NCBI RefSeq assembly: GCF_024218775.1
Contig: NZ_CP100404.1
Span: forward strand, 62,001 to 126,000
Direction: 5' to 3'
DNA from: Haloarcula marina
Lineage (GTDB): Archaea; Halobacteriota; Halobacteria; Halobacteriales; Haloarculaceae
DNA: 64,000 nucleotides
Shown here piece by piece: positions 1 to 64,000 of this stretch (position 1 is the stretch's first letter; the number at the start of each line of letters is the position of its first letter). A program made the translations under genes and the position numbers. The notes under the pieces were generated by a model. It made no database searches and had not been told where the DNA came from. It was given only the letters and a program-made list of their open reading frames with translations.

Positions 1-949
1 TGTGGAGGCGCTCGGCGCGCATCTCGGTCAGCAGGTCGTCGACGTTCTTCGACTCGGGGACGTGGAGGGTCGGTTCGATGAGGTCCTCCAAGACGATGGA
101 CTCCGGGATGGCCTCGCCGTAGTTCAGGTCCCGGACCAGATCGCGGATGTGGACGACGCCGATGACGTTGTCCAGACTCCCCTCGTACACCGGCAGGCGG
201 GCGTGCCCGCTCTGGATGCACGTCTCTAAGGCCTCGCGCACGGAGTCGTCTTTGGCGACGGCGGTCATGTCGAGGCGCGGGGTCATGACCTCCTTGGCGA
301 TGGTGTCGTTGAACCGGAGGGTGCGCTGGAGCATCTCCCGCTCCTCCTCGTCTAAGACGCCCTCGCGTTCGCCCGTCTCGATGATGTCCTGAATCTCCTC
401 GCGGGTGACGTAGGACGTCTCGATGGCCGAGCGGCCGCCGGTTATCTTGTTGACCACGCGCGTCAAGTAGTCGAACAGGAGGATGAGCGGGAGCAGGACC
501 TTCTCGGCGAACTTCAGCGGCCGCGCGATGGTCAGCGCCCACGACTCGGTGTTCTCGACGGCGTAGCTCTTGGGCGCGCTCTCGCCGAACAGCAACACGA
601 CGGCGGTGATGCCGAACGTGGCGACGGCGACGGCCTGCCCCTGCGTGAGGTACATCGCGAGCAGTCCCGTCGCGATGGAGGACATGGCGATGTTGACGAG
701 GTTGTTGCCGACGAGAATGGTGACCAGCAGACGGTGCGGGTCGCCCTTGAGCGCTTTGAGCGTCTTCGCGCCCGGCACGCCGTCCTCGACCAGCGCCTCG
801 GTCCGGTGGGCCGGAAGCGAGAACATCGCGATTTCCGAAGACGAGAAGAACGCCGACAGCACGATAAGAAGTACGATAGTGGCGATACCACCGAACAACA
901 CGGCACTCTGCGGGATTGCGACGCCGACGACCTCGATAGTCTGTAGCAT
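1..949 (-). CDS. CNNM (DUF21)/CBS membrane protein, CorC/HlyC-like, 3' part cut by window
   Basis: About 316 residues are visible and the C-terminus lies outside the window. The ATG at 949 opens a hydrophobic first helix, followed by the FFSSSEIAMFS motif typical of the CNNM domain, then NNLVNIA and FGESAPKSYA, which are also hallmarks of that domain. About residues 200-316 form the start of a CBS pair (EVMTPRLDMTAV, ARLPVYEGSLDNVIGVVHIRDL). Family members are membrane proteins linked to Mg2+ or Co2+ efflux or homeostasis; the substrate here is unknown. A tempting ATG at 992 is out of frame with this protein, so 949 is the start. The gene diverges from the thiol-redox pair at 1082. Confidence 0.9.
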   Translation of the reverse strand, partial: MLQTIEVVGVAIPQSAVLFGGIATIVLLIVLSAFFSSSEIAMFSLPAHRTEALVEDGVPGAKTLKALKGDPHRLLVTILVGNNLVNIAMSSIATGLLAMYLTQGQAVAVATFGITAVVLLFGESAPKSYAVENTESWALTIARPLKFAEKVLLPLILLFDYLTRVVNKITGGRSAIETSYVTREEIQDIIETGEREGVLDEEEREMLQRTLRFNDTIAKEVMTPRLDMTAVAKDDSVREALETCIQSGHARLPVYEGSLDNVIGVVHIRDLVRDLNYGEAIPESIVLEDLIEPTLHVPESKNVDDLLTEMRAERLH

Positions 950-1081
950 CGCTACGGACGGCACGAGCGTCGCGGGTGGGTCCAAGGCCATCAACGGTCG
1001 AAGTTGTAATCCCCCGGGATTAAGGCTTGTCATGGTCCCCTCCGAAGCCCTTACCAGCGTCTTACGCGTACAGACGGCCGT

Positions 1082-1366
1082 ATGAGCGAGCCAGCCATCA
1101 CACTGTACCGGCTACAGGCGTGCCCGTTCTGTGAGCGGGTCGTTCGAGCGCTCCGCGAACACGGCCTCGACTACCGCTCGCGATTCGTCGAGCCGATGCA
1201 CTCGGAGCGAGACGTGGTCAAACGACTGTCGGGCAAGCGGACCGTCCCGGCCATCGTCGATGAGAACACCGGCATCACGATGAGCGAGAGCGCCAACATC
1301 GTCGAGTACATAGAGCGGACGTACGGCAACGGCGAACGCGACGCGGACGACGGGGGTGTCGCCTGA
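1082..1366 (+). CDS. Glutaredoxin/GST N-terminal domain protein
   Basis: A single thioredoxin-fold domain of 94 residues. It has a CPFC active site at about residues 14-17 after the first strand, the cis-proline segment KRTVPAIVD, and the ESANIVEYIE helix typical of glutathione S-transferase N-terminal or glutaredoxin-like domains. A cytosolic thiol-disulfide reductase role is likely. Haloarchaea use gamma-glutamylcysteine or protein thiols rather than glutathione, so the donor is open. The stop codon overlaps the next ATG (TGATG), implying translational coupling to the peroxiredoxin-fold gene at 1366. Confidence 0.88.
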   Translation: MSEPAITLYRLQACPFCERVVRALREHGLDYRSRFVEPMHSERDVVKRLSGKRTVPAIVDENTGITMSESANIVEYIERTYGNGERDADDGGVA

Positions 1367-1878
1367 TGGACCTCGACTTCGACGTGGTCGAGTTGAACGC
1401 CGCCGACCACCCGGAGGCGGGCGAGACGGTCCCCGATTTCACGCGACCGCTGGTCAACGACGAGTTCTGGGAGGACGTGTCCCTCTCGGAGGTGTGTGCC
1501 GAGAGCGACGACCCCGTCGTTCTCGTCTTCCACCCGATGGACGGTGCGTTCCCGGCGACGTACATCTGGAACGAGATTCGGGACCGCGCGTGGCACGAAG
1601 ACGCCACCGTGGTCGGCCTGTCCATTTCGACGCCCTACGCACACAAGGACCTCCTCGAAGAACGGGACATCGAGGGCGACTATCGCGTGTACTCGGACCC
1701 CGGTAACGGCGTCGCCGAGCAGTACGGCATCGCGATGGAACTGGACGGGATGACCGGCATCGCAGAACCCCGACCGTCGGTGTTCGTCCTCGATGGCGAC
1801 CGGACCGTCCAGTACGCGTGGGTCGCCGACGAGTGGCCGGACTTCCCGGACTACGACACCGTCGAAGCGCAACTGTGA
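1366..1878 (+). CDS. Peroxiredoxin-fold (AhpC/TSA-like) protein lacking the peroxidatic cysteine
   Basis: This 170-residue protein has the redoxin layout: a VPDFTRPLVN entry strand, a VVLVFHPMDGAFPATYIWNE block where peroxiredoxins carry the catalytic loop, and PSVFVLDGDRTVQYAW near the C-terminus. In active enzymes the loop reads FxPxxxTxxC. Here the catalytic Thr and Cys positions appear to be Ala, so classical Cys peroxidase chemistry is unlikely. One other cysteine is visible, near residue 45 (EVCAES). It overlaps the upstream CPFC protein by one base and TsaC downstream by four (GTGA), forming a three-gene operon. Confidence 0.82.
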   Translation: MDLDFDVVELNAADHPEAGETVPDFTRPLVNDEFWEDVSLSEVCAESDDPVVLVFHPMDGAFPATYIWNEIRDRAWHEDATVVGLSISTPYAHKDLLEERDIEGDYRVYSDPGNGVAEQYGIAMELDGMTGIAEPRPSVFVLDGDRTVQYAWVADEWPDFPDYDTVEAQL

Positions 1879-2462
1879 GCGACGACGCTATCGCCGCGGC
1901 GACCGACGCGATTCGACGGGGCGACCTCGTGGTGTATCCGACGGAGACGGTGTACGGACTGGCGGCCGACGCGACCGACGCCGCGGCCGTCGAACGCGTC
2001 TTCGAGGCGAAGGGACGGAGTCGGGACAAACCCGTCTCGCTCGCCGTGCCGGACGTGGAGACGGCGCTCGACTACACCCGCTCGAGCGAGCGCGAGGAGC
2101 GGTTCATGCGCGAGTTCCTCCCCGGACCGGTCACCGTCGTGGTCGAGAAACGCGAGGCGGTGCCCGACGCGCTGACCGCCGGACGGGACCGGGTCGGCGT
2201 CCGCGTCCCCGACCACCCGGTCGCGCTCGCCCTCCTCCGGGAAATCGCACCGCTGACGGCCACCAGCGCGAACGTCTCGGGCAACCCCAGCGCCCGCACG
2301 GTCGATGACCTCGACGAGATACGGGACCGCGCCGCCGTGGTGCTGGACGGTGGCGAGACGGGCGGGACTGGCTCTACCGTGGTGGACGTCTCCGCCGGAA
2401 CCATCCATCGGCGGGGCGCTCGTGCGGACGAGGTGGCGGCGTGGCTCGATTCACAGGAGTGA
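1875..2462 (+). CDS. L-threonylcarbamoyladenylate synthase (Sua5/YrdC/TsaC family)
   Basis: This 195-residue protein is a single YrdC domain: VYPTETVYGLAAD at the N-terminus, KGRSRDKPVSLAV (the KxR region binding ATP and carbonate), FLPGPVTVVVE, and the TSANVSGNPS signature. The family makes threonylcarbamoyl-AMP for t6A37 modification of ANN-decoding tRNAs, handing it to the KEOPS complex; the KEOPS subunit Cgi121 lies at 18735 in this window. The start is a GTG at 1875 overlapping the preceding stop; longer readings run into the upstream gene. The extra Sua5 C-terminal domain is absent. The 3' end overlaps the convergent nuclease gene by 12 bases. Confidence 0.93.
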   Translation: MSDDAIAAATDAIRRGDLVVYPTETVYGLAADATDAAAVERVFEAKGRSRDKPVSLAVPDVETALDYTRSSEREERFMREFLPGPVTVVVEKREAVPDALTAGRDRVGVRVPDHPVALALLREIAPLTATSANVSGNPSARTVDDLDEIRDRAAVVLDGGETGGTGSTVVDVSAGTIHRRGARADEVAAWLDSQE

Positions 2463-3110
2463 GCGCAACGACCGGGTCCTGACGCCGCAGTTCTCGCGGT
2501 ACTCACAGGGCGCACACTTCGCGTCCGAGTCCACCCGCGCGGCCGGGCCGTCGACGCTCGCCGCGGTTCGGAGCGCCCGGCGGTACACGCCGGTCCGTCG
2601 CGCGTTCACCGCGATTTCTCGGACGACGCCGTGGGCAGGGTACTCCGCGTATGCCCGGTCGACCGCCCGCTCTCGTTCCCACGAGAGGGCCTTCGCGGCG
2701 GCCACCAGTCGAACGGTCTGTGGCTCCCAGACGCCCTGTTCGGGCGGCTTCCCGGCGAACGCGAGCGAGGGGCGCGGCCCCTCGTCGGTGTCGAGCAGTT
2801 TGTGCGCGACGCCGCTGGCGTCTTTCCCCGAGAGGTAGACCGCACGGGCGCTCGGGTCGACGATGTCGGCCCAGCAGTCGAGTCGGTCGCGGGCGGCCCG
2901 CAACCGCTCGCGGACGGTCGCGGGAGCAGTCTCTATCGGGGCCGCTAACAGCGCCGCGTCGTCGGTCAGCAGCCGCTCGTAGTCGAAGGCGAGCGAGCGA
3001 ATCGACTCGACGTCGTCGGGCACGTCCGGCGGGCCGTCCCGGCGGCGGTAGTAGAGCTTTCGCGGGCAGTAGGCCGCGGTTTCCAGTTCGCGGAAGGTGT
3101 GGTCGGCCAT
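2451..3110 (-). CDS. Cas4-like/RecB-family nuclease, stand-alone, possibly degenerate
   Basis: This 219-residue protein has the four-cysteine Fe-S layout of Cas4/AddB-type nucleases: one Cys in AAYCPRKLYYRR near the N-terminus and three in CAPCEYRENCG near the C-terminus. A GVAHKLLD segment could hold the metal-binding Asp of motif II, but the usual E-x-K motif III appears as LAFAGK with no acidic residue. No CRISPR array or cas gene is nearby, so this is probably one of the chromosomal Cas4-like proteins of haloarchaea, perhaps in repair or without cleavage activity. It is convergent with TsaC. Confidence 0.75.
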   Translation of the reverse strand: MADHTFRELETAAYCPRKLYYRRRDGPPDVPDDVESIRSLAFDYERLLTDDAALLAAPIETAPATVRERLRAARDRLDCWADIVDPSARAVYLSGKDASGVAHKLLDTDEGPRPSLAFAGKPPEQGVWEPQTVRLVAAAKALSWERERAVDRAYAEYPAHGVVREIAVNARRTGVYRRALRTAASVDGPAARVDSDAKCAPCEYRENCGVRTRSLRSLL

Positions 3111-3157
3111 GGCCCTCGCTGGCCCCCTCTCCGTTCAAAAACGTTCGGCGCGACACC

Positions 3158-3778
3158 CTACATCGAGATGTCGGCGTCCGAATCCAGCGAGTCGATGTCT
3201 TCGGTCGCCTCTTCGAGACCGTTCTCGCGGACGGCGGCGGTCATCCGGGTCGAGAGTCCGGCGTCCGTGAGCACGTCCTCGAACTCGCTCTGGAACCGGT
3301 GGCTCACCCGGCGGGCCGCGGCCTGGGCCTCGACGACCCGCCGGTAGTCGGCGGCGGCGGCCTCGTCGAGGTCGAACTCCGCGGCCAATTCGGCGGTCGT
3401 CGCGCCCGCGACGGTCCGCCGACGGAACGCCGCGATGTCGAAGTCGGCGTCGCCGTCGTCCGATTCACGGAGGAGGTGTAAGTCGAAGCGGGCCGTCTCG
3501 ACCGTCTCCGCGTCGACGGCGAGGTCGTCGGCGATGGCCGCGTCGTCCTGTCCCTCGTAGAACGCCCGCACGACCGTCACCAGCGCCGCGTCGTCGAGGT
3601 CCGTCCGGAAGGCGTACCGCTCGCGCATCCGGGCGACCACGTCCGCCAGTCGGTCGTCGATGGCCGACTCGTCCACGTCGGTCAGCGACCCCCGCCCCGC
3701 CGCCTGCGACTCCGTCACCGCCCCGTCTTCGGAGACGTCCATGAAGATGTCGCGGAGCTGTTCTGTCTTCTCGTCCAT
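3158..3778 (-). CDS. Conserved haloarchaeal protein, resembles conditioned-medium-induced protein 4
   Basis: The protein has 206 residues, is strongly acidic and largely helical, with no membrane segment. The start MDEKTEQLRDIFMDVSEDGAVTESQ and the middle motif of repeated short helices (VTVVRAFYEGQDDAAIADDL, then VAGATTAELAAEFDLDEAAAADYRRVV) suggest two helix-turn-helix-like units, compatible with a regulator. I recall a similar family annotated as conditioned-medium-induced protein 4; that is memory, and the function is unknown. The start at 3778 was chosen because a TATATA box sits about 28 bases upstream; an extension to 3898 reads through the promoter. Confidence 0.75.
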   Translation of the reverse strand: MDEKTEQLRDIFMDVSEDGAVTESQAAGRGSLTDVDESAIDDRLADVVARMRERYAFRTDLDDAALVTVVRAFYEGQDDAAIADDLAVDAETVETARFDLHLLRESDDGDADFDIAAFRRRTVAGATTAELAAEFDLDEAAAADYRRVVEAQAAARRVSHRFQSEFEDVLTDAGLSTRMTAAVRENGLEEATEDIDSLDSDADISM

Positions 3779-3803
3779 CGGACCAGTATCTTTCGTCGCT
3801 GTA

Positions 3804-3811
3804 GTATATAG
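3804..3811 (-). promoter_or_regulatory. TATA-like box for the 3778 gene
   Basis: Reading the minus strand, the stretch TATATACT lies 26-33 bases before the ATG at 3778, the spacing expected for a leaderless archaeal transcript. The divergent intergenic region also holds a 7-base inverted repeat (GAGAACT at 3827-3833, AGTTCTC at 3848-3854), which could be an operator for either gene. Confidence 0.5.
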
Positions 3812-3910
3812 CTGTTGGGTAACCGAGAGAACTTCCAACGACGAAAGAGTTCTCGGACACTGCGGCGGGTCGCACGAACGTTGAAGTGGTATCGCCACCC
3901 GTGGTACGGT

Positions 3911-5995
3911 ATGTCACTCGCGCTGCAGACGACCACGCGGCCGACGTTCTGGCGCATCGGCGACGTGGGGAAAGCCGTCTTCTACTACCTCGCCGCGCTG
4001 GCTATCCTCGTCTTTCTGTACGGCGTCTACGGTCGTGTGCGTCGGTACGCCCGCGGGAGCGACGACCCGTTCGACCGCCTCGACAACCTGCCCGACCGGA
4101 CGCTGACGGCGGCGCGACTCGCCCTCTCGAACCGCAAGCAACTGGACCGCGACGCGGTGGCCGGGGTGATGCACGCCTTCGTCGTCTGGGGTTTTCTGAC
4201 CCTGCTCATCGGGACGACGATTCTCGGCGTCGACATGGACCTCTACCGCCCGCTGACCGGCGACTCGTTCTTCGTCGGGCGATTCTACCTCTCGTACTCG
4301 TTCGTGATGGACGCGATGGGACTGCTGTTCGTCGTCGGCGTCGGCGTCGCCCTGTGGCGTCGGTACGGGCGCCGTCTCGACAGACTCCACGGCCGTCACA
4401 CCTCCCGCGAGGACGGCCTGTTTCTGGGGGCGCTCTTCCTGCTGGGCGTCGGCGGCTACCTCACCGAGGGCGTCCGGATTCTCGGCACGTCGACGGTGCG
4501 GGACGTGTCCTTCGAGACGGTGAGTTTCGTCGGGTGGTTCGTGAAAGACGTGCTGGTGGCCGCGGGCGTGACGCCGCAACTGGCCGCCAGCGCCTACCCG
4601 TTCGTCTGGTGGAGTCACTCGCTGCTGGCGCTGTGGTTCGTCGCGTGGATACCGTACGCCAAGCCGTTCCACATGCTCTCCTCGTTCGCCAACGTCGTGA
4701 CGCGCGACGAGAAGGCGGGCGTCAGACTGCCGGGCGTGCCCGAAGACGCCGCCCCGGAGGACATCGGTCCGAGCGAGATAGACGACTTCTCGTGGAAGCA
4801 GTTGCTGGACCACGACGCCTGCACGAAGTGCGGCCGCTGTTCGGCGGTCTGTCCGGCGACGGAATCGGGGCGGCCGCTGGACCCGCGGGACGTGATTCTG
4901 GACCTGAAACGCTACCGGGAAGAGGTGGATGCGGGCGGCGAGACGGTCCCCATCATCGCCGACGGCGGGACCTCGGTCATCGACGCACACACGATGGAGT
5001 CCTGCATGTCCTGTATGGCCTGCATGGACGCCTGCCCCGTCGACATCGAACACGTGACCCAGTTCACCGAGATGAACCGACGGCTCACGGAGTCCGGCGA
5101 GATGGACGACCACGTGCAGGACGCGATGATGAACGCGTTCCAGCACGGCAACACCTTCGGCGACCCCGAGCGCAAGCGCCCCGACTGGACCGAACAACTG
5201 GACTTCGAGGTGCCCGACGCCCGCGACCAGTCGGTGGAGTACCTCTGGTACGTCGGCGACTACCCGAGTTACGACGAGCGGAACAAGCGGGTGGCAAGAG
5301 CCCTCGCTCGCGTCTTCGAGGCCGCCGACGCATCCTATGGCATCCTCTACGAGGACGAGCAAACCGACGGCAACGACGTGCGCCGGGTCGGCGAGGAGGG
5401 CCTCTACGAGATGCTCGTCGAGGACAACGCCGCCGCCATCCAGTCGTGTGAGTTCGAGGCCATCGTGACGACCGACCCCCACTCGTTCAACACCTTCCGC
5501 AACGAGTACCCCGAGTTCGACGCCTGCGAGTGGGACGAGGCCGACGTGTTCCACTACACCGAAGTCGTCGCCGACCTCGCCGAATCGGGCGCGCTCGGCC
5601 TCTCGGGGAACGAACTCGACTACACCGTCACCTACCACGACCCGTGTCACCTCGGGCGGTACAACGACGTGTTCGACGCGCCGCGCGCACTCGTCGACGC
5701 CACGGGGTGTGACCGCCACGAGATGCCGCGCAACCGCCGGGACTCCTTCTGCTGTGGCGGCGGCGGGGGCGGCCTCTGGATGGACTTCGAAGAAGAGTCA
5801 AAACCCAGCGAGGAGCGCCTGCGCGAGGCCATCGAAGACACCGACGCCGGGGCCGAAATCGAGAAATTCGTCGTCGCCTGCCCGATGTGCATGACGATGT
5901 ACGAGGACGGCCGCAAAACCGGCGGCTACGAGGACGACGTCGAAATCGTCGGCCTGACCGAACTGCTGGCCGAGGCGGTCGGCGGGTCGGCCTGA
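3911..5995 (+). CDS. HdrD-type heterodisulfide-reductase-like Fe-S oxidoreductase with NarI-like membrane domain
   Basis: This 694-residue fusion begins with a membrane domain of about five helices (residues 15-290) resembling NarI/HdrE cytochrome b subunits. Next come two [4Fe-4S] motifs, CTKCGRCSAVCP at about 304 and CMSCMACMDACP at about 364. C-terminal CCG-type domains follow, the last with DPCHLGRYND and FCCGGGGGGLW near 615. The first CCG unit is poorly conserved. Family knowledge points to electron transfer between membrane quinones and a soluble partner such as glycolate/lactate-type or electron-transfer flavoprotein dehydrogenases; methanogen heterodisulfide is not expected here. Start at ATG 3911, since the upstream reading covers the divergent promoter. 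Confidence 0.9.
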   Translation: MSLALQTTTRPTFWRIGDVGKAVFYYLAALAILVFLYGVYGRVRRYARGSDDPFDRLDNLPDRTLTAARLALSNRKQLDRDAVAGVMHAFVVWGFLTLLIGTTILGVDMDLYRPLTGDSFFVGRFYLSYSFVMDAMGLLFVVGVGVALWRRYGRRLDRLHGRHTSREDGLFLGALFLLGVGGYLTEGVRILGTSTVRDVSFETVSFVGWFVKDVLVAAGVTPQLAASAYPFVWWSHSLLALWFVAWIPYAKPFHMLSSFANVVTRDEKAGVRLPGVPEDAAPEDIGPSEIDDFSWKQLLDHDACTKCGRCSAVCPATESGRPLDPRDVILDLKRYREEVDAGGETVPIIADGGTSVIDAHTMESCMSCMACMDACPVDIEHVTQFTEMNRRLTESGEMDDHVQDAMMNAFQHGNTFGDPERKRPDWTEQLDFEVPDARDQSVEYLWYVGDYPSYDERNKRVARALARVFEAADASYGILYEDEQTDGNDVRRVGEEGLYEMLVEDNAAAIQSCEFEAIVTTDPHSFNTFRNEYPEFDACEWDEADVFHYTEVVADLAESGALGLSGNELDYTVTYHDPCHLGRYNDVFDAPRALVDATGCDRHEMPRNRRDSFCCGGGGGGLWMDFEEESKPSEERLREAIEDTDAGAEIEKFVVACPMCMTMYEDGRKTGGYEDDVEIVGLTELLAEAVGGSA

Positions 5996-6035
5996 CCGAG
6001 CGAACCCTTACACCGCTCGACCGCCAGTTCCCCGT

Positions 6036-6767
6036 ATGGACGTAGCGTTGCTCACCGTCGGCGACGAGTTGCTGGCGGGCGATACGGAGAACACGAACGC
6101 GACGTGGCTGGCCCAGCAGTTGACCGACGCGGGCGCGACGGTCACGCGCATCCTCACCGTGCCCGACGACGAGGCGGTCATCGCCGATGCCGTCTCGCGG
6201 TACCACGCGGCGTTCGACGCCGTCGTCGTGACCGGCGGCATCGGCGGGACGCCCGACGACGTGACGAAAGCCGCCGTCGCGCAGGCCTTCGACCGCGAAC
6301 TGGTCGTCCCCGACGACGTGCGCGCCCACCTCGAAGCGAAGGCCGACCGGTTCGCCGAGAACAACCCCGAGGTGGTCGACCGCTACGAGATGGACCTCGA
6401 CTTGGACGCGTGGGCGGCGGTCCCCGAGGGGGCCGACCCCCTGCTGACCGACGAGAGCTTCGCCGCCGGTTGTGTCCTCGACGGCGTCTACGTCATGCCG
6501 GGCATCCCCGAGGAACTGAAGGCGATGTTCGCCACCGTCGCCGAGGACTTCGGCGGCGACCGGACGACTGAGACGATTCACACCCCCGCGCCGGAAGGGG
6601 CCGTCGTGAGCACCATCGTCGAGGCCCGCGAGCAGTTCGGCGTCGCCGTCGGCAGTTACCCCCGAAAGGGCGACACACCGGGGCGGGTGAAGGTGACCGG
6701 CGACGACCCCGAAACCGTCATCGCCGCCGCCGCGTGGCTTCGGGAACGCATCGAGACGATAGACTAG
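6036..6767 (+). CDS. CinA-like molybdopterin-binding (MoaB/Mog fold) protein
   Basis: This 243-residue protein consists of the MoCF domain: VALLTVGDELLAGDTENTN at the start, then VVVTGGIGGTPDDVTKAAV, the GGxGxTxxD loop of MoaB/Mog/CinA proteins, and PGIPEELKAMF. It has the length of CinA N-terminal-only proteins and lacks the C-terminal nicotinamide-nucleotide deamidase domain, so a competence name would mislead. The activity may be ADP-ribose or NMN-related pyrophosphatase, as in other CinA N-domains; that is inference. Its stop overlaps the convergent DedA stop by four bases. Confidence 0.88.
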   Translation: MDVALLTVGDELLAGDTENTNATWLAQQLTDAGATVTRILTVPDDEAVIADAVSRYHAAFDAVVVTGGIGGTPDDVTKAAVAQAFDRELVVPDDVRAHLEAKADRFAENNPEVVDRYEMDLDLDAWAAVPEGADPLLTDESFAAGCVLDGVYVMPGIPEELKAMFATVAEDFGGDRTTETIHTPAPEGAVVSTIVEAREQFGVAVGSYPRKGDTPGRVKVTGDDPETVIAAAAWLRERIETID

Positions 6768-7396
6768 AGTAGTTCGAGGACGCCCATCGCCGCGCCCGCC
6801 AGCAGAATCTCGAACGAGAGCGTGCCGAGCGCCGACAGCGCCGCGAACCGCCGGGTCGTCATGCCCGCCACGCCCGCGGGGACGGTCAGCATCCCTCGCG
6901 TGAACAGGAGTGTGTTGCTGAGCGGCACGGCCAGCAGACCGTAGCGGTCGAACATCGCGCCGAAGCGGTCCATCCGACCCTCCTCCACTCGAAACCACGG
7001 TCGGTCGAGCAACCACTCGCGGCCGCCGCGTTTCGCCAGCAGGAAGAGCGCCGTCTGCCCCAGCGTCGCCCCCGCGACGGCGACGGCGAGGATAGCGGCC
7101 ACGGCGGGGAAATCGTACCCGCCGGTGGTGCGCGCGAGGACGGCCACCGCGGCCGGGACGAGCGCTTCGCTCGGCGCGAAGTAGAGCAACATCGCCCCCT
7201 CCAGCACGAAGACGAAGAAGAGCGCGACTAAGCCGTAGCGGCGCAAGAGCGCCTCGGCGTAGGCCGTATCGCCGAAGACGTACAGCGCGATGCCCGCGAC
7301 GCCGAGGAGGGCGAACAAGCCCGCCACCACCAGCAGGCCGTAGTCCTCCGCGAAGGTGCGAACCGGGCCGCGGGCGTCGGCGGCGTCTGTCGCCAT
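6764..7396 (-). CDS. DedA-family (VTT/SNARE-associated domain) membrane protein
   Basis: This 210-residue protein has about five hydrophobic segments. It shows the DedA pattern: a re-entrant, acidic and aromatic loop (LLYFAPSEALVPAAVAVLA), a G-rich helix (VAVAGATLGQTALFLLAKRGG) and a later PLSNTLLFTRGMLTVPAGVAGM loop with an Arg and Pro. DedA proteins are inner-membrane lipid scramblases or transporters that affect envelope homeostasis; the archaeal substrate is unknown. An ACATATGT box about 30 bases upstream could be its promoter. It is convergent with the CinA-like gene. Confidence 0.87.
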   Translation of the reverse strand: MATDAADARGPVRTFAEDYGLLVVAGLFALLGVAGIALYVFGDTAYAEALLRRYGLVALFFVFVLEGAMLLYFAPSEALVPAAVAVLARTTGGYDFPAVAAILAVAVAGATLGQTALFLLAKRGGREWLLDRPWFRVEEGRMDRFGAMFDRYGLLAVPLSNTLLFTRGMLTVPAGVAGMTTRRFAALSALGTLSFEILLAGAAMGVLELL

Positions 7397-7442
7397 CTAT
7401 CGCCTAGGGCGGGCAACGCAGACATATGTTTTCTGCATCTAG

Positions 7443-7490
7443 CCGTCGCGGTCCGTCGCGGTCCGTCGCGGTCCGTCGAAGGGACCGCGA
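7443..7490. repeat. Three tandem 10-bp repeats ending in a 9-bp hairpin
   Basis: The unit CCGTCGCGGT is present three times at 7443-7472 plus a partial fourth. TCGCGGTCC (7466-7474) pairs with GGACCGCGA (7482-7490) around a 7-base loop. It sits immediately 3' of the stop of the minus-strand gene at 7492, so it may act as a terminator or mRNA 3' stabiliser. Three units are too few and too short for a CRISPR array. Confidence 0.7.
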
Positions 7491-7491
7491 T

Positions 7492-7752
7492 TCAGCGGTG
7501 CTCGGTTCGCGCCGAGACTTCGACCGTCTGGTCGCCACGGACGGTCACGACGTGTCCGGCGTAGTCGAACGTTACCCGACCGCTGGTGTGTCGGTCGGCG
7601 AAGAGTTCGTTCAGCGCATCGGTGTCGATTGTCTCGTACAGCGGCGGCAGATCCGTCGCCGATGTCCCCGTCCTCGAACAGACCGCGTCGATGACCTTCG
7701 ACGCGACGCTCCCCGTTGTGTTCGAGTGTGCTTGTAATTTCACTTCGCGCAT
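7492..7752 (-). CDS. HalOD1-domain protein
   Basis: This 86-residue protein matches the haloarchaeal output domain HalOD1 over almost its whole length: VASKVIDAVCSRTGTSATDLPPL, then LYETIDTDALNELF, then GRVTFDYAGHVVTVRG. HalOD1 units are short stand-alone proteins or the output ends of signalling proteins; their biochemical role is not established. Start at ATG 7752 rather than 7794, because TAAATATAAAA at 7774-7784 is a strong TATA box about 27 bases upstream, giving a leaderless transcript. Confidence 0.85.
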   Translation of the reverse strand: MREVKLQAHSNTTGSVASKVIDAVCSRTGTSATDLPPLYETIDTDALNELFADRHTSGRVTFDYAGHVVTVRGDQTVEVSARTEHR

Positions 7753-7773
7753 GCCTACTCTGACACTGCGTTG

Positions 7774-7784
7774 TAAATATAAAA
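7774..7784 (-). promoter_or_regulatory. Strong TATA box for the HalOD1 gene
   Basis: The A/T-only run stands out in high-GC surroundings, lies 22-32 bases before the ATG at 7752, and reads TTTTATATTTA on the coding strand, close to the haloarchaeal TATA consensus. Confidence 0.65.
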
Positions 7785-7916
7785 GGATTTTCACTCAACA
7801 GGTGGTAATGTTTCGACTGGAGAATACAACGACCCTACTCGCGCGGTCTGTCGCGTGGAGCGACGCGCTGTCACCGACAACGGGTTTTTTCTCGTCGGCG
7901 TCGAATGAGGCGACAG

Positions 7917-9920
7917 ATGGAACTGGAATCGGTGCCGGGCGTCGGGGCGAAGACGGCCGCCGCGCTGCGCGAACTGGACGACCCGGAACGAGCGCTCAGC
8001 GAGGGAGACGTCGCCACGCTCGCCCGGGCACCGGGCATCAGCGAGGGGCGGGCCGCCCGCATCGCCCGGGGGGCGATACGGGCCGACCACGACGACCCCG
8101 GCGGATTCGCCGCGACGCCGCGCGCCCGCGAGATTTTCCGCGACGCGCTCGGCCTCCTGCAGGAACGCACGGTCACCGACTACGCCGCCAAGCGACTGGA
8201 AACGCTGTACCCGAGCGGCGTCCAGAGCCGTATCGAGGAGGTCCGCGCGTTCGCCGAGCGAGCGATGGCCCGGGACCCCGACCCCGCCGTCGCCGAGGCG
8301 CTCGAACACGTCGAACCGCTCGCGGACCCCGCAGACGTACGGGTCCGGGACCGCTGTCTCGCGACGAGCGACGCCGAGCGGTACGCGAAGGCCCAAGACG
8401 CTATCCCCGAGGTGAGCGTCGAAGTCGTCGACGACGCCCGCCAACTGGCCGAACTCGCCCGCTCGTACTCGACAGTGGTCGCGCTGGACGAGGCGTTCGC
8501 GGGGGTCGACGTCGAGGGAGACGTGCGGGTCGAACCCGACGCGCTCGACGAACCGGCCTCGGTCGTCCCCGAACGCGTCCTCACCTTCTTCGCGCGCAAC
8601 CGCGACCGGATTCGCGCCGCCGCGGAGGTACACCGAGTGGCGGGCCTCGACGCGCCCTGTGACCTCGACGCGCTCACGGCGGCCCTCGACAGACTGGGCG
8701 AGGACGGCGAGGTCCGGGGCGACGAGGAGTTGAACCGCCTCGGGACGGCCGTCGACGATTTGGACGCCGCGGCCGCTACCGCCGAGAGCGTCGCCAACGA
8801 CCACCTACGAGAGGCCATCGAGGAACGGGACGTGACCATCGAGGGGACCGACCTCCTCTCACTGGTCGAACGCGGCGCGGGCGTCGACTCGCTGTTGGAC
8901 CGCGAACTGGCCGACGAGTACGCCGCCGCCGTCGAACGGGCGCGGGACCACCTCGTCGACGCCCTCCAGTTGCGCGATACGGAGGCGATGGCGCGCCGAG
9001 CGTTCCCGGACGACCCGACCTATCCGGTCGAACGACAGGAGGACGTGGTGAGTCGCCTCCGGGAGGAACTGACCGCCGCGCGGGACCGCCGCGCGACCAG
9101 ACAGAAGCGCGCGCTGGCCGACGACCTCGCCGAGATGCGGACCGACGCCGAGCGGTTGGTCGCCGACGCGCTGGAACTGGACGTGGAACTGGCCGTCGCT
9201 CGCTTCGCCGCGGACTTCGACTGCACGATGCCCGACGTGACCGACGACGAGGGGTTCGAAATCGCTGGCGGGCGCTCGCCCCTGCTCGACGTGTCCTTCG
9301 AAGCGGTCGAACCGGTCGACTACCGCGTCTCCGGCGTCACGGTCCTCTCCGGGGTCAACAGCGGCGGGAAGACGTCGACCCTCGACCTGGTGGCGCTGGT
9401 GACGACGCTTGCCCACATGGGCCTGCCCGTCCCCGCCGAGTCCGCTCGCGTCGGCCGCGTCGCGGAACTGCACTACCACGCCAAGACCCAGGGGACGCTG
9501 GACGCGGGCGCGTTCGAGGCCACCCTGCGGGAGTTCGGGGACCTCGTCACCGAGATTACGGCCGACCGGCCGGTGATGGTGCTCGTCGACGAACTGGAGT
9601 CCATCACCGAACCCGGCGCGAGCGCGAAGATTATGGCGGGCATCCTCGAAGCGCTGGGCGACCGGCAGGCGACGGCCGTCTTCGTCTCCCACCTCGCGCG
9701 GGACATCCGCGCGGCCGCCGCCACCGAAGTCCGTATCGACGGCATCGAGGCGGTGGGCTTAGAAGACGGCGAACTGCGGGTGAACCGCTCGCCCGTGAAA
9801 GGGAAACTCGCCCGGTCGACGCCGGAACTCATCGTCGAGAAACTGGCCGACGGCGACGGCGAGGACGACGGGACCGACGGCGGCTTCTACGCGGGACTGT
9901 TGGCGAAATTCGACGAGTGA
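7917..9920 (+). CDS. MutS2-like/MutS-family ATPase with N-terminal helix-hairpin-helix
   Basis: The protein has 667 residues. The first 45 form a helix-hairpin-helix pair (SVPGVGAKTAAALRELDD, ARAPGISEGRAARIARG). A long helical lever and clamp region follows to about 440, then a MutS ABC ATPase with Walker A LSGVNSGGKTSTLD near 480, the Q-loop region, and Walker B VMVLVDELESI near 555. The mismatch-recognition and Smr nuclease domains are absent, unlike bacterial MutS1 and MutS2. The family is common in archaea and its role (recombination intermediates or translation rescue) is unproven. An alternative ATG at 7905 would add four residues; 7917 starts at the conserved MELESVPG. Confidence 0.88.
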   Translation: MELESVPGVGAKTAAALRELDDPERALSEGDVATLARAPGISEGRAARIARGAIRADHDDPGGFAATPRAREIFRDALGLLQERTVTDYAAKRLETLYPSGVQSRIEEVRAFAERAMARDPDPAVAEALEHVEPLADPADVRVRDRCLATSDAERYAKAQDAIPEVSVEVVDDARQLAELARSYSTVVALDEAFAGVDVEGDVRVEPDALDEPASVVPERVLTFFARNRDRIRAAAEVHRVAGLDAPCDLDALTAALDRLGEDGEVRGDEELNRLGTAVDDLDAAAATAESVANDHLREAIEERDVTIEGTDLLSLVERGAGVDSLLDRELADEYAAAVERARDHLVDALQLRDTEAMARRAFPDDPTYPVERQEDVVSRLREELTAARDRRATRQKRALADDLAEMRTDAERLVADALELDVELAVARFAADFDCTMPDVTDDEGFEIAGGRSPLLDVSFEAVEPVDYRVSGVTVLSGVNSGGKTSTLDLVALVTTLAHMGLPVPAESARVGRVAELHYHAKTQGTLDAGAFEATLREFGDLVTEITADRPVMVLVDELESITEPGASAKIMAGILEALGDRQATAVFVSHLARDIRAAAATEVRIDGIEAVGLEDGELRVNRSPVKGKLARSTPELIVEKLADGDGEDDGTDGGFYAGLLAKFDE

Positions 9921-10009
9921 CCGCCAGACGGGACGGCTCGGGACGGCAGCGCCGCCGTTTCGCTCGGCGTGGCAAATGGTTAAGTGGTCCGGGAAGCTCG
10001 GTGAAAGTG

Positions 10010-11137
10010 ATGAGCGACGACCCCGAGGAGGGGATGCTCGGGTGGGACGAGTCGGTGTTTCGGGAGGAACACGTCTTCGAAATCGACTGGCTCCCCGAGA
10101 CGTTCAAACACCGAGAGACGCAGATGGAGACGCTGAAGTACTCGCTTCGCCCCGCCGTCCGCGGGTCCCGCCCGCTGAACGTCATCGCGCGCGGGCCGCC
10201 CGGGACGGGCAAGACCACTTCGACGCAGATTCTGTTCGACGAACTGACCGCCCAGACGGACGTGCGCGCGGTGCGGGTCAACTGTCAGGTCGACTCGACG
10301 CGCTACGCCGTCTTCTCGCGGCTGTTCGCCGAGATTTTCGAGTACGAACCCCCGTCCTCGGGCATCTCCTTCAAGAAGCTCTTCTCGCAGATTACGGACA
10401 AACTCGTCGAGGAAGACGAGGTGCTGGTCGTCGCGTTAGACGACGTGAACTACCTCTTCTACGAGTCCGAGGCCAGCGACACGCTGTACTCGCTGTTGCG
10501 CGCCCACGAGGCCCACTCCGGGGCGAAAATCGGTGTCATCTGCATCTCGTCGGACCTCGACTTGGACGTCATCGACGCCCTCGATACGCGAGTGCAGTCG
10601 GTGTTTCGCCCCGAGGAAGTGTACTTCAACAAGTACGGGCAGGCCGAAATCGTCGACATCCTCGACGAACGCGTCGAACGCGGCTTCGTCGAGGGCGTCG
10701 TCGGCCCCGCCGTCTTGGACCGGGTGGCCGAACTGACCGAGGAGCAGGGCGGTGACCTCCGGGTCGGCATCGACCTCCTGCGGCGGGCCGGGATGAACGC
10801 CGAGATGCGCGCCTCGCGGTCTGTCGAGGTACAGGACGTGGAGGCGGCCTACGACAAGTCGAAGTACGTCCACCTCTCGCGACGGTTACGGGAACTGTCG
10901 GACTCCGAAGCGGCGCTCGTCGAGGTCATCGCCGACCACGACGGCAAGCGCGCGGGCGACATCTACGAGGTGTTCAACGAGACGACCGGACTTGGGTACA
11001 CCCGCTACTCCGAGATAATCAACAAACTCGACCAGTTGGGCATCATCGACGCCGACTACACCGAAGTCGAGGGGCGCGGCCGGTCGCGGGAGTTGACGCT
11101 GAACTACGACGCCGACGCCGTCCTCGAACGGTTGTAG
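10010..11137 (+). CDS. Orc1/Cdc6-family replication initiator
   Basis: This 375-residue AAA+ protein has Walker A GPPGTGKTTST near residue 63, Walker B VVALDDVN near 141, a sensor segment DTRVQSVFRPEEVYF, and a C-terminal winged helix from about 290 (LRELSDSEAALVEVIADHDG, then VFNETTGLGYTRYSEIINKL). Family members bind origin recognition boxes and load MCM. I see no origin-type repeats on either side, so this is probably one of the several Orc paralogues of haloarchaea not sitting at an active origin. Start at ATG 10010, which follows a weak GGTGAAAG. Confidence 0.93.
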   Translation: MSDDPEEGMLGWDESVFREEHVFEIDWLPETFKHRETQMETLKYSLRPAVRGSRPLNVIARGPPGTGKTTSTQILFDELTAQTDVRAVRVNCQVDSTRYAVFSRLFAEIFEYEPPSSGISFKKLFSQITDKLVEEDEVLVVALDDVNYLFYESEASDTLYSLLRAHEAHSGAKIGVICISSDLDLDVIDALDTRVQSVFRPEEVYFNKYGQAEIVDILDERVERGFVEGVVGPAVLDRVAELTEEQGGDLRVGIDLLRRAGMNAEMRASRSVEVQDVEAAYDKSKYVHLSRRLRELSDSEAALVEVIADHDGKRAGDIYEVFNETTGLGYTRYSEIINKLDQLGIIDADYTEVEGRGRSRELTLNYDADAVLERL

Positions 11138-11205
11138 GCGGCGTCGCCGCACGCAGCGAAGCGGTGGGTCGGTGGGCCGAAACGGCGGGGGACCGACGAC
11201 GCCGC

Positions 11206-11697
11206 TCAGGCCCGGCCGGTCAGCGGGCAGATGAAGTACTCGGGCGGGCCGAAATCCGTCGTCCCTTCCTCGGTGTCGATGTAGTCGGCGTCCAGTACGT
11301 CCTCGTCGCTCGCGACCGGCGCGTCGTCGTTGAACGCGTCGACATCCGTCACTTCGGCGCTGTAGGTGACCCACTTGCCGCCGTTCCAGTCCCGGTCACC
11401 GGGTGCCGATTCGGAGACGAACGGCGACAGTTGGTCGTCGCTCACGTCGCCGTTGGCGACGATGGCCTGCTGGCCGTCGTGGAGGAAGTACAGTCTGTCT
11501 TCGGGGTCGGGTCGCTCGTCTAAGACGCGGACGACGGTCGTCCGCCACAACTCGCCGTTGGCGTAGACGCGGCCGAACTCGCGCCCGTTGCCGTTCTGTG
11601 CGGCCGCCGCCCCGGCGACGCTCACGCCCGTCGCGGCCACCGCGAGGGCCGCCCCGGCGCGGAGAACGGTTCGTCTGGTCGGTGTTGGTTCGTCCAT
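11206..11697 (-). CDS. Tat-exported haloarchaeal protein of unknown function
   Basis: The protein has 163 residues. A twin-arginine signal TRRTVLRAGAALAVAATGVSVAG is followed by an AAAQNGN cleavage region with no lipobox Cys, so it is probably secreted or envelope-bound. The mature part is acidic, with a VYANGELWRTTVVRVLDERPDPEDRLYFL core and one late Cys (YFICPLTGRA). I recognise no known fold. It follows orc1 convergently. The ATG at 11697 places the arginine pair about 8 residues in; an upstream ATG at 11706 adds three residues. Confidence 0.8.
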   Translation of the reverse strand: MDEPTPTRRTVLRAGAALAVAATGVSVAGAAAAQNGNGREFGRVYANGELWRTTVVRVLDERPDPEDRLYFLHDGQQAIVANGDVSDDQLSPFVSESAPGDRDWNGGKWVTYSAEVTDVDAFNDDAPVASDEDVLDADYIDTEEGTTDFGPPEYFICPLTGRA

Positions 11698-11831
11698 AGG
11701 TAGCACGGGAGGGTGACTCCCATCGACGACGACGAACGGACGCTAAAAAGCCGTTTTTCGAAGTTCGGGTCGAGTCTGCGCCGGGTTGTCCCAGATTCGC
11801 TGACAACTCTCTCCCAACTTCGGGCCGACTC

Positions 11832-12617
11832 TCACTCCAGTCGCTCGAACGTCTTCTCGGCCCATCGAATCGCGTAGTCCGCGCCGTACTCGTGGTACGC
11901 CGCCGTATCGAGCGCCGCGAACGGTGCGGGCAGGTCCAGACCGTGTTTGACGCCGCTACAGGCCAGTTCCGCGGCGGCCGCGAAGTCGGTCTGACCGCGC
12001 GCGAGTTCGCCGGGGAGGTCCGAGAGCCGGGGTGTCAGCCGTTCTCCGGCGTCGACCCACGCGTCGGACAGGTCGGGGTAGTCGTCGGCCCACGTCCGGA
12101 ACACCGCGCGAGTCTGGCGACCCAGGTACGCGTCGTACAGCGCCGCCGCGAGTTGGTACGTCCCGGCGGCGTCGAGTCGCGTGTCGGTGACGCTCGCGAA
12201 CTCCGGGTAGCGCTCGCCGAAGAACCCGAGGAAGTGTTCGGGTTCGTCCAGACTCACCTCGACCAGGGCTTCGGCGACGAGAAAGTCCACGAACGCCTCG
12301 GGAGAGGTCTCCAGCCGCGGTTTGACGAACACGCAGGGCGGGTCGGTCTGGTGGGTCCACGCCACGCCGCCGTCGCCGGGCATCCCGATGGTCAGGTCGC
12401 CGCCCGCGAACCGCCGGAGTTCCGACGGCGCGTTCTCGGGGACCCACGACGGGTCGTACGAGACTGGGTCGACGCTATCGGTCACGAGGAGGAGTTCCTC
12501 GGCGACGGCCGGGTCCAGCGTCTCGAAGTCCCGAGCGCAGTTCAACACGAGCGCATCGGGCGCGTAGGCGTCGCGGACCGCTGGTAGCTCTCCCGAGAGC
12601 GAGCGCTCGGTGAACAT
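11832..12617 (-). CDS. Conserved haloarchaeal protein, function unknown
   Basis: This 261-residue protein has no membrane segment, signal or known catalytic motif. It begins MFTERSLSGELPAVRDAYAPDALVLNCARDFETLDP, which looks like the start of a compact conserved domain, and ends with a helical part (AAAELACSGVKHGLDLPAPFAALDTAAYHEYGADY). Its ATG directly abuts the stop of a 31-residue membrane peptide (TAGATG), so the two are co-transcribed and probably translationally coupled. I cannot assign a function. Confidence 0.75.
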   Translation of the reverse strand: MFTERSLSGELPAVRDAYAPDALVLNCARDFETLDPAVAEELLLVTDSVDPVSYDPSWVPENAPSELRRFAGGDLTIGMPGDGGVAWTHQTDPPCVFVKPRLETSPEAFVDFLVAEALVEVSLDEPEHFLGFFGERYPEFASVTDTRLDAAGTYQLAAALYDAYLGRQTRAVFRTWADDYPDLSDAWVDAGERLTPRLSDLPGELARGQTDFAAAAELACSGVKHGLDLPAPFAALDTAAYHEYGADYAIRWAEKTFERLE

Positions 12618-12713
12618 CTACGCCGAGAACAGAATCAGGTTCGCGACGATGGCGACCGACAGCAGTGCGGATACAGCGATTGTCCCGAGGACGAGTTTCG
12701 TTGCCGTGCTCAT
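12618..12713 (-). CDS. 31-residue single-span membrane peptide
   Basis: Reading the minus strand from the ATG at 12713 gives MSTATKLVLGTIAVSALLS, continuing VAIVANLILFSA and a TAG at 12618. It is one hydrophobic helix with a short polar N-terminus. Support comes from its position: a TATA-like element lies 24-32 bases upstream, making a leaderless transcript that starts at this ATG, and its stop is directly followed by the ATG of the 261-residue gene. Such peptides are easily missed by annotation pipelines. No function can be inferred. Confidence 0.65.
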   Translation of the reverse strand: MSTATKLVLGTIAVSALLSVAIVANLILFSA

Positions 12714-12736
12714 GTCACTGGGTATCGCAGGCCCGG

Positions 12737-12745
12737 CATTAAACC
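12737..12745 (-). promoter_or_regulatory. TATA-like element for the 12713-11832 operon
   Basis: On the minus strand the sequence reads GGTTTAATG, with TTTAAT centred about 27 bases before the ATG at 12713. The same kind of element (GGTTTAATAG) precedes the MaoC gene at 22150. Confidence 0.5.
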
Positions 12746-12784
12746 TTGAGAAACGACTACGTGCTTGCCGGACACCGGTTCCGT

Positions 12785-13177
12785 ATGGACAGACGACACG
12801 TTTCGACGGGGACCGAGTGGGAACGGCAAGTCGGGTACTCGCGGGCGATACGCGCCGGGAACACCGTCCGCGTCGCGGGGACTATCGCCATCGACGACGA
12901 CGGCGCGGTGGTCACGCCCGGGAAGCCGTACGAACAGACCCGGCACGCGCTAGGCATCGTCACCGACGCACTCGACGAACTGGACGCCAGCGCCGCCGAC
13001 GTGGTGGCGACCCGACTGTACGTCACCGACATGCGCCAGCAGGAAGCGGTCGGCCGCGCACACGAGGAGGTGTTCGGGGACGTGCGGCCCGCGGCGACGA
13101 TGGTCGAAGTGTCGGGGTTGGCGGCCGACGGGGCCGTGGTGGAGGTAGAAGCCGAGGCGGTCGTAGCGCGGGACTGA
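12785..13177 (+). CDS. RidA/YjgF-family protein
   Basis: This 130-residue protein shows the RidA fold: RAIRAGNTVRVAGTIAIDDDG at the start, YEQTRHALGIVTDALDELDAS in the middle helix, VVATRLYVTDM, and the signature RPAATMVEVSGLA. Its Arg binds the carboxylate of 2-aminoacrylate and related enamines in deaminating RidA proteins. A role in clearing reactive enamine or imine intermediates is likely, but haloarchaea carry several paralogues. Start ATG 12785, since the conserved region begins there. Confidence 0.9.
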   Translation: MDRRHVSTGTEWERQVGYSRAIRAGNTVRVAGTIAIDDDGAVVTPGKPYEQTRHALGIVTDALDELDASAADVVATRLYVTDMRQQEAVGRAHEEVFGDVRPAATMVEVSGLAADGAVVEVEAEAVVARD

Positions 13178-13189
13178 GAACGCGGGGCC

Positions 13190-14656
13190 TCAGTCGTCGG
13201 CCGAACCGACGGCCGACCGTCGGGCCACGTCGCGCCACTTCCCGGTCCAGAAGCGACCGGTGTTGACCGCCGCCTTCAGGTAGAAGTCCCCGACGAGCGC
13301 GACGAAGATGGCCGGGAGGCCGAGGCCGAGCCCCGGCGAGAGGGTGGCCCCGACCAGCGGGACGGTGACGACGGCCGAGGTCGGGAGTGCGAGCATCGCC
13401 ACGGGGAGGCGGAAGCAATAGCCGCCCAGAACCGTGCCGTAGAGCGGCCAGCGGGTGTCGCCCGCGCCGCGGAGACTGCCCCGCATCGTCCGGGAGACGG
13501 AGAACCCGGCGACGATGAGGCCGAACACCCTGACGAACTGCGCGGCGAGGCCGGGATACTCGGTGCCGAACAGCGAGACGATGGGACGGGCGAACGTGAC
13601 GATGACGGCGGCGATAGCCAACTGGACGGCGAGCGCCACCCGGAGGGTCTGCCAGCCGTACTCCGTCGCCGAGTCCTCGTCGCCGGACCCGAGGTGCTGA
13701 CCCACGAGCGTCGAGGCGGCCGTCGCGTACCCCCACGCGGGCATCAGCGCCAGTAGCATCACCCGCCGACCGATGGCGTAGGCGGCCAGCGTCGGCGTCC
13801 CCAGCACCCCGAGGACGAACAGGAACGGGAAGCGGGCAAAGGTCTGGAGCAGGCGCATCCCGGACAGTGGCAGGGCCACGCGGACGATTTCGGTCAGGAG
13901 TTCGAGGTCGAACTGCGGGCCCCGAAGCGGGAGGCGGACGGCGTAGCGCCCGGAGACGAGCAACGCGAAGAAGATGGTCGCCGCGAGCGTGTTCGCGACG
14001 GCCGTGCCGATGGCCGCCCCCGCGATGTCGAGTCGAGGGAACGGCCCGAGGCCGAAGATGAGGACGGCGTTGAGGACGACGTTCGTCGGCAGGGTCAGGA
14101 GGCGGACGTACATCGGCGTCCGGGTGTCCGCGCTACCCGCCAGCGCCCGCGAGGCGACCATGCTCCAGAAGCGCGGGGCCATCGACAGCATCACGATGGA
14201 GAGGTACGTCGCCCCGAAGTCGACGGTGGTCGGGTCGTCGGCGAGAACCCCGACCAAGAACTCGGGATAGAGCCACGAGACCGCAGTGAGGGGCGCGGAG
14301 ATGAGCAAGGCGAGCCACAGCGACTGCTTGACCGCGACGTTCGCTCGACGGGGCTGGCCGCTCCCCTGCAACCGGGAGACGACGCTGATGGTCCCGGAGG
14401 AGACGGCGAGTGAGAGGCCGAAACCGACGAAGTAGTACTGAAAGCCGAGTTCCAGCCCCGCGATGGCGGCGTCGCCCAGCGCGATACCGACCATCAGGAA
14501 GTCCGCGAGTCGGAGGAGGATGCGCAGGCCGCCCGTGACCATCACCGGCGCGGCGAGGTCCGTCGCTTCGGTGGCCTTCTCCCGGTCGACGAGGCCGGCG
14601 CGGGCCAGGACGGCGGGGACGCCACGGACGAATCTGCTGAGGAGGCGGCGAACCAT
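13190..14656 (-). CDS. MATE-family multidrug efflux transporter
   Basis: This 488-residue protein has about 12 hydrophobic helices in two similar halves. Recognisable MATE segments include VSRLQGSGQPRRANVAVKQSL in the first half and STLVGQHLGSGDEDSATEYGWQ in the second (the paired G-x-x-x-A-x-x-G-type loops), and SVSRTMRGSLRGAGDTRWPL. It probably exports cationic or organic compounds using a Na+ or H+ gradient. The C-terminus ends close to the convergent RidA gene. The N-terminal tail is about 30 polar residues. Confidence 0.92.
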   Translation of the reverse strand: MVRRLLSRFVRGVPAVLARAGLVDREKATEATDLAAPVMVTGGLRILLRLADFLMVGIALGDAAIAGLELGFQYYFVGFGLSLAVSSGTISVVSRLQGSGQPRRANVAVKQSLWLALLISAPLTAVSWLYPEFLVGVLADDPTTVDFGATYLSIVMLSMAPRFWSMVASRALAGSADTRTPMYVRLLTLPTNVVLNAVLIFGLGPFPRLDIAGAAIGTAVANTLAATIFFALLVSGRYAVRLPLRGPQFDLELLTEIVRVALPLSGMRLLQTFARFPFLFVLGVLGTPTLAAYAIGRRVMLLALMPAWGYATAASTLVGQHLGSGDEDSATEYGWQTLRVALAVQLAIAAVIVTFARPIVSLFGTEYPGLAAQFVRVFGLIVAGFSVSRTMRGSLRGAGDTRWPLYGTVLGGYCFRLPVAMLALPTSAVVTVPLVGATLSPGLGLGLPAIFVALVGDFYLKAAVNTGRFWTGKWRDVARRSAVGSADD

Positions 14657-14699
14657 CTACCCGTAGTCTTGACGCGACGGCCCTGACAGTTTCGGACCG

Positions 14700-14942
14700 T
14701 CAGGGGATCAACTGCTCGCCGTCGTCGTCGTAGACGGCGATGGCCTCGACGGGACAGGCCCGCGCGGCGAACTTCGCGTCGAACTCGGCGTCCTCGGGAA
14801 TCTCCCGGACGAACACGCCGTCTTCCTCCTCGCTGTCCGTGAGGACCGCCTTCCCGGCGTCCTCGTCTCGCTCGAACGCGTCCCACTCCGCGACACACTG
14901 GAACATCCCGATACACGTGTCGCGGTCGTATTCGATGTGCAT
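14700..14942 (-). CDS. Small [3Fe-4S]-type ferredoxin
   Basis: This 80-residue acidic protein carries Cys10 and Cys16 (CIGMFQC) and Cys63 in ARACPVEAIAVYD. The middle Cys of a [4Fe-4S] C-x2-C-x2-C motif is Met13, so a [3Fe-4S] cluster is expected, as in ferredoxins serving cytochrome P450s and similar oxygenases. An acidic insertion of about 30 residues separates the two halves. It lies between the MATE and sensor genes on the same strand; no obvious redox partner is adjacent. Confidence 0.9.
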   Translation of the reverse strand: MHIEYDRDTCIGMFQCVAEWDAFERDEDAGKAVLTDSEEEDGVFVREIPEDAEFDAKFAARACPVEAIAVYDDDGEQLIP

Positions 14943-14995
14943 ATCCGCCCTTGGCCGCTGACGGGCAAAGGCGTTCCCCTCCCCCGGTCACTGGC

Positions 14996-16282
14996 TCACG
15001 CCTCGGTGAGGCGGTCGAACGCGGCGACGACCGACTGGCCGACGATTTCCAAGAGGTCCCGGTCACTGCCGTCGAAGGCGTCGGGTTCGACCGACGCCAC
15101 CGACAGGAGGCCGTGGTCGCCGAGCGGAAAGAGGAACACCGTCTCGAAGGCGTCGGTTGGCGAGTCGTCACGGGTCGCGTAGTCGTCGACGACCCGTGGA
15201 TTCCCCTCCCGAAACGCCGTCATCTCGACGGTTTCGGGGCCGAGCCTGACCGATTGGGTCGCCTCGCGGGAGATGGCGACTCGGTCGGTCGCCGCCTCCG
15301 TGGCCACGAGCGTGCGGAGTTCGCCGTCGACGTAGTCGAAGACGGCGGCGAGCGGTTCGTCCAAGACGTCCGAGACGACACCCACCGCAGTTCGGGCGAC
15401 GGCCGTCCTCGAATCCGCGGTCAACAGGTCGCGGGTCGCCTCGTTGAGCGCTTCCAGTCGGCGTTCGCGTCGGTACTGGTCGGTCACGTCCCTGATGACG
15501 ACCTGCGCCGCGGGATTGCCGTCGTAGACGACCGGCGTCCCGCGACTCTCGACCCGGCGTTGCTCGCCGTCCCGCCGGACAAGTCGCCAACTCAGCCACC
15601 CGGTGTCGCCCTGACCCGAGACTGCCTCAGCCATCCGGGCACCGACGCGCTCGCGGTCGTCGGGGTGGACGTAGATCAGCGCGTCGGCCCGGTAGATGTC
15701 CGTCGGGGCGTCGACGCCGAGGAGTTCGACCGTGCGCTGATTCGCGTACACCACGTCCTCGCCGTAGTGGACGAGAATCGCGTGCGGGGACGCCTCGACC
15801 AGCGTCCGATACCGGAGTTCCGTCTCCTCGCGGGCCTGCTCCGAGCGACGACGAGCGACGGCGTTGTCGATGCGGTTCGCGAGCACGTCGTACTGCTCGC
15901 TGGTCGTCCGCTTCTGGAGGTAGTCGGTGACGCCAGCAGAGATGGCGTCGCTGGCTATCTCCTCGCTCCCGCGTCCGGTGTAGAGGATGAACGGAATCGT
16001 CGGGTCGGCGTCCTGCACCGACCGGAGCAGCGCCAACCCGTCCATGCCGGGCATCTCGTAGTCGCTGACCACGCAGTCCACGTCGTCCTCGGCAACGGTT
16101 TCCAGCGCCTCGGCCCCGCTCTCGACGACTGTCACGTCGAACCGGTCGCGCCGCTTTTCGAGGTGTAGCGACGTCACGTCCGCGATGTCCGGTTCGTCGT
16201 CGACCAGGAGCACACGGACCGCCTCGTCGGACCGCGCGCGCTGACTCCGACGGTCGGTGGCCCCACCTACCTCGTCACCCAT
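14996..16282 (-). CDS. REC-PAS-GAF signalling protein without kinase domain
   Basis: This 428-residue protein starts with a receiver domain (VLLVDDEPDIA acid pair, phosphoacceptor Asp near 74 in VVSDYEMPG, Lys in DYLQKRTT). A PAS domain follows at about 155-280 (LVEASPHAILVHYGEDVVYANQ, RDVTDQYRRER) and a GAF domain at about 290-425. There is no histidine kinase or DNA-binding domain, so it probably receives phosphate from a separate kinase and senses a small molecule, acting through protein contacts. This layout is common in haloarchaea. Divergent from Hel308. Confidence 0.9.
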   Translation of the reverse strand: MGDEVGGATDRRSQRARSDEAVRVLLVDDEPDIADVTSLHLEKRRDRFDVTVVESGAEALETVAEDDVDCVVSDYEMPGMDGLALLRSVQDADPTIPFILYTGRGSEEIASDAISAGVTDYLQKRTTSEQYDVLANRIDNAVARRRSEQAREETELRYRTLVEASPHAILVHYGEDVVYANQRTVELLGVDAPTDIYRADALIYVHPDDRERVGARMAEAVSGQGDTGWLSWRLVRRDGEQRRVESRGTPVVYDGNPAAQVVIRDVTDQYRRERRLEALNEATRDLLTADSRTAVARTAVGVVSDVLDEPLAAVFDYVDGELRTLVATEAATDRVAISREATQSVRLGPETVEMTAFREGNPRVVDDYATRDDSPTDAFETVFLFPLGDHGLLSVASVEPDAFDGSDRDLLEIVGQSVVAAFDRLTEA

Positions 16283-16330
16283 GCCCCCCGGTTACGATTG
16301 ACGGGACATAGCAGTTTGGGCCGTGCCGAC

Positions 16331-16336
16331 AGTTTA
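16331..16336 (+). promoter_or_regulatory. TATA-like box for the hel308-cgi121 operon
   Basis: TTTAAA lies 30-35 bases before the ATG at 16366, followed by GC-rich sequence, consistent with a very short leader. Confidence 0.5.
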
Positions 16337-16365
16337 AATCCGGGCGGGTGCCAACGGGGGGCGTA

Positions 16366-18735
16366 ATGGACGTTGCGGACCTGCCGGGCGTGCCCGATTG
16401 GCTGCCCGACCACCTACGCGCTGACGGCATCGAAGAACTGTATCCGCCACAGGCCGAAGCCGTCGACGTGGGGGTCACCGAGGGCCAGAACCTCGTCGCG
16501 GCCATCCCCACCGCCAGCGGCAAGACGCTCGTGGCCGAGTTAGCGATGCTATCTGCCGTCGCCCGCGGCGGAAAAGCCCTCTACATCGTCCCCCTGCGGG
16601 CGCTGGCCAGCGAGAAGCAGGCCGAGTTCGAGCAGTTCGAGCAGTACGGCCTCGACGTGGGCGTCTCGACCGGGAACTACGAGTCCGACGGCGGGTGGCT
16701 GGGCGATACGGACATCATCGTCGCCACGAGCGAGAAGGTCGACTCGCTGGTGCGCAACGACGCGCCGTGGCTCGAAGACCTGACCTGCGTCGTCAGCGAC
16801 GAGGTCCACCTCGTCGACGACGGAAACCGCGGGCCGACGCTCGAAGTGACGCTGGCGAAACTCCGCCGTCTCAACCCGGACCTCCAGACGGTGGCGCTGT
16901 CGGCGACCATCGGCAACGCCGGGGAACTGGCGGCGTGGCTGGACGCCGAACTCGTCGATTCGGACTGGCGACCCATCGAGTTGCGAAAGGGGGTCCACTA
17001 CGGGCAGGCCCTCCACTTAGAGGATGGCGAACAGCGACGCCTCGCGGTCCAGAACAACGAGAAACCGACCGCCGCCGTCGTCCGCGATACGCTGGGCGAC
17101 GACGGGTCGACGCTCGTGTTCGTCAACTCGCGCCGGAACGCCGAGGCCGCCGCGGGCCGCCTCGGAAGCACGGTTCGCCCGCACCTCACGGGCGAGGAAC
17201 GGGCGCAACTGGCGGACGTGGCCGACGAGATTCGGGACGTGAGCGACACGGAGACGAGCGACGACCTCGCCGACGCCGTCGCCGACGGCGCGGCGTTCCA
17301 CCACGCCGGACTGGCGCGAGGCCACCGCGAACTCGTCGAGGAGGCTTTCCGTGACCGTCTGGTGAAAGTCGTCTGCGCGACGCCGACGCTGGCCGCCGGG
17401 GTCAACACCCCCTCGCGCCGCGTCGTCGTCCGCGACTGGCGGCGCTACGACGGCACTGCCGGCGGGATGCAACCCCTCTCCGTCCTCGAAGTCCACCAGA
17501 TGATGGGGCGGGCCGGACGACCGGGATTGGACCCCTACGGCGAGGCCGTCCTCGTCGCCAACAGCCACGACGAACTCGACGAACTGTTCGAGCGGTACGT
17601 CTGGGCCGACCCCGAACCGGTCCGGTCGAAACTCGCCGCCGAACCGGCGATGCGGACCCACATCCTCGCCACCGTCGCCTCCGGGTTCGCCCGGTCGCGG
17701 TCCGGCCTGCTGGAGTTCCTCGAAGAGACGCTGTACGCGAGTCAGACCGACGAGACCGGCCGACTGGAGCGTGTCGTCGACAATATGCTGACGTACCTCG
17801 AACGGAACGGCTTTCTGGAAATCGACGGCGGCGAACTCGACGCCACCTCGCTGGGCCACACCGTCTCCAGCCTCTACCTCGACCCGATGAGCGCCGCGGA
17901 AATCATCGACGGCCTGCGGGACTGGCAGCGGTCGGCGACCGCCGCAGGCGCAGACGCGACGGAGCAGACGGGGGGCGGCTTCACCACCGCGAGCGAACTG
18001 GCCGAGCAACAGGCAGAGAGCGCCGACGGCGACGCGGACCCCGACGACATCTCGGCGCTCGGCCTCTATCACCTCGTCTCGCGCACGCCGGACATGTACC
18101 AGTTGTACCTCCGCTCGGGCGACCGCGAGGAGTACGAGATGGAACTGTACGAACGCGAGGACGAACTGCTCGGACCGACCCCCTCCGAGTTCGAGGACGA
18201 ACGATTCGAGGACTGGCTCTCGGCGCTGAAGACCGCGCGACTGCTCGAAGACTGGGCCGAGGAGGTCGACGAGGAGACGATTACCGAGCGCTACGGCGTC
18301 GGTCCGGGCGACATCCGCGGGAAAGTCGAGACAGCCGAGTGGTTGCTCGGGGCCGCGGAGTCGCTGGCGAGCGAAGTCGATTCGGGGGCCGCCCGCGCCG
18401 TCAGCGAGGCCCGCATCCGCGTCGAACACGGGGTGCGGGAGGAACTGGTCGACCTCGCCGGGGTCCGCGGCGTCGGCCGAAAGCGCGCCCGCCGCCTGTA
18501 CGAGGCGGGCATCACCGACCGCGCGGAACTGCGCGACGCGGCCAAGCCCGTCGTGTTGGCGGCGCTCCGCGGCCGCCGGAAGACCGCCGAGAACGTCCTC
18601 GAAAACGCCGGGCACCGCGACCCCTCGATGGAGGGCGTCGAACCGGACCCCGACGTCGACGTGGCCGACGACGACCCGCGGGACGGGGCCGAAGACGACG
18701 CGGGCGACGACCAAGCCAGTCTGGGGGACTTCTGA
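16366..18735 (+). CDS. hel308: Hel308-type superfamily-2 DNA helicase
   Basis: This 789-residue protein has the Q-like YPPQAEAV, Walker [10 protein letters not shown] near 50, DEVH near 146, the ATIGN motif, and motifs V-VI ([25 protein letters not shown]). A winged helix and ratchet follow, and a late helix-hairpin-helix [19 protein letters not shown] near 700, as in Hel308. The family unwinds forked DNA 3'-5' at stalled replication forks. The extreme C-terminus, QASLGDF after an acidic tail, resembles a PCNA-interacting motif. The stop overlaps the Cgi121 start (TGATG). Start ATG 16366. Confidence 0.95.
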
Positions 18736-19223
18736 TGCGGGTGGTCGAAGGCCGCGCGGACATCGCGGACGTGCCCGATTTCGTCGCCCACCTCGACGAC
18801 CTCGGCGAACGACACGGCGCGACGGTACAGGCGTTCGACGCCCGCTACGTCGTCGACCGGGCGCACCTCGAACGGGCCGTCGAACTCGCTCGGCGGGCGC
18901 GCGACCGGGACGACACCATCGCCGAGGACTTCGGCGTCGAAATTCTGCTGTACGCGGCCGGTCGCCGCCAGATCAACCGCGCGCTGACGATGGGCGTCGG
19001 CGAGGGCGACTGTCCGGTCGTCGCCGTGGTCGTCGGGGGAGACGAGGCCGCGGCCGCCGCCGCCCTCCGCGACCTGCTCAGCCCCGCCGAGACGCTCGGT
19101 GAGTACGACCCAGAGCGCGTCCGGTCGTTCTTCTCGGTGACCGACACCGAACTCGACGCGACCGAGGGGACGCTGGCCGACGCCGTCCGCGAACGGGTGG
19201 CGTTACTGCCCGTCGAGAAGTAG
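18735..19223 (+). CDS. cgi121: KEOPS complex subunit Cgi121
   Basis: This 162-residue protein begins [20 protein letters not shown] and carries the Cgi121 core: the VQAFDARYVVDRAHLERAVELA helix, the EILLYAAGRRQINRALTMGVGEG motif and the FFSVTDTELDAT end. Cgi121 recruits tRNA to the KEOPS complex for t6A synthesis, using the product of TsaC (1875 in this window). It overlaps the Hel308 stop by one base, so the two are translationally coupled although their processes (DNA repair and tRNA modification) differ. ATG 18735 is preferred over long in-frame extensions into hel308. Confidence 0.93.
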   Translation: MRVVEGRADIADVPDFVAHLDDLGERHGATVQAFDARYVVDRAHLERAVELARRARDRDDTIAEDFGVEILLYAAGRRQINRALTMGVGEGDCPVVAVVVGGDEAAAAAALRDLLSPAETLGEYDPERVRSFFSVTDTELDATEGTLADAVRERVALLPVEK

Positions 19224-19307
19224 GCGAGAGCGACGGGCCTTTTGCGGTGGCGTGCCAACTCTACCCATGACCGGACCGGTTCCCGAGTGCCCGCGCCCGA
19301 CGCGACC

Positions 19308-20666
19308 GTGACCGACCTCACCGACCCCGTATCAATCGGCGGCGTCGAGGTGCCGAACCGACTCTATCGCGCGCCGGTACTGGAGTGTGCGGGAACCGAC
19401 GAGCGGACGGCAGATATTCTCGCCGACGAACTCGAACCGACCGCCGAGTCCGGCGTCGGCCTCGTCTTTCAAGGCGCCAGCATCGTCACGCCCGAGGGCG
19501 GGTGTGCCGCCCCGAACATGACGCGCGTCCACGACCCCGCGTTCGTCGCCGGACTCGAACGCGTGACCGAGGCAATTCATGCACACGAAGGTAAGGTATT
19601 CATCCAACTCGCCCACGGGGGACTTCGGAGCATGTCGACGTGGCACGCCGAGTACCGACAGCGAAACCCCGAGGAGCGCCAACTGGCCGTCTCGCGCCCG
19701 CCGTGGCAGTTGCGGGCGCTGGACCGTGCGGGACTCGTCTCGCTGTCGCCGCGCGTCCTCTCCACAGACGAGGTGTACGACCTCGCAGAGCAGTTCGGTC
19801 GGTGTGCGGGGTACGCCGTCGACGCCGGATACGACGGCATCCACCTCTCTGCGGCCAACATGAGCCTGATACAGCAGTTCCTCTCGCCGTTCTACAACCG
19901 CCGGGACGACGAGTTCGGCGACGGGCCGACGGACCCGCCCGGCAGCGGCGGCGTTCGCTTCCTCGAAGCGATTCACGACGCGATTCGAGAGTACGCCGGA
20001 GACGTACCGCTCGTGACGAAGGTTCCCGCGGAGACTGTCGCCCCTGGATTCGTTCGTAGGCATCTTTCGTTCGCCGACGGCGTCCGCATCGCCGCGCGAC
20101 TCGACGAGGTCGGGTACGACGCGCTCGTTCCGGTCGAAGTCTCGACGTTCTGGGACATGAGTATCGTCCGCGGCGCCTTCCCCGACCGCGCGTGGGCGGC
20201 GAGCGACCTTCAGTCGGCGTACGCCGCCGTATTCGGCGGCCGGTTGCGGGCGCGTGCGGTCGAACTCCTGAACCGGATGCAAGCCCGGCGATTCGACCAC
20301 GAACCCGGCTGGAACGCCGATTTCTGTCGGGCCGTCCGGAACCGCGTCGACGTGCCCGTCCTGCTGGAGGGCGGACTGAAGACGCGAGCGCACTGCGACC
20401 GTTATCTGGGCGAGGACGGCGCGGCAAACCTGGTCGGGATGGCCCGGCCGTTCTACGCGGAACCGCGCCTCGGGACCCGTCTGCTGACCGGCCACGACGC
20501 CCTCTGTGAGCGCTGTAACAACTGCACGATTCCGCAGGTCGCGGGGAAACCGGGACGGTGTCGAACGCCGTCGGTCGTCCGGGCCCGCGGACGGCTCGAA
20601 GCCGAAGGTGCCTACGAGAGAAATATATCCGACGGCGATGGTACCGACGGCGAGCGTCGGGAGTGA
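19308..20666 (+). CDS. Old yellow enzyme-family NADH:flavin oxidoreductase with Fe-S motif
   Basis: The protein has about 452 residues. A TIM-barrel flavoprotein begins VSIGGVEVPNRLYRAPVLECAG and shows HEGKVFIQLAHGGLRS, GYDGIHLSAANMSLIQQFLSPFYNRRDDEFG (the OYE signature) and GMARPFYAEPRL. A cysteine cluster CERCNNC plus a fourth Cys 12 residues later suggests an Fe-S centre as in 2,4-dienoyl-CoA reductases, but the pyridine-nucleotide domain of those larger enzymes is missing. Enoate or enone reduction is likely. No ATG fits the conserved start, so GTG 19308 is chosen; GTG 19287 is possible. Confidence 0.85.
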   Translation: MTDLTDPVSIGGVEVPNRLYRAPVLECAGTDERTADILADELEPTAESGVGLVFQGASIVTPEGGCAAPNMTRVHDPAFVAGLERVTEAIHAHEGKVFIQLAHGGLRSMSTWHAEYRQRNPEERQLAVSRPPWQLRALDRAGLVSLSPRVLSTDEVYDLAEQFGRCAGYAVDAGYDGIHLSAANMSLIQQFLSPFYNRRDDEFGDGPTDPPGSGGVRFLEAIHDAIREYAGDVPLVTKVPAETVAPGFVRRHLSFADGVRIAARLDEVGYDALVPVEVSTFWDMSIVRGAFPDRAWAASDLQSAYAAVFGGRLRARAVELLNRMQARRFDHEPGWNADFCRAVRNRVDVPVLLEGGLKTRAHCDRYLGEDGAANLVGMARPFYAEPRLGTRLLTGHDALCERCNNCTIPQVAGKPGRCRTPSVVRARGRLEAEGAYERNISDGDGTDGERRE

Positions 20667-20708
20667 CGACCAGTACACTCATCAGACTCCAACACTGAGA
20701 GGCGGGCG

Positions 20709-21551
20709 ATGACTGCCGAGATATCGTCGGAGCGCGTCGAAGTGACGGTCGACGGCGACGACGTAGATCTGCACTACCGAACCGGCGGCGAGGGGCCGCC
20801 GATGGTGTTTCTGCACGGTATCGGACTGGACGCCGCGACGGTGTCGTGGCGGTACGCGCTCCCGGCCTTGGCGGAGAAGCGGACCGTCTACGCGCCGGAT
20901 TTGCCGGGTCACGGCGAGAGCGACAAACCAGACCGGGCGTACACGACCGACTACTACCTCGACGCCCTCGAGGCCTTCCTCGACGCCGTCTCGGTCACCG
21001 AACCGGCGATAGCGGGCCTCTCGATGGGCGGTGCGCTGGCGCTCGGCCACGCCCTCGACCGCGGTGGTGTCGAACGCCTGGTCCTCGTCGACAGTTACGG
21101 CCTCGGGGCCGACGCCTACTGGCGGACCGCCGCGAGCGGCGTCTTCCAGACCCCGGTGCTCGGGAACATGCTCTGGCAAGGCGTGAGCGCCTCGAAACCC
21201 GCCATCAGGACCGGACTGCGAAGCATGGGAGCCTCGGAACCGCCACAGCAACTGGTCGACGACGTGGACGCGGTCGTCGACCGACGGACCGTCCGTGCGA
21301 TGCGTCGCTGGCAGCGCAGCGAGTTCCAGCGGACCGGATTCGAGACGGACTACTCCGGCCGTCTCGGGGAGATAGCGGCCCCGACGCTACTGGTCCACGG
21401 CAACGACGACCCGCTGTTGCCCCGGTCGTGGTCGAAGCGCGCGGCGTCGACACTCGCCGATAGCCAGTTGGAGATTTTGGAAAACTGCGGTCACTGTCCG
21501 CCACGGGAGCGTCCGGAGCGATTCAATCGCCTCGTTCGGTCGTTCTGTTAG
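20709..21551 (+). CDS. Alpha/beta-fold hydrolase
   Basis: This 280-residue protein has the oxyanion strand MVFLHGIGLD, PDLPGHGESDKP, the nucleophile elbow GLSMGG (Ser near 108), an acid in VHGNDDPLLPRS and the His in ENCGHCPPRERPERF, so the catalytic triad is complete. No signal peptide, hence cytosolic. It is close in style to esterases and epoxide or enol-lactone hydrolases; the substrate is unknown. It lies 42 bases after the OYE gene on the same strand and converges on the MaoC gene, overlapping its stop by four bases. Confidence 0.88.
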   Translation: MTAEISSERVEVTVDGDDVDLHYRTGGEGPPMVFLHGIGLDAATVSWRYALPALAEKRTVYAPDLPGHGESDKPDRAYTTDYYLDALEAFLDAVSVTEPAIAGLSMGGALALGHALDRGGVERLVLVDSYGLGADAYWRTAASGVFQTPVLGNMLWQGVSASKPAIRTGLRSMGASEPPQQLVDDVDAVVDRRTVRAMRRWQRSEFQRTGFETDYSGRLGEIAAPTLLVHGNDDPLLPRSWSKRAASTLADSQLEILENCGHCPPRERPERFNRLVRSFC

Positions 21552-22150
21552 TTCGGCAGGTCGTCGATGAGGACGACGGCTTCGCCGTCGATGACGACGT
21601 CTTCCTCTGTGCGTACGCGCGTGGTGAGACGATACTGGGCGTCGCCCAGGTCCTCGACGATTTCACATTCGGCGGTGAGTCGGTCGTCGATGCGGACCGG
21701 GTTGTGGAACTCCAAGTCCTGCGAGAGGTAGATTGTGAGTCCCGGAAGGCGCGCGAGTGCGGCGCTGATGAGGCTCCCGACCAGTGTCCCGTGTGCGATG
21801 CGGCCACGGAATCGGGTCTGCTCCGCGAACTCCTCGTCTAAGTGGAGCGGGTTCGTGTCGCCGCTGGCGGCGGCGAACTGCCGGATATCGTTCTCGGAGA
21901 TGGTCTTCGTGAACTCGATGCGGTCACCGACGCCGAGGCGGTCGGGGTGGTCCTCGGAGATTGTGACGTGCCACTCGGGCAGGTCCTCGTCGGGTTCGAT
22001 TCGCTCCGCCGGGGACGATGTCTCCTCGTCCTGTTGGACCCCGAACGCGGCGAACGCCGCCCGGTTCGCGGCGACGACGCTGTTGAACATGTGTGAGGAC
22101 GTCTCGGTCCACGTATCGAGAAGCGGATTCCGTGGCGATTCGGAACTCAT
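21548..22150 (-). CDS. MaoC-domain (R)-specific enoyl-CoA hydratase-like protein of the PHA locus
   Basis: This 200-residue protein has an N-terminal extension of about 60 residues, then a hot-dog domain with the MaoC/PhaJ signature IRQFAAASGDTNPLHLDEEFA and FRGRIAHGTLVGSLISAALA. The Asp and His of that signature hydrate trans-2-enoyl-CoA to (R)-3-hydroxyacyl-CoA. Divergent placement from phaR-P-E-C suggests it feeds monomers from beta-oxidation to the synthase, as PhaJ does. Start ATG 22150: a TATA-like GGTTTAATAG lies 26-35 bases upstream; the longer reading to 22324 would cross the shared regulatory region. Confidence 0.88.
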   Translation of the reverse strand: MSSESPRNPLLDTWTETSSHMFNSVVAANRAAFAAFGVQQDEETSSPAERIEPDEDLPEWHVTISEDHPDRLGVGDRIEFTKTISENDIRQFAAASGDTNPLHLDEEFAEQTRFRGRIAHGTLVGSLISAALARLPGLTIYLSQDLEFHNPVRIDDRLTAECEIVEDLGDAQYRLTTRVRTEEDVVIDGEAVVLIDDLPN

Positions 22151-22175
22151 TGATGTCTGGTATTTAGCGGTCCGG

Positions 22176-22185
22176 CTATTAAACC
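22176..22185 (-). promoter_or_regulatory. TATA-like box for the MaoC gene
   Basis: GGTTTAATAG on the minus strand, about 30 bases before the ATG at 22150, implies a leaderless transcript. Confidence 0.5.
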
Positions 22186-22316
22186 TTGGTGTTATATCGA
22201 GTTTCTCGGCCCCGAGACGGCTTCTACCGCCCGGCAACGGGGAAATGACGGTTCGATGACTCGGGCGATTTCGGGGCAGGCGAAGGGAAACTGCCCGCTC
22301 CCGCCCCGAACCACAC

Positions 22317-22335
22317 GATACCATTGAATGGTATC
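22317..22335. promoter_or_regulatory. 19-bp perfect palindrome upstream of phaR, candidate PhaR operator
   Basis: GATACCATTGAATGGTATC has two 9-base arms around a single G. A further half-site ATGGTAAC follows at 22338-22345. The palindrome lies about 20 bases upstream of the phaR TATA-like TTTTAAG (22355-22361), a usual place for archaeal regulators acting on TFB/TBP recruitment. PhaR-type AbrB proteins are known to regulate PHA genes in haloarchaea; binding here is inference. Confidence 0.6.
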
Positions 22336-22354
22336 AGATGGTAACGAACGGAAG

Positions 22355-22361
22355 TTTTAAG
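22355..22361 (+). promoter_or_regulatory. TATA-like box for phaRPEC
   Basis: TTTTAAG is centred 32 bases before the phaR ATG at 22390; a short leader of a few bases is expected. Confidence 0.5.
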
Positions 22362-22389
22362 TCGTTGAACAGTGTAGGTGGATGTACAG

Positions 22390-22686
22390 ATGGCCGAAGA
22401 GGAGGACGGACTGATGTGGCCCCCGATGTTCAAGGGGATGCAGCAGGCGAGCGAGAACGCGATGGAGCAGCAACAGCAGCTGATGAAGCAGTTGTTCGCC
22501 AGCGGCGGCATGCCGAGCTTCGATATGAATCAGCTCGGTGCCATGAGTCAGATGGCGACGTTCAAGACGCGCGTCCAGAGCGGCGGACGCATCAGCATCC
22601 CCGACGCCGAGCGTGAAGCGCTCGGAATCGAAGAAGGCGATATCGTTCAGACCGTCGTCCTCCCGGTCAAATCCAACAAAGAGTAA
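22390..22686 (+). CDS. phaR: PhaR-like AbrB/SpoVT-fold regulator of PHA granule genes
   Basis: This 98-residue protein has a Met/Gln-rich amphipathic N-terminal half (GLMWPPMFKGMQQAS, MEQQQQLMKQLFASGGM), likely to bind granules or oligomerise. The C-terminal AbrB swapped-hairpin domain reads FKTRVQSGGRISIPDAEREALGIEEGDIVQT. In Haloferax mediterranei a protein of this kind represses and coordinates phaRP with granule formation. It leads the phaP-phaE-phaC run with gaps of 7, 48 and 3 bases. ATG 22390 was chosen over 22378 because a TATA-like box lies about 32 bases before it. Confidence 0.88.
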   Translation: MAEEEDGLMWPPMFKGMQQASENAMEQQQQLMKQLFASGGMPSFDMNQLGAMSQMATFKTRVQSGGRISIPDAEREALGIEEGDIVQTVVLPVKSNKE

Positions 22687-22693
22687 TACAACA

Positions 22694-23245
22694 ATGGTAG
22701 ACTACACCACCCCCGTCACGACCGCATTCGAGATGCAGCGCGCGACAATCGAACAGAGCCAGAAGGCCCTCGAACAGAGCGTCGCCTTCCAGCAGAACAT
22801 CAACGAAGCCGTCATCGACAGCCTCGACACGCAGGAGTCGGCCCAGCGCCGCGGTGTCGAGCTCTCGAAGACGGCGTTCCACAGCTACCTCGACGCCATC
22901 GAGACCACCGTCCCCGGCGTCGCTGGCACGCTCGAGGAGATTCGAACGGCCGTCGACGAGCAGTACGACTTCCTGCTCGAGAACCACGCCGAAGCGTTCG
23001 ACAACGTCGAGTCCGAACTCCTCGAAGGCGCCGAAGCCTACGACGAGATGGCCGACGACTACGTCGCCGCCGTGAGCGAGCAGGTCGAGATGCTCGTCGA
23101 AGCCCACGAGGAACTGGAATCCCAGTCCGTCGAAGTCGCCGAGCAGTTCGGTGACCAGCTCGAAGAGGTCCAAGAGCAGGTCGAAGAGATTCAGACCCAG
23201 GTCGAAGAAGTCCAGGCGCAGGCCGCCGACGCCGTCGAGGCGTAA
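22694..23245 (+). CDS. phaP: Phasin PhaP
   Basis: This 183-residue, entirely helical acidic protein is rich in Glu, Gln and Ala, with heptad-like runs. The last 35 residues form a repeated coiled coil (EEVQEQVEEIQTQVEEVQAQ). It fits haloarchaeal PhaP, the main PHA granule coat protein, both in length and in position seven bases after phaR. The long coiled coil would allow granule-surface oligomerisation. A T-rich run (GTTTTTTG near 23255) after its stop may partly terminate transcription and favour phasin over downstream genes. Confidence 0.88.
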   Translation: MVDYTTPVTTAFEMQRATIEQSQKALEQSVAFQQNINEAVIDSLDTQESAQRRGVELSKTAFHSYLDAIETTVPGVAGTLEEIRTAVDEQYDFLLENHAEAFDNVESELLEGAEAYDEMADDYVAAVSEQVEMLVEAHEELESQSVEVAEQFGDQLEEVQEQVEEIQTQVEEVQAQAADAVEA

Positions 23246-23293
23246 CGAACCAGCCGTTTTTTGTGCGCAACAGCGCGAGTTACTAGTACACCA

Positions 23294-23839
23294 ATGAGCG
23301 ATACGAACCAGATGCAAGACGAATGGGCAGAGATGGTCGAACAGATGAACGACGCGGTTGCCGACTCGATGGAACAGAACATGAAGGCCCAAGCGGCCTT
23401 CGTCGAGTCGTGGGCCGACGCCGTCGAGGACTCCTTCCCGAAGGAGGACGAACTCTCCGAGGGCCTGCAAGGCTACAACCGCGCGTACGAGGAGTGGATA
23501 GACGCCGCCGAACAGATGGTCGAGCGCTCGGCCGACGCCGCACACGGCGAGGACGTCGACCCGGCGGAGTTCCGCGACATCTGGCTCCAGTCGGCTAACG
23601 AGGCGTTCAAGCACGTGATGGGCACATCGGCCTTCGCGGCCGCCAACGGGCAGTTGGTCGAGTCGATGATGGAGATGCAACAGGAGGCCGACGAACTGAA
23701 CCAGGACGCCATCGCGCAGATGGGCTTCCCGACCCGCAACGACATGGACGAAGTCGCCGAGCGACTCGTCGAAGTCGAGCGCCGACAACACGCCGTCGAG
23801 GAGAAACTCGACCGCATCCTCGACCACCTCGAGGAGTAA
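23294..23839 (+). CDS. phaE: PHA synthase subunit PhaE
   Basis: This 181-residue helical protein shows features of archaeal class III PhaE: WAEMVEQMNDAVADSMEQNM at the start, EEWIDAAEQMVERSADAA, the conserved FRDIWLQSANEAFKHVMGTSAFA, and a C-terminal coiled coil VEVERRQHAVEEKLDRILDHLEE. PhaE is non-catalytic but needed for PhaC activity in class III synthases. It sits three bases before phaC. Confidence 0.92.
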   Translation: MSDTNQMQDEWAEMVEQMNDAVADSMEQNMKAQAAFVESWADAVEDSFPKEDELSEGLQGYNRAYEEWIDAAEQMVERSADAAHGEDVDPAEFRDIWLQSANEAFKHVMGTSAFAAANGQLVESMMEMQQEADELNQDAIAQMGFPTRNDMDEVAERLVEVERRQHAVEEKLDRILDHLEE

Positions 23840-23842
23840 GTC

Positions 23843-25258
23843 ATGTCCAGTGATTACAACCCGTTCGCGGCCGCGCTCGACTGGCAGACCAAGACCCTCG
23901 AAGCGATGTCCGAGGCCGCCGAGACGAGTCAGGTCGCCGACGAGCGCCTCGAACTCATGGAGTCCGTCGAAGTGGGCCAGACGCCCTCGGACGTCGTCTA
24001 CGAGGAGAACAAACTCGAACTGCTCCACTACGACGCCGAAGCCGCCGGTATCGAAGTCGCCGAGGAGGACAAGGAAGCGGTCCCCATCCTCATCGTCTAC
24101 GCCCTCATCAACCGGCCGTACATCCTCGACCTGCAGAAAGAGCGCTCCGTCGTGCGCCGTCTGCTGGAGGCGGGCCACGACGTGTACCTCATCGACTGGA
24201 ACGAGCCCTCGCGGCTGGACCAGCACCTGACGCTCGAAGACTACGTCAACCGCTACATCGACAACTGCGTCGACGTGGTCCGCGAGCGCTCCGGACAGGA
24301 CGCCATCAACATCCTCGGCTACTGCATGGGCGGCACCATGTCGGTGATGTACACCGCGCTCCACAAGGAGAAGGTCAACGCCCTCGGCCTGATGGCCGCG
24401 GGCCTCTGTTTCGACCACACCGGCGGCGTCCTCGAAGAGTGGGGCTCCGACGAGTACTACTCGCCCGAAGACGTGACCGAGACGTTCGGCAACGTCCCCG
24501 CGGAGATGCTCGACATCGGCTTCGCGCTGATGGACCCCGTCGACAACTACGTCTCGAAGTACATCCGCCTCGCGGAGAACTTGGAGAACGAGGGCTTCGT
24601 CGAGAACTTCGGCCGGATGGAGAAGTGGCTCGGCGACGGCATCGACGTGGCCGGTGAGGCCTACGTCCAGTTCCTCGAAGACGTCTATCAGGACAACAAA
24701 CTGTACAACAACGAACTCGAACTGGGCGGCGAACACGTCGACTTAGCGAACCTCGACATGCCCGTCCTCCAGTTGATGGGCGAGTACGACCACCTCATCC
24801 CGCCGGAGGCCTCCAAGCCGTTCAACGAGGTCATCCCGAGTGAGGACACGACGACCATCGAGTTCTCAACCGGCCACATCGGCCTGTCCGTGTCCTCCTC
24901 GACCCACGCGGAACTGTGGCCCGAAGTCGCCCAGTGGTACAGCGACCGCAACAACTCCGAGGTCGACATCGAAGTCGAGTCGCCCGACGAGAGCGACGAC
25001 CCCGCTGAAGCCGCCGCCGAGGCCGTCGAAAACGTCGCCGACGCGGTCGACGAAACCGACGCCGACGCGCCCGAGGAGAGCGACGCCGAGGCCGCCGACG
25101 TGGAGACCGTCAACGGTATCGGCCCGACCTACGCCGACCGCCTGCACGCGGCCGGGGTCGAGACGGTCGCCGACCTCGCCGAGTACGACGCCGCCGAACT
25201 GGCCGACCTCGCCGAGACCACGGAGTCCCGCGCGCAGGACTGGCTCGACCAACTCTGA
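23843..25258 (+). CDS. phaC: Class III PHA synthase PhaC with C-terminal helix-hairpin-helix extension
   Basis: This 471-residue protein carries an alpha/beta hydrolase core with lipase-like box GYCMGG (catalytic Cys near 160), Asp near 316 in [12 protein letters not shown] and His near 345 in [10 protein letters not shown], completing the synthase triad that polymerises hydroxyacyl-CoA. Class III assignment follows from its size and the PhaE partner. After about residue 375 comes an Ala/Asp/Glu-rich linker. A helix-hairpin-helix-like domain ([20 protein letters not shown]) closes the protein at 422-471; it is absent from bacterial PhaC. C-terminal extensions are known in haloarchaeal PhaC. 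Confidence 0.95.
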
Positions 25259-25300
25259 AACGCGCGATACCTTTTTTCGCTGGCCGCCGAACCCGGTGTC

Positions 25301-25747
25301 ATGCGCGTCTCCGTCATCGGCGGGTCGACAGTGACCGACGAACAGTACCGACAGGCACGCACGGTCGGGAGAGTACTCGCGAGAGCGGGGCACACCGTCG
25401 TCTGTGGCGGCTTGGGCGGCGTCATGGAGGCCGCTTGCGAGGGCGCGAGCGACGCGGGCGGCCACACGATCGGCATCGTCCCGGGCGAGCAGCGAGCGGC
25501 CGCGAACGACTACGTCGAGACGGTCATCGCGACCGGACTCGGCAACGCCAGGAACGTCCTCGTGGTCATGAACGGCGCGGCGGTCGTCGCCGTCGACGGC
25601 GGTCCGGGCACGCTCTCGGAACTCGGCCACGCCTTGGACATGGACCGCCCAATCGCCGGACTCGGGACACACGCCGTCGAGGCCGACGGTATCGAACACG
25701 TCGATAGCCCAGAAGCGGCCGTCGCCTACGTCGAGTCGGCCGTGTAG
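25301..25747 (+). CDS. LOG-like/TIGR00725-type Rossmann-fold protein
   Basis: This 148-residue protein begins VIGGSTVTDEQYRQARTVGRVLARAG and has CGGLGGVMEAACEGASDAGG, GIVPGE and DGGPGTLSELGHALDM. The GGxGxME and PGGxGTxxE-like loops mark the lysine-decarboxylase-like (LOG/DprA) nucleotide-binding fold. LOG enzymes release bases from nucleoside monophosphates, but this shorter subfamily has no proven function. It sits 42 bases after phaC on the same strand, and its stop abuts the convergent ligase stop at 25748. Confidence 0.86.
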   Translation: MRVSVIGGSTVTDEQYRQARTVGRVLARAGHTVVCGGLGGVMEAACEGASDAGGHTIGIVPGEQRAAANDYVETVIATGLGNARNVLVVMNGAAVVAVDGGPGTLSELGHALDMDRPIAGLGTHAVEADGIEHVDSPEAAVAYVESAV

Positions 25748-27268
25748 CTACTCCAGCCAGTCGACGAAACTCCCGTCGAGCATCGTCTCGCGCTGGCGGT
25801 GGATGTACGTCGACTGCATCCCCCAAATCGCCTCGCCGAGGGGGACTCGCTCCTCGACCCGACGGCGGACGTAGTCGTGTTTCCAGCGCGCGGGCGTGCG
25901 CCGTCGGTCGACCCGTTCGCGGAGCGGGCGGATGTACTGGTGAGCCTCCTCCGCCGAGAGGCCGCGCTGTTCTAATCCCTCGCGCGCGAGTTCGAACAGT
26001 TCGCCGTACAGTTCGTCGGTGGCCGTCGTCGTCGCGCCGTCGACGGTTATCCACTCCATGTCTGCGCGAAGCCCCTCGCGCGTCGCGGCGTAGAAGTTCT
26101 CTTTGGCCGTCTCCCACTCCAGCGACTGTACCGGGTGTTCCAAGCGCGGGAGCGTCTCCATCAGTCCGGCGAACAGCGCCTCGAAGGCGATGGCGTCGTC
26201 GACGGTCGGTTGGGCCGGGAGCGGGCGGAACTCGATGCGAGCGTTGGCCGCCGACCGCGTCGCCCCCTCGAACACGGGTCGGACCCACCGCCAGTACGAG
26301 CCGTGTTTGTGCCGGAAATGGACGAAGTCGTCGTCGAAGCGCGTCCCGGACTGGAGGTCGGTCGGGACGATGGTGTCGTCGGCGACGATGTCGTCGACGG
26401 CGTCCTCGACGGTGTCGAAGTCCGGCGGGAAACACACCTTCGGCGGCGTCGGGTCGTCTTCGGGCGGGTTCAGCACGGACTCGAAGACGCCCACGCGGTT
26501 CTCCATGTGGGCGTCGGCGACGATGTCTGCGTCCGGCGCGTCGTCGTAGAGGTCCGGCGGGAAGAACGGGGCGTTGACCCCGAGTGCGAGGACCGGTCCG
26601 GCGATGCGGAGCGCGTAGCTGAAGTACTCGGGCAGGTCCGGCGCGTGCGGAATCTGGTAGTGTGGCTGGATGGAGGTGATGAGCGACTCGGGCATCACCG
26701 TCGTCGCCTCCAGGGAGACGTGGGGCGCGTCGAGTTCGAACGCCGAGGGGTAGTCCGTGTTGGCCATCGTGTGGTACCGGACCGCGTCGGACATGTTCGC
26801 CGCTATCCAGACGCCGTCCTGCTCGACGGCGTCACAGAGGTAGTCCCTCGCGGTTTCGCCGTTGGGCGGGACGGTCCACATCCCGTCGGCCACGAGTCGG
26901 ATTCCCTCCCGTTCGAGTCGCTGTTGGGCCGGGAGCAGCGAGGCTTTCAGTTCGTTTCGCTGGGCGACCAACCCGTGTGAGTTCAGCGGTTGCGGACTCG
27001 TCTGCATCTCGGCGTTGTGCAGGCCCAGTTCCGCCTCGAAACCGATGAGTTCGAGCAACTGCCGCGGGACGCGGCGCAGCGCGTCGGTCTGGTCGTCGAC
27101 GGCGTACAACTCCAGTTCCATCCCGACCAGCGCCTCGGTGTTGTCGAACGTCCCCGACTGAATCTCCGCTTTGAGACGACGCGCTTCCTCGGTGGCCCGG
27201 CGACGGAACGCGTCGCCGTCCGCCGCAAGCGCGTCTGCGACTGCGTCCGCCAGTTCCGATGCCGACAT
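25748..27268 (-). CDS. Glutamate-cysteine ligase (GCS2)-like protein
   Basis: This 506-residue protein contains the GCS2 ATP-grasp-like core: LVGMELELYAVDDQ (metal-binding Glu pair) near 48, GFEAELGLHNAEMQTSPQPL, PHYQIPHAPDLPEYFSYALR, and ARIEFRPLPAQPTVDDAIAFE. Family enzymes ligate glutamate to cysteine or other amines. Haloarchaea make gamma-glutamylcysteine as major thiol, so that is a reasonable candidate reaction, but the protein is longer than the usual GCS2 and may be a paralogue with another amine acceptor. No thiol gene adjoins it. Confidence 0.78.
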   Translation of the reverse strand: MSASELADAVADALAADGDAFRRRATEEARRLKAEIQSGTFDNTEALVGMELELYAVDDQTDALRRVPRQLLELIGFEAELGLHNAEMQTSPQPLNSHGLVAQRNELKASLLPAQQRLEREGIRLVADGMWTVPPNGETARDYLCDAVEQDGVWIAANMSDAVRYHTMANTDYPSAFELDAPHVSLEATTVMPESLITSIQPHYQIPHAPDLPEYFSYALRIAGPVLALGVNAPFFPPDLYDDAPDADIVADAHMENRVGVFESVLNPPEDDPTPPKVCFPPDFDTVEDAVDDIVADDTIVPTDLQSGTRFDDDFVHFRHKHGSYWRWVRPVFEGATRSAANARIEFRPLPAQPTVDDAIAFEALFAGLMETLPRLEHPVQSLEWETAKENFYAATREGLRADMEWITVDGATTTATDELYGELFELAREGLEQRGLSAEEAHQYIRPLRERVDRRRTPARWKHDYVRRRVEERVPLGEAIWGMQSTYIHRQRETMLDGSFVDWLE

Positions 27269-27316
27269 AGCCGCGGATTCGCGGCGAGACGTGTTAAGTG
27301 TACATCTGTCGAAGCG

Positions 27317-27811
27317 TCACAACAGGTCCGGCACGTCGCTGCGCGCCTCGGCCAACGGGTCCGTGTCCGACGGCGCGAGCGCACCGTCGATAGCGTCCCG
27401 GGCCGCCGGAAGCGGGTCGTGGCTCTCGACGTACGCCGCGAGCGCGAACGTCTGCTCGCCGATGCCGACCAGTTCCATCGCCGTTCGCCGTGCGAGGTCG
27501 CCAGCCAACCAGTCAGCGACGATGTCCCGACCCCGTGGCCCGACCGGTGACACCTGTTCGCCCAGGAGGTGCAGGGCCTTCGCGGCGGTGACGGGCGGAA
27601 CCGACGCGGCGTGCCCGCAGGCGTCGACGGCGCTCCCGGCGGCGTACGCCTCGACGACCGTCGCCGCCTCGGCGGCCGAACACGGCAGGTCGTCCGCGAA
27701 CGGTTCGAGGCGGTCCGCCAGTGCCTCGTCCGTGCCGTCTACCGTCGCCACCCCGCGGTCACACTGCTCGGCGGTCACCTCGATGCCCGCCGCGATGTCA
27801 GACAACCCCAT
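27317..27811 (-). CDS. Conserved haloarchaeal protein with HTH-like segments
   Basis: This 164-residue acidic protein without membrane segments begins GLSDIAAGIEVTAEQCDRGVATVD. The segment SAAEAATVVEAYAAGSAVDACGHAASVPPVTAAKALHLLG has the length and spacing of a helix-turn-helix, and a second one (VADWLAGDLARRTAMELVGIGEQTFALAAYV) may follow. A regulatory role is possible but unproven. ATG 27811 lies 25-34 bases downstream of GGTATTAAAT on the minus strand. It is divergent from tfb. Confidence 0.75.
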   Translation of the reverse strand: MGLSDIAAGIEVTAEQCDRGVATVDGTDEALADRLEPFADDLPCSAAEAATVVEAYAAGSAVDACGHAASVPPVTAAKALHLLGEQVSPVGPRGRDIVADWLAGDLARRTAMELVGIGEQTFALAAYVESHDPLPAARDAIDGALAPSDTDPLAEARSDVPDLL

Positions 27812-27835
27812 TAATCCCAATTATTCTGTCCTGCA

Positions 27836-27845
27836 ATTTAATACC
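27836..27845 (-). promoter_or_regulatory. TATA box for the 27811 gene
   Basis: GGTATTAAAT on the minus strand, 25-34 bases before the ATG; the best match to the haloarchaeal TATA consensus in this intergenic region. Confidence 0.55.
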
Positions 27846-27934
27846 TCTGGCTCGGCACGCTACCGCCGCTGAACCTACCGGTTACCGGTAGGTAGAATCC
27901 CCGAAAACCGGCTCGAAACCCGGGTGAGCATCGC

Positions 27935-27942
27935 TTTTTTAA
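27935..27942 (+). promoter_or_regulatory. TATA-like box for tfb
   Basis: TTTTTTAA lies 30-37 bases before the ATG at 27972, in a GC-rich setting. Confidence 0.5.
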
Positions 27943-27971
27943 CCCACCCAGCGGGCGTAGGTCGAACTACA

Positions 27972-28841
27972 ATGAGCGTTGCAACATCGACGGGTTGCCC
28001 CGAGTGTGACGGGTCGCTGAAACGGGACGGAACCGAGACGGTCTGTGACCGCTGTGGCCTGGTCGTCGGCGAGGACGCGCTGGACCGCGGCCCCGAGTGG
28101 CGGAGCTTCGAAGACGACGACACCGAGCGGGCACGCACCGGCGCGCCGCTGACCCGGTCGCGGCACGACCGCGGCCTCTCGACCGAAATCGGCCGGTCGA
28201 CCAGACTCAAGGGCCGAAAGCGGCGACAGATGGCTCGCCTCCGCCGGGAACACCGCCGGGCGCAGGTCAGTTCGAAGCGCGACCGGAACAAGATATACGC
28301 CTTCACCGAGATTCGCCGCATCATCGGGGCACTCGGCCTCTCGAACGCGATTCGGGACCGCGCGTGCGTGCTGTTCGAGTCGGCACAGAACGCGGACCTG
28401 CTGCAAGGGCGGTCGCTGGAGGGGTTCGCCGCCGCGGCGGTGTACGCCACCTGCCGGACCGACGGCGTCGCCCGAACCGTCGAGGAGTTGTGTCGGGCCG
28501 CCCGCGCCGATCCGGCGGAGTTGCGGGCCGCCTACGACGCGCTCAACCGCGACCTCGGCCTGCCGACGGGGCCTATCGACCCGCGGTCGTACGTCCCCCG
28601 TTTCGCGACGGAACTCGACCTCCCGGACGAGATACGCGAGCGCGCGGAACAGCTCGTCACGGAAGCCCGGGAACGAAACGTCGTCGGTGGACGGAACCCC
28701 GCTGGCGTCGCGGCGGCGTGCCTCTACACCGCCGCGCAAGAACGCGGCCGCGACCTGACGCAAGCCGAGGCGGCCGACGTGGCCGACGTGACGCCGGTGA
28801 CGCTCCGCGGGACCTACACCGACCTGCGGGAACAGGAATAG
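27972..28841 (+). CDS. Transcription initiation factor TFB
   Basis: This 289-residue protein has an N-terminal zinc ribbon with Cys9, Cys12, Cys25 and Cys28 (CPECDG, CDRCGLVVG), then the B-finger/linker (DRGLSTEIGR). Two cyclin repeats follow, about 105-190 (GRSLEGFAAAAVYATCR) and 200-285 (GRNPAGVAAACLYTAAQERG). TFB recruits RNA polymerase to TBP-bound promoters. Haloarchaea have many TFBs for different conditions, and the short inter-repeat linker and divergent sequence suggest a specialised one. Start ATG 27972. The last 28 bases overlap the convergent MinD-like gene. Confidence 0.95.
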   Translation: MSVATSTGCPECDGSLKRDGTETVCDRCGLVVGEDALDRGPEWRSFEDDDTERARTGAPLTRSRHDRGLSTEIGRSTRLKGRKRRQMARLRREHRRAQVSSKRDRNKIYAFTEIRRIIGALGLSNAIRDRACVLFESAQNADLLQGRSLEGFAAAAVYATCRTDGVARTVEELCRAARADPAELRAAYDALNRDLGLPTGPIDPRSYVPRFATELDLPDEIRERAEQLVTEARERNVVGGRNPAGVAAACLYTAAQERGRDLTQAEAADVADVTPVTLRGTYTDLREQE

Positions 28842-29482
28842 ACGGCTTCGGCGACCGTCTCGAACGCGCTTCTCGCCGGTGCGTCGGGAGCCGTCTGTCG
28901 GAGTGGCTGGCCGTGTCGCTGTGCCGCCGCGAGCGACTCGCTCTCGGGGACCGGAACGACCGGCGCGCCGAAGCGCTCGGCGAGCGCTCCCGTCGCGGTA
29001 TCTGGCCCGACGCGGTTGCAGACGACCCGACAGAGCCCGGCGTCCAGTTCGCGAGCGAGTTCGCGGACCCTGAGCGCGTCGGCGAGCGCCGCGGGCGCGT
29101 GGGTCGTCACCAGTATCGCCGCGTCGGCGACGGCCAGCGGCAGACCCACGTCCGCGTGGAGTCCGGCGGGCGAGTCGACGACGACCCAGCGGTGCGTCCG
29201 GGCCAGCGTTTCGAGCGTCTCCGCGAGCGCCGTCGGGTCGGCGGCCCGCGCACCAGCGAGCGTGCGGCCGCAGGCGACCATCCGCACCGGTCCCTCGGAG
29301 ACCGCTTCGTGTGGCGCCGCTCGTCCGGCCAACACGTCGTGGAGGTCCGGGCCGCGCCGGGACGGAAGGTCCGCCATCGCGAGGTCGCCGTCGACGACGA
29401 GACCGTCCAGTTCCGCCGCCAAATTGTACGCGACGGTCGATTTCCCGACGCCGCCTTTGCCACCGGTGACGGCCACGATCAT
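28814..29482 (-). CDS. MinD/ParA-type P-loop ATPase
   Basis: This 222-residue protein has the deviant Walker A GGKGGVGKST at residues 7-16, the switch region VVDGDLAMADLP and VVVDSPAGLHADVGL, and VVCNRVGP. It lacks an obvious C-terminal amphipathic membrane-targeting helix, ending CSRRSV. Such ATPases position cell-division, motility or chromosome-segregation complexes. It is the last gene of a minus-strand run from mcm, overlapping the preceding gene by four bases (ATGA), so it is translationally coupled to an unknown partner, the usual arrangement for a dedicated ParA-like switch. Confidence 0.9.
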   Translation of the reverse strand: MIVAVTGGKGGVGKSTVAYNLAAELDGLVVDGDLAMADLPSRRGPDLHDVLAGRAAPHEAVSEGPVRMVACGRTLAGARAADPTALAETLETLARTHRWVVVDSPAGLHADVGLPLAVADAAILVTTHAPAALADALRVRELARELDAGLCRVVCNRVGPDTATGALAERFGAPVVPVPESESLAAAQRHGQPLRQTAPDAPARSAFETVAEAVYSCSRRSV

Positions 29483-30189
29483 GCGAGTCGTGCCAGCGTC
29501 TCGGTCGGAACTTCGGCCTCGCTTCGCCGGTCTGCCAGCGACTCGGCCCGGCGGGACAGTTCTCTGAGCCGTCGTTCGTCCGCGGCGGCCGTCGACGCGA
29601 GTCGGTCGACAGACGCCAGTCCGCCCTCGGCACGGACCGCCGCCGTCGCCGCCGACAGCGACTCGGCGGCGGCGAGCGACTCCGCGCTGTCGACTCGGCG
29701 CGCAATCGTCTCCAGCCAGCGGTCCACCTCGTCGGGAACCGTCGCCTTTCCGGCTTCTGGGGCGAGAGAGTCGGTCTGTTCGCTGGTCACCGAATCGGAT
29801 TTCCTCGGCTGCGCCGCCGCCCCTTCGACCGGAACGGCGTCGGGGGGCGGCGACGGGTCACCGAGGCACCGAATCACGTCCGCGGGCGTCGACAGGCGCT
29901 CCTCGGCCGGGTCGTCGGGAACGGATTCGACGGCGACCAGTTCCGCGGGCGGGTCGGCCGGGGCCGCCGGGGTCGCGTAGCCAAGCGCGTGCGTCTCCGC
30001 GTCGAGTACCGCCTCGAACCCGCGGTCGGTCCAGCCAGCGGTCGCCATCCCCTCGCGGCGCGGCGGCCACACCGGGCCGTCGAGTCGATTCCGAATCGTC
30101 ACCCGCGACGGGGCGGAAAGGCCCCCCACGGTGAGTTCGACGAGCGTCACGCCGTCGCGACGGTCGGTCGTCCAGTCGAGTGTCGCCAT
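29479..30189 (-). CDS. Conserved haloarchaeal protein coupled to MinD-like ATPase
   Basis: This 236-residue protein has an N-terminal beta-rich part (TLVELTVGGLSAPSRVTIRNRLDGPVWPPR, then GWTDRGFEAVL), a disordered Pro/Asp-rich middle (about 90-150), and a C-terminal helical part from about 155 (VDRWLETIARRVDSAESLAAAES, then LRELSRRAESLADRRSE) likely to form a coiled coil. I recognise no known domain. The ATGA overlap with the MinD-like gene suggests the two products work together. Confidence 0.75.
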   Translation of the reverse strand: MATLDWTTDRRDGVTLVELTVGGLSAPSRVTIRNRLDGPVWPPRREGMATAGWTDRGFEAVLDAETHALGYATPAAPADPPAELVAVESVPDDPAEERLSTPADVIRCLGDPSPPPDAVPVEGAAAQPRKSDSVTSEQTDSLAPEAGKATVPDEVDRWLETIARRVDSAESLAAAESLSAATAAVRAEGGLASVDRLASTAAADERRLRELSRRAESLADRRSEAEVPTETLARLA

Positions 30190-30222
30190 GCGAGGGCGTG
30201 GCCGCGCGTTCGCTTGTAAACC

Positions 30223-31038
30223 TCAGCACCGGACGACGGGCGCGTCGAGAGCGTCGGCGGCCGCCCGTGGGGTCTCGAATCTGTCCACCTCGACGACGAC
30301 TGGGGCCGCCGTGTGAGCGATTCGGAGAACGGCCAGCGCCGCCGGAACCGGCGACGCCTCGAACGGGTCGGTCGGCGTCGTGCCCGGGACGGCCGCCAGC
30401 GCCGTTTCGAACCGGTCCGCGAACGCCTCGACCAACCAGTCTCGGGCCTCGCGACGGCGGTTTTCCAGCCTGTCGGCCACCCGGCGCCGTTCGGCCATCC
30501 GGTCGCGGTAGGCCCGGGCGACCTCCCGTCGTCGGCGTCTGCTCTGCGTGGCGGCCCGTCGTTCCGTCTCTCGTTCGGCGAGGCGACGGGTCGCCTCACG
30601 GACCGCCGTACGCGCCTCGTCGGTGTCGGCCCCCACCGTCTCGCGCGCCACCAGTCGGCCCCGCTCGGTCGCGGCGACTTCTCGGTGGTCCGCGACTGTC
30701 GCGTCCCCCGCAGGTGACCGCAGCGGCGGGAGCGTCGGCGGCGTCGAGTCGAACGACGCGAGTTCGTCGTGTAGGTCCGCGATGTCGTCGTCTACCGGCG
30801 TCGCTACCCCTCGGGACCGGGCGGCCGCGGCGAGTGCCGTTCGGGTCTGAAGCCCCATTCCGGGACGGACGTGTCCGCAGTAGTCGTACACCGCCGTCGG
30901 ACGCGGGGACTCGACACTGAGAGGTGACTCCTCGCCGGACACCGCCGCCACGACGACCCCGCCGTCGATGTCCGTGTCTCGGAGGTCCACGACGCGCCCC
31001 TCCCGAACCACACTGTCAGCGGTGATTCGCACGCTCAC
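30223..31038 (-). CDS. Conserved haloarchaeal coiled-coil protein of the mcm-minD cluster
   Basis: This 271-residue protein begins (GTG 31038) SVRITADSVVREGRVVDLRD, with a conserved motif YDYCGHVRPGMGLQTRTALAAAARSRG near 55-80. Residues 130-215 form a very Arg/Glu-rich coiled coil (RLAERETERRAATQSRRRRR), and a small beta domain closes the protein. The GTG start overlaps the previous stop (GTGA). The coiled coil and cluster position suggest a structural or bridging role, which is inference. The track of longer readings upstream is another gene's frame. Confidence 0.75.
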   Translation of the reverse strand: MSVRITADSVVREGRVVDLRDTDIDGGVVVAAVSGEESPLSVESPRPTAVYDYCGHVRPGMGLQTRTALAAAARSRGVATPVDDDIADLHDELASFDSTPPTLPPLRSPAGDATVADHREVAATERGRLVARETVGADTDEARTAVREATRRLAERETERRAATQSRRRRREVARAYRDRMAERRRVADRLENRRREARDWLVEAFADRFETALAAVPGTTPTDPFEASPVPAALAVLRIAHTAAPVVVEVDRFETPRAAADALDAPVVRC

Positions 31039-31370
31039 AGGTCGGTCCCCCGCATCTGCCCGGGGGCGGGCAGGTCCCGGCCCGCCGCGAACTGGGCGTA
31101 CGGCGTCGACGGGCAGTCGCGCTCCTCGTAGGCGCTGGCGGCCGTGCGAACGTGGTCGGGCGCGTCCGACGGCTCGAACGGCCGGACGCGCTCCAGTTGG
31201 ACGTCGAGACCGTGTTTCTCGTGGAGGCGGAGCGCCTGAAACGCGGCGAACTCCGTCGCCGCGAGCAGCGCCGCGTGCCCGAACCGCCGGACCACACACT
31301 CCTCGTGCGCTCGGCAGACGTTCCGCAGGTCGCGACGGGCCGACCGCGAGTACGTGACGAGCAACAGCAC
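31035..31370 (-). CDS. Small conserved haloarchaeal protein of the mcm-minD cluster
   Basis: This 111-residue protein starts at GTG 31370, which reads LLLVTYSRSARRDLRNVCRAHEECVVRRFGH, then AALLAATEFAAFQALRLHEKHG. It has two conserved cysteines in the N-terminal helix and a hydrophilic C-terminus ending GQMRGTDL. No known domain. The start is supported by a promoter-like palindrome about 28 bases upstream and by the GTGA overlap with the next gene. Confidence 0.72.
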   Translation of the reverse strand: MLLLVTYSRSARRDLRNVCRAHEECVVRRFGHAALLAATEFAAFQALRLHEKHGLDVQLERVRPFEPSDAPDHVRTAASAYEERDCPSTPYAQFAAGRDLPAPGQMRGTDL

Positions 31371-31392
31371 ACTCGAACGTCCGCCGCCTCGT

Positions 31393-31406
31393 CGTAAAAA
31401 TTTACG
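31393..31406 (-). promoter_or_regulatory. AT-rich palindrome and TATA box inside the mcm-minD cluster
   Basis: CGTAAAAATTTACG is a 14-base palindrome with an A/T core, 23-36 bases before the GTG at 31370 and directly after the stop of the upstream gene at 31407. It can serve as a TATA box for the four downstream genes, giving the MinD-like module its own promoter. Confidence 0.6.
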
Positions 31407-32006
31407 CTATTTCTGTCGCAACAAACCCCGTGTCCGAACCGCCAGGTCGGTGTCGCGTTGCTCCGCGACGGCGTCGAACAGCGGGGTCAGGGCGTCGACG
31501 GTCCGACGGTCGTGCGCCGTCGGGTCGACGTGAAAGTGCGCGCGCCCCCCGGTCCGGTACAGTTGGCGCGTCACGGCGTGGAGGAAGGCGTACACCCTCT
31601 CGTGGTCGACGTACTGGAGCAGGGCAGTCAACGAGTCGAAACAGCAGACGACGGTATCGGCCGTTGCGATTCGCTGGCTGAGCGTCACGCCGAGTCCCGT
31701 CAGGTCCGCCGGCGTGGCGACGGTGTCCGTTTCGATACCCTCGGGAGCGGTGGCCGTCCCGGACCCGGTATCGCCGACGGTGATGACCCGGAGCGACGCC
31801 TCGCCATCGGTCGGCACCGCCGAGCCAGCGTCCGCGAGACAGGTCGTGACCGACCGAGTGTACGTCACCCACAGCACCGTCGCGTCGGCCGGTGCGCGTC
31901 GCAACAACGCCGTGCAGATGCGCCCGCCGCCGCCCTCGCCGCTCATCGACGGCGCGGCCACCAACACGGTTCCGGCGTCGCCGAGTCCGGGCGGCAGGTC
32001 ACACAT
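31407..32006 (-). CDS. HTR-like RecA/KaiC-fold protein with degenerate P-loop
   Basis: This 199-residue protein follows the pattern of the haloarchaeal HTR-like family: VLVAAPSMSGEGGGGRICTALL at the P-loop position, VLWVTYTRSVTTCL, TVVCCFDSLTALLQYVDHERVYAFLHAV (Walker-B-like strand and helix) and GGRAHFHVDPTAHDRRTVDALTPLFD. The Walker A lysine is missing, so ATP hydrolysis is doubtful and a binding or scaffold role is more likely. A gene of this kind next to mcm is, as I recall, recurrent in haloarchaea. It lies 36 bases after the 91-residue gene. Confidence 0.75.
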   Translation of the reverse strand: MCDLPPGLGDAGTVLVAAPSMSGEGGGGRICTALLRRAPADATVLWVTYTRSVTTCLADAGSAVPTDGEASLRVITVGDTGSGTATAPEGIETDTVATPADLTGLGVTLSQRIATADTVVCCFDSLTALLQYVDHERVYAFLHAVTRQLYRTGGRAHFHVDPTAHDRRTVDALTPLFDAVAEQRDTDLAVRTRGLLRQK

Positions 32007-32042
32007 CGGCGACGCACCGCCGGTGCAGGCACGGCCCGAGCG

Positions 32043-32318
32043 TCATCGCTCGACAGTCGAGACGCTGAACCGCCCGGGGTCCTCGACCAGGGACTCGACG
32101 CGCGCCCTCGCTTCGGGTTCGGACGGCGCGAGGACGACGAGGCCGTCGCTCGGCCCGTCGCCGCTGGCCCGATAGGCCTGCAACTCCCCTTCGAAGTCGG
32201 CGGCGTAGGTGCGTAGCACGCCGCGAACGTCCGCTTCGAGGTCCGCGAGCGAGCACTCGCCGTCCTCGAAGGCGGCCAGCGCTTCCTCGACGTTCCGGAG
32301 CGCGGAGATGCGGTCCAT
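32043..32318 (-). CDS. Small acidic haloarchaeal protein immediately downstream of mcm
   Basis: This 91-residue protein begins MDRISALRNVEEALAAFEDG, followed by LADLEADVRGVLRTYAADFE. It is mostly helical, then has a short beta strand region (GLVVLAPSEPEARARVESLV). Its ATG directly abuts the MCM stop (TAGATG), so it is surely co-translated with MCM, and may be an MCM-associated factor. No known domain. Confidence 0.78.
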   Translation of the reverse strand: MDRISALRNVEEALAAFEDGECSLADLEADVRGVLRTYAADFEGELQAYRASGDGPSDGLVVLAPSEPEARARVESLVEDPGRFSVSTVER

Positions 32319-34415
32319 CTACGTGGTCCGGAGATGGTCGGTGCGCGGTTCGTACACCTCGCCCTTCTGTTTCAACTTCTCTATCTCGTGTTCGGCTTTC
32401 GACTCGTCGATGCCGACCTCCTCGGCACGTTCGACCACCACGTCGATGGGCGCGCCCTCGTCGTACTCGTTCTCGATGTCCGCGATGATGCCGCGGATGT
32501 TCTGGATGCGGTCGCGCTGGCTCTTGGAGGTGCCCGTCTCGACCACGTCGGCGTCGAACTCCCCCGTCTCGGGGTCGACACCGATTTGCTCCATGCAGTA
32601 GCGGGCGATGTCGACGGCCCGTTCGGCGTCGGACTCGTCGACACTGTCCGAGAGACGGATGCGCGCCGACGCCTCCGCCAACCGGACCAGCGCTTCGAGT
32701 TTCCGGGCGGTGACCGGCACGGGCGCGTCCTCGTCCTGCCCCTTCACCCGGAGGTCGACGTAGAAGTCCTCGATGACCTCTTTGGCCTCCTCGGTCATCG
32801 TCGGGAAGCAGTTTCGCTTCGCGTAGGCGACGTACTTCCGCAGGAGTTCCGGTTCGATGGTCGGCGCGACTTCCTCGGTGACCGTGTCGACTTCCTCCTC
32901 GCTGAAGTTCGAGGTGGGGTTTTGGACGCGATGGGTGTGGAGTTCGCCCGCGTAGTTCGTCTGGATGATGTGTTCAGCGAGATTGCGGTCGGACTCCTCG
33001 TCGGGTTGGTCCGTGACGGTGAAGATGAGGTCGAACCGCGAGATGAGCGCCGGTTCGAGGTCTATCTGCTCGCCGATGGGTTCGTACTGGTCGAACCGGC
33101 CGTACTTCGGGTTCGCCGCGCCCAGCAGCGAACAGCGGGACTTGAGCGTCGCGTTGATACCGGCCTTCGAGACGCTGATGCGTTGCTGTTCTAACGCTTC
33201 GTGCATCGCGCTGCGGTCTTCTGCGGACATCTTGTCGAGTTCGTCGATGGCGGCGATACCTTGGTCGGCAAGCACCAGCGCACCGGCTTCTAAGGTCCAC
33301 TGCTGACCGTCGCCGAAGTCGTCGCGGACGGCGGCGGCGGTAAGCCCCGCGCTGGAGGACCCCTTCCCGGAGGTGTAGACGGAGCGCGGCGCGATATTTT
33401 GGATGTAGGACAGCATCTGGCTCTTCCCGGTCCCCGGGTCACCGATGAGCAACATGTGCAGGTCGCCGCGGATGCGCGACCCGTCGGGAAGTTCCTTCGT
33501 CACGCCCGAGAACAACTGGATCATCATCGCGAGTTTCTCCTTCTCGTAGCCGTAGATGGAGGGCGCGATGGCCCCGACCATCTTCTCGTAGATGTCGGGT
33601 TCGTTGGAGAGTTCGACGATTTCCTTCTTGTCGGCGTCGGTAATCTCCATGTCCTCGAACTGCTCGTCCTCGATGACGATGCTGACGCCGTCCATGTAGA
33701 TGTCGAACATCGGGGACTTGTCCTGGTCCGAGCCCTGCTGGTCGAGTTTGAGGATACCCGTCGCGCGGACGTGGTCGCCCGCGGTGACCGTCCCAGTGAT
33801 GTCGTCCTCGACGTTGATGTCGATGGACTGGGGCGTCTCGCCGCCGCGCAGTCCCTCGGGCGACTCCTGCACCCGAATCTTCTGGGCGTCGATGAACTGC
33901 GACTGGTCGGTGTTCAGGCGGAAGGGGCCCTGTCGTTCACAGCCCTGACACTCGTGGGGTTCCTGAAAGTCGCCAGCGGTCTGGGGGATGCGGGTCAGCG
34001 TCCCACAGCGCTGGCACTCGAAGGCCGCTTCGACGACCTTCGGCCGAACGTCCGTCGCCTTGCGGACGATGCCCTGGACGGCGATGAGGTTGCCGTGGTG
34101 TTCGTGGCGGATGTTCCGGATATCCTCCGCGTCCGGGAGGTTCTGCATCCGGACGTGGGCCTGCCCGAGCGAAACGTCGACGGGGAGGTCGTACAGGCGG
34201 AGGGCCTCCTCGGCGTACTCTTGCAGTTGTTCGGGCTTGGTGCGGTAGTCGTCGGCGAGGTCGGGGTCGAAGCGATAGAGGTCCTGCCAGTCGACGTACA
34301 GCGACTTCTGGTCGTTGGGGTATTTCTGGGCGAGTTCACCGATTTCGTTTCGGTAGTAGTTGCGGTAGAACTCCTCGAAGCGGTCGATGAGTTCGGTGTT
34401 CTCGGCGGTCGCCAT
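32319..34415 (-). CDS. mcm: MCM replicative helicase
   Basis: This 698-residue protein has the archaeal MCM plan. The N-terminal DNA-binding and hexamerisation domain carries a zinc site (ECQRCGTL and HECQGCER, about 132-160). The AAA+ core has Walker A GDPGTGKSQ near 325, Walker B ALVLADQGIAAIDELDKM and arginine finger LISRFDLIF. A C-terminal winged helix (IENEYDEGAPIDVVVERAEEVG) ends the protein. It unwinds DNA at the fork after loading by Orc1/Cdc6 (10010). No intein is present, although mcm is a known intein site in haloarchaea. CGAACCTTCTTAGG at 34444-34457 (minus strand) is its likely promoter. Confidence 0.96.
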   Translation of the reverse strand: MATAENTELIDRFEEFYRNYYRNEIGELAQKYPNDQKSLYVDWQDLYRFDPDLADDYRTKPEQLQEYAEEALRLYDLPVDVSLGQAHVRMQNLPDAEDIRNIRHEHHGNLIAVQGIVRKATDVRPKVVEAAFECQRCGTLTRIPQTAGDFQEPHECQGCERQGPFRLNTDQSQFIDAQKIRVQESPEGLRGGETPQSIDINVEDDITGTVTAGDHVRATGILKLDQQGSDQDKSPMFDIYMDGVSIVIEDEQFEDMEITDADKKEIVELSNEPDIYEKMVGAIAPSIYGYEKEKLAMMIQLFSGVTKELPDGSRIRGDLHMLLIGDPGTGKSQMLSYIQNIAPRSVYTSGKGSSSAGLTAAAVRDDFGDGQQWTLEAGALVLADQGIAAIDELDKMSAEDRSAMHEALEQQRISVSKAGINATLKSRCSLLGAANPKYGRFDQYEPIGEQIDLEPALISRFDLIFTVTDQPDEESDRNLAEHIIQTNYAGELHTHRVQNPTSNFSEEEVDTVTEEVAPTIEPELLRKYVAYAKRNCFPTMTEEAKEVIEDFYVDLRVKGQDEDAPVPVTARKLEALVRLAEASARIRLSDSVDESDAERAVDIARYCMEQIGVDPETGEFDADVVETGTSKSQRDRIQNIRGIIADIENEYDEGAPIDVVVERAEEVGIDESKAEHEIEKLKQKGEVYEPRTDHLRTT

Positions 34416-34443
34416 CTGAGTGCACAGAGGTTACGCCCACTGG

Positions 34444-34457
34444 CCTAAGAAGGTTCG
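34444..34457 (-). promoter_or_regulatory. Promoter-like CGAACCTTCTTAGG upstream of mcm
   Basis: On the minus strand the element is centred about 35 bases before the mcm ATG. The core ACCTTCTT recurs at similar distance before the AGE gene (35934-35945) and, as TACCTTCTTG, before the 40421 gene, which suggests a shared basal promoter variant. Confidence 0.4.
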
Positions 34458-34534
34458 CAAAGGGTAGTGGAAGTGGTCCGAGCGTGAAGTGAATCGAGAG
34501 ACTGCGAAGGCCTCGACTCCGAACCGAAGGGGTG
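34452..34534. repeat. Left copy of an 83-bp diverged direct repeat
   Basis: The first 26 bases match 34644-34669 with one mismatch and the last 18 match 34709-34726 with one mismatch. The 39 bases between are unrelated, yet the total length is the same in both copies. The two copies flank a hairpin island. Confidence 0.7.
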
Positions 34535-34539
34535 TTGGA

Positions 34540-34635
34540 CGAGTGCGAGCGGAGTGAGCACTCGCCTTTTTCGCCCACGTTTTTCAACGAGCGGTGTGCG
34601 AGTGAAACGAGCACACCCGAGGCCGAAAAAGGTGG
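34540..34635. repeat. Hairpin/T-tract intergenic island A
   Basis: CGAGTGC (34540-34546) pairs with GCACTCG (34558-34564), directly followed by a CCTTTTTCG tract. Then comes a 61-base unit bounded by CCACGTTTTTC (34575-34585) and GAAAAAGGTGG (34625-34635), near-inverted copies of each other, enclosing a second hairpin GGTGTGC/GCACACC (34593-34617). It lies 3' of the minus-strand AGE gene and upstream of mcm, so it could terminate transcription in both directions. Islands B (36023-36224) and C (61776-61876) share the plan. Confidence 0.65.
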
Positions 34636-34643
34636 CTACGGGA

Positions 34644-34726
34644 GGTTCGCAAAGGGTGGTGGAAGTGGTTGGCCCCGGTCAGAAACCACGAGACGGGAGC
34701 CCCGTGGGCTCCGAAGCGAAGGGGTG
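34644..34726. repeat. Right copy of the 83-bp diverged direct repeat
   Basis: Partner of 34452-34534 at an exact offset of 192 bases for both conserved end blocks. It ends eight bases before the AGE stop codon. Confidence 0.7.
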
Positions 34727-34734
34727 GGTATGGC

Positions 34735-35910
34735 TCACTCCCCGACGCTTCTGAGGCTCTCGTAACACGCGCCGATAGGGTGGTAGCCGGGTTCGACTTC
34801 CGGGCCGTCGCCCGCCGGGTACGGGTCGTTCTCGGGGGAGACACGCTCGTACCACCCGCCGGTAGGCGCGACCATCGTCTCCAGCGCGTACTCCCAGAAG
34901 CGGTCGTACCACTCGCCGTACCAGTCGTCGCCGGTGCGTTCGGCCAGCGCCGCCGCCGCGCCGATGGCCTCCGCGACTTCCCAACTGTACTTGTCGTCGA
35001 CCACGGGTTCGTCGTCCTCGTCGAGCGAGTAGTAGAAGCCGCCGCGCTCGTCGTCCCACCCGTCCAGCGCCGTCTCGAACAGGTCCGGGGCGCGCTTGCC
35101 CGGCCACGGCTTGTCGAGGTGGCGGTCGAGAATCGAGAGGAGTTTCGCCCACTCGATGTGGTGACCCGGCTGATACCCCCACGGACGGAACTGATGGGCG
35201 GGGTCGTCGCGGTTGTAGTCGAAATCGGGCGTCCAGTCCGCGGCGTAGTGCTCCCAGATGCGCCCGTCGTCGGTCGAGAGGTCCCGACAGAGGCGGTCGG
35301 CCACCGTCTCCGCCCGGTCGAGGTAGTGCTGTTCGTTCGTCACCTCGTAGGCGACCAGCGCCGCCTCGCAGGCGTGCATGTTGGCGTTCTGCCCGCGGTA
35401 CGGTTCGGCCTCGGCCCAGTCGGCGTCGAAGGCGCTCCGATACAGTCCTTGGTCCGCCTCGAAGAAGCGGTCGTCCATGAGCGCCCACGTCTCGTCGAGG
35501 TACTTCCCGGCGTTCGAGACGCCAGCGTCGGCCGCGCGAGCGTACGCGAGGACGACGAACGCGTGGCCGTAGCAGATTCGGCGAGACTCCACTGGCGTCG
35601 TCCCCTCCAACAGCCAGTGATACCCGCCGCGCTCGGCGTCCCGGAAGCGCTTGTGGAGGAACTCGACGCCGCGCTCGGCCGCCTCGCGCCACTTCACCTC
35701 GCCGAGCACCTCGCTCGCCAGCGCGAAGTTCCGGGTGAAGCGGGCGGCGGCGACCAGGTGTTTGCTGTCAGGGTCGTACACGTCGCCGGTGTCGGCGTCG
35801 AGTTGCGCGACGAACCCGCCGTGTTCCTCGTCGACGCAGGCCGGGTAGTAGAAGTCCAGTATCGTCTGCATCCGGTTCCGGAGCCACTCGGCGTCGGTGT
35901 ACTCGGTCAT
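34735..35910 (-). CDS. N-acylglucosamine 2-epimerase (AGE)-family protein
   Basis: This 391-residue protein forms an (alpha/alpha)6-barrel pattern. Characteristic segments are DFYYPACVDEEHGGFVAQLD at the start, ICYGHAFVVLAYARAADAG with a catalytic-type His, NANMHACEAALVAYEVT, GYQPGHHIEWAKLLSILDR, and WYDRFWEYALETM. AGE-family enzymes epimerise or isomerise sugars (GlcNAc/ManNAc, mannose/fructose, cellobiose); the substrate is not set by what I can see. The gene is bracketed by hairpin islands A and B, a hint of past mobility or simply of flanking terminators. Start ATG 35910. Confidence 0.88.
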   Translation of the reverse strand: MTEYTDAEWLRNRMQTILDFYYPACVDEEHGGFVAQLDADTGDVYDPDSKHLVAAARFTRNFALASEVLGEVKWREAAERGVEFLHKRFRDAERGGYHWLLEGTTPVESRRICYGHAFVVLAYARAADAGVSNAGKYLDETWALMDDRFFEADQGLYRSAFDADWAEAEPYRGQNANMHACEAALVAYEVTNEQHYLDRAETVADRLCRDLSTDDGRIWEHYAADWTPDFDYNRDDPAHQFRPWGYQPGHHIEWAKLLSILDRHLDKPWPGKRAPDLFETALDGWDDERGGFYYSLDEDDEPVVDDKYSWEVAEAIGAAAALAERTGDDWYGEWYDRFWEYALETMVAPTGGWYERVSPENDPYPAGDGPEVEPGYHPIGACYESLRSVGE

Positions 35911-36022
35911 ACCCGAGGAGACACGCGTCTGGAGCAAGAAGGTTCGGGGGAGCGGGGTTGTCAGAGGCAAGCGGGAGTTCGTGAAGATGGAGCGGTGTGC
36001 GGTCGCGGAAAGCGACTCTGTA

Positions 36023-36224
36023 CCGAACTCGCGGCATCGCCGCGAGTTCGGCCTTTTTCGCCGCCGTCAGAGCGACGCTCTGACGAGCCTTGCTTCGCTT
36101 CGCTCAGCAAGACCACGTTTTTCGAGTCGAGCGGGACCGAAGGTCCCGCAAACCATGCGAACGGGCGCAAGCGCCCGTGAGCAGAGAGTGGTGCGCGAAG
36201 CGCACCCGACGATGAAAAAAGTGG
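36023..36224. repeat. Hairpin/T-tract intergenic island B: six perfect hairpins
   Basis: Stems in order: CCGAACTCGCGGC with 3-base loop ATC (36023-36051) followed by CCTTTTTCG; GTCAGAGC/GAC (36066-36084); CTTGCT with 11-base loop (36089-36111); GCGGGACC/GAA (36131-36149); ACGGGCGC/AA (36161-36178); GTGCGC/GAA (36191-36205). CCACGTTTTTC (36113-36123) and GAAAAAAGTGG (36214-36224) bound the last three hairpins as near-inverted ends. The stretch from 35911 to 36225 holds no convincing gene. It is 3' of tRNA-Pro and 5' of the AGE gene on the minus strand. Confidence 0.7.
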
Positions 36225-36225
36225 A

Positions 36226-36250
36226 ATGGGACCACCCGGATTCGAACCGG
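36226..36250 (-). repeat. 25-bp copy of the tRNA-Pro 3' end
   Basis: Identical to 36335-36359, which covers the T-arm and acceptor 3' strand of tRNA-Pro plus one base. A shorter 13-base T-arm copy follows at 36279-36291. The 84 bases between the long copies contain hairpins (GGAAGA/TCTTCC, GTCCG/CGGAC). A duplicated tRNA 3' end is the usual footprint of an integrase-type attachment site, but no integrase is near. Confidence 0.7.
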
Positions 36251-36335
36251 AGGAAGAGTCGCGTCGCTCGTCTTCCAGGATTCGAACCGGTCGCTATCAA
36301 TTTCTGCCGTCTCACGTCCGTTCGTCGGACAGAAA

Positions 36336-36406
36336 TGGGACCACCCGGATTCGAACCGGGGTCACGAGCACCCAAGGCTCGGAGTATACCACTAACCCAT
36401 GGTCCC
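36336..36406 (-). tRNA. tRNA-Pro (UGG)
   Basis: The minus strand folds as a cloverleaf: acceptor GGGACCA/TGGTCCC with discriminator A, anticodon stem CGAGC/GCTCG around CTTGGGT (anticodon TGG), and T-arm CCCGG-TTCGAAT-CCGGG. It is 71 bases, has no intron, and CCA is not encoded. Confidence 0.95.
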
Positions 36407-36461
36407 GCATCTGTTTCTCGTCTCGTCACGGAGTAAAGGGTTTCGTTGCGCTCGCTCCCTG

Positions 36462-38321
36462 TCACGTGGGAGCGAGGCCCCAGAAGAAGGCGATGCCGAG
36501 CGTCGTCACGACGGCGAAGATGGCCTGTAGGGGCGCACCGGCCCGGATGTAGTCGCTGAACCGGTAGCCGCCGGGACCGTAGACGATGAGGTTCGTCTGG
36601 TAGCCGACAGGCGTCATGAAGGCCGTCGAGGCGGCGAAGGTCACGGCGAGGACGAACGCGAAGGCGTTGGCGTTCAGTTGCTGGGCGGCCTCGACGGCGA
36701 CCGGAATCATCAGCACCACGGAGGCGTTGTTCGAGATGACGTTCGTCAGGAGGGCGGTGACGACGTACATCAGGCCCAGAGCGACGACGGCGGGCAGACC
36801 GGGCGCGGCCATCACGAACAGGTCCGCGAGCAGGTCCGCGCCGCCGGTCTCCTGTAAGGCGACGCCGAGGGGAATGACGCCCGCCAGCAGGAAGATGACG
36901 TCCCACTGGACGGCGTCGTACAGTTCCTGCGGGCGGAGACACCCGGTCAGCACCATCAACACCGCCCCGGCGAGCGCCGAGGCGACGATGTGGACGGGCG
37001 TGAGGGCGGCGACGCCGACGACGGCGGCGACGATGCCCACGGCGACGGGAATCTTCGAGCGGCGGTAGTCCGGCCGTTCGACCTCTTGGGCGACGATGAA
37101 GTTGCGGTTGCGGTTCAGCCGTTCGATGCTGTCGGCGGTGGCCTGCACCAGCAGGGTGTCGCCGACTTTCAGGCGGACGCGGTCCATCCGTTGACGGAAC
37201 AGTTCGCGGCCGCGCCGGAGCGCCAGCACCGTCGCGTCGTAGCGCTGGCGGAAGTTCGCGGTCACCAGCGTCTCGCCGACGAGGGCGGACCCGGGGGCGA
37301 CGACGAGTTCGACGAGGTTCTGTTGTTCGCTCGCGCTCTCCAGTTCCGCGTCGTCGACCTCGACTTCGGGGATGAGGTCCAACCCCTCGGCGTCGAGTAA
37401 GTCGACCAGCGTGTCCCGGTCGGTCCGGACCGCGAACACGTCCCCCGCCTGAATCGACTTCGGGTCCAGCGGTTCGAGGAAGGTACGGTCCCCGCGGACC
37501 AGTTGGATGACGTCGACGTCGAACTCCGTCTCGGCCAGCGCTTCCCGAACCGTCTGCCCGATGATGGGCGAGTCCTCGCGGACGACCACCTCGGTGAGGT
37601 ACTCGGCCATCTCGAACTCTTCGGTGAGGTCTTCGCGGGCCGGGATGCGCTCGGGGACGAGCCACCGGCCCACGGTCAGCAGGTAGAGGGTGCCGACGGC
37701 GGCGACGACGACCCCCAACTGCGTGAACTCGAACATCCCGAAGGGGTGGCCGAGCAGTTCCGCCGACAGTTGCGAGGCCAGGATGTTCGTCGACGTGCCG
37801 ATGAGCGTGAGCATGCCGCCGAACATCGAGGCGTAGGAGAGCGGGAGGAGGAGTTTCGATGGCGAAATCTTGCCCTCGTGTGCGATATCTGTCACCATCG
37901 GGAGGAGGATGGCGACGGCGGCGGTGTTGTTGATGAATCCCGAAATCGGCGCGACCAACCCGACCGTCGCGCCGAGTTGTCTCGACTCGCTGTCGCCGGT
38001 GAGCGCGGCGAGTTTCGCGCCGAGAATCTGGACGATACCCGTCCGCTGGACGCCGTCCGAGAGGATGAACATCGCCAGCACGGTGATGGTCGCCGTCGAG
38101 GCGAACCCGGACAGCCCGCGGGTCAGCGGCGAGACGCCGTCACCGGGCTGGTGGAGGACGTACAGCGGTTCGGCGAGCAGGCCCGCCTCGGCGAGGCCCA
38201 TCGTTGTCGGTTCGACCAGCAACAGGGCGACCATCACGCCGATAGCGGTCACGTCGACCGGGAGCGCCTCCGTGGCGAACAGCACGAGCGCGACGAGAAC
38301 CAGCGCGAACACGAACGCCAT
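36462..38321 (-). CDS. SLC13/DASS-type permease with two RCK_C (TrkA_C) domains
   Basis: This 619-residue protein has about 11-12 membrane helices in two halves, with SGFINNTAAVAILLPM and LTNVISNNASVVLMIP as the paired NN[TA] motifs of the DASS/CitMHS superfamily. Between the halves, about residues 205-395, lie two RCK_C units (SPIIGQTVREALAETEFDVDV; SALVGETLVTANFRQRYDATV) that may bind a regulatory ligand. Transport of sulfate, dicarboxylate or another anion is likely but not determined. A TTG at 38375 could add 18 residues; ATG 38321 is preferred. It lies 72 bases downstream of the 40421 gene. Confidence 0.9.
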   Translation of the reverse strand: MAFVFALVLVALVLFATEALPVDVTAIGVMVALLLVEPTTMGLAEAGLLAEPLYVLHQPGDGVSPLTRGLSGFASTATITVLAMFILSDGVQRTGIVQILGAKLAALTGDSESRQLGATVGLVAPISGFINNTAAVAILLPMVTDIAHEGKISPSKLLLPLSYASMFGGMLTLIGTSTNILASQLSAELLGHPFGMFEFTQLGVVVAAVGTLYLLTVGRWLVPERIPAREDLTEEFEMAEYLTEVVVREDSPIIGQTVREALAETEFDVDVIQLVRGDRTFLEPLDPKSIQAGDVFAVRTDRDTLVDLLDAEGLDLIPEVEVDDAELESASEQQNLVELVVAPGSALVGETLVTANFRQRYDATVLALRRGRELFRQRMDRVRLKVGDTLLVQATADSIERLNRNRNFIVAQEVERPDYRRSKIPVAVGIVAAVVGVAALTPVHIVASALAGAVLMVLTGCLRPQELYDAVQWDVIFLLAGVIPLGVALQETGGADLLADLFVMAAPGLPAVVALGLMYVVTALLTNVISNNASVVLMIPVAVEAAQQLNANAFAFVLAVTFAASTAFMTPVGYQTNLIVYGPGGYRFSDYIRAGAPLQAIFAVVTTLGIAFFWGLAPT

Positions 38322-38393
38322 GGCTGGCGTGACGGGGGGCAACGACACATCGAGGAGTCCGGCAGGGAGGTCCAAAAGGTTGCGGATTGGCCG

Positions 38394-40421
38394 TTATTCG
38401 GCGTTCGGCTCGCGTCCGAGGTCCGCCAACAGCGCCTCGTAGCTCCGCGCGAACACCGGGACGGTTCGGAGCGAGTTCGTCGCGACCTGAAACACCGGGA
38501 CGGCGAGCGGCCCCGAGGGTCCGTCGACGACGACGGCCGCCTCGTGGTCCGTCTCGTCGGTCCACGCGCCGTCCACCTCGCGGACCAGCACCTCGCCGAA
38601 GTAGCTCCCGAGTTCCGTCGTGACGCTCGTAAAGGCTCGGTCGTCGAACGTCTCCTCGCTCCCGAAAACGGCGTCCGCGAAGCGGTCGTCGTCCCACTCG
38701 CTCCCGACGAGGGCGTCCAACCGGGCGAGTGACTCCGGCGTGTAGTCGAGGTCGTGTTCGGTCCAGAAGGCGGCGAAGTCGTCGGCCGTCTCGGCGTACT
38801 CCGCGCGGACACCCTGGGGCCCGCTCTCGTCGGTCGCGGGCGACGACGAAGTCTCGGTGTCAGCGTCGGCGTCGCGGGCTGTCTCGGCCGCTGAATCGGC
38901 GTCCCGTCCGTCGGTGTGCGGGTCGGCCGCGGAATCGGCCGTCTCCGAGGGCGTCTCCGCCGGGTCCGGTTCCGACTCGCGCTCCCCGTCCGATTCCACC
39001 TTCGATTCGGTCTCGGCGGGGGGTTCCGGTTCCGCCGCGTCGGTCGCTGCCGACGGGTCGGTCTCGGATTTCTCACTCGGCGTCTCGGGAGACGGCGTCG
39101 CGCCGGATTCGTCGCCGCGCGTCTCCCCACGCTCGTCGGCCGCAGTCTCGTCGGTACTCGCCGCCGCTTCGAGTTCGTTCTCACCCACATCACTCGCCGC
39201 GGCGGTGTCGGCCGCCGTCGTCTCAGTAGGGGCTTCGTCGGCCCTGTCGTCGGTATCGGCCGCCGCTTGCCCGGCATCCCTGTCCAGGGGCACCCCCTCG
39301 CCCTCCGCATCGGCTGCCACAGCGTCGGACTCAGCAGCCGTGGTGCCTTCGGTTCCCTCACCGTCGTCGGCCGTCGCCGCCTCGTCCGCCGCGACCGCTT
39401 CCGAATCGGTCGCTTCGCGCCCGGTTTCCTCGCGCTGCTCAGTCGTCTCCCCGTCGGTCGGTTCGAGACCGTCGGCGGTCTCCGCCGGGGCCTCGGCGCG
39501 CGAACTCGCCGCCGCTTCGGACTCGAAGACGGGCATCGTCGCGGGGTCCGGTTTCGACTCGAAGACAGGAATCGTTTCCGGGTCCGGTTTCGACTCGAAG
39601 ATGGGCATCTCTGCGGGGTCGGCCTCAGTTACCGCCGTCCCTTCCAGTTCACCCACCTCGTGCGCCGCTTCCGGGTGGCTACTGTCCGCAACGGCGGCCG
39701 TCGGTTCCAACGCCGTCGGGGACCCGTCGCCACCCGAGTCGGCGTCGTCCGCGTCGGGGTCGTTCGGGTCGTCGCCCGCAGTGTCTGCCGCCTCGTCGGT
39801 CTTCAGTGGGGCCGGGGGGATTCGTTCCTCGGATTCGGTCAAATCTTCGAACTCGACGCCGGGGTCGGTGTCGCCGTCGTCACCGTCGTCGATGAGTGCC
39901 ACGTCCTCGGCGGGGAGCGTGAGTTCGTCGTCCAACCGGGCGGCGACGGCGCTGAACACCGGGTCGCCGCCGATAGAGCGAGCGGCCACCTCGAAGACGG
40001 ACACGGTGACCGAGTCGTCGACGCCCTCGACGGTGACGACCCATCCCCCCTCAGTCGTCCACTCGCCGTCGTACACCCGGACCAGCGTCTCGCCGAAGTA
40101 GCTCCCGAACTGGACGGTCTTCGGCGAGTAGCCGTCCTCGTCGGCGGGCGACTCCTCCACCCAGTCGTCGCGGTCGGCGATGGCTGTATCGAGGCGTTCC
40201 AACGACGCCCGCGAGAAGTCCAGCGGGTCGGCGTCGCTCGCCGCGTCCGCCGCCCGCGTTCGGAACGCCTCGGCGTCCAGTGCCGTGACGTCGATGCGCG
40301 CCACGGCGCTCTCGCCCCCCGAATCGTGTGCCGCGTCGTCGGTCCCCGTCGACGATTCCCCCGCCCCTGCCGACTCGTCGTCGCCGCCGACCGCACGGCG
40401 GATGCTGTCGAACAGGCCCAT
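38394..40421 (-). CDS. Large acidic two-domain protein with repeat-rich disordered linker
   Basis: This 675-residue protein has similar domains at both ends. The N-terminal one (about 45-165) has FGSYFGETLVRVYDGEWT, VSVFEVAARSIGGDPVFSAV; the C-terminal one (about 540-675) has LGSYFGEVLVREVDGAWT, VPVFQVATNSLRTVPVFARS. Between them lie about 350 residues of Asp/Glu/Ala/Ser/Thr-rich sequence with short repeats of the form PVFESKPDPATM (three or more near 260-300). No signal or membrane helix. The duplicated fold is unknown to me; YFGE-type motifs occur in small bacterial proteins of unknown function. Start ATG 40421. Confidence 0.82.
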   Translation of the reverse strand: MGLFDSIRRAVGGDDESAGAGESSTGTDDAAHDSGGESAVARIDVTALDAEAFRTRAADAASDADPLDFSRASLERLDTAIADRDDWVEESPADEDGYSPKTVQFGSYFGETLVRVYDGEWTTEGGWVVTVEGVDDSVTVSVFEVAARSIGGDPVFSAVAARLDDELTLPAEDVALIDDGDDGDTDPGVEFEDLTESEERIPPAPLKTDEAADTAGDDPNDPDADDADSGGDGSPTALEPTAAVADSSHPEAAHEVGELEGTAVTEADPAEMPIFESKPDPETIPVFESKPDPATMPVFESEAAASSRAEAPAETADGLEPTDGETTEQREETGREATDSEAVAADEAATADDGEGTEGTTAAESDAVAADAEGEGVPLDRDAGQAAADTDDRADEAPTETTAADTAAASDVGENELEAAASTDETAADERGETRGDESGATPSPETPSEKSETDPSAATDAAEPEPPAETESKVESDGERESEPDPAETPSETADSAADPHTDGRDADSAAETARDADADTETSSSPATDESGPQGVRAEYAETADDFAAFWTEHDLDYTPESLARLDALVGSEWDDDRFADAVFGSEETFDDRAFTSVTTELGSYFGEVLVREVDGAWTDETDHEAAVVVDGPSGPLAVPVFQVATNSLRTVPVFARSYEALLADLGREPNAE

Positions 40422-40460
40422 AGACACGGCAAGACGGCCTGCCTACAAGAAGGTACGCCC

Positions 40461-42533
40461 CTAGTGCTCCTCGCGCAGTTCCATCTCGGCGACGATGTCG
40501 TAGGGGTCCAGTCCCTTCCGGATGCCGTCGAGCAACTGGAACGCCTCGTCGGGCGCGAGGAAGTGCCGGGTCACGGCCCGACCCAGCGGCGTCGGCGAGA
40601 GGCCGTCGATGAACTCGAACTCCAGCAGTTTGCCGAGGGCGTGTTTGGTCGGCACTTCGCCGACCATCCGGTCGTTGAGGCGTTTCGCGTGCTTGCCCGC
40701 GACGGTCACGTTCGCCAGCGTCTCCTCGACGGCCGCGCCCTCGTCGTAGCGGGTCATGACCGGTTCCATCTCCCCTTTGAGGAGTTTGAACGCCACCTCG
40801 TCCTCGGTCATCTCCATGCTGTTGTGGTACGAGCAATCGGGTTCGACGAGGACGTACACCGTCCCCTTGTCGTGGTAGTCCGGCCGTCCGGCCCGCCCGA
40901 GCATCTGACTGAACTCCTGGACGGTGAGCCACTCGATACCCATCGCCAGCGAGTCGAAGATGACCTGCGAGGCGGGGAAGTCCACCCCCGCCGCGAGCGC
41001 CGCCGTCGTCACCACCGCCGCGAGTTCCTGGTCGGCGAACTGTCGTTCGACCTGCTTTCGCTTGCGGTTGTCCAGTCCGGCGTGATACGGCGCGGAACTG
41101 TACTGGAGCTTTCGGGAAATCTGGTGACAGCGCCGCCGCGAGTTGGTGAAGATGATGGTCTGCCCGCGATACCCCTTGCTCGATTTCGTGTCGAACGCGC
41201 GCTTGACGAGTTTCTTCTCCGTATCTATCTTCTCGCGGCCGTCGGCGAAGGTGACGTGTCGTTCGATGGGGACCGGGCGCTCCTCGAACTCCACCAGCGT
41301 CGCCCGCAACCGCTTGGCCAGTTGGCTGGGGTTACCGACCGTCGCCGAGAGGTATATCCACTGGGTGTCGCTGTCGGCCTGTTTCCCCCCGTCGTGCCGG
41401 GAGGCCGCCGTCGTCCCCTCCTCACAGTAGTACTTCAGCCGCGAGATGAGGCCGTCGAGTCGGTGGCCGCGTTCGTCCTCCCCGAGGGTGTGGACCTCGT
41501 CGATGACGACGGTGCCGACGTTCCCGAGGTCCTTCCCGGTCCGAAGCGCGTGGTCGATACCCTCGTAGGTGCCGACGATGATGTCGGCGTCGGGGTCGAA
41601 GCGGCCGCCCTCGTCGGCGATACGACTCGCGCCCACGCGCAGGGACACGTCCACCATGTCGCCGTAGCGCTCCTGGAAGGACTCGTACTTCTGGTTCGCC
41701 AGCGCCACCAGGGGGACGAGAAACAGCATCTTCCCCTGGCCGTTCAGCACGCGGTCCAAGCCCGCCATCTCCCCGATGAGCGTCTTTCCCGTCGCCGTCG
41801 CGGAGACGACGAGTTGGTCCCGGCCGTCGGTCGCGCCGTGTTCGACGGCGAGGCTCTGGACCGGAAGCAGGGTGTCGAACCGGGATTCGAGGTGTTGCTG
41901 GATGCCCGGGTGGAGGCCCAGCGAATCCACGCGAACGGGGTCGACGTCCTCGACGGTGGCCGATATCTCGTCGAACTTCGTCAGGTCCGGGTCCAGTTGG
42001 CCCGACAGGAGGTTCGTGATTCGGTCCAAGTCCTGCACTTCCAACAGGAGTTCTTCGAGTCGCTTTCGAGCGTCACCGGTGATGTTGCCCTCGAAGGCGA
42101 GTTCTCGGTCGAGTTCCTCGCGAGCGCAGTCCGGACAGATGCTCTCGCCGTCTGCCTCGATGGCCGTCTCGCCCGTGATGGGGGAGTAGCGGCCCGCCGA
42201 CGCGCAGTATCGGCAGGTTCGGACGACTTTCGCGTCGAGTTGGTAGCCGTCGAGCATCTCGCGGAAGCGGTCGCGAACCCGCGGCGTCGTCTGTTCGGAG
42301 ATGCGGATGCGGGCCGCGCGGCGGGCGAGTTCGACGAACTGGTCGGGCGAACGGAGGTCCTCGCCGGACCCGCCTCTAATGCGGAGGCGTCGGGGCCGCG
42401 GCCCCGCGTTCGTCTCCTTCAGTTCGAGCACCCCGTGGAACAGTCGTTCCCCGTCGCGTTGGGCGACCACACGGGCGTCTTCCCCGTGTTCGTGAAGGAA
42501 CAGCGTATCCACCTTCGCGGCCTGCTGAGACAC
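40461..42533 (-). CDS. Archaea-specific superfamily-2 helicase (COG1202-like)
   Basis: This 690-residue protein has an N-terminal region with a zinc-finger-like CRYCASAG/CPDC pair (about 106-137), then the helicase core: LPVQSLAVEHG, Walker A SATATGKT near 245, DEVH, SATVGN, IIFTNSRRRCHQIS, GVDFPASQVIFDS and QMLGRAGRPDYHDKG. Start is a GTG at 42533. The group is related to Hel308/Ski2 helicases and its physiological role is unknown. Related archaeal helicases carry a C-terminal Cys-rich domain; here the protein ends without it, and a similar domain is encoded separately at 48973. Confidence 0.88.
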   Translation of the reverse strand: MSQQAAKVDTLFLHEHGEDARVVAQRDGERLFHGVLELKETNAGPRPRRLRIRGGSGEDLRSPDQFVELARRAARIRISEQTTPRVRDRFREMLDGYQLDAKVVRTCRYCASAGRYSPITGETAIEADGESICPDCAREELDRELAFEGNITGDARKRLEELLLEVQDLDRITNLLSGQLDPDLTKFDEISATVEDVDPVRVDSLGLHPGIQQHLESRFDTLLPVQSLAVEHGATDGRDQLVVSATATGKTLIGEMAGLDRVLNGQGKMLFLVPLVALANQKYESFQERYGDMVDVSLRVGASRIADEGGRFDPDADIIVGTYEGIDHALRTGKDLGNVGTVVIDEVHTLGEDERGHRLDGLISRLKYYCEEGTTAASRHDGGKQADSDTQWIYLSATVGNPSQLAKRLRATLVEFEERPVPIERHVTFADGREKIDTEKKLVKRAFDTKSSKGYRGQTIIFTNSRRRCHQISRKLQYSSAPYHAGLDNRKRKQVERQFADQELAAVVTTAALAAGVDFPASQVIFDSLAMGIEWLTVQEFSQMLGRAGRPDYHDKGTVYVLVEPDCSYHNSMEMTEDEVAFKLLKGEMEPVMTRYDEGAAVEETLANVTVAGKHAKRLNDRMVGEVPTKHALGKLLEFEFIDGLSPTPLGRAVTRHFLAPDEAFQLLDGIRKGLDPYDIVAEMELREEH

Positions 42534-42605
42534 GCCTGTACGTACGACGCGGGACCTACTTCAGTCACTCGACACGGCGCGGGCCGGGTCCGTCCGCCAC
42601 AGCGC

Positions 42606-42612
42606 GTTTAAG
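42606..42612 (+). promoter_or_regulatory. TATA-like box for the M50 protease gene
   Basis: GTTTAAG is centred about 28 bases before the ATG at 42637, giving a leaderless or nearly leaderless transcript. Confidence 0.5.
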
Positions 42613-42636
42613 TCGTTCGACCGACAACAGTTCGGT

Positions 42637-43830
42637 ATGCGTCGGTTCCGCATCGGGAGCGCCTTCGGCATCCCCATCCAACTCGACCTGACCTTCCTGC
42701 TGGTCTTGCCCCTGTTCGCGTGGATTATCGGGACCCAGGTCGGCCAGACCGCCGAGTTGCTGAACGACTCGTTCGGCGCGGGCCTCGACCCGGCGGTGTT
42801 GACCGACGGGAACCTCGTCTGGGTGCTCGGCGTCGTCGCCGCCGTCGGCCTCTTTTCGGGAGTCGTGTTGCACGAACTGGGTCATTCGCTCGTGGCGATT
42901 CGCTACGGCTATCCCATCGACTCCATCACCCTGTGGTTGTTCGGCGGTATCGCCCAGTTGACCGAGACGCCCGAGGACTGGAAGCAGGAACTCGCCATCG
43001 CTGTCGCCGGACCCGCCGTCAGCGTCGCGCTCGGTATCCTCGCGTACGTCGCGTTCGTCGTTCTCCCGGCCACCCAGTCGACGGTCCTCGAAGCGGGCCG
43101 GTTCGTCCTCGCCTACCTCGCGCTGATGAACCTCGCGCTCGCCGTGTTCAACATGCTTCCGGGCTTCCCGATGGACGGCGGTCGGGTCCTCCGGGCGCTC
43201 CTCGCCCGTACCCGCCCGTTCGCGCAGGCGACGAAAATCGCCGCCGAAGTCGGGAAGATATTCGCCGTCTTGCTCGGCCTGTTCGGCCTGTTCGTCGCCG
43301 GGAACATCTTCCTCGCGGGACTCGCCTTCTTCATCTACATCGGCGCGGAGGGCGAGTCGCGACAGACGGCGATGGCCGCCGCGTTCGAGGGCGTCACCGT
43401 CGAGGACGTGATGACCCCCGCGAGTCACGTCACGTCGGTCACGACCCGGATGTCGGTGCGAGAACTCATCCAGACGATGTTCGAAGAGCGCCACACCGGC
43501 TACCCCGTCGAGCAAGGCGGCGAAGTCGTCGGCCTCGTTACCTTGGAGGACGCCCGCGCGGTCCGCGAAGTCGAACGCGACGCCTACACCGTCGGCGACG
43601 TGATGACCACCGACCTCTACACCGTCGCGCCCGAGACGGACGTGATGGACGCGCTCACGAGACTCCAGCAGAACTCGGTCGGCCGACTGGTCGTCACCGA
43701 CCCCGACGGCGAGTTCCTCGGTCTCCTCACCCGGTCGGACATCATGACCGCCCTCTCCATCATTAAGTCCAGCAGCGAGTACGGGTCGCTGGGCGGGTCC
43801 GAGTCGCGCACGCTGCGACCGGAACCGTAG
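42637..43830 (+). CDS. Site-2 protease (M50) family membrane metalloprotease with CBS pair
   Basis: This 397-residue protein has about six membrane helices. The zinc site HELGH is near 79-83 in VVLHELGHSLVAIRYGYPI, and the second motif FNMLPGFPMDGGRVLRALL near 170-188 supplies the Asp ligand. From about 250 two CBS domains follow (EDVMTPASHVTSVTTRMSV; GDVMTTDLYTVAPETDVMD) that probably bind an adenosine nucleotide and regulate proteolysis. S2P enzymes cleave membrane-bound regulators within the bilayer; no anti-sigma-like substrate is adjacent. Confidence 0.93.
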   Translation: MRRFRIGSAFGIPIQLDLTFLLVLPLFAWIIGTQVGQTAELLNDSFGAGLDPAVLTDGNLVWVLGVVAAVGLFSGVVLHELGHSLVAIRYGYPIDSITLWLFGGIAQLTETPEDWKQELAIAVAGPAVSVALGILAYVAFVVLPATQSTVLEAGRFVLAYLALMNLALAVFNMLPGFPMDGGRVLRALLARTRPFAQATKIAAEVGKIFAVLLGLFGLFVAGNIFLAGLAFFIYIGAEGESRQTAMAAAFEGVTVEDVMTPASHVTSVTTRMSVRELIQTMFEERHTGYPVEQGGEVVGLVTLEDARAVREVERDAYTVGDVMTTDLYTVAPETDVMDALTRLQQNSVGRLVVTDPDGEFLGLLTRSDIMTALSIIKSSSEYGSLGGSESRTLRPEP

Positions 43831-43998
43831 GCCCGAACGCCCGCGACGCCGTCCGTCACTCGTTCGCCTCGCCTCCGCGCGTGCGCTCGGCCCCAGTTTC
43901 GACCGCCCTTCCTGCTGTGTCGGCGGCCGTCTCGTAGCCCGGATACTCTCACTCCAACGACTCCGCTACCTGTCAATCGACGGTCTTCGCCGACGGCT

Positions 43999-44022
43999 GA
44001 ACGTGCGCGAACGTTCACGTTC
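43999..44022. promoter_or_regulatory. Clustered GAACGT half-sites, candidate operator
   Basis: GAACGT (43999-44004), the palindrome GAACGTTC (44009-44016) and ACGTTC (44017-44022) lie 37-60 bases before the ATG at 44059. The density of the same half-site in both orientations is unlike the surroundings. The rest of the 228-base gap shows nothing else. Confidence 0.45.
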
Positions 44023-44058
44023 GACAACAGGTATGGCGCTCCTCGACGAAGGAATCGT

Positions 44059-44850
44059 ATGAGCGACCGAGGTGACCGAATCGAACCGTTCCCTGCCCGA
44101 CGCCGGGGGACGGTCGATTACATGCGAACGGCGGGTCGGCGGAGCAACGTCCACGGTCTCCTCGAAGTCGACGTGACCGAGGCGCGACGGCGAATCGAGG
44201 CCATCGAAGCGGAGACGGGCGAATCCTTGTCGTTCACCGCGTTTCTCGTGTGTTGTCTGGCCCGCGCCCTCGAGGAGCACCCTCACCTCAACGCGTATCG
44301 CGATTGGCGTGGTCGCGTCCACGTGTTCGAAGCCGTCGACGTCAACGTCCTCGTCGAGACGACGGTCCGCGGCGAGCGAATGGGCGTGCCGCACGTGATT
44401 CGAGGAGCCAACGAGCGCTCCGTCCGGTCGATTCACGACGAGATTCGGGCGGCACAGGCCACCCGTGACCCCGCGAATCTCTCACCGCTGGCCGAGTTGG
44501 GCTTTCGACTCCCGGGGTTCGTTCGACGGCTCGTCTGGCGGCTCCCACAGTGGTTTCCCGAGCGCTGGAAAGCCATGGCCGGGACCGTCGCCGTCACCTC
44601 CGTCGGGATGTTCGGCGGCGGCGGCGGGTGGGTAATCAGCCCGACGAACTACACGCTGCAGTTGACCGTCGGTGGCATCAGCGAGCAACCGAGAGTCGTC
44701 GACGGGGAACTGAGGACCCGGGAACTGCTCGACCTCACGGTGACGTTCGACCACGACGTCGTCGACGGCGCACCCGCGACGCGGTTCGTCAAGCGCCTGC
44801 GAGAACACATCGAGGCCGCCGACGGCCTCGACACACCCGGAGAGCCGTGA
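44059..44850 (+). CDS. Stand-alone 2-oxoacid dehydrogenase acyltransferase (E2) catalytic domain
   Basis: This 263-residue protein consists only of the chloramphenicol-acetyltransferase-like fold of E2 enzymes: LSFTAFLVCCLARALEEHPHLNAY, VDVNVLVET, and the catalytic TVTFDHDVVDGAPATRF (His and Asp-Gly) near 232-244. The lipoyl and subunit-binding domains are missing and no E1 or E3 gene is adjacent. An inserted basic/aromatic segment (WRLPQWFPERWKAMAG) is unlike classical E2. It may acylate a small substrate from CoA rather than serve a dehydrogenase complex. Confidence 0.85.
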   Translation: MSDRGDRIEPFPARRRGTVDYMRTAGRRSNVHGLLEVDVTEARRRIEAIEAETGESLSFTAFLVCCLARALEEHPHLNAYRDWRGRVHVFEAVDVNVLVETTVRGERMGVPHVIRGANERSVRSIHDEIRAAQATRDPANLSPLAELGFRLPGFVRRLVWRLPQWFPERWKAMAGTVAVTSVGMFGGGGGWVISPTNYTLQLTVGGISEQPRVVDGELRTRELLDLTVTFDHDVVDGAPATRFVKRLREHIEAADGLDTPGEP

Positions 44851-44930
44851 GCAGAGAGACAGCACGTGTGTTGCGCGTCGGGTGGGTCATCGAACCATAG
44901 TGCAAGCGCTCGTGGGTTAAAGTAAGGAAA

Positions 44931-45002
44931 GTCCGGGTGCGGGAATTGAACCCACGTCTTGGCCACCACAAGGCCAAAGGATACCACTACCCCAACCCGG
45001 AC
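44931..45002 (-). tRNA. tRNA-His (GUG)
   Basis: The minus strand gives an eight-pair acceptor (GTCCGGGT/ACCCGGAC), with the extra G-1:C73 pair typical of tRNA-His encoded in the gene. The anticodon stem is TGGCC/GGCCA around TTGTGGT (anticodon GTG), and the T-arm is GTGGG-TTCAATT-CCCGC. 72 bases, no intron. Confidence 0.95.
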
Positions 45003-45495
45003 ACGCTCGTTGAGGCATTCAAACGTATCCCGCTGGCACAGAAATACGTTACGAATCGGCGTTCTGGACCGAGTGAGACGTTCGCATATGGACCCTCGTC
45101 GAGGCCGGAAACGGCCGAAACGCGTTCCGAACACGACCGCCGTGAACGCGCCAGCGGGCGTCAGAACAGGCTGATTCCTGACCGTATCCACCATCGCAGT
45201 CACGTCTTCCCACGAAGCCTGTGAAGCACGTCGCGCACGAAAAGTTTCAGTATGCAATACAGATACTGAACAGCGAGTCCGCTCCTCATTCGGTCGGGAG
45301 GGTAGTCCTCCCATTCAGAGTCAGAGCGGTCGGTATGTGTATCCATAGCGACCTGTCAGTCCGTCCGAAGCCAACGCGCCGGACACACGCCCGAGAACCC
45401 ACCCGCGCCGCCCATCGGCCTGTGTCGGCCGAGTAGGGACCGCTACTGGCGGACTGTGAACGCATAACAAAGTACGCACGGGACGCAGGCAACGC
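45003..45495. other. 493-base region without a convincing gene
   Basis: It holds an inverted repeat TTCAGTAT (45247-45254) / ATACTGAA (45264-45271) and a small hairpin GGGAGG/CCTCCC near 45296-45312. Open frames on both strands have poor codon structure and no start context. Lower local G+C around 45230-45275 suggests a regulatory region, but it is more than 200 bases before the gene at 45496. Confidence 0.5.
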
Positions 45496-46107
45496 ATGCC
45501 AGAAGAATGGGCGCTCCGAGGCGACTACGTAGAGGCCTGCAACTGTGACGTCGCTTGCCAGTGTGTCTGGATGGAGGCACCGAACGACGACATCTGTACC
45601 GTCTCGCTGGCGTGGCACATCCGGGACGGTCACTACGGAGACGTCGACCTAAGCGACCTGTCCGTCGGCATGCTCATCTCGACCGAGGAAGGCGTCATGT
45701 TCGCGCCCGAAACCGGGTGGGACGTCGTCCTCTTCGTCGACGAGGCCGCCGACGAGGCACAGCGAGCCGCGATTGAGGACGTCTACATGGGGCGGGCCGG
45801 CGGCATCTGGGCGGCCGTCGCCGATACGCACGTCCAGTCGGCCGACGTCGCGGTCGCGCCCATCGATTTCGAGCGGGACGGCACGGACTTCAGCGTCGAG
45901 ATTGGAGACGTGGTCTCCATGACGGCGGGCGGCGCGGCCGGGTTCAACGACGAGGTGGGGACGATTTCCCCCCACCCGCTCACGGCAGATGGCGTCGTCC
46001 AGACCGGAAAGTCGACGACCGCGACCGTCTCCTACGACGACGCGTTCTCGTGGGACGTCTCCGGCAACAACGCCTACCTCGGGGACTTCGAACTGGCGAA
46101 CGCCTGA
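45496..46107 (+). CDS. DUF1326-type protein
   Basis: This 203-residue protein begins EEWALRGDYVEACNCDVACQCVW, with Cys15, Cys17, Cys21 and Cys23 forming the C-x-C-x3-C-x-C motif of DUF1326, followed by the ICTVSLAWHIRDGHYGDVDLSDL and DVVLFVDEAADEAQRAAI strands. A metal or redox role for the cysteines is plausible, but the function is not established. It is followed after ten bases by the membrane partner gene, a pairing seen in other genomes. No signal peptide. Confidence 0.9.
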   Translation: MPEEWALRGDYVEACNCDVACQCVWMEAPNDDICTVSLAWHIRDGHYGDVDLSDLSVGMLISTEEGVMFAPETGWDVVLFVDEAADEAQRAAIEDVYMGRAGGIWAAVADTHVQSADVAVAPIDFERDGTDFSVEIGDVVSMTAGGAAGFNDEVGTISPHPLTADGVVQTGKSTTATVSYDDAFSWDVSGNNAYLGDFELANA

Positions 46108-46117
46108 GCGTCGCGCG

Positions 46118-46921
46118 ATGGATATGGACACTCCGGGTACGGGAGTGAGTCGGGGTCGCATCGGCTGGCAGACCGTCCCGATAGTCGCGCTCGTCACCTA
46201 CGGTATCGCGCTGGCCGCCTGGGTGGTCGTCGTGGCGCGGTTGCTCCCGATGCCCGGTGGGGGGAGCGGGATGCAGATGTCCGCCCCCGGTGCGCCGGAA
46301 GCGATGGCGCTGTCGAACGGACTCTGGGGCGTCGTCCTGTACCTGTTCATGTGGACGGTGATGATGGTCGCCATGATGTACCCGTCGTCCGTGCCGTTGT
46401 TCGGGATGTACTACAAGACGCTCGACGGAGTCTCGCGTGCGGGGACGGCGGCACGGGTGGGCGCGTTCATGGGCACGTATGCACTCGTGTGGGGGGTCAC
46501 CGGCGTCGTCCCGCTCGTCGTCAACGCCGTGGTCCCACTCGCCACAGTCGCCCGCGAGCAGACGGGACTGCTGTTCGGCGGGACGCTCGTCCTCCTGGCG
46601 GCGTACCAGCTCTCTCCGTACAAGAACCAGTGTCTGAAACACTGTCGAACGCCGCTCGGATTCCTGATGGAGTACCACCGGCCGGGCGTTCGGGGGGCCG
46701 CACGGATGAGTGCCCGATTTAGCGTCTTCTGTATCGGCTGTTGTTGGGCGTTGTTCGCGTTGATGGTCGTCGTCGGGTCGATGAACGTCCTCTGGATGGC
46801 CGTCATCACGGTCGTACTCTCGGTCGAACGCATAGTCGGGTTGGGTGAGCGCCTGTCGAGAGGCGTCGGGGTGGTGGCCGCCGTCGCGGGTGGCGCTCTC
46901 CTCGTACTTTCGGTCCTCTGA
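46118..46921 (+). CDS. DUF2182-type integral membrane protein
   Basis: This 268-residue protein has about seven hydrophobic helices. It shows the DUF2182 pattern: MWTVMMVAMMYPSSVPLFGMY (Met-rich helix), AAYQLSPYKNQCLKHCRTPLGFLM with a Cys pair, and FSVFCIGCCWALFALMVVVGSMNVLWM. The Met, Cys and His content suggests metal binding, and proteins of this kind were predicted to be metal-binding. Co-transcribed with the DUF1326 gene, so the two likely share a task, perhaps metal handling. ATG 46118; a second ATG six bases later is possible. Confidence 0.88.
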   Translation: MDMDTPGTGVSRGRIGWQTVPIVALVTYGIALAAWVVVVARLLPMPGGGSGMQMSAPGAPEAMALSNGLWGVVLYLFMWTVMMVAMMYPSSVPLFGMYYKTLDGVSRAGTAARVGAFMGTYALVWGVTGVVPLVVNAVVPLATVAREQTGLLFGGTLVLLAAYQLSPYKNQCLKHCRTPLGFLMEYHRPGVRGAARMSARFSVFCIGCCWALFALMVVVGSMNVLWMAVITVVLSVERIVGLGERLSRGVGVVAAVAGGALLVLSVL

Positions 46922-47034
46922 AACCGCTGGTCGACCGCGGCGGCCGAGAACGCCGCCGGGCTACCCACCAGATAAACTGTTGAAAACAGTACGAACGAGG
47001 TCCCTCGGTGGCCGATGGCGAGAGACCGTCGTAT

Positions 47035-47304
47035 TCAGTTGGCGGCGGTGTCGATATGCCACCCGGGGTCGGTCCCCGTCTGGTCGATGTGGTCGGCCCG
47101 ACACGCCGGACAGTAGTCGGGGGTCCGCGATTCGTTCCGGGGGACGTAGACCGCGCCGTCGCACTCGCTACACGCATCGGGGACGATGGTCGTACAGTCG
47201 ACACAGAGGTTGAATTCGTCGACTGTGAGTTCACGCAGGGGTTCGAGTTGTTTGTCCAAGTAGTACTCGTCGATGACCGCCTGACAGTTGTGGCACGGTT
47301 GCAT
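47035..47304 (-). CDS. Small zinc-ribbon protein
   Basis: This 89-residue protein has four CxxC-type pairs: CHNC near the start, CVDC, CSEC and CPAC, eight cysteines able to hold two zinc ions. Other sequence is acidic (LDKQLEPLRELTVDEFN). It resembles small haloarchaeal zinc-finger proteins of which some affect motility, biofilm or stress; its own role is unknown. It stands alone between genes on the other strand. Confidence 0.85.
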   Translation of the reverse strand: MQPCHNCQAVIDEYYLDKQLEPLRELTVDEFNLCVDCTTIVPDACSECDGAVYVPRNESRTPDYCPACRADHIDQTGTDPGWHIDTAAN

Positions 47305-47473
47305 AGCGATTCACCCAGAACCATGAGAGTGTGTCACAAATAGCTGTCGACCGTCCCGATTTTCGCCGTGGCAGTTGGTCGCCGAGATTGACCGGTGAGC
47401 GTCGCCGCAGGAACGAAGCTACCGCGGGGGTCGAGCCCAGCACCGATTAGGTCGTGTGGCCCCTTCGATAGCT

Positions 47474-48907
47474 ATGGCCGAGCATCCGGGCTTTCACTCG
47501 CTGCACGAGGAGACGAGCGCGTCGCTGTCGGTCGACGGCACGCTCCCGCCGTGGTTGACCGGCAGTCTCGTTCGGAACGGGCCGGGGGCCTTTTCCTTTC
47601 CCGAGGGGAGTGCAGTCGACCACTGGTTCGACGGGCTGGCGATGGTGACCCGGTTCACGTTCGACCCCCGCCGGGAGCGCGTCCACTACCGCAATCGCTT
47701 CCTGCGCACCGAGGCCTACGAGGCGGCCCGCAGCGGCGAGTTCGACGGCGGGTTCGCGACGGGCGAGACGACGCTGCGCTCCCGACTCGCCACGTTCCTC
47801 TCGCGGCCCTACGACAACACCAACATCGTCGTCGAGCGCGTCGGCGACCGCTTTCTCGCGCTCACGGAGTCGCCCCGCTGGGTCGAACTCGACCCGGTGA
47901 CGCTGGCGACGACGGGCCACGTCCAGTACGACGACGACGCGCCTACGGGCCACCTCACCTGTGCCCACCTGAAACGGGACCCAGCGACCGGGACGCTGGT
48001 CAACGTCGCCACCGAGTTCGGGCGGCCGAGTCGGTATCACGTCTACGCGATGGACGGCCCCGAGGAGCGAACGCACGTCGGGAGCGTCCCGACCGAGAAA
48101 CCCGCGTACATGCACAGTTTCGCGTTGACGCCGCGCTACGTCGTCCTGACCGAATTCCCGCTCCGACTCGACCCCCGCCGACTACTCAGACCGGGGCGAC
48201 AGCCACCCTTCATCGAGCAGTTCGAGTGGGAACCCGAGCGCGGGACTCGTATCGTCGTCGTCGACCGCACCACCGGCCGAACGCTCGCGACGCCGACCAT
48301 GGACCCGATGTTCGGCTTCCACCACGTCAACGCCTTCGAGCGAGCCGGTGGGTCCGAAGTCGTCTTCGACCTCGAAACGGTCCCCGACGCGACCAGCATC
48401 GACTCGCTGTATCTCGACCGGCTACGAGACGGCGATTTTGGGACGCTCGCCGCCAAACTGGAGCGGGTCACCGTCACCCTCGACCCGGCCGCCAGCGACG
48501 GCGTCGCCTCGACGGACCGTCGGACGCTCGCCGACGACGGTATCGCGCTGCCGACCGTCTCGCCCGACCGGTGGTGTCGCTCTCACCGCTACGTCTACGC
48601 GATGGCGATGGACCAGCCAGTCACCGAGTGGGCGCGCGGCGTCCGGAAAGTCGACGTGGAGTCGGGCGACGTGACCACCCACCGCGACGGCGCGGACTAC
48701 TTCGGCGAACCGATATTCGTCCCCGACCCCGACGGGGACGGCGAGGACGACGGCGTCGTGGTGACCGTGGGACTCGACGCCGACGCCTCCCGACTGCTCG
48801 TCCTCGACGGAGCGACGTTGGAGACGCGCGCCCGAATCGACCTCCCGCATCGACTGCCGTTCGACTTCCACGGCCGGTACTTCCCCGAGGTTCGAGCGAC
48901 GGGGTGA
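47474..48907 (+). CDS. Carotenoid cleavage oxygenase family protein
   Basis: This 477-residue seven-bladed-propeller enzyme contains the four iron-binding His expected of the family, in GHLTCAHLKRD, AYMHSFALTPRY, MFGFHHVNAFE and LPFDFHGRYFPE, plus LPPWLTGSLVRNGPGAF and the WFDGLAM segment near the start. These non-haem iron enzymes split carotenoids, for example beta-carotene to retinal for rhodopsins; substrate and cleavage site are not settled by sequence. Soluble or membrane-associated. No opsin or carotenoid gene is nearby. Start ATG 47474. Confidence 0.92.
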   Translation: MAEHPGFHSLHEETSASLSVDGTLPPWLTGSLVRNGPGAFSFPEGSAVDHWFDGLAMVTRFTFDPRRERVHYRNRFLRTEAYEAARSGEFDGGFATGETTLRSRLATFLSRPYDNTNIVVERVGDRFLALTESPRWVELDPVTLATTGHVQYDDDAPTGHLTCAHLKRDPATGTLVNVATEFGRPSRYHVYAMDGPEERTHVGSVPTEKPAYMHSFALTPRYVVLTEFPLRLDPRRLLRPGRQPPFIEQFEWEPERGTRIVVVDRTTGRTLATPTMDPMFGFHHVNAFERAGGSEVVFDLETVPDATSIDSLYLDRLRDGDFGTLAAKLERVTVTLDPAASDGVASTDRRTLADDGIALPTVSPDRWCRSHRYVYAMAMDQPVTEWARGVRKVDVESGDVTTHRDGADYFGEPIFVPDPDGDGEDDGVVVTVGLDADASRLLVLDGATLETRARIDLPHRLPFDFHGRYFPEVRATG

Positions 48908-48972
48908 GACGGGCGGTGGGTGTCGCCGTTCCGAGACGTTTTAGACGCCCAAGCCCCTCTCCGCTAGCACGC

Positions 48973-49425
48973 GTGGCCATCACGGACAAGATATACGTCA
49001 AGAACCACCGCCAACTCGCCTCCCAGTTGGAGACGAGTTTCCCGAAAGGCGCGTTCAAGGGCGCGACGCTCGACATCCTCTTTCAGGGCGAGGGGCTGGC
49101 GAAACTCGACGACGCCTCCCGCGAGCGGGTGCTGGACTTCGCGGAGGACTTCATGGACTGTGACTGTCAGGCCGCCCCGCACTGTGGCTGTCCCGAGCGG
49201 AAGTTCGTCGCGTACCTGCTGGAACTGCGCGAACAGGGCCTCGGCCCGGACGCCATCGTGGACGTGATGACCGACGAGTACATGCTGTACGCCTACCCCG
49301 GCGACGTGCTCTCCTTCCTCGACAACTCGGTCCGAACGCTGGAAGCAGTCGAGACGCTGGCCGACGTGGACGGCCGGGACGACGTGGCAGAAGAAGTTCA
49401 GCGGCGGCGAAACCGCCTGATGTAG
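48973..49425 (+). CDS. Cys-rich DUF5814-like haloarchaeal protein
   Basis: This 150-residue protein starts at GTG 48973 (AITDKIYVKNHRQLASQL) and has FKGATLDILFQGEGLAKLDD, the cysteine cluster DCDCQAAPHCGCPERKF, and GPDAIVDVMTDEYMLYAYPGDVLSFLD. I recall this as DUF5814, a domain that in other archaea is attached to the COG1202 helicase; here it is separate from the helicase at 40461. The cysteines suggest a zinc or Fe-S site. Function unknown. The stop is three bases from the convergent regulator gene. Confidence 0.8.
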   Translation: MAITDKIYVKNHRQLASQLETSFPKGAFKGATLDILFQGEGLAKLDDASRERVLDFAEDFMDCDCQAAPHCGCPERKFVAYLLELREQGLGPDAIVDVMTDEYMLYAYPGDVLSFLDNSVRTLEAVETLADVDGRDDVAEEVQRRRNRLM

Positions 49426-49428
49426 AAC

Positions 49429-49860
49429 CTACAGGTCGTCGAAACTACCGATGCGGTAGGAGGCGTCCTCTTCCTCGCCTTCGTCTAAGTCCTCGAGGTG
49501 GATGACCTCGTCTTGGTCCATCTCGTCGAGTTGCTGGCGTAGTTTCGTCACGTAGCGCTTGTGTTCTTCCAGTTGCTCGCGGAGGTGCTCGGCTTCGAGT
49601 TCGAGGCGTTCGTGCTCCCGGACGAAGCTCTTGGGCACTTCGACTTTCGGCGGGAAGCTTTCGCTGCTGGACTCCTTGGTCGCCGCCTCCAGTTCGTGGT
49701 CCGGCGCGACGGTCACCTGCCCGTCGTGGGCCACCAGCGTGTCGACGTAGTCGCGGAAGACCGCGGAGAGGGAGATGTCGCGCTCCTCCGCGATTTCGCG
49801 AAGCGTCTCGAACTTGTCTTCGCTGACGCGGAAGGAGATGGTCTTGTTTTTGTTCCCCAT
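49429..49860 (-). CDS. Ribbon-helix-helix protein with C-terminal coiled coil
   Basis: This 143-residue protein begins KNKTISFRVSEDKFETLREIAEERDISLSAVFRDYVDTL, a clear ribbon-helix-helix motif with the basic strand and two helices. From about 85 to 120 a heptad coiled coil follows (LELEAEHLREQLEEHKRYVTKLRQQLDEM) and then a very acidic tail. A dimeric or higher-order DNA-binding regulator is likely. Start ATG 49860, with a TATA-like element about 30 bases upstream; the longer reading to 49914 covers that promoter. Confidence 0.85.
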   Translation of the reverse strand: MGNKNKTISFRVSEDKFETLREIAEERDISLSAVFRDYVDTLVAHDGQVTVAPDHELEAATKESSSESFPPKVEVPKSFVREHERLELEAEHLREQLEEHKRYVTKLRQQLDEMDQDEVIHLEDLDEGEEEDASYRIGSFDDL

Positions 49861-49885
49861 GCGTGTGTCACATTCATCGCTCCTC

Positions 49886-49895
49886 GTATTTATTA
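49886..49895 (-). promoter_or_regulatory. TATA box for the ribbon-helix-helix gene
   Basis: TAATAAATAC on the minus strand, 26-35 bases before the ATG at 49860. Confidence 0.5.
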
Positions 49896-49986
49896 CTTCG
49901 TCAGACGCTAGCACGCGCTCTCGACGGGCGAAAGAAACCCGTTCGGAGAGCGAAGCCGTTTAGCCCGCCCCGCCCCGGTCACCGAT

Positions 49987-50403
49987 ATGGACGCGACCGC
50001 ACATCACTACGCCGTCACCGTCAGCGACCTCGAACGGGCCGTCGAGTTCTACCGCGACGTGCTCGGACTCGACGTGCTGTCTCGCTTCGCCGTCGGCGGC
50101 GAGGCCTTCGCCACCGGCGTCGGCGTCGACGGCGCGAGCGCCGACTTCGCCCATCTGGACGCGGGCGGCGCGCGAATCGAACTCGTCGAGTACGCGCCCG
50201 AGGGCGACGCCGTCGCCGAGAGCGACCTGAACCGACCGGGAGCGACCCATCTGGGCCTCGAAGTCGAGGACTTGGACGCCGTCTACGAAGGGCTACCCGA
50301 CGACGTGGAGACGCTGGCCGCGCCACAGACCACCGAGAGCGGCACGCGAATTCTGTTCGTCCGGGACCCGGAGGGCACGCTGGTCGAACTGCTGGAGACG
50401 TGA
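49987..50403 (+). CDS. VOC-superfamily (glyoxalase-like) protein
   Basis: This 138-residue protein has two beta-alpha-beta-beta-beta units: HHYAVTVSDLERAVEFYRDVLGLDV at the start and THLGLEVEDLDAVYEGL, then FVRDPEGTLVELLE. Candidate metal ligands are an N-terminal His, a mid Glu (IELVEY), a His (ATHLGL) and the terminal Glu, the typical set of VOC metalloenzymes such as methylmalonyl-CoA epimerase or glyoxalase. Epimerase is a reasonable possibility; not proven. Confidence 0.88.
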   Translation: MDATAHHYAVTVSDLERAVEFYRDVLGLDVLSRFAVGGEAFATGVGVDGASADFAHLDAGGARIELVEYAPEGDAVAESDLNRPGATHLGLEVEDLDAVYEGLPDDVETLAAPQTTESGTRILFVRDPEGTLVELLET

Positions 50404-50431
50404 CCGCGAAAATCGAACCGGACGCGCCTAC

Positions 50432-51040
50432 TCAGGCGCTGGCTTCGGCCTGCTCGTCTTGCAGACTCTCTAACGCGCCGAGGACGCCCTGTTTGTACCG
50501 CTCGACGTCGTCACCGTAGTGCTCGTAGGCCATCGCGACGTACTCGTTCGTCGCCGGGTCCTCCGGGTCCGATTCGGTGAATCGACGGATGCGGTCGAGG
50601 GTGCGCTCGGCCGTCTCGGCGACCCAGCGGTCCCGGGTGGCCTCGTCCACCTTCGAGATGGACTCCGGTCGGATGGAGACGTTCACGTCGCCCTCCTCGG
50701 TCTCGTAGGTGCGCGGTTTGCCGACGACGGCGACGTACGCCGGTGGCTCCAGTTCGCGCAGCATCGAGGCGGCGTCGGGCTGGTACTGCCCGGCGTACAT
50801 GAAGAACGTGTCGCCGTTGGGGTCGACGACCCGCCCCTGCCAGTACTCGCTGTCCTCGCCGACGTCCTCCGTCTCGGTCAGCGTCCCGACGAGGAACACG
50901 CGGTTTGCGCGTTCGCCCGTCGGCAGGAGGGCGTAGCGCGGTGCGCGCTCGTCGTCCGATTCCTGGAACGTGTAACTCGCATCGTTGAACTCGCGGGCGA
51001 AGACGCGCTGGGCGACTTCGCGGGTGGGGGTGCTCGCCAT
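50432..51040 (-). CDS. RPA-associated protein (Rpap3-like)
   Basis: This 202-residue protein begins TREVAQRVFAREFNDASYTFQES and contains an OB-like core (ANRVFLVGTLTETEDVG, WQGRVVDPNGDTFFMYAGQYQP, AYVAVVGKPRTY) and a helical C-terminus. In Haloferax volcanii each of rpa1 and rpa3 is followed by a gene for a specific partner; this gene directly follows rpa3 (TAAATG junction) and fits that partner. It should act with Rpa3 on single-stranded DNA. Confidence 0.9.
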   Translation of the reverse strand: MASTPTREVAQRVFAREFNDASYTFQESDDERAPRYALLPTGERANRVFLVGTLTETEDVGEDSEYWQGRVVDPNGDTFFMYAGQYQPDAASMLRELEPPAYVAVVGKPRTYETEEGDVNVSIRPESISKVDEATRDRWVAETAERTLDRIRRFTESDPEDPATNEYVAMAYEHYGDDVERYKQGVLGALESLQDEQAEASA

Positions 51041-51979
51041 TTATATCGACCTCGCTTTGATGAGTAGTTCGTCCGCGTCCACTGTCCCGGTCAGTCGCTC
51101 CTGTTCGTCCGCGAGGACGTACCGGCCGAACGTCGGCCCGGTCACCCTGTAGTAGCGGCCGAGGATGTCCTTGCGCATCTCGTCGGCGACCACCGTCGTA
51201 TCGAGGGCGTCCATCGCCATCTCCTTGGCCTCTTCGAGGGAGATGCCGGTCAACTGCTCGGTGGCTTCCTCGTCGAAGATGACCTCGATGACTTCCTCGC
51301 CGTCGTCGAGAACGCCCTTGATGCGGAGGTCGAACTCGCCTTCGACCTCGCCGTGTTCGCTACAGCGGCCGTTCTGGAGGACGCGCGTGCAGTCGTCTTC
51401 GGGACACCGTTTGATGAGGCCCGACCCGGACTGGATGTCGACGAGTGCGCCCTCGACTTCGACGCTGTCGTCGCCGACCTCTATCTCCTCGTCGAGTTCC
51501 TCGATGGTCGTCGTCCGGTTGAGTTTTACCGAGAACCGGCCCTGATACTCGTCGGTGACGACGTTGCGCAGGGCGTAGGACTTCCCCTCCTCGAGTTCGG
51601 GGAGGTCGGACTTCGACCACTTGGTGAACTTGATGGTGCCCGTCTCGTCGCCGAGCAGTCCGACCTGCGCGACGGCATCGGCGCGCGGGTCCCACAGTTC
51701 GACGACGGTGACGCGCATGTCGACCCACTCCTCGGGGGCGTCGACGTCCGAGACCGTCACCTGTTCGTTGCCGCCACCGCCGCTCAACTGGTCGCGGTCC
51801 ATGCCCGCCTCGTCGAGGTACGTGTTGGTGACGCTCCGGCGCGCCTCGGTGAGGGGGACCTTGTATTCGTCGACCAGCGTTTCGAGGCGCTCCTCGACGT
51901 CGTCGACCGTGAGGTCTAACTGGTCGGAAAACTGCTCGTGTATCTCTTCGGCGTGGGTACGCAAATCTGTCTCGCTCAT
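51041..51979 (-). CDS. Replication protein A (Rpa3-type) single-stranded DNA-binding protein
   Basis: The protein has 312 residues. After a helical N-terminus (HEEIHEQF-like, residues 1-70) come OB folds: WVDMRVTVVELWDPRADAVAQVG, KFTKWSKSDLPELEEG, then TTTIEELDEE. A zinc-finger motif follows near 200 (CPEDDCTRVLQNGRCSEHG, C-x4-C, C, H). The layout fits Rpa3 of haloarchaea. It coats ssDNA in replication and repair, with the product of the adjoining 50432 gene. A TATA-like TTTATAG near 52039 on the minus strand would give a leader of about 30 bases. Confidence 0.93.
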   Translation of the reverse strand: MSETDLRTHAEEIHEQFSDQLDLTVDDVEERLETLVDEYKVPLTEARRSVTNTYLDEAGMDRDQLSGGGGNEQVTVSDVDAPEEWVDMRVTVVELWDPRADAVAQVGLLGDETGTIKFTKWSKSDLPELEEGKSYALRNVVTDEYQGRFSVKLNRTTTIEELDEEIEVGDDSVEVEGALVDIQSGSGLIKRCPEDDCTRVLQNGRCSEHGEVEGEFDLRIKGVLDDGEEVIEVIFDEEATEQLTGISLEEAKEMAMDALDTTVVADEMRKDILGRYYRVTGPTFGRYVLADEQERLTGTVDADELLIKARSI

Positions 51980-52260
51980 GTGCTTTCACTGTCTCCGCCT
52001 GTTTTTCGATGGGAGACAATCGACGGTTGGTCCCCTTCGTCTATAAACCCTCCCCCACCGCGGTGAAAGTGAACCGGAACGCTCGGACCGTCGCCGGACC
52101 GCGAGTGGTCGAAAAAGTGCCTTACCGCCGCCCGCACGCGTTGATACCGCGGTAATCCGATGCTACCGACCGCCGGGCGGGTGCTGTCGCCAGTCGACGG
52201 CGGGACAGTCGCCGAACGCTCGCGAGAAGATTGATTTGCCGTCGCCCGTTAGGGGCGGAC

Positions 52261-52557
52261 ATGAGCGACGGCGACGACCGAGGCGACCGACTCGGGCGGT
52301 TTATCGAGGGAGCGCTCCGCTCGGTCGGCGACCAACTGTCGGAAGCCAAACGGGCCTACAGCGACGGCAAGCGGGCCGCGCTGGCGGGCCTCCCGCGCGA
52401 CGAAGACGGACGGGCGCGGATCGTCTGTCGCCGCCACGCCGAGTACCGGGCCGTCTCGCTGGACCCAGCCTCTCGACCCGACTGTTTCGACCCCGACCAC
52501 CCTGACTGTCAGGGGTGCGTCGAGGACATCCGCGATGAAACTATCGAGACGTGGTGA
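52261..52557 (+). CDS. Small haloarchaeal zinc-binding-type protein
   Basis: This 98-residue protein has an N-terminal amphipathic helix (RLGRFIEGALRSVGDQLSEAKRAY), then ARIVCRRHAEYRAVSLD and a C-terminal CFDPDHPDCQGCVEDIRDETIETW. One Cys plus the CF-x-D-x-H-x-x-C-x-x-C cluster could bind a metal ion. The family looks conserved in haloarchaea but I know no function. The 52558-52803 gap after it contains only a TATATT run near 52727 and promoter-like sequence. Confidence 0.8.
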   Translation: MSDGDDRGDRLGRFIEGALRSVGDQLSEAKRAYSDGKRAALAGLPRDEDGRARIVCRRHAEYRAVSLDPASRPDCFDPDHPDCQGCVEDIRDETIETW

Positions 52558-52803
52558 GTTGTCCCGCGCCGTTGCAGATGAAATAGAGGGGTGTGAGTGA
52601 TGACCACGGCACGATACACACCACGTCCGACCGGGGCCGAGACGGTCGTTTTCCGCCGCCATATGCGAATGTGTCCCGTAGACAGCCGCATCGCGTTCCC
52701 GAATCGGCGACACTCCGAGCCGCGAAAGGTATATTTCAGCTGGAACGTCGGTCGCCATCCCGACGGGGAAAGGGTAATTACGGCCGCCGCCGACCGAAGG
52801 GGT

Positions 52804-53037
52804 ATGGACGGGATAGCCCGGCAGTTCTGGCTGACGGTCCTTCCGCTGCTCGTCGGGTTCTCGGCCGTTGGCCTGCTTGTGCTGGCCGCACTCTTTCCCG
52901 AGCAACTGTACGAAGTCGGGAGCGTGGGCTACATCGCGACGGCGGCCCTCGCCCTGGTCTCGCTGGGCGTCTTAGTGTGGCAACTCGCCGCCGGTGGCGG
53001 GTCGAGTCGCGACCGATTCCAACCGCCCGGGGGTTAA
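52804..53037 (+). CDS. Small two-span membrane protein
   Basis: The protein has 77 residues, with helix 1 FWLTVLPLLVGFSAVGLLVLA (about 7-28) and helix 2 VGYIATAALALVSLGVLVWQLA (about 40-61), then a polar tail GGGSSRDRFQPPGG. No known motif. The ATG at 52804 has GGTAATTAC about 28 bases upstream, a plausible TATA-like element, and is preferred over a longer frame from 52597 whose upstream part lacks codon structure. Its stop overlaps the convergent SDR stop by four bases. Confidence 0.72.
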   Translation: MDGIARQFWLTVLPLLVGFSAVGLLVLAALFPEQLYEVGSVGYIATAALALVSLGVLVWQLAAGGGSSRDRFQPPGG

Positions 53038-53816
53038 CTTCGCATCGACCCGCCGTCGACCGGGAGCGCCGTCCCGGTGACGTACGACGACCGCGCCGAC
53101 GAGAGGAAGGCGACCACGTCGCCGAGTTCTTCGGGTTGGCCGACGCGTCCCAGCGGCGCGTCCGACCACGATTCGATGCCCGCCTCGTAGGAGTCGTACT
53201 CGCCGCGTTCGACGGCGGCGTCGACCAGTTCCTCGATGCGCGGCGTCTCGTGTGCGCCCGGGAGCACCGCGTTGACCCGGACTTCGGGCGCGAACTCGCG
53301 GGCCTGTGTCTTCATCAGGCCGATGACCGCCCGCCGGACGGCGTTCGACAGCACGAGGTCGTCGATGACCTCCCGGACCGACCGGGAGGTGATGTTGACG
53401 ACGGTCCCGGCCTCGGAGTCGCGCAGGTACGGGTACGCGAACCGCGTGGTCCAGACGACGCTCATCACCAGTACGTCGTAGGCACCGTACCACTCCCGTT
53501 CGGTGGTGTCGAGGAAGGACCCGGGTGCGGGGCCGCCCGCACTGGTGACCACGTGGTCGAGGCCGCCGAGTTCCGCGACCGTCTCCTCGACGAACGCTTC
53601 CACCTCGTCGCGGTCGGTGATGTCCGCTTCGACCGCGAGTACGTCGCCCTCACCGGCCGCGTCCAGTCGCTCGCGGGCGCCGTCGACGTGGGCGGGCGTC
53701 GTCCCGCAGACGGCCACGTCGGCCCCCTCGCGGGCCAGTCGCTCGGCGCTCGCCAGTCCGAGTCCGCTCGTCGCCGCGGTACACAGTGCCACGTTCCCGT
53801 CGAGTTCGAGGTCCAT
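53034..53816 (-). CDS. SDR-family protein lacking the catalytic Tyr/Lys
   Basis: This 260-residue Rossmann protein has an atypical cofactor loop (TAATSGLGLASAERLAREGADV), the DITDRDEVEAF segment, TSAGGPAPG (NNAG counterpart) and VVNITSRSV. At the active-site helix the usual YxxxK is replaced: DLVLSNAVRRAVIGLMKTQA has neither Tyr nor Lys at those positions. The C-terminal GDVVAFLSSARSSYVTGTALPVDGG is standard. This is an SDR subgroup whose reaction is uncertain; NAD(P) binding remains likely. Confidence 0.88.
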   Translation of the reverse strand: MDLELDGNVALCTAATSGLGLASAERLAREGADVAVCGTTPAHVDGARERLDAAGEGDVLAVEADITDRDEVEAFVEETVAELGGLDHVVTSAGGPAPGSFLDTTEREWYGAYDVLVMSVVWTTRFAYPYLRDSEAGTVVNITSRSVREVIDDLVLSNAVRRAVIGLMKTQAREFAPEVRVNAVLPGAHETPRIEELVDAAVERGEYDSYEAGIESWSDAPLGRVGQPEELGDVVAFLSSARSSYVTGTALPVDGGSMRS

Positions 53817-53853
53817 ACCGACGCCGACGGCCGTCTGCTACAAAAGCGCGGCC

Positions 53854-54303
53854 CTAACTGCCCCAGAAGTTGTCGCGGCTACCGAGTCGTCGGTTGTCGT
53901 CCGCGTCGTCTTCGGCCTCGCCGTCGTCGGCGTCGGCCGCGTCGCTGTCGTCGTCCGCGTCGTCCTCGTCGCGTTCGAGTCGTTCGAGTTCGTCGGCGCG
54001 GGCGTGGTTCGACCGGACTTTCGTGATTTTGACGAGCGATTTCGCGGGTGGGAGGACGCCGTCGACCATCACGATAAAGCCGTCTTCCGTGCGGCCGACG
54101 CCCGCGCCGCTCTCGTGGATGTCGTCGACTTCGACTTCCACCTCCTGCCCGATTTTCACCGGTTGGCTCTTCAAGTCCGAAATCGGCTGGCTGTAGTGGT
54201 TACACCACTCCGCGCCGCCGCGGTCGCCGTAGTGCGTACACCCCATCCCCTCGATGCGTTCGGTGAAACTGGGACACTCGTCGGCGAGCGGACAGTCAGG
54301 CAT
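53854..54303 (-). CDS. TRAM-domain protein with Cys-rich N-terminus
   Basis: This 149-residue protein starts MPDCPLADECPSFTERIEGMGCTHYGDRGGAEWCNHY, four cysteines that may hold a metal. A TRAM beta-barrel follows (VKIGQEVEVEVDDIHESGAGVGRTEDGFIVMVDGVLP, about 55-105), then a long acidic tail rich in Asp and Ala. TRAM domains bind RNA and in archaea stand-alone ones can act as RNA chaperones. Start ATG 54303 puts the cysteines at the beginning. Confidence 0.88.
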   Translation of the reverse strand: MPDCPLADECPSFTERIEGMGCTHYGDRGGAEWCNHYSQPISDLKSQPVKIGQEVEVEVDDIHESGAGVGRTEDGFIVMVDGVLPPAKSLVKITKVRSNHARADELERLERDEDDADDDSDAADADDGEAEDDADDNRRLGSRDNFWGS

Positions 54304-54444
54304 ACTGACGCCTACCTCGGCCGCCAGCAAAACGCTTGCGACCGCGCTGAACCCGCGGTAGGCGACGGAAACCGCCGGTTTGGCGGCGCATATTATTAGC
54401 GATGAAATGACAACTCATCGGCTACTTCCGAGGTCCCAACTATC

Positions 54445-55917
54445 ATGGACGCCCGCCTCTCGGTGGTGGTACTCTGCCTCGCAGTCCTCGTCAGTGCGTC
54501 GACGGCGGGCGCCGCCGGACAGACCACCGACGACGGGACCGCCGAGGCCGACATCGAGGTGCGCTACGTCGTCGACCGACTCCCCGAGCGGACCGGCGTC
54601 GTGGAAGTCACCGCCGTCGTCGACGTGCCGGAACAGGTGACCGACCTCTCGGTTCGCCTGCCGAACAACGCCTCGGTGCAAGATGCCGACGGCTTCCGCC
54701 CGACGGAGCCCCGTTGGCAGTGGGATTCGGAGACGGAGGGGGAGACGGCCGAACTCACCTACGTCGTCCCGGTCGGCCTGCGAACGGCGTACGGCCAGCG
54801 AACGGCCGACACGGACGAGTGGTCGCTTCTCGCCCGGCGGGAGGTCGCGCTTCACGCCCGGTGGCGCTGGCAGCGCGGCACGGACCCGAAGTGGACCGAG
54901 CGCATGGTCGTCGCACCCGGACAGTCCGGTGTCGCCGGGTCGACAGCCGCGTATCTCGGCCCCTACGACAGTTTCAGCCGCGAGACGCGGGACGGGACCG
55001 TCCGCGTGGTCGTCCCCGAGGCGGCGTCGCTTCGAGCCAATCGGACGCGGATTCTCGACACGGTAGCCAGCGCACAGCGAGCGAGTCGCCTCGGTCCCGA
55101 CGACGACCGCGTGACGATATTCGCCGCGCCGAACTCCCTCGCGCCCGGCGGCTATACCCCGGCCAACGGCGAACCCGTCGTGATGGTCAACGCGGGCGAA
55201 CCCGTCGCGACGCCGACGAACGTCTGGGTCCACGAGTACTACCACACCCGACAGACCTACCGGACGACCGCCGAGATGCGGTGGCTCGACGAGGGGAGCG
55301 CCGACTACTACGCGGCCCGCTGGACGCTCCAGCAGGGCTACATCGACACTGGCCAGTACCGCAACCGGGTCACCACCGACCGGTACGAGAACGTCGACCT
55401 GACCCGCCCCGAGCGGTGGCCGAGCCCCGACGTGCAGTACGACAAGGGAACCCGGGTCGTCGCCGCCATCGACGCCCGCCTGTGGCAGGTGACCGACGGC
55501 AACGCCACCTTCGTCGACGTGCTGGCCCGCCTCGAACGCGCCGACGAACCCGTCACACTCGATACGTTCGCCGACGCCGTCTCGGCGGTCGCGGGGGAGG
55601 ACGTGGACGCGTTCGTCCGAGCGGCCGTCACCGGTCCCGCACCGCCGGTGCCGACCGACACAGCGTACGTGGCGTCGCTGGACGCGGGCGGCCACGACCG
55701 CCAGCGCAACGCGACGACCGGAGGTGCGGCCGACCCGGTATCCGGCCTGCCAGACTTCAGCGGCCTCCCCGTGGAGAGCGAACGAGTCGGCGGAGCGGCG
55801 GCGATGCTCACCCTCGCAGGCCTCTGGGCGTGTCTACTCGGCGTCTGGGTGCGACTGGGGCGGGTGCTGTGGCGGACCGGGGCGAGGGCGACCCCGCGTC
55901 CGCGACGGCCGCGGTAG
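54445..55917 (+). CDS. Exported membrane-anchored metallopeptidase-like protein
   Basis: The protein has 490 residues. A Sec-type signal peptide (VVVLCLAVLVSASTAGAAG) leads an extracellular domain with zinc motif HEYYH near 263 followed by DEGSADYYAARWTLQQGY about 20 residues later. This HExxH...E pattern belongs to gluzincins (M1/M61-like). The last 60 residues contain a transmembrane helix (AAMLTLAGLWACLLGVWVRLG) and a basic Arg/Pro tail, so the enzyme is anchored with the active site outside. Likely a surface protease or aminopeptidase; the substrate is unknown. Confidence 0.85.
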   Translation: MDARLSVVVLCLAVLVSASTAGAAGQTTDDGTAEADIEVRYVVDRLPERTGVVEVTAVVDVPEQVTDLSVRLPNNASVQDADGFRPTEPRWQWDSETEGETAELTYVVPVGLRTAYGQRTADTDEWSLLARREVALHARWRWQRGTDPKWTERMVVAPGQSGVAGSTAAYLGPYDSFSRETRDGTVRVVVPEAASLRANRTRILDTVASAQRASRLGPDDDRVTIFAAPNSLAPGGYTPANGEPVVMVNAGEPVATPTNVWVHEYYHTRQTYRTTAEMRWLDEGSADYYAARWTLQQGYIDTGQYRNRVTTDRYENVDLTRPERWPSPDVQYDKGTRVVAAIDARLWQVTDGNATFVDVLARLERADEPVTLDTFADAVSAVAGEDVDAFVRAAVTGPAPPVPTDTAYVASLDAGGHDRQRNATTGGAADPVSGLPDFSGLPVESERVGGAAAMLTLAGLWACLLGVWVRLGRVLWRTGARATPRPRRPR

Positions 55918-56032
55918 TCGGGCCTCCGTACGGCCGGTAGTGGGCGACGACAGGCGCGACACGCGGAGTCGCATAGCCCTCCTGTCGGGTGGCCGGACAC
56001 GACGGTATCACCGCTGATAGACGGGGTGTGAG

Positions 56033-56040
56033 TATAAGTA
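56033..56040 (+). promoter_or_regulatory. TATA box for the HemAT gene
   Basis: TATAAGTA lies 23-30 bases before the ATG at 56063, pointing to leaderless transcription from that ATG rather than from the in-frame ATG at 56048, which is too close. Confidence 0.6.
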
Positions 56041-56062
56041 TTCGAATATGTATCTCACAGTT

Positions 56063-57631
56063 ATGACATCGTACGCGGAGGTGTTCGGACAGGGTGGCTT
56101 GAACGACCGCGTCGACCCTGACGCGTTGCTCACCGATATCGGCCTCGACCGCGCGGAGATAGCGTGGCGCAAGGACTTCGTCGACTTCGACGAGGACGAC
56201 GTAGCCAGACTCGACGGACTCCGAACACTGTTCGAAGCCAACGCCGAGGAGATAGGCGACCGCTTCTACGAGAACCTCACGCAGTACGACCAGACCGTCG
56301 AGGTACTCGGTCGGTCGCCGAAGGCCGTCGACGCGCTCAAACAGACCCAAGAGGCGTACTTCGCGACGCTCGCCGGCGGCGAGTACGGCGAGGAGTACTT
56401 CCGGAACCGCGCCCGTATCGGCAAACTCCACGACGTCCTCGACATGCCGATGAAACACTACATCGGCCAGTACGGGGTGTACTACGACCTCGTCCTCCCG
56501 CTGTTGACCGACCGGGCGAGCGACCGCATCCACGACCGCGTGGCGACGGCGCTGAACGGGGCGGCCACCGACGGTGGTGTCGCGGCCGACGCGACGGCAG
56601 ACGGCGACGAGACCCTCGACGCGGTCCAGACGGCCGTCGACGAGGAACTCGCGGACCTCCGTGCGGACATCAGCGCGGTCCTGCGCATCATCAACCTCGA
56701 CATGCAGGTGGTCGCGGACACCTACATCCACTCCTACAGCCAGCAGTTGTCCGCGGAGGTCGACCGCCGGGAACGGTTGGCCGCCGAAGTCGAGTCGGAC
56801 CTCGAAGCGCCGATGACCGAACTCCGCCGCTCGGCCGACAGCGTCGCCGACTCCTCCCAGCAAATCGCCGACCTGACCACCGAGCAGTCCAAACGCGTCC
56901 AGTCCATCGCCAGCGAAGTCTCGAACATGAGCGCCACCGTCGAGGAGGTGGCCGCCAGCGCCTCCGAAGTCGAGCGCAACAGCGAGGACGCCCAAAGCCT
57001 CGCCGAAGACGGCCAAGACGCCGCCGACGAGGCGATGGCCGTCATGGACGACGTGGGCGACGCCGTCGACGGCGTGGCCGACGACGTGGACGAACTCCAA
57101 GACAGAGTCGGCGAAATCGACGCCGTCGTGGAAGTCATCAACGACATCGCCGAGCAGACCAACATCCTCGCGCTGAACGCCTCCATCGAGGCCGCCCGCG
57201 CCGGTGAGGCCGGGTCCGGGTTCGCCGTCGTCGCAGACGAGGTCAAGAGCCTCGCCGGAGAATCGAAAGAGCGCGCCCAAGAGATAGAGGCGCTCGTGGC
57301 CGCCATCGAGGCCGACACCGAGGACACCGTCGACAGTCTGGCCGAGACCACGAGACAAATCGAACGTGGCTTCGAACGCGTCGGCGAGGCCATGCAACTG
57401 CTGGACGACATCGCCAGCGCCGTCGAAGAGACGGCCACCGGGATTCGGGAAGTCTCCGAAGCCACCGACGACCAAGCCGCCAGCACCGAGGAAGTCGCCA
57501 GCATGCTCGACGAACTCGTCGCCCAGGCCGACACCGTCGCCGCCGAAGTCGAGCAAATCGCCGCCGCCAACGAGCAACAGGCCGCCACCATGGACGAGGT
57601 GGCACAGAACGTCCGCCGACTGACGGAGTAA
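56063..57631 (+). CDS. HemAT globin-coupled chemotaxis transducer
   Basis: The protein has 522 residues. An N-terminal globin domain (about 1-185) has the proximal haem His near 122 in [24 protein letters not shown]. After a helical linker comes the methyl-accepting signalling domain with the conserved hairpin tip [31 protein letters not shown]. No membrane helix, so it is cytoplasmic, as HemAT is. It senses oxygen for aerotaxis through CheA/CheW, whose genes are not in the window. Confidence 0.93.
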
Positions 57632-57662
57632 GGAGGGGACACGAGAACGCCCGACGGCGTCA

Positions 57663-57737
57663 CGGGCACGGTGGGATTCGAACCCACGACCGTCGGATTA
57701 GAAGTCCGACGCTCTATCCGGACTGAGCTACGTGCCC
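57663..57737 (-). tRNA. tRNA-Arg (UCU)
   Basis: The minus strand folds with acceptor GGGCACG/CGTGCCC and discriminator G, anticodon stem TCGGA/TCCGA around CTTCTAA (anticodon TCT), and T-arm GTGGG-TTCGAAT-CCCAC. 75 bases, no intron. Confidence 0.95.
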
Positions 57738-57782
57738 TCACCCGTAGGTCGGCGGGCACTCTCAAAAGCCGTGTGGAATGGA

Positions 57783-58079
57783 TTAGCCGTCGAACGCGAC
57801 GTCCTCGTCGGTGGCGTCGGCGGTGGTGATGGCGATGGCGTCGGTGGTCTCGACGGCGGTCAGGCCGTCGATGGCGCAGACGGCGTCGACGCGGTCGTGG
57901 GGAACCGAGATAGCGAGGTCGTCGAACTGGAGGTAGCGCTCGACGGTCCCGCCGGCGTCCGCGACGGCGGCGGCGACGGCCTCGGTGTCGGCGTCGTCGG
58001 CGGTGGTCAACGCGAGGGCGACGGATTCGCCGTCCATCGGGTCGGCGCGGATGCTCTCGACGGCGCGGGAGACGTACAT
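57783..58079 (-). CDS. Small protein coupled to DUF373 gene
   Basis: This 98-residue protein begins MYVSRAVESIRADPMDGESV, then VALALTTADDADTEAVAAAVADAGGTVERYLQFDDLAISVP, then DAVCAIDGLTAVETTDAI. The strand-helix-strand order with two similar halves looks like a small ferredoxin-fold or protease-inhibitor-like domain; that is inference only. Its ATG overlaps the stop of the DUF373 gene (TGATG), so the two products are coupled. Function unknown. Confidence 0.75.
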   Translation of the reverse strand: MYVSRAVESIRADPMDGESVALALTTADDADTEAVAAAVADAGGTVERYLQFDDLAISVPHDRVDAVCAIDGLTAVETTDAIAITTADATDEDVAFDG

Positions 58080-59179
58080 CACTCCGAGGAGGGGCCGCCG
58101 GGGCCTTGGTTGTGCCGTTCGGCGGTCTCCAGTCGGGACTCGGCGACGGCGAACGCGAGGGTGCTGGCGAGTCCGAGCAGAGTCCCGCCGGTGAGAATGA
58201 CGGCGAGGTACTCCAGGCTCTGGAGGCCGAGGAAGAACGCGCTCAGGCCGTGGAGGACGCCGCCGATAGCGAGGACGTAGAAGGGGGCGTTGAGGTAGCG
58301 CCACTCGAAGGTGTCTTGCAGGTACTCGTCGGTGACGCGACCCAGACTAGAGGTGATGCCCGCCGCGGCGAACCACTGGACCGCCCCGTAGACGAGCGCG
58401 GCCATCACTTCGACGGGCGAGCGGGGGGTCGGCTGGGCTTCGAGCGTGGCGACGCCGCTGACGCCGCCGATGGCGAGGAGGGCGGCGGCGACGACGTAGG
58501 TGATGATGGTCACGCGTCCGGCGTACAGGCTCGAGGTGACGCTGTCGGCGGCCTCGTCGAGGAGTTGTTCGGCCCCGAGGCCCCGAGCGAGGACGTACAG
58601 CCCCAAGAGGCCGGAGATGATGCCCAGTGCCGACCCGGGCAGACCGAGCGAATCGACGGCGATGGTCAGCGGGTAGATGAGCAACAGAATCCCGAGCGGA
58701 ACGAGGAGCGTCCCCCGCGTCTCGGGGTCGTCGAGCACCTGTTTGATGGTGTAGTACATCGACTCCAAGTCTTGGGCCTGCCGGACGACGACGCGGCGGA
58801 CCCCGTCGATGCGGATGCGCGAGCGGATGACCGGGACGACGGACTCGTCCTGTGCGCCGTCGGTGACGACCAGCGCGCGCACGTCCTCGCTGGCGGTCAG
58901 CGACGCCAGCACGGTGTCGACCTCCTCGCCGACGGCGCGGTTGGCGGCCACGTCGCCCGCGTCGACGCCGGTGACGGCGGCGACTTCCACGGGTTCGTCG
59001 TCGATGGCGTCGGCGATGTGGACCCCCTCGAAGAGGACGTTCACGTCGGAGTCCTCCGGGTCGGCCTGCGCGAGGGCGACGGCGGCGTCGACGACGTTCT
59101 CCCGGCCGATGACCGGCGTCTGCACGTCGGTCTTGCGGCCGAGGTCGTCGTCCAGGTCCACACACAGCACCAGCAGCAT
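58079..59179 (-). CDS. DUF373-family archaeal membrane protein
   Basis: The protein has 366 residues. A soluble N-terminal domain (VLCVDLDDDLGRKTDVQTPVIGRENVV, then ALVVTDGAQDESVVPVIRSRI) is followed from about 165 by six or so membrane helices. This DLDDDLG start and the Rossmann-like alternation mark DUF373, an archaea-wide family of unknown role. GTTTAAC at 59202-59208 (minus strand) lies about 27 bases upstream, so the transcript is probably leaderless. It heads a two-gene unit. Confidence 0.88.
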   Translation of the reverse strand: MLLVLCVDLDDDLGRKTDVQTPVIGRENVVDAAVALAQADPEDSDVNVLFEGVHIADAIDDEPVEVAAVTGVDAGDVAANRAVGEEVDTVLASLTASEDVRALVVTDGAQDESVVPVIRSRIRIDGVRRVVVRQAQDLESMYYTIKQVLDDPETRGTLLVPLGILLLIYPLTIAVDSLGLPGSALGIISGLLGLYVLARGLGAEQLLDEAADSVTSSLYAGRVTIITYVVAAALLAIGGVSGVATLEAQPTPRSPVEVMAALVYGAVQWFAAAGITSSLGRVTDEYLQDTFEWRYLNAPFYVLAIGGVLHGLSAFFLGLQSLEYLAVILTGGTLLGLASTLAFAVAESRLETAERHNQGPGGPSSE

Positions 59180-59201
59180 TGGCTGACGGTACGCCAGCGG
59201 C

Positions 59202-59208
59202 GTTTAAC
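59202..59208 (-). promoter_or_regulatory. TATA-like box for the DUF373 unit
   Basis: GTTAAAC on the coding (minus) strand, 23-29 bases before the ATG at 59179. Confidence 0.45.
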
Positions 59209-59299
59209 TGTCTTCGGGCCTCGCCGTCCCCGGGAAATCTCTGATTCGGGGGCGGCGCCGTCCGCTCCGAGAAACGGGATACGTGTTCCCTCGAGCCAT

Positions 59300-60622
59300 C
59301 TATCTGACGTGGCCCGGGTCCGCCGGGCGCGGTTCCGGTGGGTCCTCCGTCGGGCCGAGGCGGGCGACGAGGGCGGCGACCGGGAGCAACAGGAGACTGC
59401 CGACGACGAACGGCGACCAGTAGCCGACGACGGCGTAGAGGCCGCCCATCACCGGCGGACCGACCGTGCGGGCGAGGCTTCCCGCTCCCTGCGTGATGCC
59501 GAAGGCGCTCCCCTGCACGTCGGCGCTGGCGCGCTGGGAGACGAGCGCCGTCAGCGTCACCGAGAGGACGCCGTTGCCGACCGGGAGCAGGGTCAGGACG
59601 GCCAGCAACCCCAGCAGGTCGCTCGTCAGGAACGGGGCGACGGCGGTGAGGTCCGGAAACAGCGCTCCGAGGGACTTCGAGAACGGGAGCAGGCCCACAC
59701 TGAGGACGAGCAGGGCGGTCCCGGCGAGCGAGAGCGGTATCGGCGCGTAGCGCGCGGTCAACCGACCGACGAGGATTCCTTGCGTGAGGACGGCGAGGAC
59801 ACCGATATAGGTCAACAGGAGCGCGCTCTGGGCGGCCGTGTAGCCGTAGATGTCCGCGACGTAGGGGATGAACATTATCTGGACGCCGGAGAACGCGAAG
59901 GAGACGAGGAAGAACGCGCCGAGCAGTTCCCGCAGGCCCGGCGCGCGGACGGCGGCCAGCAGTTGCGCCGTCGCCGAGGGGCGGTCGGTCGCCGTCTCCG
60001 CAGGGCCGACGGTCCGGGATTCCGGGAGAAAGAGGAGCGCCACGACGACGCCACAGAGGCTGGCGAACGCGGCGGCGAAACTCGGGAGCGAGAAGCGCGT
60101 TATCGGGACGGCCGCCGGGAGCGCCGCGTCGACGGCGGCGACGGTGGCGTCGAACGAGAGGACGGCCCCGAGACCCGGCCCGAAGATGAAACCGAGCCCG
60201 AACGCCGCGCCGACGAATCCGAGCGCGGCGGCCCGGCGCTCCGGCGGCGTCACGTCCGCGACGTACGCCTGGGCCGTCGAGAGGTTCCCGCCCATCGCGC
60301 CCGCGAGCATCCGCGAGGCGAACAGCACCCAGAGCGCGTCGGCCAGGCCGAAGACGGTCCACGCGAGGACGGACCCACAGAGCGAGAGGACGAGGACGGG
60401 GCGTCGGCCCGCCCGGTCCGAGAGCGACCCCAACAGCGGCGCGAAGACGAACTGCATCGCCGAGTACGAGGCCGCCAGCAGGCCGATGACGAACTCGGTC
60501 CCGCCGGGAAACGACCGCGTGTAGAACGGGAGGATGGGGATGACGATACCGAACCCCAGCAAGTCGAGGAAGACGACGGCGAGGACGATAGCGAGGCCGC
60601 GACGGCGGCCAGCGTCGGACAT
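59300..60622 (-). CDS. MFS (DHA1/TetA-like) drug efflux transporter
   Basis: This 440-residue protein has twelve membrane helices. Hallmarks are LDLLGFGIVIPILPFY at helix 1, the motif-A loop GSLSDRAGRRPVLVLSL between helices 2 and 3, RMLAGAMGGNLSTAQAYVADVTPPERRAAALGFVGAAFGLGFIFGPGLG (motif C) and a central cytoplasmic loop. It probably exports drugs or small organics with protons. Start ATG 60622; the gene is divergent from the radical SAM gene. Confidence 0.92.
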   Translation of the reverse strand: MSDAGRRRGLAIVLAVVFLDLLGFGIVIPILPFYTRSFPGGTEFVIGLLAASYSAMQFVFAPLLGSLSDRAGRRPVLVLSLCGSVLAWTVFGLADALWVLFASRMLAGAMGGNLSTAQAYVADVTPPERRAAALGFVGAAFGLGFIFGPGLGAVLSFDATVAAVDAALPAAVPITRFSLPSFAAAFASLCGVVVALLFLPESRTVGPAETATDRPSATAQLLAAVRAPGLRELLGAFFLVSFAFSGVQIMFIPYVADIYGYTAAQSALLLTYIGVLAVLTQGILVGRLTARYAPIPLSLAGTALLVLSVGLLPFSKSLGALFPDLTAVAPFLTSDLLGLLAVLTLLPVGNGVLSVTLTALVSQRASADVQGSAFGITQGAGSLARTVGPPVMGGLYAVVGYWSPFVVGSLLLLPVAALVARLGPTEDPPEPRPADPGHVR

Positions 60623-60744
60623 GGCAGGGAGTGAGAGCGGAGACGAAATAAGGAACGGGGCCTGTCCCAGTCCATGCCGACACACACCACGGCCGGTGTG
60701 ATGCGCACGCTTTTTCCCGCTGGACGCGATTCTAGCCGTACACG

Positions 60745-61773
60745 ATGATTTCCGAGGGCTGCGAACAGTGCGCCAAGGGCGGCAAGATGGTGCTGTTCGT
60801 CTACGGCTACTGCGACCAGCGAGACTGCTTCTACTGTCCCCTCGGAGAGAACCGCAAGAACGTCACCCAGATGTACGCCAACGAGCGCCCCGTCGAGTCC
60901 GATTCGGACGTCATCGAGGAGGCCAAACGGATGAGCGCGCTCGGCACGTCCATCACGGGCGGCGAACCACAGGAGGCCTTAGACCGGACCTGTCACTATC
61001 TGGAACTGCTGAAAGACGAGTTCGGCGAGGACCACCACACGCACCTCTACACCGGTATCACCGGCGGCCGCGAGAACATGCGACGGCTCAGCGAGGCCGG
61101 ACTCGACGAGATTCGGTTCCACCCGCCGCTGGAGCTGTGGGGTGACCTCCACGGCACGGAGTGGGAGGACATCCTCTACATCGCCCGCGAGGAGGGGCTG
61201 ACCCCCGCCTTCGAGATTCCGGGCATTCGCGCCGAGGAGGAGTTTCTGGAGTTCTTGGACGAAGGCGCGGCCGACTTCTGTAACATCAACGAGTTCGAGA
61301 TGTCCGACGGGAACTACCGCCGGATGCAGGAGGAGGGCTTCGAACTCAAAGAGGACCACATGAGCGCCGTCGAAGGCTCCCACGACATCCTCGAACGGAT
61401 GGGCGACCACGAGAAGGTGTACTTCTGTACGAGCGTGTTCAAGGACGCCGCCCAGCACCGCTCGCGCCTGAAGCGGATGGCCCGCAACATCCGCCGGGAG
61501 TTCGACGACGTGACCGAGGACGGCACGCTCGTCTACGGGAAGGCGTGGGTCGGCGAGGAGCGACTCGTCGAACTCGGCGTCCCCGAGGAGTTCTACGCGG
61601 TCAAGTCCGACCACGTCGAACTGGCGTGGTGGCTCTTAGAGGAGATGGTCGAGGAGGGCGACGTACCCAAGGGCGAACTCGTCGAGCAGTACCCGACCTA
61701 CGACGGGACGGTGGTCGAGCGGACGCCGCTGTCTGGCGGGACGAGTGGTGGACGCGTCACGGCCGACGACTGA
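60745..61773 (+). CDS. Radical SAM protein with C-x4-C-x2-C cluster motif
   Basis: This 342-residue protein has an N-terminal CEQC pair (Cys6, Cys9), then GYCDQRDCFYCPLGENRKN with Cys23, Cys28 and Cys31, then TSITGGEP (the GGE motif), HLYTGITGG and IRFHPPLELW. The barrel is short and no SPASM domain is seen. The cluster spacing differs from the usual C-x3-C-x2-C; I believe this is conserved in haloarchaeal relatives. The reaction is unknown. The last 20 or so codons and the stop are duplicated downstream (61882-61960). Confidence 0.88.
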   Translation: MISEGCEQCAKGGKMVLFVYGYCDQRDCFYCPLGENRKNVTQMYANERPVESDSDVIEEAKRMSALGTSITGGEPQEALDRTCHYLELLKDEFGEDHHTHLYTGITGGRENMRRLSEAGLDEIRFHPPLELWGDLHGTEWEDILYIAREEGLTPAFEIPGIRAEEEFLEFLDEGAADFCNINEFEMSDGNYRRMQEEGFELKEDHMSAVEGSHDILERMGDHEKVYFCTSVFKDAAQHRSRLKRMARNIRREFDDVTEDGTLVYGKAWVGEERLVELGVPEEFYAVKSDHVELAWWLLEEMVEEGDVPKGELVEQYPTYDGTVVERTPLSGGTSGGRVTADD

Positions 61774-61784
61774 ATCCCGCGAGC
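61706..61784. repeat. Left copy of a 79-bp perfect direct repeat (3' end of radical SAM gene)
   Basis: This copy holds the last 22 codons and stop of the radical SAM gene and 11 bases beyond. It is identical to 61882-61960 at an offset of 176 bases. Perfect identity outside a coding constraint in the second copy implies a recent duplication. Confidence 0.9.
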
Positions 61785-61802
61785 AAAGCGAGCGGGTTTT
61801 TT
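61776..61802 (+). terminator. Hairpin plus T-tract after the radical SAM gene
   Basis: CCCGC (61776-61780) pairs with GCGGG (61792-61796) and is followed by six T (61797-61802), starting two bases after the stop. T-tracts drive archaeal termination; the hairpin may be incidental or stabilising. Confidence 0.6.
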
Positions 61803-61805
61803 GGT

Positions 61806-61876
61806 CCAGATTTTTCGAGGAGCCCTCCCGCAGTGAGCTGTCGGCTCACGAGGAAGGGTGACGCGGAAAAAGGTGG
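61806..61876. repeat. Hairpin/T-tract intergenic island C
   Basis: Bounded by CCAGATTTTTC (61806-61816) and GAAAAAGGTGG (61866-61876), it encloses the hairpin GTGAGC (61833-61838) / GCTCAC (61844-61849) and outer complementary CCCT...AGGG. It sits exactly between the two 79-base direct repeats, as island A sits between the 83-base repeats. Confidence 0.65.
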
Positions 61877-61881
61877 GATGC

Positions 61882-61960
61882 GGACGGTGGTCGAGCGGAC
61901 GCCGCTGTCTGGCGGGACGAGTGGTGGACGCGTCACGGCCGACGACTGAATCCCGCGAGC
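61882..61960. repeat. Right copy of the 79-bp direct repeat
   Basis: Encodes the same C-terminal tail and stop as the radical SAM gene but has no upstream gene body. The remainder of the 61961-62101 gap shows nothing I can name. Confidence 0.9.
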
Positions 61961-62101
61961 GTAGTCCCATGTGGCGGCGTCCGGTCGGTCGGCGGGTGAC
62001 TAGCGAACTGGATGTGACCGAGGAGTACACGAACCGAGTGCGTAGCGGACTGGCGAACGTATGCAGAACATAGCAATCCGTCGCCCGTTCGAGCCGTCTG
62101 T

Positions 62102-62965
62102 ATGGTGACCCACGCACCGGGAGTCTCGCGTCGAGAGGTACTGCTACTCGCTGCTGGCGTCCCGATAGCCGGGTGTACGGGCCTGTCGTCGTCGGGGCAA
62201 GCCGGGACTACCGGGCAGGCGAACCAGCAATCGCCCACCGAAACCGGAACCGAAGACGACCAAGCGGAGTCGACCACCGGGGAGACGGTGCGAGCGTTCG
62301 TCGGGTCGTATCACTGGGGATACTTCGTGCTGGACGCCGACGGGACCGAACGGGACCAGCTATCGCTGACGAACGGTGACGAACTGCGCCTCACGCTGTT
62401 CAGCGTCGAGGCCGACGACGCCGTCGCGGCGCTTCCGCAGGCAGTCCGAAACGGCATCCCTGACTCGGCGGAGCGAGCGCGGCGAAACGAGCAGTCGATT
62501 CCGACGCCGCAAGGCACGTCGCTCGAAACGCTACACGAGGCCGCCGAAGCGGCCTATCCGGACCACAGCCTCGCGCTCGTGTCCGACGAGTTTCTGCGCC
62601 CCGGCGGGCCGGGACAGGGCGGCCCGGGGCAGGGCGGCCCGGGGCAGGGTCCCAGACAGGGGCCGCAGGGCTCGTGGGCCGGGCATCACGGCCCCCACGG
62701 CGGGCCGTCTGGTCCGTACGGCCCCGGTTCCGGACAGGGAGGCGGCGGGATGTACGGCCCCGGGAGCGGGGGTGGCGGCTGCTGGGGACCCGCGTTCGGC
62801 ACGCTCGCGCCGACGACGTACCTGTGGCATCATTCGACGGTGCCCGCAGAACTCGGCTTCGTCGTCGACACCGCGGGGTCGTTCGGCTTCGCGTGTACGG
62901 TCTACTGTGGGTACGGCCACCCGTACATGGCGGAACCCGGGCGAGTCGTCGTCAGCGAGGAGTGA
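62102..62965 (+). CDS. Tat lipoprotein with CuA-like cupredoxin site and Gly/Pro-rich insert
   Basis: The protein has 287 residues. A Tat-type signal (SRREVLLLAAGVPIAGC, Arg10-Arg11) ends in lipobox Cys25, so it is a lipid-anchored outer-face protein. The C-terminal CTVYCGYGHPYM has the C-x3-C-x3-H-x2-M spacing of the binuclear CuA site of oxidase subunit II and nitrous-oxide reductase, with a candidate His in YLWHHSTVP upstream. Between the cupredoxin halves (about 165-225) lies a low-complexity insert of GGPGQ repeats and a His-rich patch. An extracellular copper electron carrier or copper chaperone is likely. Confidence 0.83.
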   Translation: MVTHAPGVSRREVLLLAAGVPIAGCTGLSSSGQAGTTGQANQQSPTETGTEDDQAESTTGETVRAFVGSYHWGYFVLDADGTERDQLSLTNGDELRLTLFSVEADDAVAALPQAVRNGIPDSAERARRNEQSIPTPQGTSLETLHEAAEAAYPDHSLALVSDEFLRPGGPGQGGPGQGGPGQGPRQGPQGSWAGHHGPHGGPSGPYGPGSGQGGGGMYGPGSGGGGCWGPAFGTLAPTTYLWHHSTVPAELGFVVDTAGSFGFACTVYCGYGHPYMAEPGRVVVSEE

Positions 62966-62975
62966 CCCAGTCGGA

Positions 62976-63299
62976 TTAGCGTGACCCCTGCGCTGGCGGC
63001 GTTGTCTCCGTCGCCTCCGACCGGTCGGCCACCAGACCGTCTCGCAGACGGGACGACAGCGCCGTGCGTCCCGGTCGGGCGAGACTGCCGACGGCGAGGG
63101 CGACGACTGCGAGCGCCGCGGCGATAGCGAGCGGGGCGGTCAGGAGGCCGACGACGACGGCGTCGCGCAACTCGGAGAACGTCGCCGTGTGGTCGTCGGC
63201 CTCCGACAGCGCTCTGAGGATGTCGACCCGAGTCCCGTTCGAGAGGGCAGCGAACGCCTCGTCGGGGTCGGCGGCCTCGGCCAGTCCCACGTCGGTCAT
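62976..63299 (-). CDS. Shortened winged-helix/membrane protein
   Basis: The protein has 107 residues. The start DPDEAFAALSNGTRVDILRALSEADDHTATFSELRDAV is the first part of an ArsR-like haloarchaeal winged helix, which normally continues with the recognition helix and wing. Here the frame goes straight into a hydrophobic span VVGLLTAPLAIAAALAVVALAVG and a polar tail. The recognition half is missing, so DNA binding is doubtful. It may be a remnant created by an in-frame deletion. ATG 63299 chosen. Confidence 0.7.
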   Translation of the reverse strand: MTDVGLAEAADPDEAFAALSNGTRVDILRALSEADDHTATFSELRDAVVVGLLTAPLAIAAALAVVALAVGSLARPGRTALSSRLRDGLVADRSEATETTPPAQGSR

Positions 63300-63386
63300 G
63301 GCCGCTACGTGGAGCGTGGCGACCATAGAGGTGGCGGGCACCGGGATTCATGTCCGTTCGACGAGTGGACCGACGCGAAGCCCTCC

Positions 63387-64000
63387 ATGAACTTCGACAT
63401 CGACAGCGGCAAACTGCTGTACGCGCTGGGCGTGGTCTTCGCCGCGGCCGCGCTGGTGTACTTCGTCCGCGACGTGGTGTTCGGCCTCTCGATTACGGTG
63501 AAAGCTGTCCTGCTGTTCGTCGCCTTCGTCGTGTTCTTCCTCGGCGGCGTCAGCGTCGACCGGGACGTGTTGGACGTGGTGTCGTTCGCACTCGCCGGAG
63601 TAGCGTACGTCGTCTTCGTGGGCTACGTCGTCCTGCGGTACGCCCCCGACGAGAGTCGAATATTCATGTTACTCGCCATCTCGGCGGGCCTGTTCGTCAC
63701 GCTGGGATACCTTCTGCGCGAGCGAAATCTGGAAATTTCCGGGCGGACGGCTACCGCCGTCGTCGTCGCTCTGCTCCTCCTCAGCACCGTGTTGGTCGGG
63801 GCCGACGCCCTCGGTGGCGACGTGACCTACGACCTCCAGACGGAGTCCTCGGTGACCGTCGACCCCGCGGGCGACGGGCCGCCGGGCGGATACGTCGAGC
63901 GGCAACTGCCGGTCGGGACGCTGACCGCCACGAACGACTTCGTGTTCACGCGGGCACTGTCGTTCCCGCAGTTACGCGGGTGTCTCGTCGGCGTCGAGGA
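63387..64000 (+). CDS. Haloarchaeal multi-span membrane protein, 3' part cut by window
   Basis: The visible 204 residues begin MNFDIDSGKLLYALGVVFAA and contain about five hydrophobic helices up to residue 140 (VKAVLLFVAFVVFFLGGVSV, VSFALAGVAYVVFVGYVVLRY, MLLAISAGLFVTLGYLL, AVVVALLLLSTVLVG). An extracellular-type domain follows (DVTYDLQTESSVTVDP) and continues beyond the window. No catalytic motif is visible in the part shown, and I cannot assign a function. Confidence 0.8.
   Translation, partial: MNFDIDSGKLLYALGVVFAAAALVYFVRDVVFGLSITVKAVLLFVAFVVFFLGGVSVDRDVLDVVSFALAGVAYVVFVGYVVLRYAPDESRIFMLLAISAGLFVTLGYLLRERNLEISGRTATAVVVALLLLSTVLVGADALGGDVTYDLQTESSVTVDPAGDGPPGGYVERQLPVGTLTATNDFVFTRALSFPQLRGCLVGVE

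Follow-up and report, generated by a model that had tools for sequence, protein, structure and literature searches.

The window, i.e. the whole stretch of 64,000 nucleotides of Haloarcula marina that was analysed, encodes on its minus strand a protein with two homologous terminal domains (heads) joined by a long acidic linker, and from profile comparisons we conclude that the head is a remote homologue, not a member, of the bacterial domain families DUF3806 and DUF6278. The reading frame ends with a stop at 38394; its longest form (38394-40427, minus strand, 677 aa) opens with a GTG at 40427. The likelier start is the ATG at 40421, from which a CDS of 675 aa (38394..40421, minus strand) beginning with MGLFDSIRRAVGG is read, since the resulting N-terminus is common to most relatives. 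The coordinates of the original prediction fit this minus-strand frame: 40421 is the ATG of MGLFD, and the GTG lies six nt further out.

An iterated profile was seeded with both heads and run on the window, L004 and the fetched loci, where it gathered 119 head segments; one pair among these is counted twice, because L004 is apparently identical with L041. In the window protein, the profile matches an N head (39927..40229, minus strand; residues 67-167, GTG numbering; 103.8 bits) and a C head (38424..38756, minus strand; residues 558-668, GTG numbering; 136.7 bits). The Smith-Waterman score of the N end against the C end is 147, over about 108 N-end and 123 C-end residues, compared with 36.2 +/- 6.6 when the C end was shuffled 2000 times (Z = 16.9; no shuffle scored above 71), and the two heads share 36% identity (alignment A2). 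The internal duplication that had been proposed from the letters alone is borne out well beyond chance, and both ends are homologous. The motifs proposed to be shared were recovered in part: SYFGE is present in both heads (residues 109 and 608, GTG numbering), and the exact PVF-VA-S-VPVF pattern in the C head only, because the N head reads VSVFEVAARSIGGDPVF.

In a tree of 53 selected heads, ten Haloarcula C heads form one clade (SH-aLRT 99) near head 2 of the g6 proteins (82), and nine N heads group with one g4 head 1 (94; sub-group of the window, 99); this was a quick tree in which support is weak for 24 of the 50 inner branches, and the head 1 from g4 is partial and long-branched. On this topology the heads are old paralogues, with N and C heads having diverged before the origin of the genus.

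The AF2 model of the C head (mean pLDDT 74.4; pTM 0.73) was computed from just four sequences, all taken from the window and L004; two of the five models exceeded a pLDDT of 70, and the other three were near 50. It comprises helices 2-14, 21-34, 37-40 and 58-75, strands 88-93 and 96-101, and helices 102-111 and 116-127. The model of the N head (mean pLDDT 54.6) has its elements in the same order, a short helix and a short strand excepted. Unrelated folds of the two ends had been named as the outcome that would speak against a duplication; the order of elements agrees, with fair confidence for the C head only, and therefore the claim of homology rests on sequence. A search of PDB sequence profiles with the head profile (A1, 39 haloarchaeal heads) gave no match up to E 10, and with the actinobacterial alignment described below (A5) it gave five weak matches (best E 0.19), mostly to designed proteins. 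Similarly, Foldseek with the C-head model reached E 0.6 in the PDB and 0.066 in BFVD at best, none of which is trusted, and the best VIA-align score (Z 3.9, with TetR-type regulators in the top rows) was treated as noise. Because the C-head model was built on so few sequences, we make no claim of a new fold from these failed matches.

The most invariant positions among the 39 heads are A5, Y66, W79 and A106 (39/39), followed by D28 (38) and D18, S23, R73 and F116 (37); E69 is kept in 34. To our eye, these columns spell out no recognised catalytic set, and D18, S23, D28 and R73 (each in 37-38 of 39 heads) together with E69 leave room for a catalytic or ligand site. An enzyme with an active site in each head, made up of D18, S23, D28, E69 and R73, would account for the conservation of these residues; against it, E69 is replaced in five of the 39 heads and no enzyme family was reached by sequence or fold searches, and we consider it very improbable.

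For the kinship of the head, the best Pfam match of the C head was DUF6278 (PF19794; 22.1 bits, E 1.3e-4), which lies under the curated cut-off of 26.4 bits; 14 of the 39 heads match DUF6278 at E up to 1, and the N head gave no DUF6278 match in the Pfam scan. For DUF3806 (PF12713; cut-off 21 bits), neither head of the window matched at E up to 1, and there was no match in its own genome. NCBIfam gave no match for the protein or for either head. The profile searches with single heads that had been suggested earlier thus led, for the C head, to a family below its cut-off. A tblastn match on a Streptomyces plasmid (E 4, which is nothing by itself) opened the path to a small actinobacterial family, in which the Streptomyces plasmid protein L114 is over the DUF3806 cut-off (22.5 versus 21 bits) and L112, L115 and L116 match DUF6278, all under its cut-off. 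Alignment of the head profile A1 with these four proteins (L112, L114, L115 and L116; A5) by hhalign gave a probability of 97.7% and E 1.5e-12 over 61 columns, a figure that is flattered because the four proteins were picked via a match to the head of the window, and that covers the domain without its C-terminal half; none of the controls, i.e. ten column-shuffled profiles and the reversed one, exceeded 0.8%. Within this alignment, in which no protein is over the DUF6278 cut-off, hhalign recovered homology of the DUF6278 core, i.e. an LD..S..S helix, a G.Y.GE..R helix and a W.

The actinobacterial proteins with a weak match to DUF6278 have, like the heads, an LD-x-S-x-x-S helix and a G-x-Y-x-G-E helix, then a W; unlike the head protein, all four actinobacterial relatives are small (143-170 aa) and have neither an acidic arm nor an MGLFD start. 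For DUF3806, the set that includes the cut-off-passing L114 aligns to the haloarchaeal profile, whereas the heads of the window themselves do not match. A count of DUF6278 over 294 genomes of the phylum (no matches) is uninformative, because the control genomes gave 0/14 as well; for DUF3806, the control set gave matches in 5/14 genomes, including Haloferax volcanii, and over the cut-off in two, which are not singled out. The remark that the domain has no function known holds, since the families to which the head is now tied are themselves without known function. The searched library contained no paper naming DUF3806, DUF6278, PF12713 or PF19794, and among the matches listed for Haloarcula with disorder or acidic linkers there was nothing about the head protein, as far as the text given with these matches goes.

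The N-terminus MGLFDSIRRAVGG (40383..40421, minus strand), which was absent from the original prediction, recurs in relatives and is unusually amphipathic. Of 62 head-bearing ORF rows, 53 have a start of the type MG[LIV][LFM]D ahead of the heads, whether the protein has one head, two or three. The nine exceptions are L069, L074, L084, L091, L094, L095, L097, L098 and the second piece of L061; two of these, L094 and L098, begin with a similar KLLQRLTGLFG instead. The hydrophobic moment is 0.57-0.77 across seven variants of the start (0.63 for MGLFDSIRRAVGG), and six of these (0.61-0.77) were compared with the starts that our own crude gene caller assigned to 169 further proteins at 18 loci; none of the 169 was as high, and their median was 0.22. 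The g4 start MGVFDFLPGRGG fits the MG[LIV][LFM]D pattern yet contains a proline. A role of MGLFD as a general tag in the genome was rejected, as the DNA pattern encoding a segment of the MGLFDSIRRAVGG type occurs once in its own genome. Amphipathicity alone is no proof of membrane binding; together with the recurrence of the segment, it suggests that the protein may attach to a membrane via its N-terminus. In L069, windows of 19 residues exceed 1.8 on the Kyte-Doolittle scale inside the first 60 residues. This protein (5946-8384) is three-headed, with transmembrane-like N-terminal segments in place of the amphipathic start, and the gene upstream of it is, judging by its sequence, presumably another helicase-like gene.

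The linker (38757..39926, minus strand) comprises 390 residues between the profile matches, with 31% D+E, 4% K+R and 9% FWYILMV, and is probably disordered and flexible, judging by its composition. It had been described as an acidic, low-complexity arm of 350 residues made of repeated FESKPDP units; the acidity and low complexity stand, and the flexibility of the arm is supported by its composition, whereas the length is 390 residues and the repeat array does not hold. FESKPDP occurs in two exact copies and a third, decayed FES copy, encoded by a 36-bp DNA tandem (39520..39620, minus strand; 2.8 copies, 80% matches), and as this tandem covers only about 34 of the 390 residues, the linker as a repeat array was rejected. 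No FES pattern was found in the other head-bearing ORFs of the compared set, within which it is thus confined to the window protein.

The comparison of linker lengths among relatives, which had also been suggested, gave 115-448 residues, i.e. an about fourfold range, in 27 two-headed proteins of the genus (the window and 26 of the 29 fetched main loci). In ten chosen pairs, pN/pS (as uncorrected proportions) was 0.41-0.92 for the linker, 0.10-0.65 for the N head and 0.03-0.37 for the C head; the linker value exceeded that of both heads in all ten pairs, and the N head exceeded the C head in seven. The linker is less constrained than either head. Such a variable, weakly constrained arm would suit a halophile device for solubility or crowding, in which the acidic arm acts as an entropic bristle while the second head is a duplicate that is slowly decaying and is tolerated; the weaker constraint on the N head in seven of the ten pairs, and its loss in two of the loci described below (L042 and L044), point the same way. 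However, the C head is the less constrained one in the remaining three pairs, the N heads are under purifying selection (pN/pS 0.10-0.65) with their core residues kept, and the split between N and C heads predates the genus, all of which makes a bristle of this kind unlikely.

The number of heads per protein is one, two or three, as found by profile search in the 59 fetched loci with heads. The 30 main loci of the genus (the window and L040-L068) comprise 27 with two heads in one frame, two with the C head only, and one with the heads in split frames. The two C-head-only loci, L042 (6071-6952) and L044 (6134-7858), are without an N head and have MGLFDKVRRAVGG, a short acidic stretch and then the C head. 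In L061, the N and C heads are in different frames (5434-8175 and 6477-7199), and therefore its linker contains a frame change (by mutation or assembly error). The position of the long linker also shifts: six g6 loci have three heads with the linker between heads 2 and 3, and two g4 loci (L085 and L086) have it between heads 1 and 2. A second two-headed type with a short linker of 57-64 residues (L087, 5318-6478; L088, 5565-6743; L096, 5468-6577) sits away from the helicase locus described below; the genomes of two of these three belong to the window's genus. Furthermore, L081, L083, L089 and L092 are single-headed MGLLD proteins of one genus and adjoin a common neighbour gene, the start of which (VIVGCGGAGNNTVNRLYN) we take to resemble FtsZ.

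The original prediction was that of a two-headed protein that bridges two partners. Given the one-headed relatives, the two loci that lack an N head, and a linker that elsewhere lies between other heads, a bridge strictly between two partners is unlikely to be what the protein does in general.

Within the genus, 31 of 32 genomes match the head, 30 of them strongly; the weakly matched and the unmatched genome are incomplete assemblies (58% and 71%). Close relatives were found in Haloarcula pellucida and Halomicroarcula rubra, and a more distant one on a plasmid of Halomicrobium urmianum. In the draw of the order (n=392 genomes), 125 pass E 0.1, those beyond the strong set being mostly marginal; 51 have a best match of E <= 1.6e-10 by our count from the listing, with 42 in the window's family and six, two and one in three other families. 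Across 392 genomes of the phylum, A1 matched at least eight genomes at E up to 1e-3, one of them marginally (8.8e-4), in a scan that scored ten candidates for each genome. In the window's own genome, a weak third place varies with the query (E 0.14 for the N head; elsewhere, a 33-column match at E 0.026 for A1). In searches of mobile elements, a scan of IMG/VR gave 77 candidate stretches and no relative, the C head was unmatched in phage records and the N head in plasmids, and in PHROGs the C head of the window found no family; two PHROGs families were each weakly matched by one of the 39 heads.

Polyimmunity proteins consist of diverged small domains in tandem and in variable number, and by analogy the heads might be immunity modules against incoming toxins, gathered in tandem. 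The head protein shares the tandem, diverged copies and their variable number, and small single-headed members exist (e.g. L081, L090 and L091). It differs from polyimmunity proteins in its amphipathic start, its acidic arm and its single locus in the genus: with matches in 31 of 32 genomes and one locus across the 30 compared, it does not behave like a gene of a variable island, and none of three scanned neighbours (helicase, permease and M50 peptidase) is a toxin. We regard this analogy as highly improbable.

Upstream of the head gene, 39 nt before its ATG, lies a DEAD/DEAH-box helicase gene (40461..42533, minus strand; Pfam DEAD and Helicase_C), and downstream, 18 nt past its stop, a permease gene (36462..38375, minus strand; CitMHS and TrkA_C domains; its TTG start is uncertain). 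An M50 peptidase gene with CBS domains (42637-43830) is divergent from the helicase gene. The helicase is on the same strand and directly upstream at all 29 fetched main loci of the genus, with 41-164 nt from the helicase match (stop included) to the ATG, and the permease is downstream on the same strand at 28 of them. Among 31 other fetched loci, which include L087 and L088 (second loci in genomes of the genus) and L099 (no head by profile), the helicase is upstream in ten, at 58-79 nt in L070, L072, L073 and L075-L077 and further off in L071, L085 and L086 (708-943 nt) and in L091.

This arrangement would fit an accessory of the helicase that is made together with it and whose heads bridge it to another factor, in line with the two-partner arm of the original prediction. 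Order-wide, however, the helicase is near-universal (111 of 117 genomes of one draw, and 97 of 97 near-complete ones) whereas the head gene was found in 51 of 392 genomes of another draw at E <= 1.6e-10; at two loci of the window's family (g4; L117 and L118), the helicase and permease matches are 137 and 158 nt apart and the profile detects no head; and four of the five g7 loci (L078-L080 and L082) as well as the fetched g85 loci have no copy of the helicase in the fetched stretch. We consider such an accessory role improbable, and a functional tie between head gene and helicase is possible but not required. As judged from these gene orders, the locus is conserved and the head gene is a lineage-specific occupant of it.

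The reading that we favour, tentatively, is that of an adaptor at the cytoplasmic surface of the membrane, which would present one to three binding heads via an acidic arm. The amphipathic N-terminal helix (or, in one relative, the transmembrane-like segments) would anchor the chain at the inner membrane face; the acidic, disordered arm would keep the related heads, one to three in number and each of about 110 residues, off the membrane surface; and each head would be a binding module rather than an enzyme, with higher avidity where there are several. Contact with the membrane is suggested here by the N-terminus, disorder by composition, and binding rather than catalysis by the conserved columns of the heads. 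The adaptor reading would include a two-partner bridge as one of its versions, and its membrane tether leaves the conserved helicase neighbour unexplained. A broader proposal, that of a haloarchaeal family of multivalent scaffolds at the membrane surface, with one to three heads remotely like DUF3806/DUF6278, an acidic arm and an amphipathic anchor, in which rapid turnover of repeats would set the length of the arm and thereby a species-specific reach, is possible and somewhat doubtful.

A protein that is unannotated yet near-universal in a haloarchaeal genus is now linked to a group of bacterial domains that have no known function. Its natural variants, which differ in head number (one to three) and arm length (115-448 residues) and include relatives in which the site is empty, would suit tests of tether length and valency in culturable archaea.
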